A DNA stretch of 34,004 nucleotides from Candidatus Spechtbacteria bacterium RIFCSPHIGHO2_02_FULL_43_15b (GTDB taxonomy: Bacteria; Patescibacteriota; Minisyncoccia; Spechtbacterales; HO2-43-30): the NCBI GenBank assembly GCA_001819985.1, contig MHOE01000034.1, forward strand, positions 8,606 to 42,609. Reading direction: 5' to 3'. Made by a program: the position numbers and the translations under genes. The notes beneath the pieces were generated by a model. That model searched no databases, was not told the DNA's origin, and saw only the letters and a list, made by a program, of their open reading frames with translations. Below are positions 1 through 34,004 of this stretch, one piece after another. The first letter of the stretch is position 1. Each line of letters starts with the position of its first letter.

Positions 1-59
1 AATTCTTAAAAATCGGATGCAATATTTATAAAGAAATTAATACTTAAATAAATTTCAAA

Positions 60-431
60 ATGAAACTGAATACATTAACACTAGAGGAAAAAGACATAAT
101 AGAAAACAAGGGAACCGAACCGGCTCATTCGGGCAAGTACGATAATTTTTTTGAGGAAGGCGCATATATATGCAAACGGTGCGAGGCGAAGCTTTACAAT
201 TCAAAGGACAAATTCGACGCGGAGTGCGGATGGCCGAGTTTTGACGACGAAATTCCGGGATCAATAAAAAGGAGTCCCGACCCAGACGGTAAGAGAACGG
301 AAATTAGCTGTAATAATTGCGGCGGGCATCTGGGCCACATATTCGAAGGGGAGCATCTCACGGGAAAAAACATCCGGCACTGCGTAAATTCGTTGTCGCT
401 TGAATTTATTCCGGAGAATAAGGACAAATAG
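60..431 (+). CDS. msrB: Peptide-methionine (R)-S-oxide reductase MsrB
   Basis: Two zinc CxxC motifs (CKRC, CNNC), [21 protein letters not shown] and the catalytic RHCVNSLSL motif. Confidence 0.96.
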
Positions 432-478
432 TCCAAAATCGAAGTTTTGTTAGAAGCGGTTTTAGCAGGTAAATTTTT

Positions 479-1231
479 ATGTCGGATTATTATCGTGGAA
501 AGCGGTCAAGGAATATTTATAACCCTGAAAGCGAACAAGCATTCAGGTTGAGCCGTTCAAAATTGGAACTGTATATTGAATGTCCGCGTTGTTTTTATAT
601 TGATCGGCGTCTTGGGGTGGATCGTCCTCCGGGGTATCCGTTTTCAATAAACAGCGCCGTGGATAAACTGCTGAAGAAAGAGTTTGATATCCACAGGGCG
701 CGCGTCAGCAGGCATCCTTTGATGGAGGCATACGGAATCAATGCGATTCCGGCGGCGCACAAAAAACTGGACGATTGGCGCAATAATTTTACGGGAGTGG
801 AGTATTTTCACGAGCCGAGTAATTTTATCGTAACGGGGGCAATAGATGATTTATGGCAGAATAAAAACGGGGAATATATGGTCGTTGATTACAAAGCAAC
901 AAGTAAGGAAGGAAAAATTACCGAGCTGGATATGGAATGGCAGGATAGTTATAAGAGGCAGATGGAGATTTATCAGTGGCTTTTGCGGAAGAATGTCGAG
1001 AAAGTATCAGATTTAGGGTATTTCGTATATTGCAATGGCCGTACGGATGTCAAAGCGTTTGATGGCAGAATTGAATTCGATGTTACATTGATATCATACA
1101 AAGGTAATGATGCTTGGGTAGAGCGGGCGGTAATAGACGCAAAAGCGTGTCTGGATAAAAAGAATGCGCCAAAATCATCCCCAAATTGCGATTATTGCAG
1201 GTATCGCGATGATGTAGCTTCGGTTCTTTAG
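479..1231 (+). CDS. PD-(D/E)XK nuclease superfamily protein (RecB/Cas4-like)
   Basis: LSRSKLELYIECPRCFY start, VTGAIDDLW...YMVVDYKATS (D...DYK core), C-terminal CDYCRYR. Confidence 0.8.
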   Translation: MSDYYRGKRSRNIYNPESEQAFRLSRSKLELYIECPRCFYIDRRLGVDRPPGYPFSINSAVDKLLKKEFDIHRARVSRHPLMEAYGINAIPAAHKKLDDWRNNFTGVEYFHEPSNFIVTGAIDDLWQNKNGEYMVVDYKATSKEGKITELDMEWQDSYKRQMEIYQWLLRKNVEKVSDLGYFVYCNGRTDVKAFDGRIEFDVTLISYKGNDAWVERAVIDAKACLDKKNAPKSSPNCDYCRYRDDVASVL

Positions 1232-1251
1232 AGATTCGAATAGCAAGATAA

Positions 1252-1275
1252 ACGGGCTAAAAGCCCTGTTTTTTG
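1252..1275 (+). terminator. Rho-independent terminator after the PD-(D/E)XK gene
   Basis: GGGCT-AAA-AGCCC hairpin followed by TGTTTTTTG. Confidence 0.65.
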
Positions 1276-1300
1276 TATAAAATAATGTTACTATGCGAAT

Positions 1301-1507
1301 ATGGAAGAAAGCGGAAAAAGGAGTGTTATAAAGTCAATAAGCTGGAGAATTATCGCGAGCGTTACAACATCGGTTATTGTGTTTGTCCTTACGGGTGAAT
1401 TTATGCTTTCACTAGGCGCGGGATTTCTAGACGCGATCATAAAAATGTTTTTGTATTACATTCACGAAAGGAGCTGGAATAAAATTTCTTGGGGTAGGGA
1501 AGTTTAG
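1301..1507 (+). CDS. DUF2061 small membrane protein
   Basis: KRSVIKSISWRIIASVTTSVIVFVLTG...DAIIKMFLYYIHERSWNKISWG is the DUF2061 pattern. Confidence 0.88.
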   Translation: MEESGKRSVIKSISWRIIASVTTSVIVFVLTGEFMLSLGAGFLDAIIKMFLYYIHERSWNKISWGREV

Positions 1508-1534
1508 AGCAGTCATTTTTTTTGAAACGGCGTT

Positions 1535-3058
1535 TTGCGGCGGATTATGCTTTTGAAAACCGAAAAATTTTTGTTTTTCGTTTTGATTTTTTGCATTCCT
1601 TTTCAAACAAGGAGTTTTTTGTTTGGGCCGCACTCTCCGATAACCGAGCCGGATAAATTTGTGGAGTGGAATTCAGCATTTTTTTATCTGACAGACCTTA
1701 TTTTAATATCCGTTTTAGGTCTTGCCTTATTCAGGCTGATATCCTGCGGGAAGTACACTCTTAATCCGCTAAAGCCCATTAAATGGCCTCTTATATTCTT
1801 ATCCGTATTTGTCGCGTTCGCGGGGTTTTCGCTTTCAAACGCGGAACTTTTGGATTACGGAGTTTACCGATTTTTGAAACTGTTAAGTTTTGTGCTGTTT
1901 TTTCTATACATAGCAACAACCGTAAGTTTTGGATTCAAGAAGGATAAGAAAAACAATTACCGGAAAATTTCTTTCAAGTGGGCCGCGGGCATTTTTTTAG
2001 CAAGCGGAGTTTTCCAAGCGGTTATTTCATTGCTTCAATTCGCGAGGCAGGAATCTCTTGGCCTTACAAAACTCCATGAAAGTCCATTAAAGATAGGGAT
2101 GAGAGAAGTGGCGCAAATCAAGGTAGTGCTTGAGCCGGTGTCATTTTTGAAGCCGCTAGGAGAATATATCGGCATGATACGAGCGTACGGGACTTTTCCG
2201 AGCCCCAATATTCTTGCCGGATTTTTTGGGTTATGCATTTTGCTACTGTTGTACATTTTAATTTCGGAAAGAATCAGCAGTAACGAAACTCAAACAAAAC
2301 AATCCGTTAGTTACGGCAAAAAGGTAAAATGGATTTCAAGGAAGTTACAGGAATATCGTAATTTGGCGGGAGTGGCGGTTATGTTTGCGGTTTCACAGGG
2401 GTTTATTCTCGCATTTTCGAGGGGAGCTTCATTTTTTCTTTGCGTTTCGGTGGGGTTGTTTTTCACGGGAATATTGGTTTTTAAGCGTCTGAAAAATTCA
2501 AGGTCTGCCGCGATAAAGTCATGCGCCGCGGTTTTTGTTATTTGGGTTATAATTTTCTCGCTTAACTTTCCGGAAATTTCTTCGCGATTCATGGCGAGTT
2601 CGGTATCGGAAGATTCTATAGAAGAAAGGGCCGTTTATAACAGGGCTGGAATAGAAGCGGTTTCCCGTGAAGCAAAGAGCGTGATTTTAGGCGTAGGGCT
2701 GGGTAATTTTGTAAACGATTATATGCTGAATTCCGCAGGATTAAAATTACATCTTTATCAGCCGGTACACAATGTGTATCTTTTAGTAGCTAGCGAAATC
2801 GGAATAATAGGAGTTTTTGCGTTTGTTCTATTTCTAATTTCTTTGATATGGAAGGGGTTAATGGGCGCAATAAATGGGGAAAAATACAACGATAACGGTA
2901 GGATTTTAATAATACACGCGTTGCTTGTTTCAGTTTTTTTCATGTGCCTAATTGGTCTCTACGATCATTACTTTTGGACTATCCAGCAAGGCGCTTTAAT
3001 GTTTTGGGTTTTTTTTGGTTTTTTGGCGGGCACTTTAAGGGAAAGTCAATCCGAATAG
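1535..3058 (+). CDS. O-antigen ligase/polymerase (Wzy-like) family membrane protein
   Basis: Polytopic protein with a large loop, GVGLGNFVNDY and HNVYLLVASEIGIIGVFAF as in the Wzy_C/O-antigen ligase family. Confidence 0.82.
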   Translation: MRRIMLLKTEKFLFFVLIFCIPFQTRSFLFGPHSPITEPDKFVEWNSAFFYLTDLILISVLGLALFRLISCGKYTLNPLKPIKWPLIFLSVFVAFAGFSLSNAELLDYGVYRFLKLLSFVLFFLYIATTVSFGFKKDKKNNYRKISFKWAAGIFLASGVFQAVISLLQFARQESLGLTKLHESPLKIGMREVAQIKVVLEPVSFLKPLGEYIGMIRAYGTFPSPNILAGFFGLCILLLLYILISERISSNETQTKQSVSYGKKVKWISRKLQEYRNLAGVAVMFAVSQGFILAFSRGASFFLCVSVGLFFTGILVFKRLKNSRSAAIKSCAAVFVIWVIIFSLNFPEISSRFMASSVSEDSIEERAVYNRAGIEAVSREAKSVILGVGLGNFVNDYMLNSAGLKLHLYQPVHNVYLLVASEIGIIGVFAFVLFLISLIWKGLMGAINGEKYNDNGRILIIHALLVSVFFMCLIGLYDHYFWTIQQGALMFWVFFGFLAGTLRESQSE

Positions 3059-3166
3059 AGGGTGTTGATTTTTATCAGTTTTTGTGTATAGTACAATAAA
3101 CTAATATTCAAGTCGGAAATTCAAAAATCGATCTCGATCCTTTAATTTTTCCATAGCGGAGGTATT

Positions 3167-4015
3167 ATGGCGCGAAGAGTTATCTCGTCCCTTGAAGCTA
3201 ATTTTAAGGGAAGGCCTAACGAGGATTTTTGTTTCTACAAAAAAAACACATACGGCATTTGCCTCGCCGTAGCGGATGGGATCTCGAGGACTTCTTATAG
3301 GGATCCGTACCCGGGCGCATATCTCGCGGCAAAGCTCTTATGCAAAGAGGCGATTGCTTTGCTGGACCCGAAATCTGCTGGTGGCGACGATGATGTAAGA
3401 GAGGTTTTTTTAAGAGCGAATGCTTGTATTCGAGATATGAATAGCGAGCGTGGAATAAACGAGGAGACAGTTGATTATTTAGAGAAAGATTATTACGGAT
3501 GCGTAGGCGCTATCGGTCTGATAGGCGGAGTCGGAGAGCATCAATGGCTCGATTACGGATTGATCGGCGATTGCGGCATAATCGTATTTGATATCAACCT
3601 CGAGCCGATATTTCTTTCCGAAAATAAAGTAGAGGTCCTAGAGAAATTTAGAACCTTTCATTGCTTCAGTAAAGATTCGGATGCGATGACCTATTGGAGA
3701 AAAAATGTGAGGAACAAGCCAAGAGCCGGCTATATGACATACGGCGCTCTAACCGGCGAGGCAGAAGCGCTTGAATACCTGATAAGAGGCAGGATCCGTC
3801 TAAACATTGGAGACACCGTATTATTTTTCTCTGACGGCATTTATCCATTTATTTTCGACATAAGATTTAGAAATTATTTGAGGGAACGCCTTAAGCGAAG
3901 GCAGGGTTTTTTCCGGATAGGTGAGTATATCGGCGTTTTGTTGCCGGATCTTAAAAGTCAAAACATTTCCAATCTGGACGACGACAAGGCCCTTGTGGCC
4001 GTAGCAATAAATTAA
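3167..4015 (+). CDS. PP2C-like Ser/Thr phosphatase family protein
   Basis: RPNEDFCFY, CLAVADGIS, LFFSDGIYPF and LDDDKALVAVAI match the PP2C metal-binding Asp motifs. Confidence 0.75.
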   Translation: MARRVISSLEANFKGRPNEDFCFYKKNTYGICLAVADGISRTSYRDPYPGAYLAAKLLCKEAIALLDPKSAGGDDDVREVFLRANACIRDMNSERGINEETVDYLEKDYYGCVGAIGLIGGVGEHQWLDYGLIGDCGIIVFDINLEPIFLSENKVEVLEKFRTFHCFSKDSDAMTYWRKNVRNKPRAGYMTYGALTGEAEALEYLIRGRIRLNIGDTVLFFSDGIYPFIFDIRFRNYLRERLKRRQGFFRIGEYIGVLLPDLKSQNISNLDDDKALVAVAIN

Positions 4016-4040
4016 ATCCGATCACGCGATCGGATTTTTG
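4014..4040 (+). terminator. Rho-independent terminator after the PP2C-like gene
   Basis: Perfect 10-bp stem AAATCCGATC-ACGC-GATCGGATTT followed by TTG. Confidence 0.75.
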
Positions 4041-4117
4041 TTTCTCCACAGTTTTATAGTATGCGAATGTGGTAATATAATGAACGAAAGGTCATTCTAA
4101 TATTTCGCGTAAAATTT

Positions 4118-4195
4118 ATGTCTGTAAAAATTTATTTAATAATCGGCGTGCTTCTTGGCGCCGCGGGGGTATTTTTGCTAGTCAGGGGCATATAA
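4118..4195 (+). CDS. Possible 25-aa single-pass membrane microprotein
   Basis: ATG..TAA ORF MSVKIYLIIGVLLGAAGVFLLVRGI, below the ORF-track cutoff, in an otherwise empty intergenic region. Confidence 0.3.
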   Translation: MSVKIYLIIGVLLGAAGVFLLVRGI

Positions 4196-4244
4196 GAACC
4201 ATTCTACAAACGCGGCGAAAAGTATCAGAAAGAGTATGAAGCCC

Positions 4245-4274
4245 TTGAGTTTTTTATGTATTATTTTGTATAAT
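4245..4274 (+). promoter_or_regulatory. Candidate sigma70-type promoter for the ABC operon
   Basis: TTGAGT - 18 nt - TATAAT, ~26 nt upstream of the ATG at 4300. Confidence 0.55.
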
Positions 4275-4299
4275 ATACAATTATTAAGATTATACCCAA

Positions 4300-5226
4300 A
4301 TGATATCGGTAAATCAGCTTACAAAATCCTTTAGAGACATAAAGGCGGTGGACAGCATTTCTTTTGAGGTTGGTAAGGGCGAGATAGTCGGCCTTTTAGG
4401 CCCCAACGGAGCCGGAAAGACTACGACAATGCGTCTGATCACCGGATTTTTGTATCCAGACGCGGGGTCTGTGAAGGTAAATGGAATATCGGTCGAGGAT
4501 GACCCTACCAGCGCGCAGAGGCATATCGGCTATTTGGCCGAAAACAATCCATTGTACAAGGATATGCTGGTTTCGGATATGCTTAGTTTGTCGGCGGATT
4601 TGAAGGGAATACGGAAGTCAGAAAAGAAATCCGCGATGGATTTCGCGGTGTCAGCAGTTTCAATAAGCGATATATTTTACAGGCCGATAGGCGAACTCTC
4701 CAAGGGGTATAAACAAAGAGTTGGCATGGCTATGGCGTTACTTCATCAGCCAGACATTATGATAATGGATGAACCGACAGAAGGGCTTGACCCCAACCAG
4801 CGGACGGAAATTCGGGGCCTCATACAGAAACTTTCCAAAGAACGCACGATTATTCTAAGCACCCATGTAATGCAGGAGGCGCAAGCGGTTTGTAATCGCC
4901 TTCTCATTATAAACAAAGGGCGCATGGTAGCTGACGGCACTCCTCAAGATCTTATGAAAGTGGCAAATCGAGAAAAAGCGCTGGTGGCCGATATTGAAGG
5001 CAATGGAGTGGAGTTTTCTTTGAGGAATTTGGAAGGAGCCGAACATATTGATTTACGACGAACAGGCAACGAAAGATTCGAAGCCCGAATAATTTACGGC
5101 GAATCCGCGGAGTTACAGCCCGCAATTTCAAAACTCGCAAACGCGAACGGATGGATTATATGGAAAATTGCGGAAGAAGAGCACAAACTTGAGGATGTAT
5201 TTCACAAGTTAACAAGTGAATTTTAG
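4300..5226 (+). CDS. ABC transporter ATP-binding protein, GldA-like
   Basis: Walker A GPNGAGKTTTMR, signature LSKGYKQRVGMAMALLHQPDIMIMDEPTEGLDP, H-loop STHVMQEA. Confidence 0.95.
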   Translation: MISVNQLTKSFRDIKAVDSISFEVGKGEIVGLLGPNGAGKTTTMRLITGFLYPDAGSVKVNGISVEDDPTSAQRHIGYLAENNPLYKDMLVSDMLSLSADLKGIRKSEKKSAMDFAVSAVSISDIFYRPIGELSKGYKQRVGMAMALLHQPDIMIMDEPTEGLDPNQRTEIRGLIQKLSKERTIILSTHVMQEAQAVCNRLLIINKGRMVADGTPQDLMKVANREKALVADIEGNGVEFSLRNLEGAEHIDLRRTGNERFEARIIYGESAELQPAISKLANANGWIIWKIAEEEHKLEDVFHKLTSEF

Positions 5227-7468
5227 TATGTATAACATCAAAAATATTTTAGTCATAATAAAAAAAGAACTTCGCGGATATTTTGACGGCCCGACAGCTT
5301 ATGTAGTTATCATAGCTTTTTTGCTTTTGTGGGAATTTTTGTTTTTTCAGAGTGCGTTTGTGATAGGCGAGGCATCGCTTCGTCCGTTTTTTAGCTTTTT
5401 GCCGTGGATATATCTGTTCCTAATTCCAGCTATAACAATGGGCAGTATATCGCAGGAAAAAAGCGAAGGAACGATTGAATTATTGCTTACCCATCCGATA
5501 AGGGAGAACGAGCTGTTGATCGGAAAATATAAAGGTATTTTAATTTTTTTAGTAATTTGTCTTTTAATCACATTGCCCTTGCCTTTTTCTTTGGACATAT
5601 TCGGCGATTTGGATTGGGGGGTTGTGTTCGGTCAATACCTGGCAAGTTTTTTATTGGGAGCGGCTTTTATTTCTCTGGGGCTTTTTATTTCGGGGATTTT
5701 TCTAAGTCAAATATCGGCCTTTTTGGTGACGGCGTTTGCGGGGTTTCTTTTTATCATAATAGGTTCGCCGATTGTCACCGCAAGTTTACCTTCGTTTGTC
5801 GGCCAAATATTGGAACAAGTTTCTTTCTTGCCCCACTACGAATCAATGGCGAGGGGGGTAATTGACATACGGGATTTGTTGTACTTTGTTTCCGCGGCCT
5901 TTATATTTATGGGACTTGGGCATCTTCAGTTTTTGAAGAGAAAATTCGGAAATAGAAAAGCGCGATTTGCGGCTTATCAGTTATGGCTGTCTGTTTTCAT
6001 AGGCATTGTCGTGGCGATTAACATTTTCGGTTCGAGAGTGCCAGGAAGAGTCGATTTAACGGAAAACAGTATTTATACGCTAAGTAACGCGACTAAGGAT
6101 ATTCTTGCGGATTTGGATGATAAAGTGGAAATACGGGTTTATTCATCCAACGATCTTCCGCCGCAATTTCAGCCGATTTCGAGGGAAGTTAACGATACGC
6201 TAAGGGATTACAAAATTTACGGCCAGGGCAATATAAATGTGACCGAAAAGAATCCCTCTGAAAGCCTTGAGATTTCCGAAGAGGCGATGTCTTACGGAAT
6301 ACAGGAAGTGCAGTTTAATGTTGTGGGCAACGAAGAGCTTCGGGTAAAAAGGGGGTATTTAGGTATAGCTGTTGTTTACGGAGATAATCACGAATCAGTG
6401 CCATTCGTAAACAGCACTGCGGACCTCGAATACCAGCTGACGAGTTTCATAAAAAAATTAACGACAGAAGACAAAGGTATTGTCGGTTTTCTTTCCGGCC
6501 ACGGAGAAAAAAGCATATTTAGCGATTATTCGGTTTTCAACGAAGAGTTGGAGAAGCAATTTGTAACGAGGGACATAACCATTAACGAAGAAAATCCGGA
6601 AATTCCCGAAGATTTATCCGCTCTCGTTGTGGCGGGTCCTACCCAGGGAATAGATAAAGACACGCGAGGTGCTATAAAAAATTATTTGAATAAGGGCGGG
6701 TCGGTAATGTTTCTCTTGGATGGAGTTATAGTTTCCCCTCAAACCTTGATAGCGGAGGAAAACGAAAACAGCTTTTCAGATTTTGTCGAAGAATACGGCG
6801 TCAAAGTAGCAAGTGATTTAGTGTACGATGTTCGTTCAAACGAAACAGTAACGCTCGGGAGCGGTTTTTTCAGCTATCTCTTGCCGTATCCTTTTTGGCC
6901 TAAGGTTGTGCCGATTGCCGGCGATTCCCAAATAACTTCAAGGATCGGCAATGTTACTTTACTTTGGCCGAGTTCTATTGAGTTTGATAAGGAAAAAATG
7001 GCACAACTTGGGATAAGCGACACGATGCTTTTTTCCACGACCAAATTTGGGGGATCTCAAAAAGGCGCATTCGATGTTAATCCCGAAGTTCGTCTATCCG
7101 AAGAAAACCTAAGCGAGAAATTAGTTGCGGTAACTTTGACGCGCGAAGGAATTGAAAATGAAACAAAGCCATGGAGAATTATTGTCGTCAGCGACTCCGA
7201 TTTTCTTGTAGATCAATTCGCGTCCGCTTCAAAAGCTAATGTCGCTTTTGGCATGGAGGCGCTTTCGTGGCTAAGCCAGGAGCAATCCCTTGGAAGTATT
7301 CGCGTGAAGCAACTTGCCGAGAGAAAACTTTTATTTGAAGATAATACTCAAAAATTTTTGTTAAAATACGGCAACCTAGCGTTTGTCGTATTGTTGCCGA
7401 TAGGTTTCTCGGCATGGCGGATGATGAGAAGGCGAGGATTGAGGAAGCTTACATATAAAACGAAATAG
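5216..7468 (+). CDS. Fused ABC-2 permease (GldF-like) plus GldG-like ABC_transp_aux protein
   Basis: N-terminal ABC-2 permease with SQEKSEGTIELLLTHPIRENELLIGKY; C-terminal GldG-like region with SRVPGRVDLTENSIYTLSNATKDIL and IVGFLSGHGEKS; 11-nt overlap with the upstream ATPase gene. Confidence 0.9.
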   Translation: MNFSMYNIKNILVIIKKELRGYFDGPTAYVVIIAFLLLWEFLFFQSAFVIGEASLRPFFSFLPWIYLFLIPAITMGSISQEKSEGTIELLLTHPIRENELLIGKYKGILIFLVICLLITLPLPFSLDIFGDLDWGVVFGQYLASFLLGAAFISLGLFISGIFLSQISAFLVTAFAGFLFIIIGSPIVTASLPSFVGQILEQVSFLPHYESMARGVIDIRDLLYFVSAAFIFMGLGHLQFLKRKFGNRKARFAAYQLWLSVFIGIVVAINIFGSRVPGRVDLTENSIYTLSNATKDILADLDDKVEIRVYSSNDLPPQFQPISREVNDTLRDYKIYGQGNINVTEKNPSESLEISEEAMSYGIQEVQFNVVGNEELRVKRGYLGIAVVYGDNHESVPFVNSTADLEYQLTSFIKKLTTEDKGIVGFLSGHGEKSIFSDYSVFNEELEKQFVTRDITINEENPEIPEDLSALVVAGPTQGIDKDTRGAIKNYLNKGGSVMFLLDGVIVSPQTLIAEENENSFSDFVEEYGVKVASDLVYDVRSNETVTLGSGFFSYLLPYPFWPKVVPIAGDSQITSRIGNVTLLWPSSIEFDKEKMAQLGISDTMLFSTTKFGGSQKGAFDVNPEVRLSEENLSEKLVAVTLTREGIENETKPWRIIVVSDSDFLVDQFASASKANVAFGMEALSWLSQEQSLGSIRVKQLAERKLLFEDNTQKFLLKYGNLAFVVLLPIGFSAWRMMRRRGLRKLTYKTK

Positions 7469-7497
7469 AATTTCCGCATTATACTTAGTATAAAATT

Positions 7498-8487
7498 ATG
7501 ATTGAAAATTCAGATAATAATAAAAAAATCGCCGATACAAATAATGCAAATACGAAATTCGATAAACCGGTGTATTTTAGCGATGCTTTCAAGTACCCCG
7601 CTTTATTTGTGGCGGTAGGGCTGATTTTAACCGCCGGGTTTTATTTTTCAACTCAATATAAACCAATGGGACAAAATAAGAGTTTAGATCTTGCGGATTG
7701 GCAAACATACAGAAACGACGAGTTTGGGTTTGAGGTGAAATTGCCTCCCGATTGGTATGTTAAGGTATCAGAGCAAGGAGGCGATTCGATATCCTTCTGG
7801 TCTCAAGATTTGGAAGATGCCTATGATGAATGTAGCAGAGGGCAAGAAACCGACCCAATGCTCCGTTGTGATATGGGAATATTAGTTCTTGAAGAAGTCC
7901 TGGTTACTGATCCCTATTTTGCGTATAGACCTTATGCTCCGTTATCTTCCGTTTCCGCGGTAGAGTTGCGGCAGGCAACATATATCCCGGATCTAAAGGT
8001 TCAAATACCAAGCAGAACTAAGGCAAACATAGGGTTGGTATTTTATTTGTATGAAAGGTCGGGGTATGAAGACGAGGATCGCAGGAATTTCGACCAAATC
8101 CTCGCGACTTTCAGATTTAGTGATAATAATTTCCCAACAAGCCAAAATGTTCAGGTAGATGAGGGACTAGATGGACTTCTCCTTTTAAGTCCCAACGGAG
8201 GGGAAATACTTAAATTTGGCGAAACTCAAATGATAAAATGGAACGATAGCAGGGGATTGGCTGATGGATTTGGTATTTTTCTTCAAAGCACAGAGTCCAT
8301 ACCCTGGAAAACCGCAACCATTGAAACTAATATACAATCCTCCGAATCAAGTTATTTTTGGATAGTACCTAGTGACGGCAGTATTACTCCCGGAAATAAA
8401 TACAAAATTCTCATAACAGCATCTATTAAGGGTTCGACAAAGATGGGGTTAACTGATGGAACGGACGGTTTTCTTATCTTAGAATAA
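7498..8487 (+). CDS. Membrane-anchored protein with PsbP-like region and C-terminal Kre9/KNH-type Ig-like domain
   Basis: N-terminal TM; YRNDEFGFEVKLPPDWYV; C-terminal LLSPNGGEILKFGETQMIKWND...SYFWIVPSDGSITPGNKYKILI. Confidence 0.6.
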   Translation: MIENSDNNKKIADTNNANTKFDKPVYFSDAFKYPALFVAVGLILTAGFYFSTQYKPMGQNKSLDLADWQTYRNDEFGFEVKLPPDWYVKVSEQGGDSISFWSQDLEDAYDECSRGQETDPMLRCDMGILVLEEVLVTDPYFAYRPYAPLSSVSAVELRQATYIPDLKVQIPSRTKANIGLVFYLYERSGYEDEDRRNFDQILATFRFSDNNFPTSQNVQVDEGLDGLLLLSPNGGEILKFGETQMIKWNDSRGLADGFGIFLQSTESIPWKTATIETNIQSSESSYFWIVPSDGSITPGNKYKILITASIKGSTKMGLTDGTDGFLILE

Positions 8488-8586
8488 GCGGAGAACTCTC
8501 TCTAATCGTCGAAATGAATCCGGGTAGATATGCACCCATAGAGCGATTTTGATATAGCTAGGGGTTATAGTATCATTAGAGTTGAT

Positions 8587-8799
8587 ATGGAGGGAAATAT
8601 CGGGGAATCCGCAACGGGATTTTTGCAAAACGGAAAAAGTTTTGGGCGGCCTGTTGATATATTGCGGAAAGACAAGAATCCATTTTTTTTCACGGATGAT
8701 TTTGGTGGTGTTGTTTACTTATTTTTAATGAATAATTTTGCCGTTATGACATTCGGGTTAATTTGTCGCGAACGCAAATTTTTCCTAAGCAGTTTATAA
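8587..8799 (+). pseudogene. Possible remnant of the C-terminus of a PQQ-dependent sugar (sorbosone) dehydrogenase
   Basis: 70-aa ORF with ATGFLQNGKSFGRPVDILRKDKNPFFFTDDFGGVVYLF, resembling the C-terminal GRPVDv...dG..l.sDD.aG.iYri of this beta-propeller family; the rest is absent. Confidence 0.4.
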
Positions 8800-8815
8800 T
8801 GGCTATAAAAACTTA

Positions 8816-9634
8816 ATGAAAAAGTATTTACGAAAAATTTTTTTTGACCAGACCTCGAAAAGATTTTGGGTTATAAATGATTTTTTAGGGATCGTTATTA
8901 TCGCGTCCCTTGTCTTGGTATTACTTGAAACGGATCCGGCTCTTAACGCGAAATATCGGGAATTGTTTAGGTATCTGGAGTATGCGATAGGAATGATATT
9001 TATGATGGAGTATTTTACATACATTTATATCGCGGAAAAAAAGCGATCGTACATATTCAGTTTTTACGGAATCATTGATCTTTTATCAATTGCGCCTACA
9101 TTCCTTAATTTAATGAACCTCGAATTCCTGCGTACTTTGCGCATAATCCGTCTGCTTAGATTATTCCGGCTGTTGAAACTTGTCAGAATCCTCGAATTTA
9201 TTCAGAATCGATACGAGAAGGAGAAAATAGCGCGTCAAATCCTTAAAATCAATGTTGCGATTTATTTAGTCGCGTTTTTCATCGCGTTATTGATATGTTC
9301 AATAATTTTGTTCCACATAGAGGAGGGGGTCGAGGGTGGGCAGATCGTAACCATAGAAGACGCGCTTTGGTCAACAATATCGTCGCTTTCAGCAGTTGGA
9401 TTTGGCGATACATTTCCCGTTTCGTTTCCGGGTAGAATGTTTTTGGGATTCGTAATGATTTTGGGGGGCGCTTTCTTAAGCTTCGCGATCTTCACTATCG
9501 GCCGATTTTTACAGGCAATTCTGTTTGGCGAAGAAATAGAAAATGAGTTAAAAGAGCTTGCGGAGGCGGGGAAACAATTTTCAAAAGAGCATAAGCGTCT
9601 GCTGGAAAATGATATTCCCGGAGGACGGAAGTAG
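8816..9634 (+). CDS. Voltage-gated potassium channel-like ion transporter
   Basis: S4-like RTLRIIRLLRLFRLLKLVRIL with a basic residue every third position; pore ALWSTISSLSAVGFGDTFP. Confidence 0.88.
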   Translation: MKKYLRKIFFDQTSKRFWVINDFLGIVIIASLVLVLLETDPALNAKYRELFRYLEYAIGMIFMMEYFTYIYIAEKKRSYIFSFYGIIDLLSIAPTFLNLMNLEFLRTLRIIRLLRLFRLLKLVRILEFIQNRYEKEKIARQILKINVAIYLVAFFIALLICSIILFHIEEGVEGGQIVTIEDALWSTISSLSAVGFGDTFPVSFPGRMFLGFVMILGGAFLSFAIFTIGRFLQAILFGEEIENELKELAEAGKQFSKEHKRLLENDIPGGRK

Positions 9635-9698
9635 CGAATAAAATTTCTTCGCGTTTAAATTTGGCAGAAACTCTCGCTAAAGCAGATTTATTTCAGTT

Positions 9699-12600
9699 AT
9701 GAGAAATTTATTTTCGAGTAAAAATAGAATAGTGGTTTTGGTATGCATCCTCGGTCTGTTGTCGGTTTTTTTGGTGGCCTTTGTTCTTAATTTGATCGGA
9801 GGAATGAGGACAAAATCCATGACGCCGCTCCCTCATATCGGAGCGGGTGCGTTTCATATTGAGGCAACTTTGTCTGATTCCGGAGGCGCCGATCCGGAAA
9901 CTCATTTTATTTTGTACGCAAAAAATAAGGTTAGCGAAGGGGATGTCGAAAAAATATTGAAATTTGAACCTGATGTTAAGTTTTCCGCGAAGAAAATCGC
10001 CGAATTAAAAATCGGAGATTTTGCATTTGCGGCGGATACAGAGCTGGCGCTTGATCCGCGAGTCGAGATAGTGCCACTGGAGAAACTGGAAACGGACAGG
10101 ATATACAAAGCCGTTATAAGCGATATTGAAGAAGCGAAAATAGATAGACCGTATAGCTTCGCATTTCAGATTAAATCGCCCTTTCAAGTTGTCGAAACAT
10201 ATCCCAGAAACGAAGCCGCTTATGTGCCGCTAAATTCGGGCATCGAAATCACATTCAGCAGAGAAAACACTAATGATATCGAAAAATTTTTTGAAATTGA
10301 CCCGGATACGGAGGGTACTTTTGAAAGGCGCGGAAGAACTGTGGTTTTTATGCCCAAGTCGCTTCTAGAAAAAACAATTTATAGGGTTACCGTTAAAAAT
10401 GGTCTTGGAGTAACCGGGAGCAACGATAAACTTGCGGAAGATTTCTCATTTGTTTTTGAAACCGGCGAAGGGCGATACACGGGTTCACGCCCATCATTCG
10501 ATTTTTCCGGTGATTTTATTGAGTATATGCCGGGGGTTAAACCTGTTTTTTCAGTATCGTACTACGGTATAAATCCCAAGAATCTTAATATAGATGTTTA
10601 CAAGTTTAATGACAATAACGAATTCGTGGACTCGTATTTGAAAAGTAGAAATTGGAAATACGGATGGGCTTATTATCATGTTCGAGATGCGTCAAGCGCG
10701 TACGAACCTAATAAAAATCAGCGAATCCTTTCATTCAGCCCAAGCATAATAAAGTCCGGCTATCAAGAATTTATTGAAATACCCCAAGTTCTGGATGAAG
10801 GTTATTACCTTCTGGATGTTTCGATATCGGGTAGGAAAGAGCAGGCGTGGCTTCAAATAACTCCGATATCGCATTATAATTCGATCACTCACGACTCAAG
10901 TATTATATGGACTTACGATTTTTTGGATAAAGAACCAATTGCGGGGGCTAGCGTGATATTTTTGGATTCAGGCAATAGTCCGGCTGAAACAAAGGTCGGA
11001 ACAACAGACAGCGACGGCCTGTTACAGTTCAAAACCCCGCGATCGCTTCAGCGGGAGAATTATGATAATTCCGCGTCCCCAAGATTTTTGAAGATTAGCG
11101 CCGGCGGCACAGCGCCTGCTTATGTGAAAGTCGCCGATAGTTGGGGTTATGGCTATGGGGCCTCAAAAGGCGATGAATTTTGGGATTATATCGCAACAGA
11201 CAGGTACGCTTACCAGATGAATGACATTGTGAGGTACTGGGGTGTTTTGAAGGGCAGAGATATGGACTTGCGGCAAAAATTGGTTGAGGTCGGAATTTAC
11301 GAAGGGTACTCATACTATTATGACGAAGGGGGACTTTATTCATCGGACAAAAAGCCGCTAGTAAGCGAGAAAATTCTTGTCTCTCAATTCGACACAATAG
11401 AGGGCGGGCTTAGTTTTGAGGGCATTGCCCCGGGTTTTTACAGTGTTTATGTGAAGTTCAACGGTAAGACGATTTCATCATCAACCATTCAGATATTAAC
11501 TTACGCAAAACCGGCTTACCAAATCATAGTTACACCTTCGAAACGCGCCATGTTTGCGGGAGAAGATGTAACCTTCGATGTATCGGCAAAATTTTTTGAT
11601 GGCACTCCCGTTTCAAATCTTTTGTTAAAATATTCCGGATATTGGAATTCGTCATTTACGGGCGAGATAAGGTTGGATAAAGACGGCATAGGAAAGTTTT
11701 ACTTCAAAACTTCTTATATTAGGGATGAATACTCGTATTATCCAACATATTATCCAAAAAGTTTAATCGTGAATTTCACTCCGAAACTCGAAGAAGAGGG
11801 CGAGGTGATAAGCAGGGGAAGTGTGCTTGTATTCGGTCCCGATATGTACCTACAGTCATTTTCCAAGAAAACCGGCGCGGATTCCTATATGTTCACGGCT
11901 AAGTTAAATAAAATTGTTATTTCGGGCAAGGAAAATTCTGAAGATTACTGGAGGAATGAATACATAGGAGATCCCGTTATGGGTCATCCGTTAAGCGCGA
12001 AAATTACAAAGATAACCTACGATAAAAGAGAAACCGGAGAATATTATGATCATATAAATAAGATTGTGCGGAAAATCTACGAATACGAAAGAAAGGAAAC
12101 TGTAATTGAGAATGTGTCCGGCTCTGTCAATTCGCAGGGAGAGTGGATCTTTACAAGGAATTTTCCACAAGAAGAGGGATCTCATTATGTAATATATTTC
12201 TCGGGCAAAGATTCGGTCGGTAGAAACATATCGAGCTCTTCGTATGCGTCATTTTATTCGTCATACAGCGCGTGGAAAAACTTCGCTGTGGCTTTGAGTA
12301 TAGGCGGGGAATCATTTTCAAAAGAATTCTCTCTTGGCGAGGATATAAACCTTGAGCTAAAAATAACTGAAGGAGAAAAACCGCAAAATCCCAAAGTTTT
12401 GTTTTACAGATTCCAAAACAGCATTGATGAAGCTCGCGTAGTTTCAGGAATGAATCTCCACGAGATTTTCGTAAAAGAATTTTCTCCGTCGGTGCAGTAC
12501 AGGGCTGTGATATTAAGCCCGTTTGGATTTGAGGAATCAAACAGTATAAACGCGGCGTTTAAGGAAAGAGACAATAATCTAAACATAGAAATAAATTCCG

Positions 12601-15161
12601 GAAAAGAAAAATACAGGCCGGGCGAAGAAATCCAAATTGATTTTTCAGTAAAAGACGAATCCGGGAATCCGATGTCCGCGGAGTTGAATGTTTCAATTAT
12701 TGACGAGGCGATTTTTCATATACTGCCATATAATTGGCAAAAAAGAATTCTAGGGACTTTATACAGGGATTTATACACTAATCCAATATCAAATACTTCG
12801 GAATATGTGAAACTCGATGAGAATTCAAGTGCGTCAGGAGGGGCTGAAATGGGCGGATGTTTTACGAGAGGTACGCCAGTTCTTATGGAAGGTGGAAACT
12901 TAAAATCAATAGAGGAGGTTAGGGTTGGCGATGTGGTTCTGACTTTCGAAGGCGAAAATTCAAAAAAACTTGTTCCAGCGATAGTTCAGGGAGTATCAAG
13001 TCATACCGTTGACGCGTTTTTGGTGATAAATGGTTCGCTTGAAGTTACGCATGAGCACAGATTATTCGTTAACGGCAATTGGGAATACGCAGGCAATGTA
13101 AAGCTAGGAGATCGGCTTAGGGATGCAGGTGGTAAAAGTCAGATAATTTCTTCCATAATGGAAAAACAGGCGCAAAATACGGTTGTTTACAATATAATGG
13201 TTGATAATCAACATACTTATTTTGCCGGCGGCTATTTCGTACACAATCAAGAAAAGGGAGGAGGCCCTTCTAGGTCTAATTTTGTAGATATTGCGCTTTT
13301 TGAAACGGTTCGCGCTAATTCCTCCGGAAAAGCAAGTGTTAAATTTAACGCTCCGGACAACATAACGGCGTGGCGAGTTACAGCGCGCGCTTTTGAGTCC
13401 AAGGAAATAAAAGCCGGAGAAAAGATAGAACTGGTTGAAACCTCCTTGCCTTTCTTTGTGGACGCTACTATGAATAGCACCTATCTGGTTGGAGATGAGC
13501 CGATTATCCGTTTGCGATCTTTCGGCGACGAGTACGATCCCAATAGGGGTGTTGATTTTCGATTAGGCGTGGATGACGAGGTTAATGGCGATTTTGGTAT
13601 CGGCGCTGTTTTTATGCCGTTAAAAAATTTCGGCATATTTCAGGAGGGAGAACACGAGCTATTTATTTCCGCGAAACAAGGGAATCTCGAGGACTCAATA
13701 ATTCGGAAGGTTAATTTTGTAAAGAGCTACTTCAAGAAAGGGGGATCGTCAACATACGCGCTATCGGAAGATTTGACGGATATAAAAGGGAATAAATACG
13801 GGAGCACTATGCTCGTTTTCGCGGATGCGGGGCGTGGTAAATTTTACCCTACGCTTTGGAACAATGCTTTAATCCATGGCATTCGGGCAGATCAACTCGC
13901 GGCTAAGTATTTTGGCGAAGAATTATTATCTCGATATTTTGACGATGCGAAGCCGGATGAATCGCTTGATTTAAGCGGCTATCAAACACCGGAAGGCGCA
14001 ATAGCGCTTTTCCCTTACGGAGACAGCGATATTGAAGTGACTTCAAAGATGGCGGATTTAGCCCCGGAATTTATTTTCAGGGAACGCGTAAAGGCATACT
14101 TGAACAAATCTCTCGAAGATAAAAAATCAGATATAGGCCGCGCGGCAAAAGCTCTTTACGGACTTGCTAGTTTAGGTGAGCCGGTGCTTACGAAAATAAA
14201 TTCAATAAAAGCAAGCGGCGAGCTTGGGTTCGAAGATGGAATTTATATTGCTCTTTCCTTAGCTAAAATAGGCGATAAAGAGTCGGCAAGAATCATCTAC
14301 GAAAATGATATAAGGCCAAATTTGCGGTTTGATGGGAAAGAAGCATGGCTTTCTAGTGAGGACGATATGACAAGGCGAGTTAAGCTGACTGCGACCATTT
14401 CGGTGCTTTCTTCATATCTTATGTTGAGCGAAGACAGCGCTTCGTTGTGGAACTACATAAAAAGCCATGATCCCGAAAAAGACCTTGATGTATTGGAAGA
14501 AACGCTTTTTATGAAGTCCGAACTCGAAAATTCAAAGGATAACGAGGCAAAGTTTTCTTATAGAATAGACGACGAGCGGGAAGAAAGGGTGACTCTTGAA
14601 AAGGGAAAGTCCCGTAAAATAAATGTTTTTGAAGATGAGCTTAAGAAGATTCGTTTTTCCGATGTGCACGGGAATATATCCGTTATGAGCTTATACCAGA
14701 CGAGCGTAGAGCCGAACGAACTCGTAAGAAATGACGAGTTAAGTTTGCGAAGAGAGTATAGAGTGAACGGCCAGAAACTTAACTCTTTCAATGAGGGCGA
14801 TGTTGTTATGGTGCGGCTAGATCCGGACATCGCCAAAAGCGCTATCGACGGCGTTTACCAGGTGATTGATTATTTGCCTAGCGGGCTTAAGCCCGCGACA
14901 AGGGTATATGAAACTGGGTTATCGAATGAGAGGAATGATTGCAATATCATATGGTATCCTTCCAAAATCGTGAACAGCACAGTTTACTTCACAATTAACA
15001 AAGAGTTTGACAATAGCGCGTATTGCCAAAATAGAACGATAAATTATTACGCTCGGGTCGTTTCGAAGGGTAAATACACGGCAAACCCCGCGATAATTCA
15101 ATCATTGAAAAATTTGAATAGTTTGAATATTTCAAGAGAGGATGTGGTGGAAATAAGGTAG
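9699..15161 (+). CDS. Alpha-2-macroglobulin-like (YfaS/MG-domain) surface protein with an internal Hint domain
   Basis: N-terminal TM anchor; Big_5/MG-like VVETYPRNEAAYVPLNSGIEITFS; A2M core RSNFVDIALFETVRANSSGKASVKFNAPDNITAWRVTARAF; YfaS-like end YQVIDYLPSGLKP. Confidence 0.9.
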   Translation: MRNLFSSKNRIVVLVCILGLLSVFLVAFVLNLIGGMRTKSMTPLPHIGAGAFHIEATLSDSGGADPETHFILYAKNKVSEGDVEKILKFEPDVKFSAKKIAELKIGDFAFAADTELALDPRVEIVPLEKLETDRIYKAVISDIEEAKIDRPYSFAFQIKSPFQVVETYPRNEAAYVPLNSGIEITFSRENTNDIEKFFEIDPDTEGTFERRGRTVVFMPKSLLEKTIYRVTVKNGLGVTGSNDKLAEDFSFVFETGEGRYTGSRPSFDFSGDFIEYMPGVKPVFSVSYYGINPKNLNIDVYKFNDNNEFVDSYLKSRNWKYGWAYYHVRDASSAYEPNKNQRILSFSPSIIKSGYQEFIEIPQVLDEGYYLLDVSISGRKEQAWLQITPISHYNSITHDSSIIWTYDFLDKEPIAGASVIFLDSGNSPAETKVGTTDSDGLLQFKTPRSLQRENYDNSASPRFLKISAGGTAPAYVKVADSWGYGYGASKGDEFWDYIATDRYAYQMNDIVRYWGVLKGRDMDLRQKLVEVGIYEGYSYYYDEGGLYSSDKKPLVSEKILVSQFDTIEGGLSFEGIAPGFYSVYVKFNGKTISSSTIQILTYAKPAYQIIVTPSKRAMFAGEDVTFDVSAKFFDGTPVSNLLLKYSGYWNSSFTGEIRLDKDGIGKFYFKTSYIRDEYSYYPTYYPKSLIVNFTPKLEEEGEVISRGSVLVFGPDMYLQSFSKKTGADSYMFTAKLNKIVISGKENSEDYWRNEYIGDPVMGHPLSAKITKITYDKRETGEYYDHINKIVRKIYEYERKETVIENVSGSVNSQGEWIFTRNFPQEEGSHYVIYFSGKDSVGRNISSSSYASFYSSYSAWKNFAVALSIGGESFSKEFSLGEDINLELKITEGEKPQNPKVLFYRFQNSIDEARVVSGMNLHEIFVKEFSPSVQYRAVILSPFGFEESNSINAAFKERDNNLNIEINSGKEKYRPGEEIQIDFSVKDESGNPMSAELNVSIIDEAIFHILPYNWQKRILGTLYRDLYTNPISNTSEYVKLDENSSASGGAEMGGCFTRGTPVLMEGGNLKSIEEVRVGDVVLTFEGENSKKLVPAIVQGVSSHTVDAFLVINGSLEVTHEHRLFVNGNWEYAGNVKLGDRLRDAGGKSQIISSIMEKQAQNTVVYNIMVDNQHTYFAGGYFVHNQEKGGGPSRSNFVDIALFETVRANSSGKASVKFNAPDNITAWRVTARAFESKEIKAGEKIELVETSLPFFVDATMNSTYLVGDEPIIRLRSFGDEYDPNRGVDFRLGVDDEVNGDFGIGAVFMPLKNFGIFQEGEHELFISAKQGNLEDSIIRKVNFVKSYFKKGGSSTYALSEDLTDIKGNKYGSTMLVFADAGRGKFYPTLWNNALIHGIRADQLAAKYFGEELLSRYFDDAKPDESLDLSGYQTPEGAIALFPYGDSDIEVTSKMADLAPEFIFRERVKAYLNKSLEDKKSDIGRAAKALYGLASLGEPVLTKINSIKASGELGFEDGIYIALSLAKIGDKESARIIYENDIRPNLRFDGKEAWLSSEDDMTRRVKLTATISVLSSYLMLSEDSASLWNYIKSHDPEKDLDVLEETLFMKSELENSKDNEAKFSYRIDDEREERVTLEKGKSRKINVFEDELKKIRFSDVHGNISVMSLYQTSVEPNELVRNDELSLRREYRVNGQKLNSFNEGDVVMVRLDPDIAKSAIDGVYQVIDYLPSGLKPATRVYETGLSNERNDCNIIWYPSKIVNSTVYFTINKEFDNSAYCQNRTINYYARVVSKGKYTANPAIIQSLKNLNSLNISREDVVEIR
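12858..13247 (+). other. Hint (intein/Hedgehog-type autoprocessing) domain inside the A2M-like protein, ~130 aa
   Basis: Block A CFTRGTPVLMEGGNLKSIEEVRVGDVVLT; block B LEVTHEHRLFVNGNW (TxxH); blocks F/G VYNIMVDNQHTYFAGGYFVHN, followed by Gln. Confidence 0.92.
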
Positions 15162-15163
15162 TT

Positions 15164-16945
15164 ATGAAGAGCATTTTTTTCTGGACAATTTTTCTTTCGG
15201 TTGCAACTGGAGCGTTCAGCTCCATTTTTATAGCAGTAAGTTTATCCGATTTTAATACAGATTATTCCGCGGATAGCATTTTGGCTTCACGGGATAGCGA
15301 GTATCGTCACTCCGGTTTTTTCGATTTAGAAAAAGACATACTGCGATATGTGGGATTCCCGTCTTCCCGCATAGAAGGTGCGGGAGAGTACGACGGCTAT
15401 TGGGTTCAGGCGGGTATTACATCGCACCATCTGCCGACAGCATTGCCTTTTATTTCCGAGTTTTATAAAACCATTCAAAATTCAGACGGTCCCCGCGAAA
15501 CATTTGCTATTATAGGGCCAGATCATTTGGAGAAATGCCGCGGAGATGCGGCTGTAACATATCTTGGATATCGTACTCCGTTTGGAGAGTTAAATGTGGA
15601 TAAAGATGCGGTTCGAAACCTTGTTAACGCGGGGGCAACTTTGGATGATGAGTGTTTTGATGGCGAGCATTCAATAGCTGTTCAAACTTTGTTCATAAAA
15701 TACCTTTATCCAAACGCGAAAATCGTGCCTATACTTTTTTCTTCGGACGCGAGCGGCGAATTGGTGGATAAAATAGTCAATTCGCTTTTTTTAAGCCGTG
15801 ATAAGATAGCAGTAATCGGGAGTGTTGATTTTTCACACTATGAAAGTTACGAGCGGGCAAAGGAAATAGACGACGCAAGCGAAAATATGATCAGAAACAT
15901 GGATTGGGAGGGATTCGCGTTAAAACACGCGGATTCTCCGGCATCTTTAGGGGCGGTTATATTATTCTCAAACAAGACAGGCGCAATAAACCCCTTAATT
16001 ATAGGCAGGGCAAATTCGTATGAATTTAATTCTTCCAAAGATAATACTACGGGATATATGAATGCTTTGTTTGCCAACTACAAAAAAACAAAAGGAATCC
16101 TTACTTTAGCGTTTGTAGGAGACATTATGCTGACAAGGAATGTCGGGAAAAAAATCGAGGAATCGGGCGATTGGCGATGGCCATTTCTTAAAATAGGCGA
16201 TTATTTAAGAAGCGCGGATTTGACTTTTGGCAACCTCGAGACGACAATTTCGGAGCGGGGGCATAATGTGGGGAGCATTTATTCATTTAGGTCCAATCCA
16301 AAAGTGATTGAAGGGCTTTTATTCGCAGGGTTTGATTTTTTGTCCGTGGCTAATAATCATATGGGCGACTGGACAAGAACCGCATTTGAGGACACCTTTA
16401 ACATTCTTAAAGCAAACGGCATAGGATATGTGGGCGGGGGTTTCAGCGAAAAAGAGGCGCACAGCGCGAAAGCGCGCGAGATTAGCGGAATAAAATTCGG
16501 ATTTCTTGGCTACACCGATCTTGGAGCGAAATATACTGAAGCTAAGGGCGACATATCCGGCATCGCGTGGTCAAGCAAAGAGACGATAGAACGCGATGTT
16601 AAAGAGGCAAAAAATACCAGCGATTTCGTTGTTGTTTCTATTCACTTTGGCGAAGAATACAAAACTTCATCAAACGCGCGTCAAAAAATTCTAGCGCGCG
16701 CCGCAGTTGATGCAGGCGCGTCTTTGGTTATAGGACATCATCCGCATGTCATTCAAGAGATTGAAGAATATAATGGAGGTTACATTGCATACAGTTTGGG
16801 GAATTTTATTTTCGACCAAAATTTTTCCGAAGAAACAATGGAGGGTTTGATCTTGAAAGTATATGTTAAGAATTCAAAAATACTAAATATGGAGTCCGAA
16901 AAGGTGAATATTTCAGGTGATTTTCAGGCATACTTTAGAGATTAG
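15164..16945 (+). CDS. Fusion of MEMO1/AmmeMemoRadiSam-B-like domain with CapA (PGA_cap) metallophosphatase-like domain
   Basis: N-terminal half: AGITSHHLPTALPF, IIGPDHL, GEHSIAVQTLFIKYL, VDFSHY; C-terminal half: LTLAFVGDIMLTRNVG, FGNLETTIS, SVANNHMGD, IGHHPHVIQ, YSLGNFIFDQ. Confidence 0.9.
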   Translation: MKSIFFWTIFLSVATGAFSSIFIAVSLSDFNTDYSADSILASRDSEYRHSGFFDLEKDILRYVGFPSSRIEGAGEYDGYWVQAGITSHHLPTALPFISEFYKTIQNSDGPRETFAIIGPDHLEKCRGDAAVTYLGYRTPFGELNVDKDAVRNLVNAGATLDDECFDGEHSIAVQTLFIKYLYPNAKIVPILFSSDASGELVDKIVNSLFLSRDKIAVIGSVDFSHYESYERAKEIDDASENMIRNMDWEGFALKHADSPASLGAVILFSNKTGAINPLIIGRANSYEFNSSKDNTTGYMNALFANYKKTKGILTLAFVGDIMLTRNVGKKIEESGDWRWPFLKIGDYLRSADLTFGNLETTISERGHNVGSIYSFRSNPKVIEGLLFAGFDFLSVANNHMGDWTRTAFEDTFNILKANGIGYVGGGFSEKEAHSAKAREISGIKFGFLGYTDLGAKYTEAKGDISGIAWSSKETIERDVKEAKNTSDFVVVSIHFGEEYKTSSNARQKILARAAVDAGASLVIGHHPHVIQEIEEYNGGYIAYSLGNFIFDQNFSEETMEGLILKVYVKNSKILNMESEKVNISGDFQAYFRD

Positions 16946-17013
16946 CAATTGCCGATTTAGCTTCTGAATTTGCAATTAAATTCAGCATTTCAGGCATATT
17001 TAGGCCAAATTTA

Positions 17014-17042
17014 TTGACAATATATTCAAATGGAGCTATAAT
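17014..17042 (+). promoter_or_regulatory. Consensus sigma70 promoter
   Basis: TTGACA - exactly 17 nt - TATAAT. Confidence 0.85.
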
Positions 17043-17205
17043 ACCCTCATAATTAAAAAGTCGATTAAGTAGAAGCTTCTTTTAATCAAATTTGAAGAAG
17101 TACGCAAAGAGTGAGATCGCGAAACTTTAATTTCTATATATATTAATTAGATAAAATAGTTAATATATTCAGATACAGTTTTAGTAGATTTGCACTTAAA
17201 TTTAA

Positions 17206-17388
17206 GTGGAAGAATTTAACAACGGTGGAAGATCTTTCCAGGACCGTCCGATGGTAAAGGGAGAGTGGACTTGTTCCGAGTGTGGCGTAGCCATAACGGA
17301 ATTGCCATTCAAACCAGCCGAAGGCAGACCCATATTTTGCAAGGACTGCTACAGGAACAAACGACCGAAGAGAGATTTTCAGCGGTAA
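17206..17388 (+). CDS. Small CxxC...CxxC zinc-ribbon protein
   Basis: GTG start; CSECGVAITELPFKPAEGRPIFCKDCYRNKRPKRD; short basic C-terminus; followed by a strong terminator. Confidence 0.8.
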   Translation: MEEFNNGGRSFQDRPMVKGEWTCSECGVAITELPFKPAEGRPIFCKDCYRNKRPKRDFQR

Positions 17389-17392
17389 TTTT

Positions 17393-17427
17393 AAACTAAA
17401 AAGCCCCTTACGGGGCTTTTTAGTTTT
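17393..17427 (+). terminator. Rho-independent terminator after the zinc-ribbon gene
   Basis: Perfect 15-bp stem AAACTAAAAAGCCCC-TTAC-GGGGCTTTTTAGTTT. Confidence 0.9.
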
Positions 17428-17557
17428 CCACAGATTTTGTGGGTTTGGTAGTGTTCAAAAATACTTCCTATGCTATTATGCCTAGCTGGTTTTTAGGCCG
17501 GCATTTGTTGTGAACCTTGAAAACATAAATACTTAAAAGCAGGCAAAGGAGTGCGAA

Positions 17558-20440
17558 ATGAACAGCGTCGGACAACGCCTTAGGGATGCTTTATGGTTTT
17601 TCCCATTAGACAAGTTTATTATTGTGTTCGGACTTTATGCATTTATGAGCGTTTCCACGCTTTTAATTAGGGGAACGGGCATTTTTAGCGCGCTTCTAGC
17701 GACATTCGGATTTGGCATCGTTTTTTTCGTATTTGCGATAGTGGTAGAGCGTAATACGGGGCTATTTGGCAATGGAATAAGAGATGATAAACCGTTTGCA
17801 TCCCGGTTACTTTTCGGGCCGATAAAAAGATCCGAAAACAAACGCGGTCAAAAACAAACCAATACTGGTGCTAGGGAGCTTGGGGACTTGGCAGTTTTCG
17901 CGCCAAATGTCGAGCCACCTTCGGGAATCGAAGACGAAAATTTCAAACGGCGTATGCGCGTCAACCAGATTGACTCGGCTAGACGCGCGGCTAGAAAAAT
18001 GCACGACAAGGTTATCCATACTGGTCTTTTCGTAGCTGTTTATATGGTTTTGTTCTGGTTTTCCTCTAACAGCATTACGGATTTTTTTACTTCAATCCTT
18101 GGGAGCGGACAATCTTCGCTGGGGGGCACTTTGGCAGGGGGAGGGGACATATCGTTTTCTTCGCCAAGTGAGCTTTTCATTATTGATTGGTTTTTACTGG
18201 TTGTTATATGGATTTTGATTGTTATATATTTCCCCAGGTGGTTTGTGTTCCTGATGCTCATAGCTATTTCAGGAATGCGTATTATGCTTCTGATATTTGG
18301 GGTAATGTCTTCAGCGTGGGTTATGAATATCGCAATGTTGCCGGTATTCTACATGGTGATGATGGTTTTTTTCTTCGGCAGTATTATGTGGCCGTTTCTT
18401 CAGCAAATCAAATATTTCAGGCCGGGAGACGCGTCGTGGGGGACGCCAAAGGGTTCTATGCGGGGTCAGCCCGAGGTAAGAGCAACGGTTGAAACGGAGT
18501 TGGCGAAATTCAGCGATTACATACAAGGTAAAAGCAAACGCCAGCCTACCCGCGGGATGATTTTCGAGGGTCCTCCGGGCACGGGGAAGACCCTATACGC
18601 TAAAGAAATCGCTACGGAATATAATATTCCGTTTGTTCTTGCCGACGGGGCCGCTTTTAGCGGTGTGCCTCTTCCTAACCTTGTGATGAAGTATATAGAA
18701 TGGCGGACGAATTCTCTCGCGGATGAATATGGAGGAGTCGTATTCTTTATAGACGAGGCGGAACTTCTTCTTGGGGCGCGTCAGGGCATGGGTTCAGGCG
18801 GCCCTGCAATCGGATACGGAAAAATCCGCGATGTATGGGACCTTTTGCCGTATGACCGTATCGGAGCAACATCGAGTTGCGGGGTTTCATATGATTCATC
18901 CGCGACAAGGGAGCGTTTCTGGGGACTAAAAGAGCCAGCATATCTCGCTGATGAAAAAAAGATTCAGACCCACCCCTTTTTTATGCCAGTAGGGATGGGC
19001 GGCGGATCGTCAGGAGCTATTTACCCGTTCTTGACATGGCTTCAGGGCACCGGGTCACCCGGATTTTCGAGTACATTTAAGCGGCGGATTGTGAACGATT
19101 TGCTCGATGGTCTTTTTATTCCATCCAACATTCCCGGCACTCAAAAAGTTTTGCGTTTACCTCCGGCAAGACCCAAGCATCGGACAATTCTTTTTATCGG
19201 CGCGACAAACCGGGCTTTTATGATCGACCCCGCGATTCGTCGTCCGGGACGCATGGGCGTACCGGTAAGATTCAAGACCCCGGACTTTGAATCGAGAAAG
19301 GATATCATCAATCTGTATTTTACCAAAGTAAATAAAGACGGATTATTGCGCCCAGAACTGATGGCAGATGAAGTGATTGATGAATTCGCTCGGGCGACAG
19401 GCGGCATGAGCCCAGCTGAAATAGAAGCATCTATAAACACCGCTTACGATGTTCGCGGCACTCATATAAAAAACTTGTTGCGCATAAAGGGTTTGCTGGG
19501 TAAAGGTGTCATTTTCGACAATCTTCTCGAGAGTGATCGCAAGTATTGGCTTCGACATAAAGATGAACTGGATAGTGCCGATTGGGACGACGACAGGGCG
19601 GATATGCGTTCTCTTCTCGAAGCAAGAAATGCTCTTATTTACGGAAAGGCTGATCCCGGACTAACCACGGGACAACACCGGGAGCAAACCGCGATTCATG
19701 AATACTGGGGGCATTTCCTTACGCTCAAAGCCGCTCTTGGCGATGTGATTCGGCCGTCTGTTATTTCAGTTATGCCACGGGGTAACGCGCTGGGAATGAT
19801 TTCTCATATACCCGTAGAAGAACGCGACCCAAAGCCGCAACATTACTATAAGGGACTGTTGCGGGTATCTATGGGTTCAATAGTCGCAGAGAGATTTTTC
19901 TTTGGAGAGAACCAGCCGGGCGTTTCAAGCGATTTGGATAACGCGACACGCATCGCGTGTTTTATAGTTCGCAGGGCGGGGATGGGTCCGTACGCATGTG
20001 GCGCGGAGGAGAGAAAGAAATTTGCCGAGTTGGGCGAAACGCTTATAGCTGTTACCGATTCCGGAATGGCTATGCTCAATCCATTTGCCCAGGATTTCGT
20101 GGAAAAGACGCTTGCGGATCCAAGTTCTCACGAGAGGGTAGCGGTTATGCTTGGCCAGGCGTTTGTTGATGACTACCGACTTATTCGCGCTAATGTACTT
20201 AAAGATTACGCATTTCATAGCGGTGTTGTTTCAGAGCTTCTCCGCTTAGAGGAATTGGGCGGTTCGAAACTCGAAGATATATGGAGTAAGCTCGGAGATA
20301 TTTTGGTTACATGGAACAATATGAGCGAGGAAATGGTTTCCTGGTGGCCCGATAGGATCGTGGAACTGGAAAATTATTTCTATAATCCTTATCGTAAATC
20401 CGAATCAGACGAAGTGCTTGAAGGGGTATCGAAAGTATGA
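17558..20440 (+). CDS. Divergent FtsH-like membrane AAA+ metalloprotease
   Basis: Polytopic N-terminus; Walker A GPPGTGKT; Walker B VVFFIDEAE; SRH GATNRAFMIDPAIRRPGRM; zinc motif HEYWGH; third-ligand region GVSSDLDNATRIA...RRAGMG, as in FtsH. Confidence 0.88.
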   Translation: MNSVGQRLRDALWFFPLDKFIIVFGLYAFMSVSTLLIRGTGIFSALLATFGFGIVFFVFAIVVERNTGLFGNGIRDDKPFASRLLFGPIKRSENKRGQKQTNTGARELGDLAVFAPNVEPPSGIEDENFKRRMRVNQIDSARRAARKMHDKVIHTGLFVAVYMVLFWFSSNSITDFFTSILGSGQSSLGGTLAGGGDISFSSPSELFIIDWFLLVVIWILIVIYFPRWFVFLMLIAISGMRIMLLIFGVMSSAWVMNIAMLPVFYMVMMVFFFGSIMWPFLQQIKYFRPGDASWGTPKGSMRGQPEVRATVETELAKFSDYIQGKSKRQPTRGMIFEGPPGTGKTLYAKEIATEYNIPFVLADGAAFSGVPLPNLVMKYIEWRTNSLADEYGGVVFFIDEAELLLGARQGMGSGGPAIGYGKIRDVWDLLPYDRIGATSSCGVSYDSSATRERFWGLKEPAYLADEKKIQTHPFFMPVGMGGGSSGAIYPFLTWLQGTGSPGFSSTFKRRIVNDLLDGLFIPSNIPGTQKVLRLPPARPKHRTILFIGATNRAFMIDPAIRRPGRMGVPVRFKTPDFESRKDIINLYFTKVNKDGLLRPELMADEVIDEFARATGGMSPAEIEASINTAYDVRGTHIKNLLRIKGLLGKGVIFDNLLESDRKYWLRHKDELDSADWDDDRADMRSLLEARNALIYGKADPGLTTGQHREQTAIHEYWGHFLTLKAALGDVIRPSVISVMPRGNALGMISHIPVEERDPKPQHYYKGLLRVSMGSIVAERFFFGENQPGVSSDLDNATRIACFIVRRAGMGPYACGAEERKKFAELGETLIAVTDSGMAMLNPFAQDFVEKTLADPSSHERVAVMLGQAFVDDYRLIRANVLKDYAFHSGVVSELLRLEELGGSKLEDIWSKLGDILVTWNNMSEEMVSWWPDRIVELENYFYNPYRKSESDEVLEGVSKV

Positions 20441-21138
20441 AACGGATTCTAAAAAATAGCGTTTATTTTGCTGTTATCGCGGGCATTGTTATACTGGGAT
20501 CGCGGTCATATGCGGAGCCACAAGGGACGCTTATCGGAGACAAGGCGTTTATAGAATGCGAGAAAAAAATCAAAAACGCGGAATTTCGCGGCACAAACGA
20601 GCGTGAGAAAGTATCAAATCTCGCCGATTGCATAAACATAGTGCACGGAGAAAATATTTCCGTATCAGGATTTTACGATCAGAGAAGCAATTGGGTAGAA
20701 TACGAAGTAAACCTAGATTTTGAGCGAGCGGATACGGTTGCCGATTTCACGGCGTTGAAAGATGCTGAAAAGAGAATTATCGGAGAACTTGCCACTACAA
20801 CAGCAAGATTACTCGTTCCTGATTTGGGGAGCGGAAAATATAGCGGCGCCGGTATAGAAGGAATGAAAATAAGCGTTAGCAAGATTCATGTTTCACGGAG
20901 AAGTTCTGGTTCAGAGGAGGAGCTGTTTTTTGAGGATGCTCCATTTCTTCAACCGGGTAGAACTGGAGAGGCGTACTTTTTTCAGAGGGACGGTTTGGAA
21001 AAACTTGCGAAAGAGCCAAACAGTTTCAACTGGGAGATATATCAGTCGCCATCCACATGGAGTGAGGGTTATCCGCGGATAGGAACTCCCGAAGAGCCCA
21101 AGCCGCAACCGTCGGATAGGGCTATGCCAATAGAGTAA
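20437..21138 (+). CDS. Hypothetical secreted/anchored protein translationally coupled to the FtsH-like gene
   Basis: ATGA overlap with the upstream stop; N-terminal signal/TM MKRILKNSVYFAVIAGIVILGSRSYA; followed by a terminator. Confidence 0.75.
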   Translation: MKRILKNSVYFAVIAGIVILGSRSYAEPQGTLIGDKAFIECEKKIKNAEFRGTNEREKVSNLADCINIVHGENISVSGFYDQRSNWVEYEVNLDFERADTVADFTALKDAEKRIIGELATTTARLLVPDLGSGKYSGAGIEGMKISVSKIHVSRRSSGSEEELFFEDAPFLQPGRTGEAYFFQRDGLEKLAKEPNSFNWEIYQSPSTWSEGYPRIGTPEEPKPQPSDRAMPIE

Positions 21139-21143
21139 AACTT

Positions 21144-21171
21144 AAAAACCAACAGGAATGTTGGTTTTTTG
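21144..21171 (+). terminator. Rho-independent terminator
   Basis: Perfect 11-bp stem AAAAACCAACA-GGAA-TGTTGGTTTTT and T-run. Confidence 0.88.
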
Positions 21172-21240
21172 TTTTCATTTGTTTTACCTTAAAAGCCGAA
21201 AACTTATTGCTTTATACTCGTTTTTGCTGGTATAAGGTTT

Positions 21241-23763
21241 ATGGTAAGTCCTTTGACAAAGACGAGGTGCGTTATGATAAAACGGTTTTTCGCCATAGCT
21301 ATGGTTTTAAGTTTGATTCTCTCGATATCGTGCGGCGGACAGACTGACACGAATCTCGACGAAAATTTGCCGGTTACAAAATCCACACCTGAAAATGTTG
21401 TCGAGAGCGGGATCAATCTCGATGATTATGATAATTTGCTCGTAGCTTACAACATTCCAGGATTGGATAAAACTTTTACTCCACTTGAATTATATGAAAG
21501 CGCGCACGGAAAACAAGTTGACAAAACCCTTTTTCCCCTGGTTCTGCCCGTGTTTATAGATGAAGATAATAACGCGGTTGCGGTTCTTGGTCACGGCGGG
21601 AAAGCAATGCTTATAGACAGGTATGTTATAGTTTCTTCGGTTGTAACTAAGTTTCCCGAACTTGATTCCCGGGATTTGCCCCCGCCACTTAGGGGTACGC
21701 ATCCCGGACTTATGCTTGTTTTCGATGTGTCTCCGAGCGGAGATTTTATAAGCGAAGTTTTGGATGCGAGTTTGGCTAAAAATGAAAAATTAGGCATAGA
21801 GATTTTCAAAAGGAATTCGAATTCAATATATCCATTTCCAAAGTCCATGCCGTTTGAGCTCGGTTCGATGGAAGATATTTCTCTTGCCGATAGTGTTGTT
21901 TTCTACGGATACACATCCGGAATACAGGGAGAGTATTCCCTAACGGAAAAGAGAGGAGCTGTTTCGGCAATAGATCTCGAGTCGGGTATTTTCAGGATAA
22001 ACGGGTCTGCGACTGTAAAAGACCCCGGCTCTCCATTGTTCACTTTGGATTGCGGAAGGCAGAAGCTGTCGGGAATTGTTTTGGGCTCGTTCGCCAATAC
22101 GGGAAGAGAGAGTGAAACTTTTGTTGCCGGTATAAATAAAGTAGCTGAATTTTTTGAGCAGGAAACGGGAGTAGCGTTCAAAACGAAAGAGCCGGAATCC
22201 TTATGTAAAATCGAAAATCCGAAGTTGACTGGCGCGCTTGTTGAAAAAATGTCTGATGGCGAATACGACGCGTCTTTTGATGTCGCACATTTGAAAGGTT
22301 TTGATTTTGAAGATGCATTCAAGTGGGTGCGTCCATTCGAAGGTGTTATAGTAAATAAACAAAATCCAGATGTGATATCTTCGCTAGGGACTGCCCTGCT
22401 TATAGATGATTACGCGGTTGTGAGCGCTTCGGCGGTTAAACTGGACCCTTCTCATTCAGATGTCCATAGATACAGGATTGTATGGGGCGATTTGGAAAAA
22501 GGAGGGTTGGGGAATGTAGTTGAGTATGTTGAGTTTGCGGGTTACGACTCCACTAAGAGCGTGGCGTTATTCAGAAGGACTGATACTGCCCAATTTCCAA
22601 TTCCAAAAGGATTGGAGCTTAAAATAGGTTCTTCCATGGAATTGAAAAATGGCGTTGAAGCCAGCGTTTTATACGCTTTTGGATTCTTCAGCATATCTGA
22701 TTCGGAGCGAATAAGTAACGGCGCGAATCCGCTTGCTGTCGTAAGCAAGGTTAGCCAAGAAAACGCAGAGCGGGCATTCTATTTTCAGGGCAGTATTTCT
22801 GAACACGAGGCTGGTGCCCCCATTTTCGCGTTTAGGGACGGAGAGCTTGAGCTGGTTGGACTTAGCCACGGCCCGATGAATTCTTCGGAGTCGGAAACCT
22901 TAGGTCAGGCTTTGACAGTTGAATTTATGCTGAACGCCGTGGAAGAGATTAAATGCGCCAATTCAAATGCCGCGTGTGGTGTCACGAAAAGCACCGATTT
23001 TTATGAGCCGCAACCTAGAATGCCGGAAATCGCGGCTAAAATCGTTGTGATTGCTTCAGGAAAAGACAAGGACGGCAACGATAAGGAAGAATTAAAAACC
23101 GGAGAGGCGACTATACTTTCAGGAAAGTATGTTATCACTTCTTCAGAACTTTTCCCTAGAAGCGGAAGGTTGGTTCAGGGAAATTTTGAAGAGGATAAAA
23201 GCGATATAAGGGCGAATACGATTAGGATTGCCGACAACGATATTTCTATAAGAATACTTATGTTCAGGGATTTTTTGTATTTGGACGAGATAGGAAGCTT
23301 GTCGGACATGAAAGTCGATGAATACGACGAAACATACAAAATGGAGATCCTTAAAGTAATTTTAGTGGATAGAGAAAATGGATACGCGCTTTTAGAAAGA
23401 GGCGATCCGAAACTTGGCGTAAGCGCGGATATACCTATCTATCAAGGGCTATATTCGGATTTGGATTTTATAACTACTCATTTGGAAATTATTTCGGAAA
23501 ATGGAAAGCCACGATTTGTGGAAGTAACAACCCACGGAAGAGTTACATACAGCCGAAGCGCGAACTCCGCGTTTATATTCAGCGGGTTTGTGCATGAAAA
23601 TCTGGGAGCGCCTGTCCATGATAGGGAGAGCGGAAAATTAATCGGGATAATATCGCGAGGAGACCCCGAATTTGCGAAACAAATTAACACTGAAGGATTC
23701 GGACTTTCAATGCAATTTATCAAAGAAAAGATAAAGCAGAAAACTGGCATCAATATTTTCTAA
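21241..23763 (+). CDS. Probable lipoprotein with three tandem degenerate trypsin-like (S1/Trypsin_2-type) domains
   Basis: Signal with lipobox-like ILSISCGG; three repeats with LIDRYVIVSS / LIDDYAVVSA / LSGKYVITSS and KDPGSPLFTL / HEAGAPIFAF / ENLGAPVHDR followed by GIVLG / GLSHG / GIISRG, spaced ~260 aa. Confidence 0.7.
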   Translation: MVSPLTKTRCVMIKRFFAIAMVLSLILSISCGGQTDTNLDENLPVTKSTPENVVESGINLDDYDNLLVAYNIPGLDKTFTPLELYESAHGKQVDKTLFPLVLPVFIDEDNNAVAVLGHGGKAMLIDRYVIVSSVVTKFPELDSRDLPPPLRGTHPGLMLVFDVSPSGDFISEVLDASLAKNEKLGIEIFKRNSNSIYPFPKSMPFELGSMEDISLADSVVFYGYTSGIQGEYSLTEKRGAVSAIDLESGIFRINGSATVKDPGSPLFTLDCGRQKLSGIVLGSFANTGRESETFVAGINKVAEFFEQETGVAFKTKEPESLCKIENPKLTGALVEKMSDGEYDASFDVAHLKGFDFEDAFKWVRPFEGVIVNKQNPDVISSLGTALLIDDYAVVSASAVKLDPSHSDVHRYRIVWGDLEKGGLGNVVEYVEFAGYDSTKSVALFRRTDTAQFPIPKGLELKIGSSMELKNGVEASVLYAFGFFSISDSERISNGANPLAVVSKVSQENAERAFYFQGSISEHEAGAPIFAFRDGELELVGLSHGPMNSSESETLGQALTVEFMLNAVEEIKCANSNAACGVTKSTDFYEPQPRMPEIAAKIVVIASGKDKDGNDKEELKTGEATILSGKYVITSSELFPRSGRLVQGNFEEDKSDIRANTIRIADNDISIRILMFRDFLYLDEIGSLSDMKVDEYDETYKMEILKVILVDRENGYALLERGDPKLGVSADIPIYQGLYSDLDFITTHLEIISENGKPRFVEVTTHGRVTYSRSANSAFIFSGFVHENLGAPVHDRESGKLIGIISRGDPEFAKQINTEGFGLSMQFIKEKIKQKTGINIF

Positions 23764-23772
23764 ATAGCCAGT

Positions 23773-23798
23773 AAAAGAGCGAATTACCCGCTCTTTTT
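23773..23798 (+). terminator. Rho-independent terminator
   Basis: AAAAGAGCG-AATTACC-CGCTCTTTT stem and T-run. Confidence 0.8.
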
Positions 23799-23873
23799 GT
23801 TTTGAGAAATAAGGTAAGATTTAACCTAAAGTAAAATTGTAACGCAAGATTTAGATTTTTTTTGGTTAAAATA

Positions 23874-23894
23874 AAACCCGCTTTTGGCGGGTTT
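23874..23894 (-). terminator. Terminator for the convergent NUDIX gene
   Basis: AAACCCGC-TTTTG-GCGGGTTT; on the minus strand it is followed by TTTATTTT. Confidence 0.7.
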
Positions 23895-23902
23895 ATGCAT
23901 TG

Positions 23903-24634
23903 TTAACTTATTTTTGATAAATCCAATACTGAAAGCAAAGTTCCTACTATTCCCCTGGTAGTCATTTCTTCAAGTTTTGCGGCATCTCTCCACGGTATGA
24001 AATAGCAGGCATCTATTTTTTCGTCGCTATCCTCGGGCACGGACAATAATTGGGGTTTGAACGCATAGAAACCCGGCATTATCGGCCAAACTTCATCAGG
24101 CAGTATTTCTATAGAAAAAAAATGCAGTCCCTCATTATTTCTCGAAGTGTCGTGCGAAGATGCCTGGGGATTGATGTTATTTCCGGGAAGAAGTTTAATG
24201 CGATCGGGTGAAACGGTGAATCCGGTTTCTTCCCGAAGTTCTCGTATGGCTGTTTCTAGGTGCTCTTCTCCGAAATCCAATCTTCCCATCGGGGCATTGA
24301 GGACATTTTCTTCGCGTATAGTGGGTCTATACTGCCTGACAACGCATACAAAAAGTTGTCTTTCAATGATAATCCACGGTAGAATTATCGATCCGCCGCC
24401 GCCGTATGCATGGGATATTACGCCGCAGTATCCTTCGTTTCGCATTCCGAATTGGTATTCGTATTGGATTCTGGGATGAAATAATCTTAGATGATTGACT
24501 TTCTTAATGATTTGTCCGTTTAATTCGACCACCCAGTCCCTTTCTAATTCTTCTTCGTCTGTCATGGGGCGTATTATTCGCGGATTCACGCCTAAATTTT
24601 CAAACGGCATAATCCATCCTCCTATTTTATACAC
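23903..24634 (-). CDS. NUDIX hydrolase
   Basis: Complete Nudix box GRLDFGEEHLETAIRELREETGF (GX5EX7REUXEEXGU). Confidence 0.95.
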   Translation of the reverse strand: MYKIGGWIMPFENLGVNPRIIRPMTDEEELERDWVVELNGQIIKKVNHLRLFHPRIQYEYQFGMRNEGYCGVISHAYGGGGSIILPWIIIERQLFVCVVRQYRPTIREENVLNAPMGRLDFGEEHLETAIRELREETGFTVSPDRIKLLPGNNINPQASSHDTSRNNEGLHFFSIEILPDEVWPIMPGFYAFKPQLLSVPEDSDEKIDACYFIPWRDAAKLEEMTTRGIVGTLLSVLDLSKIS

Positions 24635-24713
24635 TTGCCCTACCGGAAAATTTTTTGTAAAATGTAAGCGTATTTCACGGGTAAAGTATATGTAAAATTA
24701 ACAAATATGTCAA

Positions 24714-25139
24714 ATGGAACTCATTAAAACATTTCAATCATTGCATATATTGCGTCTAAGCTACGGCGAAGAGTTAAGGGAACAGCTTGAGAAGTTTTGC
24801 GCGGATAACAATATCGGCGCGGCGTGGATAAACGCCATAGGCGCCACTAAGGAGCTGGAAATAGGAGTTTATAACCTTAAGGAAAAGAAATACGACACAA
24901 AAGTATTTTCGGAAATGCTTGAGATAACAAGCGTAATAGGAGATATGTCAATTAAAGACGGCAAGCCCTTTCTGCACGCGCACGGGACTTTCAGCAGGCC
25001 GTCAATGGAGGTAGTGGGCGGCCACATTATGAGGTGCGTAACTTCTGCGACTCTGGAGATTTTATTAAACAAAATCGAAGGGTCTATGGAAAGACAGCAT
25101 GATGAGTTTTCGGGTCTTCATTTGCTGTGCAAGGATTAA
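24714..25139 (+). CDS. PPC/DUF296 (PCC domain) protein
   Basis: EELREQLEKFCADNNIGAAWINAIGATKELEIGVYN...PFLHAHGTFS...VVGGHI; His-rich PPC core. Confidence 0.9.
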   Translation: MELIKTFQSLHILRLSYGEELREQLEKFCADNNIGAAWINAIGATKELEIGVYNLKEKKYDTKVFSEMLEITSVIGDMSIKDGKPFLHAHGTFSRPSMEVVGGHIMRCVTSATLEILLNKIEGSMERQHDEFSGLHLLCKD

Positions 25140-25168
25140 GTTTTAATTAAGTTATAGTTTATTTTGAT

Positions 25169-26440
25169 ATGAGAAAGAGAAGAGTGTATTTGGATCATGC
25201 CTCATCAACTTCCGTTGACACGGCGATTTTCGATTTTATGAAACCGTATTTCACTGATAAGTACGGCAATCCCGGGGGTATGCACCTTTTTGGCCAGGAG
25301 GCGCAGGTTGCGATAGACGATTCAAGGGATAAGGCGGCAAGATTTTTTGGGTGCGATTTTTCGGAAATAGTATTCACTGGTTCGGCGACGGAAGCGAACA
25401 ATTTGGCGATAAGAGGTATAGTAAAAAATACTTTATTGGCAATACCTAATTTCATACCGCATATCGTAACTTCCAAAATAGAACATTCTAGCGTGCTGGA
25501 AACGCTAAGGGATTTGGAGAGGAACGGGGTCGAAGTTACATATCTAGATGTGAACGGCGAAGGATTCGTAAACCCTGATAATATCGCAAACGCGATAAAG
25601 GATACAACGATACTAATTTCAATAATGTACGCAAGTAATGAGATAGGCACTATACAGCCGATACAAAAGATATCGCAGGTAGTTTTGAACGCCAGAAAAA
25701 ATTTCAGCAAAACCCCTAAATTAAGCAAGGCCGCGAATATTATGCTTATGGGTCGAGTTGAAAATCACGAAGAAACTTCTCACGGAAAAGAACCCTTGCT
25801 TAGCGGGGCTCCGTACTTCCACACGGACGCGGTTCAAGCTCTTAATTATTTGGATTGCAATGTTTCAAGATTGGGAGTGGATATGCTTACATTTTCCGGG
25901 CATAAGATCTACGGTCCTAAAGGAATCGGCGGTTTGTATGTCAAAAAAAATACTCCAATAGCATCAATAATCACAGGAGGAAAACAGGAAATGGGATTTC
26001 GTTCAGGTACGGAAAATGTGCCCTACATAGTTGGCTTTGGTATGGCTGTTGAAATAGCCGGCAACATGAGAATTGCGGAAACGGTGCGGTTAGAAAAATT
26101 GCGCGATTATTTTGTTAGGGAAGTTATAAAAAGAATACCCAGCGCAAAGCTAAATGGTCCGCAAAAAAGCGGAAGGCTGGCGAATAACGCGAATTTCTTA
26201 TTCAAAGGTTTTCCCGCGAATAACTTAATAATAGCGCTTGATCGCGAAGGTATAGCTGTGTCGTCAGGAGCGACATGCACAATTAAGACAGTAGTTTCAT
26301 CGGAAACATTAATGGCTATAGGACTGGACAAAGAAGAAGCAAAGCAAAGCTTAAGATTTACATTTGGAAGAGGAACTACGGAAAAAGATCTGGAATATGT
26401 TTTATTCAATCTCGAAGATATAGTGAATAAAAATAGGTAA
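25169..26440 (+). CDS. Cysteine desulfurase (NifS/IscS family)
   Basis: VYLDHASSTSVD, GSATEANNLAIRG, EHSSVLETL, HTDAVQALNYL, PLP Lys in SGHKIYGPKGIGGLYV, catalytic Cys in SSGATCT. Confidence 0.95.
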   Translation: MRKRRVYLDHASSTSVDTAIFDFMKPYFTDKYGNPGGMHLFGQEAQVAIDDSRDKAARFFGCDFSEIVFTGSATEANNLAIRGIVKNTLLAIPNFIPHIVTSKIEHSSVLETLRDLERNGVEVTYLDVNGEGFVNPDNIANAIKDTTILISIMYASNEIGTIQPIQKISQVVLNARKNFSKTPKLSKAANIMLMGRVENHEETSHGKEPLLSGAPYFHTDAVQALNYLDCNVSRLGVDMLTFSGHKIYGPKGIGGLYVKKNTPIASIITGGKQEMGFRSGTENVPYIVGFGMAVEIAGNMRIAETVRLEKLRDYFVREVIKRIPSAKLNGPQKSGRLANNANFLFKGFPANNLIIALDREGIAVSSGATCTIKTVVSSETLMAIGLDKEEAKQSLRFTFGRGTTEKDLEYVLFNLEDIVNKNR

Positions 26441-26525
26441 TAAATGCCGGTAAAAACTAAAGAGCAAAATATTGCGTCTTTTAAGTAGGTAGCCGAATTT
26501 ATGATTTCGAATTTCGGCGAGATAT

Positions 26526-26546
26526 GAGGATAACATCCTCGTTTTT
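26526..26546 (+). terminator. Candidate terminator upstream of clpB
   Basis: GAGGAT-AAC-ATCCTC followed by GTTTTT. Confidence 0.6.
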
Positions 26547-26579
26547 AATTAAGCTAATATACGGCAAGCTCGCCTAAGC

Positions 26580-26608
26580 ATTATCAATCTTGACATAGGA
26601 TTGATAAT
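26580..26608. promoter_or_regulatory. Perfect inverted repeat, candidate repressor operator of clpB
   Basis: ATTATCAATC-N9-GATTGATAAT; the spacer contains TTGACA (26590-26595). Confidence 0.6.
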
Positions 26609-26628
26609 TTTATAAGATGAGATGTAAA

Positions 26629-26637
26629 TGATATAAT
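26629..26637 (+). promoter_or_regulatory. Extended -10 element upstream of clpB
   Basis: TGATATAAT (TGnTATAAT). Confidence 0.45.
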
Positions 26638-26646
26638 AAAAACATC

Positions 26647-29313
26647 TTGCAGAATTTTACTCAAAAATCTCAACAGGCGCTTCAGGACGCGCATAAATTA
26701 GCGCAGGATTTCCAGCATCAACAAGTTTCGGACTTGCATCTTTTGCGCGCCTTGCTTTCAGGTAAAGATTCCGAGGATTCAATAATCATAGGGATACTGG
26801 ATAAACTCGGCATAGATTCGTCTTTTATAAGAGGCAAGGTGGACGAAGCATTGGCTAAAATAGTCAGGGTGTCGGGGGATATAAATATGCCATTCGGGCA
26901 GGTAAATATCACTCCTACGCTGGCAAGAATTTTGGGGAGGGCTCAACAGGAGGCAAAGAATTTGTCGGACGACTACATAAGCGTTGAGCATTTATTTTTG
27001 GCAATAGTGGCTACGGATTGTCCGGCAAAAATTATTTTAAGGGAAGCAAATTCTTACGCCGGCTCTGTTGTGGGGTCGGGCACTCAACAGGAATTAGATT
27101 ATGAAACGATACTCAAGATATTGGCGGAGCTTCGGGGAAATATGCGCGTTACAGATCCGGAACCGGAGAGTAAATTTCAAGCACTCGAAAAATATTCAAG
27201 GAATCTAACAAAACTTGCTCGCGAAGAAAAACTTGACCCCATTATAGGAAGGAATGACGAGATACGAAGGGTTATGCAAGTTCTTTCACGAAGGACTAAA
27301 AATAATCCAGTTTTAATAGGAGAAGCGGGAGTTGGAAAGACGGCTATAGTAGAAGGCCTTGCGCAGAGAATTGCTTCAGGCGACGCTCCAGACAGCATAA
27401 AGGGCAAGGAGTTGATAGGACTCGATATAGGCGCCCTTGTTGCGGGTACAAAATATAGGGGAGAGTTTGAGGACAGATTAAAAGCGGTAATCAAGGAAAT
27501 ACAGAGATCCGCTGGCAATGTGATATTATTTATAGATGAATTGCATACGATAGTAGGCGCGGGAGCGGCGGAAGGAGCGATAGACGCGTCGAATCTTTTA
27601 AAACCAGCTTTGGCAAGAGGAGAACTGCACGCGATAGGCGCGACAACACTTCGTGAATACCAACAGCATATAGAAAAAGATCCGGCGCTCGAAAGGAGAT
27701 TTCAGCCAGTTTTGGTTTCAGAGCCGAGCGTTGAAGACACGATTGCGATACTGCGCGGCATTAAGGAGAAATACGAGCTTCACCACGGAGTTAAAATAAA
27801 AGACAGTTCGTTGATAGCGGCGGCTAATCTCTCCCACAGATACATAACTGGAAGATTTCTTCCGGATAAGGCCGTGGACTTAATAGATGAGGCGACAAGC
27901 GCGCTTCGTATGAATATAGAGTCGGAGCCGGAAGAATTGGACAAGTTAAAGCGCGAGATGAGGCGGCTCGAGATAGAGAGAGAAGCTCTAAAAAGAGAAA
28001 AAGACAAGAAAACCAAAGAATCCCTTAGAGATGTCGAGAGACAGCTTTCAAATATATCCGAAAAAGCAAGGTCTCTTGAATATAAATGGAAAAATGAGAA
28101 AGAGCTTATATTTAAGATAAGGGATCTGAAAAAGAAAATAGAACAATTGCGTCAAGAAGCCGAAATCGCGGAACGCGCGGGGGATCTTCAGAAGGTCGCG
28201 GAAGTCAGATACAGTAAAATTCCGGCGCTTGAAAAAGACGCGAAAGAAAAAGAAAAGGAACTTGTAAGGATCCAAAGTTCTTCAAGGATACTAAAAGAAG
28301 AGGTTACGGAGGAAGATATAGCGGAAGTGGTTTCTAAATGGACTGGCATACCCGTGTCCAAAATGCTGGAAGAGGAGCTTATCAAGCTCAAAGATATGGA
28401 GAAAGTTCTGCAAAAGAGAGTTATTGGGCAGGAGGGGGCGGTTGGCGTTGTGAGTAACGCGATAAGGAGAAGTAGGGCGGGAATATCGGAAGAGAATCGC
28501 CCGATAGGGTCATTCATATTTCTCGGGCCTACGGGTGTGGGTAAAACCGAATTAGCAAAAGCATTGGCTGGTTTTATGTTCAACGACGAGTCCGCGCTTA
28601 TCCGTCTTGATATGTCGGAATACGGCGAAAGACATTCAGTGGCAAGGATAATAGGTTCGCCTCCCGGGTATGTGGGCTACGAAGAAGGCGGGCAATTAGC
28701 GGAAAAAATCAGGAAAAGACCATACAGCGTAATACTTTTTGATGAAATAGAAAAAGCTCATCAGGAAGTTTTTAACATTTTACTTCAGATTTTGGATGAC
28801 GGGCGTCTGACAGACGGTAAGGGAAGAGTTGTAAATTTCAAGAATACCATAATAATTTTAACATCAAATATCGGTTCGGAACTATTGAAGGAGAGCGCCA
28901 GTTTGGGGTTCAAGAAAGGCAATGGCGATATTTCGCGCGATGAAAATATTCGGGAAAAAATTATGCGCAGTTTACGGGAAAATTTCAAGCCGGAATTTTT
29001 GAATCGCCTTGACGAGATAGTCATATTCAACAGCATTTCTCCAAAAACACTTTCGCGCATCGTGGATTTACAGCTTAATCTCATAAAAGAGAGATTAAGG
29101 AATCAAAGAGATATTAAACTCGTGTTCGACGCGAATGTAAAGGGGTGGCTTGCCGAAAAAGGATTCGACATAAATTACGGCGCGAGGCCTCTAAAACGGG
29201 TTATTCAAAAGGAGATTCTCGATGTGCTTGCGTTAAAAATAATCTCCGGAGCGATTAAATACGGAGATACGGCCAAAGTCGGCATCGTGGACGGCGCGGT
29301 TCAAATAAATTAA
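26647..29313 (+). CDS. clpB: ATP-dependent chaperone ClpB
   Basis: [17 protein letters not shown]-domain; [18 protein letters not shown]; coiled-coil M domain; [37 protein letters not shown] start assumed. Confidence 0.97.
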
Positions 29314-29317
29314 GCAG

Positions 29318-29791
29318 ATGAGATTATTCGGAATTTTCATTTTTTTGATTATTGCGTTCGCGGCAGGTTTTTTTTGGCGTGATTCAATTTACGAAGTAAA
29401 GAATACATCAAATGATATCGGATACAATAAGGATGCGTTGCTTATTGGGAAAAATGAGATACTAGTAGAAGTGGCTGATACCGAGCTTCTTCAGTCGGTT
29501 GGGCTTAGCGGTAGGGATTACCTCGGCGAAAACGAAGGGATGCTTTTTGTGTTCGATATATCGGAGCAATACGCTTTTTGGATGAAAGATATGCGATTTC
29601 CAATTGATATAATATGGATAAGCGAAGATAAAAAAGTGGCGGATATTACAAAAAATTTGACGCCCGAATCTTATCCCGCTCAATACACGCCGATTGTTCC
29701 AGTTTCGCTTGTAATTGAAGTGAACAGCGGATGGGTAGATGGGCATGATGTTAAAATAGGCGACATGGTAACTTTGCCGGATTTTGATTGA
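29318..29791 (+). CDS. DUF192 family secreted/anchored protein
   Basis: N-terminal TM; VEVADTELLQSVGLSGRDYLGENEGMLFVFD...FWMKDMRFPIDIIWI...VIEVNSGW. Confidence 0.93.
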   Translation: MRLFGIFIFLIIAFAAGFFWRDSIYEVKNTSNDIGYNKDALLIGKNEILVEVADTELLQSVGLSGRDYLGENEGMLFVFDISEQYAFWMKDMRFPIDIIWISEDKKVADITKNLTPESYPAQYTPIVPVSLVIEVNSGWVDGHDVKIGDMVTLPDFD

Positions 29792-29843
29792 GGGCCGTTA
29801 ATTCAGCGAAAGAAATTAAGGATATTTTTTAAGCGATTTTTTG

Positions 29844-30944
29844 TTAGGAAAAATTGCTGATACGGAAACCTATCAAGCGTATCTTTTTCCGTCGGGATGG
29901 TGTTTTTCCTATTATCTTAGAGTGCGGGACAAAATGCCACAAAAGACGCAAGGCATCCCTTTCGATTGTTTCAATATCGGTAACGCTATAACCTGCCGAT
30001 TTCGATTTGGTGTGGGTTTTGAAGTCGGAAAACCTCACTCTTACTGTAATCGTCTTAAAATTGCGGAATCCCTGCGATTCAAAAAGAGCTATAACTCTCC
30101 GGACTATGGGGAAAAATTCCGGAAGTATGATCGAAAGATCGTCGGTATCGTTTGGGAAAGTATAGTCGTTGCTTACGGATTTAGTTTCGTGGAATTTCGC
30201 AATTTCTCTTTTATCTTTTCCGCGCGCGGATTCGTAGAGCGAAATTCCATGTTCACCGAGCAGGTCATACAAATACGGCTGGTCAAGCTGGCGAAGATCA
30301 AAAACGGTATTTATCTTCAGTTTTCTAAAAATAATTTCAGTTTTTGGACCTATTCCTGGAATTTTTCGAATATCAAGCGGATCCAAAAAGGCCTGCGTTT
30401 TTTGGGGTGAGACAATTGTCAAGCCGTCCGGTTTCTGAAAGTCGCTCGCGATTTTCGCTATAAGCATATTCGGCCCAACGCCGACGGAGGCGATAATTTT
30501 TTCCCGTTCGCGTATTGCGGTTTTGATTTCTTCGGCAATTTCCCGTGGGTAGTAAGTATGATTATGAAAATTATTCGCGTTCGATAGGTCGATATAAGCT
30601 TCGTCTATTCCAGCTTGTTCGAATTTCCCATTGTATTTTTCCGATACATTGGCTAGTATTTTCATTACCGCATAAGATATTCTTTCATAGAGAGAGCTGT
30701 TGACCGGAAGGAATATTGCTTTTGGGCAGAGTCGCCACGCTTTAGATATAGGCATAGCGCTGTGTATGCCGTATTTTCTCGCCTCATAGTTAGCGGTTGA
30801 TACCACGCCTCGTCCTTTGCCGTTTAGTGGATTCGCGCCTACCACTATGGGTTTACCTTTGAAATGGGGATTTTCTCTTTCTTCGGAAGACGCGAAGAAA
30901 GCGTCGAGATCTACATGGAAAATTGTACGATGATTTTTTACCAT
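29844..30944 (-). CDS. dinB: DNA polymerase IV (Y-family)
   Basis: FHVDLDAFFASSEE, PIVVGA, STANYEARKYGIHSAMP, AGIDEAYIDLS, ASVGVGPNMLIAKIASDFQKPDGL, IPGIGPKTE. Confidence 0.96.
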   Translation of the reverse strand: MVKNHRTIFHVDLDAFFASSEERENPHFKGKPIVVGANPLNGKGRGVVSTANYEARKYGIHSAMPISKAWRLCPKAIFLPVNSSLYERISYAVMKILANVSEKYNGKFEQAGIDEAYIDLSNANNFHNHTYYPREIAEEIKTAIREREKIIASVGVGPNMLIAKIASDFQKPDGLTIVSPQKTQAFLDPLDIRKIPGIGPKTEIIFRKLKINTVFDLRQLDQPYLYDLLGEHGISLYESARGKDKREIAKFHETKSVSNDYTFPNDTDDLSIILPEFFPIVRRVIALFESQGFRNFKTITVRVRFSDFKTHTKSKSAGYSVTDIETIERDALRLLWHFVPHSKIIGKTPSRRKKIRLIGFRISNFS

Positions 30945-30962
30945 GATATTATGTATACTATT

Positions 30963-31370
30963 ATGACAGATTCAAGAGCCGCCAAACTTTATAATTTTTT
31001 TATTTCCAATTCCGGTAAATTTTTTTGGGTATTTTTTTTGCTTACATTCTTTGGGCTTTTTACGCCATCCGCGGGAGAACAAAGCGAGATATACAATCTG
31101 GATATATTAGTCCATTATATTATGTTTGCGGCTTTCTGCACCGCCAGCATTATTCATTTTGGCAACAAAAATAATTCAAGCGCAATAGGCATTTTGCTTA
31201 TACTAGCTTTATTTATTCCCGCGAGCGAATTCATACAGGAAAATTTTGTTGTCGGCAGGGGCTATGAATTCACCGATATATTGTCTGGATACGCGGGTAT
31301 TTTAAGCGCGTATCTAGTAACGGGTCGGGGTCGGTCCGCCAGGTCCAGCGCGAATCGCAAAGTGTTTTGA
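30963..31370 (+). CDS. VanZ-like membrane protein
   Basis: ATG within the longer ORF 30864-31370; LDILVHYIMFAAFCTASII...FIPASEFIQENFVVGRGYEFTDILSGYAGILSAYLV. Confidence 0.75.
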   Translation: MTDSRAAKLYNFFISNSGKFFWVFFLLTFFGLFTPSAGEQSEIYNLDILVHYIMFAAFCTASIIHFGNKNNSSAIGILLILALFIPASEFIQENFVVGRGYEFTDILSGYAGILSAYLVTGRGRSARSSANRKVF

Positions 31371-31419
31371 GGATAATCAATTACGGTTAGCGACTAGACC
31401 CCGATCCTAAAATTTAACC

Positions 31420-31641
31420 ATGCGAATTTATGTATCGGCGAAGCCGAATTCAAAAGAAAATAAGGTGGAGAAAATAAGCGAAGATCATTTCAGGGTTTAT
31501 GTATCCGAGCCGCCCGTAAAAGGCAGGGCCAATTATGCGATTATAAGATTACTCTCGGAATACTTTGCCGTGCCGCCGGGCGGAGTGCGAATATTCCGCG
31601 GCCATTTGACGCGCGAGAAAATAATTGATATATTTCTTTAG
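31420..31641 (+). CDS. DUF167/YggU family protein
   Basis: MRIYVSAKPNSKENKVEK...FRVYVSEPPVKGRANYAIIRLLSEYF; full-length small domain. Confidence 0.92.
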   Translation: MRIYVSAKPNSKENKVEKISEDHFRVYVSEPPVKGRANYAIIRLLSEYFAVPPGGVRIFRGHLTREKIIDIFL

Positions 31642-31661
31642 GTTTACGATAGGGAGGCGTT

Positions 31662-32371
31662 ATGTCAGCGAATATTTCTTTGGATGCGCTTTTGGAAAGA
31701 CTTCGAAATGAAACGGGCAAACTGAGTATAGAAATAGAGCAGGAAATAAAATCTTTGTGGCAGTGGGGAATCGAAAGGATAGAAGACCCCGCTATAAAAG
31801 GTACTTTGGAAGATTACATTTTCCACAGGGTGCCGGCAAACTTCTTTTTGGCGCCGTCTTCGGTAACGGGGAATCATCATCCGTACTGGCATAACAGACC
31901 CGGCGGACTATTAAGGCACATTACGGAGTGTTGCGTGAGCGCGGATAGATTGATTTCTTTGTTTGGGTATGTCAATAAAAATGACAAAGTCGATGCGAAT
32001 ATACGCGATCGGGTGCTTGCGGCGACAGTTATTACTGATACTCAAAAAATGGAGTGCCATGGGGGGATCATACGGTGCTAAATCACGGCGAGATAGCGGC
32101 AAAAATATGGCGCGAAGTATGGGACGAGTCAAACGACCCAAGGCGTCCTTCTAAAATAAGTATCGCTCAAGCTTCGCATTGGCATTACGGCCGTTACACT
32201 CCGGTGCCGGACGGAGAAAAACGAGTATCATTTATAGAACTGAACGATATAACAAAAATCGTGCATCTTTTGGACGCGTGCTCCTCCGCCTTTTATTACG
32301 AGTTTATTTATAGGCCGGTTGATAGAGTAATTTCTCCGGAAGAAGCCTGCGCATTTTTTATCAAGCGGTGA
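31662..32371 (+). pseudogene. HD-superfamily-like protein split by an apparent frameshift
   Basis: ORF 31662-32081 (WHNRPGGLLRHITECC...AATVITDTQK) continues in another frame as 32054-32371 (VPWGDHTVLNHGEIAAKIW...); one extra A in the A6 run at 32044-32049 would join them. Confidence 0.65.
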
Positions 32372-32399
32372 AAAATAAAACTCCCAGGAATACATTATT

Positions 32400-32425
32400 A
32401 AAAGCGGAAACCTTTCCGCTTTTTT
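32400..32425 (+). terminator. Rho-independent terminator
   Basis: AAAAGCGGAAA-CC-TTTCCGCTTTT plus T-run. Confidence 0.85.
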
Positions 32426-32433
32426 GCTACGCG

Positions 32434-32464
32434 GAAACTAACGGGGTCTGACCCCGTTAGTTTC
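32434..32464. repeat. Near-perfect palindrome, REP-like element
   Basis: GAAACTAACGGGGT-CTG-ACCCCGTTAGTTTC, 14-bp stem with 3-nt loop, no T-run. Confidence 0.7.
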
Positions 32465-32648
32465 GTATGCTGTCTTGATCTTTAGCTCAAGTAATGGTAC
32501 AATAAATTTGGTAGGAATTCGCAGTAATTTAATAGTTAATATTTTTCTAAATTTGTAAAATGGCTGTTTTTCCCTACGGCGGGCAGTCATTTTAATTTAA
32601 TACACGAGATGGGTTGTTGGGGGCTTGTTTCGCCGGCAAATAATCGTA

Positions 32649-33629
32649 ATGGCTTTTGTTGACGAGTTAAAAATTTTTGTAAAAGCGGGAGATGGCGGCA
32701 ATGGCGTTGCTCGCTGGCGCCACGAAAAAAATATGAATCTTGGCGGTCCTTCCGGCGGAAACGGAGGCAACGGCGCGGATGTTTATGTACGCGCTGTTCG
32801 CGATACGCATTTGCTTGCTCGGTATCGCGCAAAGAGAGAATTTCGCGGCGAGAGCGGAGTGGACGGCAAAGGAAGAAGCTTATATGGAAAAGACGGAGAT
32901 ACTATGGAAATATTGCTTCCGGTGGGCTCAATAATTACAAATCTAAAAACTAGGAAAAAAATATTTCTCCGCAAAGAGAACGAGCGCGTACTTATTCTTT
33001 TAGGCGGGAAGGGAGGAAGAGGCAACGAATCTTTTAAGAGTTCAAGAATTCCCAGTCCCAAGAAATGGACTCCCGGGAAACCGGGCGAAGAAGCCGAATT
33101 TTTTATTGAGGTGGAGCTGATAGCGGATATCGGGCTTGTCGGTTTACCCAATGCCGGAAAATCAAGTTTGCTGAATGAATTAACTCGGGCGAACGCAAAG
33201 ACAGGCAATTATCCGTTTACCACGCTCGAACCAAACCTTGGAGATTGTTTCGGTTACATAATTGCGGATATTCCGGGTCTCATTGAGGGATCCTCCGGAG
33301 GCAAGGGGCTCGGGCATAAATTTCTCCGTCATATAAAGCGAACAAAAATTCTTGCGCATCTGATATCTCTTGAAAACGAAGACCCGGCAGTTGCTTATAA
33401 TACGGTCCGAAAAGAGCTGGGCAATTTTGATCCAGAACTTTTAAGCAAGAAAGAAATAGTCCTTCTGACGAAAACTGATATTTTTAATAACAAAGAAATG
33501 ATCAGGGCGGCAGTAAGAAAAATGAAAAAGATTGCGCCTAGTGTGATTGCCCTATCTATCTATGATGACGCGGCCATAAAAGAAGTCCGCGAGATGCTTA
33601 TTGGAATGGCGAATGAGAAGAGCGCGTAA
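32649..33629 (+). CDS. obg: GTPase Obg/CgtA
   Basis: FVDELKIFVKAGDGGNGVARWRHEK Obg fold; G1 GLPNAGKSSLLNEL, G3 DIPGLIEGSSGGKGLGHKFLRHIKRT, G4 LTKTDI; start at the internal ATG 32649. Confidence 0.96.
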   Translation: MAFVDELKIFVKAGDGGNGVARWRHEKNMNLGGPSGGNGGNGADVYVRAVRDTHLLARYRAKREFRGESGVDGKGRSLYGKDGDTMEILLPVGSIITNLKTRKKIFLRKENERVLILLGGKGGRGNESFKSSRIPSPKKWTPGKPGEEAEFFIEVELIADIGLVGLPNAGKSSLLNELTRANAKTGNYPFTTLEPNLGDCFGYIIADIPGLIEGSSGGKGLGHKFLRHIKRTKILAHLISLENEDPAVAYNTVRKELGNFDPELLSKKEIVLLTKTDIFNNKEMIRAAVRKMKKIAPSVIALSIYDDAAIKEVREMLIGMANEKSA

Positions 33630-33642
33630 TAAGGTCAAATTT

Positions 33643-34004
33643 ATGCACAAAACAAATAACAAAATAGAATCGTTGGAATCTATACGATCTACCAGTTCAA
33701 AGTTACTAATGAGGGAGGCAAGGAAAAGGGGTATATCCGTAGAATATCTTAATTCATATCGCGAAGGCCCGGTATTTTTAGAATTGTGGTACAGGAATCA
33801 CGAGGAGTTTATATTCGGTCAGGATAGCTCCGTTTCTTCTCACGGTTCTTATTTAATTCAGAGAGACAAGGCACTCACGAAAATATTTTTGAAAAGAGCG
33901 GGTATAAGCGTGGCTCGAGGAAGGGTTTTCAAAAAAAAGGATTCTAAAGAAATACTGAAATATTGCAAAGAAGTAGGGTTTCCTGTCGTATTAAAGCCAT
34001 GGGG
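33643..34004 (+). CDS. ATP-grasp family protein, N-terminal part (runs off window end)
   Basis: Manual translation MHKTNNKIESLESIRSTSSKLLMREARKRGISVEYL...SYLIQRDKALTKIFLKRAGISVARGRVF...EVGFPVVLKPWG; not in the ORF track because it has no stop in the window. Confidence 0.75.
   Translation, partial: MHKTNNKIESLESIRSTSSKLLMREARKRGISVEYLNSYREGPVFLELWYRNHEEFIFGQDSSVSSHGSYLIQRDKALTKIFLKRAGISVARGRVFKKKDSKEILKYCKEVGFPVVLKPW

Follow-up and report, generated by a model that had tools for sequence, protein, structure and literature searches.

A Hint domain of bacterial-intein-like type predicted in the bait loop of alpha-2-macroglobulin-family proteins of Patescibacteria

The locus and its A2M-family protein

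The window, that is the whole stretch of 34,004 nucleotides analyzed here, carries on its + strand an open reading frame encoding a Hint-containing surface protein of the alpha-2-macroglobulin (A2M) family (9699..15161, 1820 aa), recognized from the ORF translation, Pfam and a fold search. A hydrophobic N-terminal segment read off the sequence, VVLVCILGLLSVFLVAFVLNLIGG (9732..9800, +), is a probable membrane anchor. Membership of the A2M family relies on the bait-region domain and the PF00207 core, which flank the bait loop of the protein. In a Pfam search of the whole ORF the upstream part of the bait-region domain (A2M_BRD, PF07703; aa 875-1007; 12321..12719, +) scored 23.0 bits against a cut-off of 22.7 just upstream of the Hint domain, and the A2M core (PF00207; aa 1200-1270; 13296..13508, +) was above cut-off (E 6e-8) just downstream of it. 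Big_5 was also above cut-off, and bMG10 and bMG3 were under it. Alignment to the PYGCxEQ of other homologues puts GIRADQ (13878..13895, +) where the thioester motif is expected, and CxEQ is absent from the TED of the window protein and of its subfamily, which therefore have no TED thioester. Since A2M proteins without a thioester exist, the window protein stays an A2M by its other features. It resembles the bacterial A2Ms of E. coli (YfhM/ECAM) and Salmonella in its MG domains, bait-region domain, PF00207, probable anchor and bait place, and differs from them in carrying a Hint domain in the bait, in lacking CxEQ and in having a MEMO1-family neighbor rather than PBP1C.

This neighbor, a MEMO1-family (TIGR04336) and PGA_cap fusion (15164..16945, +), starts 2 nt past the A2M stop and is a conserved companion of A2M. 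Among the 75 A2M loci, Hint-bearing and Hint-less, that left room to tell, 48 had, as the very next gene in the same orientation, one of the MEMO1 family (TIGR04336, AmmeMemoRadiSam system protein B); the linkage goes with A2M and not with the Hint. The PBP1C linkage known for E. coli A2M was not found at the loci of the window-like homologues (group A, see below). A cluster of ~200-aa proteins is common to 17 A2M loci (including L050, L059, L063 and L068), and its members at L050 and L059 resemble ECF sigma factors by eye. The window ORF gave the sole A2M-core match and the sole PT-HINT match of the whole genome (939 kb in 34 contigs, estimated 100% complete), which its relatives place in Patescibacteria/CPR. 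The GC content of the Hint is 0.408 versus 0.418 for the gene, and 0.346 versus 0.428 at third positions. A promoter and terminator scan revealed nothing special at the A2M gene. A perfect sigma-70-like TTGACA-17-TATAAT is present at 17014-17042, upstream of an AAA+M41 (FtsH-like) gene at 17558.

The Hint domain and its position

The Hint, a type-A BIL-like autoprocessing domain of 130 aa (aa 1054-1183; 12858..13247, +) identified by PT-HINT, homologues and a structural model, reads CFTRGTPVLM...VTHEH...YFVHN. It is preceded by the Gly-rich linker SASGGAEMGG (12828..12857, +), which has low pLDDT and includes the presumably ancestral bait motif GAExGG seen in Hint-less relatives. Its first residue, Cys1 (C1054; 12858..12860, +), is the predicted nucleophile of an N-S acyl shift and is invariant in the homologues (51/51 plus L171). 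Block B holds the TxxH motif (T1117-H1120; 13047..13058, +), and the domain ends with the invariant His-Asn pair (H1182-N1183; 13242..13247, +) predicted to support Asn cyclization. The C-terminal linker, QEKGGGPSR (13248..13274, +), has Gln at +1 and the conserved Lys at +3, and the sequence RSNFVDIALFE begins at nt 13272, after the Hint. The first-pass annotation had reported a complete Hint here with the same flanks and the same start of the core, and all its coordinates were right in the ORF translation. The profile searches that it suggested put PT-HINT, PF00207 and A2M_BRD all above cut-off on the ORF, PT-HINT (PF07591) with E 1.9e-11 and 44.8 bits against a cut-off of 27.7. Among Pfam families PT-HINT fits the window Hint best, and 47 of the 47 members scanned match it.

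Modelled alone, the Hint reached a pLDDT of 96.6. The nearest solved folds were BIL2 of Tetrahymena (6Y75, TM 0.91) and a BIL of C. thermocellum (2LWY, TM 0.89), while inteins (TM ~0.69-0.81) and Hedgehog (TM 0.72-0.80) were more distant. 2LWY was also the top PDB sequence match in a profile search (E 5e-19). With BIL structures nearest by sequence and by predicted fold, the Hint classifies as a BIL-type domain. The initial reading had offered BIL-like or Hedgehog/pretoxin-style cleavage; the first part stands, and the second does not fit the architectures. Hedgehog Hints are C-terminal, lead into a sterol-recognition region and have no terminal HN. Hedgehog-type processing was rejected because the Hint invariably ends in HN, resembles BIL folds more closely and lies inside its protein, with ~640 aa of A2M after it. 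Pretoxin processing was rejected as well: PF07591 is the pretoxin HINT family of polymorphic toxins, but the window Hint precedes the A2M core and a TED-like region, with no toxin module downstream.

The position of the Hint was analyzed with a profile built from 45 homologous segments and searched against PDB sequences. Right behind the Hint, the profile (326, gaReeFkDtA) aligns to residue 704 (7von) or 730 (6tav) of human A2M, which we take to lie just past the bait. The downstream region also aligns to ECAM just after the bait Arg923-Leu942 (chain numberings vary between entries), a stretch that is disordered in that protein (PMC4498604). For C5, the two sides of the Hint fall on different chains, profile 12-168 upstream of it on the beta chain (6rqj_B) and profile 328-491 downstream of it on the alpha chain (6rqj_A), which puts the Hint in the slot of the beta/alpha junction and the anaphylatoxin. 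In an AlphaFold model of aa 859-1420 (pLDDT 84, pTM 0.53) the Hint appears as a confident unit joined to the rest by disordered linkers (model residues 176-193 and 327-331). A Foldseek search with this model returned A2ML1, CD109, C5, C3 and ECAM with low TM-scores, because the relative placement of the domains is uncertain, and these matches consequently back the A2M family and not the exact geometry. Profile and model together indicate that the Hint sits in the linker between the two halves of the A2M bait-bearing region. The bait-equivalent place first proposed for it is thus borne out by the alignment of its downstream flank just past the human bait.

Homologues, empty sites and spread of the Hint

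The homologue search proposed at the outset identified the Hint in the bait loop of at least 51 more distinct proteins; among the matches listed, nearly all belong to Patescibacteria. An arrangement common to 51 other proteins rules out an assembly chimera or chance. Full Hint-A2M matches occurred in 12 of 387 genomes of the class and in 20 of 384 genomes of a phylum sample, the genome of the window being included in both counts; one more match in the sample was cut by a contig end. A GTDB-wide scan with two peptide patterns led to at least about 46 loci with the Hint insertion. The lineages among the matches listed were Doudna-, Portnoy-, Parcu-, Peregrini-, Collier-, Wildermuth-, Moran-, Shapiro-, Levy-, Roizman-, Davies-, Woese-, Peri-, Gottesman- and WWE3 bacteria, together with a candidate WOR-1 record and a record that bears the label Micavibrio.

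Cys1 and the terminal HN are present in 52/52 Hint-A2M proteins (51 aligned plus L171), and a 47-row A3 alignment shows no change in the T and H of TxxH. Among the 51 aligned proteins the Hint measures 128-130 residues and Cys1 is its only Cys in 50. Gly occupies -1 in 51/51 (51/52 with L171) and -2 in 49/51. The absence of Cys, Ser or Thr at +1, pointed out by the first-pass annotation for the window protein, holds for 50 of the 51, which have Gln (15), Asp (15), Glu (12), Ala (5), Gly (2), Ser (1) or Asn (1) at this position and never Cys or Thr; Gln/Asp/Glu account for 42 and Gln/Asp/Glu/Asn for 43. A Lys follows the Hint in 51/51: 38 of them have it at +2 and 13 at +3. L171 has Thr at -1 and Lys at +1, with C1 and HN kept. 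No dead Hint copy was seen among the 52 proteins (L094 was left out owing to masked bases). The bait loop itself varies, but its Gly-rich motif at the insertion point is conserved, as is the host family.

Hint-less A2Ms from Firmicutes, Dehalococcoidia and some CPR carry the motif GAExGG-(E/G)GGxERxDF at the same spot, the filled counterpart being GAExGG-Hint-xxKGGGxR. In group A the loop minus the Hint, counted from a conserved upstream Asp to a downstream Arg, has a median length of 52 residues where the Hint is present and 51 where it is absent (p 0.35 in a Mann-Whitney test, which takes no account of relatedness). In a subfamily apart from group A, the empty L164 reads NTNLGAKGGSGGGGGG...FPETAYW and the filled L083 and L091 read NTNLGAKGGSGG-Hint-QKGGG...FPETAYW, so that all three have NTNLGAKGGSGG before and FPETAYW after the insertion site. 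These proteins cluster with L092 (support 99) on an A2M tree of 100 proteins built by a quick method after removal of the Hint columns. Empty sites with equal flanks and equal loop length indicate that the Hint is a precise insertion. The Lys after the Hint is generally absent at empty sites. Simple inheritance of the +1 Glu from the ancestral bait was dropped for this reason, and the [DEQ]K pair seems instead to travel, or to be selected, with the Hint.

To account for which proteins carry the Hint, the A2M tree needs 10 changes; well-supported branches make at least 5 of these unavoidable. The tree contains two large Hint-bearing groups, A (window-like, with GIRADQ or similar) and B (mostly PYGCxEQ). 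On average, A2M cores are 35% identical inside group A, 34% inside group B and 20% across the two; the corresponding Hint values are 46%, 46% and 43%. As the Hint is far more alike across the groups than the core, it was most likely transferred between these distant A2M subfamilies after their split, apparently always into the bait. Inside each group, Hint distances are correlated with those of the core (Mantel r 0.63 and 0.70, 0/2000 permutations), suggesting that the Hint, once present, is retained for long periods.

A CxEQ-type TED thioester motif was found in 16 of 19 readable group B homologues, and the Hint-less relatives of the window subfamily are also without a TED thioester. There is consequently no support for the Hint as a stand-in for a lost TED thioester, since Hint-less relatives lack it and group B keeps it. 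Six group B proteins of 1527-2093 aa (L045, L086, L087, L092, L097 and L099) contain two Cys only, Cys1 of the Hint and the Cys of the TED. This pattern fits with both Cys being functional, and the sequences give no evidence of a mutual reaction.

Like the type-A BILs CthBIL4 (2LWY) and Tetrahymena BUBL1 BIL2 (6Y75/6TMM), the window Hint combines the common fold with Cys1, TxxH and HN, and has neither a +1 nucleophile nor an endonuclease domain. Published type-A BILs have been described from hypervariable regions of non-conserved proteins (PMC7765530), whereas window-type Hints are fixed in one host family and at one site, the A2M bait, with a near-invariant -1 Gly and a Lys at +2/+3. The class 1 mini-inteins (Mtu RecA, gp41-1) have the same fold, Cys1, TxxH and HN in common with them, and are likewise inserted precisely in a conserved motif, with Hint-less alleles and a patchy distribution. 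Unlike class 1 inteins, window-type Hints are followed by Gln/Asp/Glu/Ala (1 of 51 homologues has Ser), which makes canonical transesterification impossible.

Predicted processing of the bait and its alternatives

To the position, fold, invariant catalytic residues, homologues and empty sites documented above we add an inferred activity, order of steps and product ratio. Every residue required for the N-S shift and for Asn cyclization is in place and strongly constrained, and the Hint is therefore likely to be active; Cys1, HN and the length are kept despite an A2M-core identity of ~35% within and 20% between groups. Most likely, then, the Hint acts as a catalytically competent type-A BIL domain whose processing target is the bait itself. 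In a membrane-anchored A2M its main product would probably be a two-chain protein, one of the possibilities raised by the first-pass annotation, and this reading carries about half of our confidence. After folding, C1054 would attack the carbonyl of G1053 in an N-S acyl shift assisted by TxxH, leading to a thioester that joins the N-half to the Hint; the -1 Gly favors an unhindered thioester. N1183 would cyclize with the assistance of H1182, breaking the chain before Q1184. Because there is no +1 side-chain nucleophile, the thioester would either be hydrolyzed or react with the freed amine, and the Hint would depart from the bait. The main product would be a two-chain A2M whose bait-bearing MG domain is held by strands of both halves, accompanied by some religated single chain as a minor product. 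The predicted tryptic peptides are LDENSSASGGAEMGGQEK for the ligated, LDENSSASGGAEMGGCFTR for the unprocessed and LDENSSASGGAEMGG for the N-cleaved protein. BIL domains without a +1 nucleophile undergo mainly N- and C-cleavage, with some splicing via aminolysis, the type A route being attack of the freed amine on the N-terminal thioester (PMC4031507, PMC7664689); type A has also been said to be unable to ligate (PMC7765530).

Protein ligation, played down by the first-pass annotation, is a serious alternative because of the empty sites and the group B thioester, even if we regard its dominance as the less probable outcome. The Hint would then be an endonuclease-less, intein-like element that cuts itself out and uses the free amine of the C-half to rejoin its flanks, so that an uncut Gly-rich bait (GGAEMGG-QEKGGGPSR) is re-formed, with a small or timing-only effect on the mature protein. 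Hint-less relatives with GAExGG-(E/G)GGxER and equal loop length, the near-matching pair of L164 and L083/L091, and the patchy, intein-like distribution with its 10 tree changes (at least 5 forced) all point this way. Equal loop length (52 vs 51) would not be needed in a permanently cut loop and so argues against the cleavage reading, as does the same Hint in group B, the second Hint-bearing subfamily, where the A2M thioester is retained: bait cleavage normally triggers and spends this thioester (PMC4498604), which makes constitutive bait cutting awkward there. Against dominant ligation stand the missing +1 nucleophile in 50/51 and the published BIL domains with such a +1 residue, which mostly cleave (PMC4031507, PMC7664689). 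Moreover, a selfish endonuclease-less mini-intein should decay, and none was seen dead. Weighing BIL biochemistry against loop length and the group B thioester, we put somewhat more weight on the two-chain product than on ligation, and far less on an inert plug than on either.

We consider it improbable that the Hint remains in the bait as a latent thioester or conditional cutter, freed by a chemical or mechanical change such as protease attack, redox or unfolding. The N-half would in that case move from the Cys1 thioester to a nucleophile, the candidate acceptor being the conserved Lys at +2/+3 or the attacker, or the trap would fire without a protease. Repeated insertion into the one loop whose opening triggers the trap speaks for such a device, as do the invariant Lys after the Hint, generally missing at empty sites, the six thioester-bearing proteins with two Cys only and the loss of the TED thioester in the window subfamily. 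That loss does not, however, follow the presence of the Hint, the Lys may be structural, and we know of no BIL domain that acts as a capture device. Equally doubtful is a self-armed A2M in which a bait-loop Cys1 thioester, instead of or besides that of the TED, would be released when the bait is disturbed, linking the N-half to an amine of the attacker or to the +2/+3 Lys, or firing the trap protease-free. An inert structural plug or protease-resistant spacer would suit the very constant length and the conservation above that of the A2M core, but is very improbable, because all 52 proteins keep the catalytic residues, among them the sole Cys of the Hint, and a plug would need none.

BIL domains have been known since 2003 and, to our knowledge, have no clear physiological role. 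In these proteins they are fixed, always intact, at one decisive place of A2M across Patescibacteria, and since this place, the bait, is what sets off the A2M trap, a role of BIL domains becomes testable. The preferred two-chain product would be comparable to pro-C3 and pro-C5. Complement pro-C3/C4/C5 are cut in trans by furin and convertases and have an anaphylatoxin domain in the bait-equivalent slot. The window protein would similarly have a processed chain and a domain carried in this slot, with the difference that a predicted self-processing enzyme domain fills it, and it may thus represent a bacterial, protease-independent counterpart to C3/C5 processing at the same structural slot. Natural Hints without a +1 nucleophile, with a -1 Gly and a following Lys, could also be useful for protein ligation chemistry. 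No paper joining A2M with a Hint or intein was found in the literature searched, which covered few subscription journals; A2M and Hint are known parts, and their combination, the site specificity and the conserved context appear new as far as tested.

Distant Hints are also found in non-A2M proteins of CPR (L165-L170), one of them in an open frame of 4363 aa (G728). Four of these six (L165, L167, L168 and L169) have Lys at +1, and the Hints of L166 and L170 start with Ser instead of Cys, ahead of a conserved Phe-Leu-Ala-Gly.
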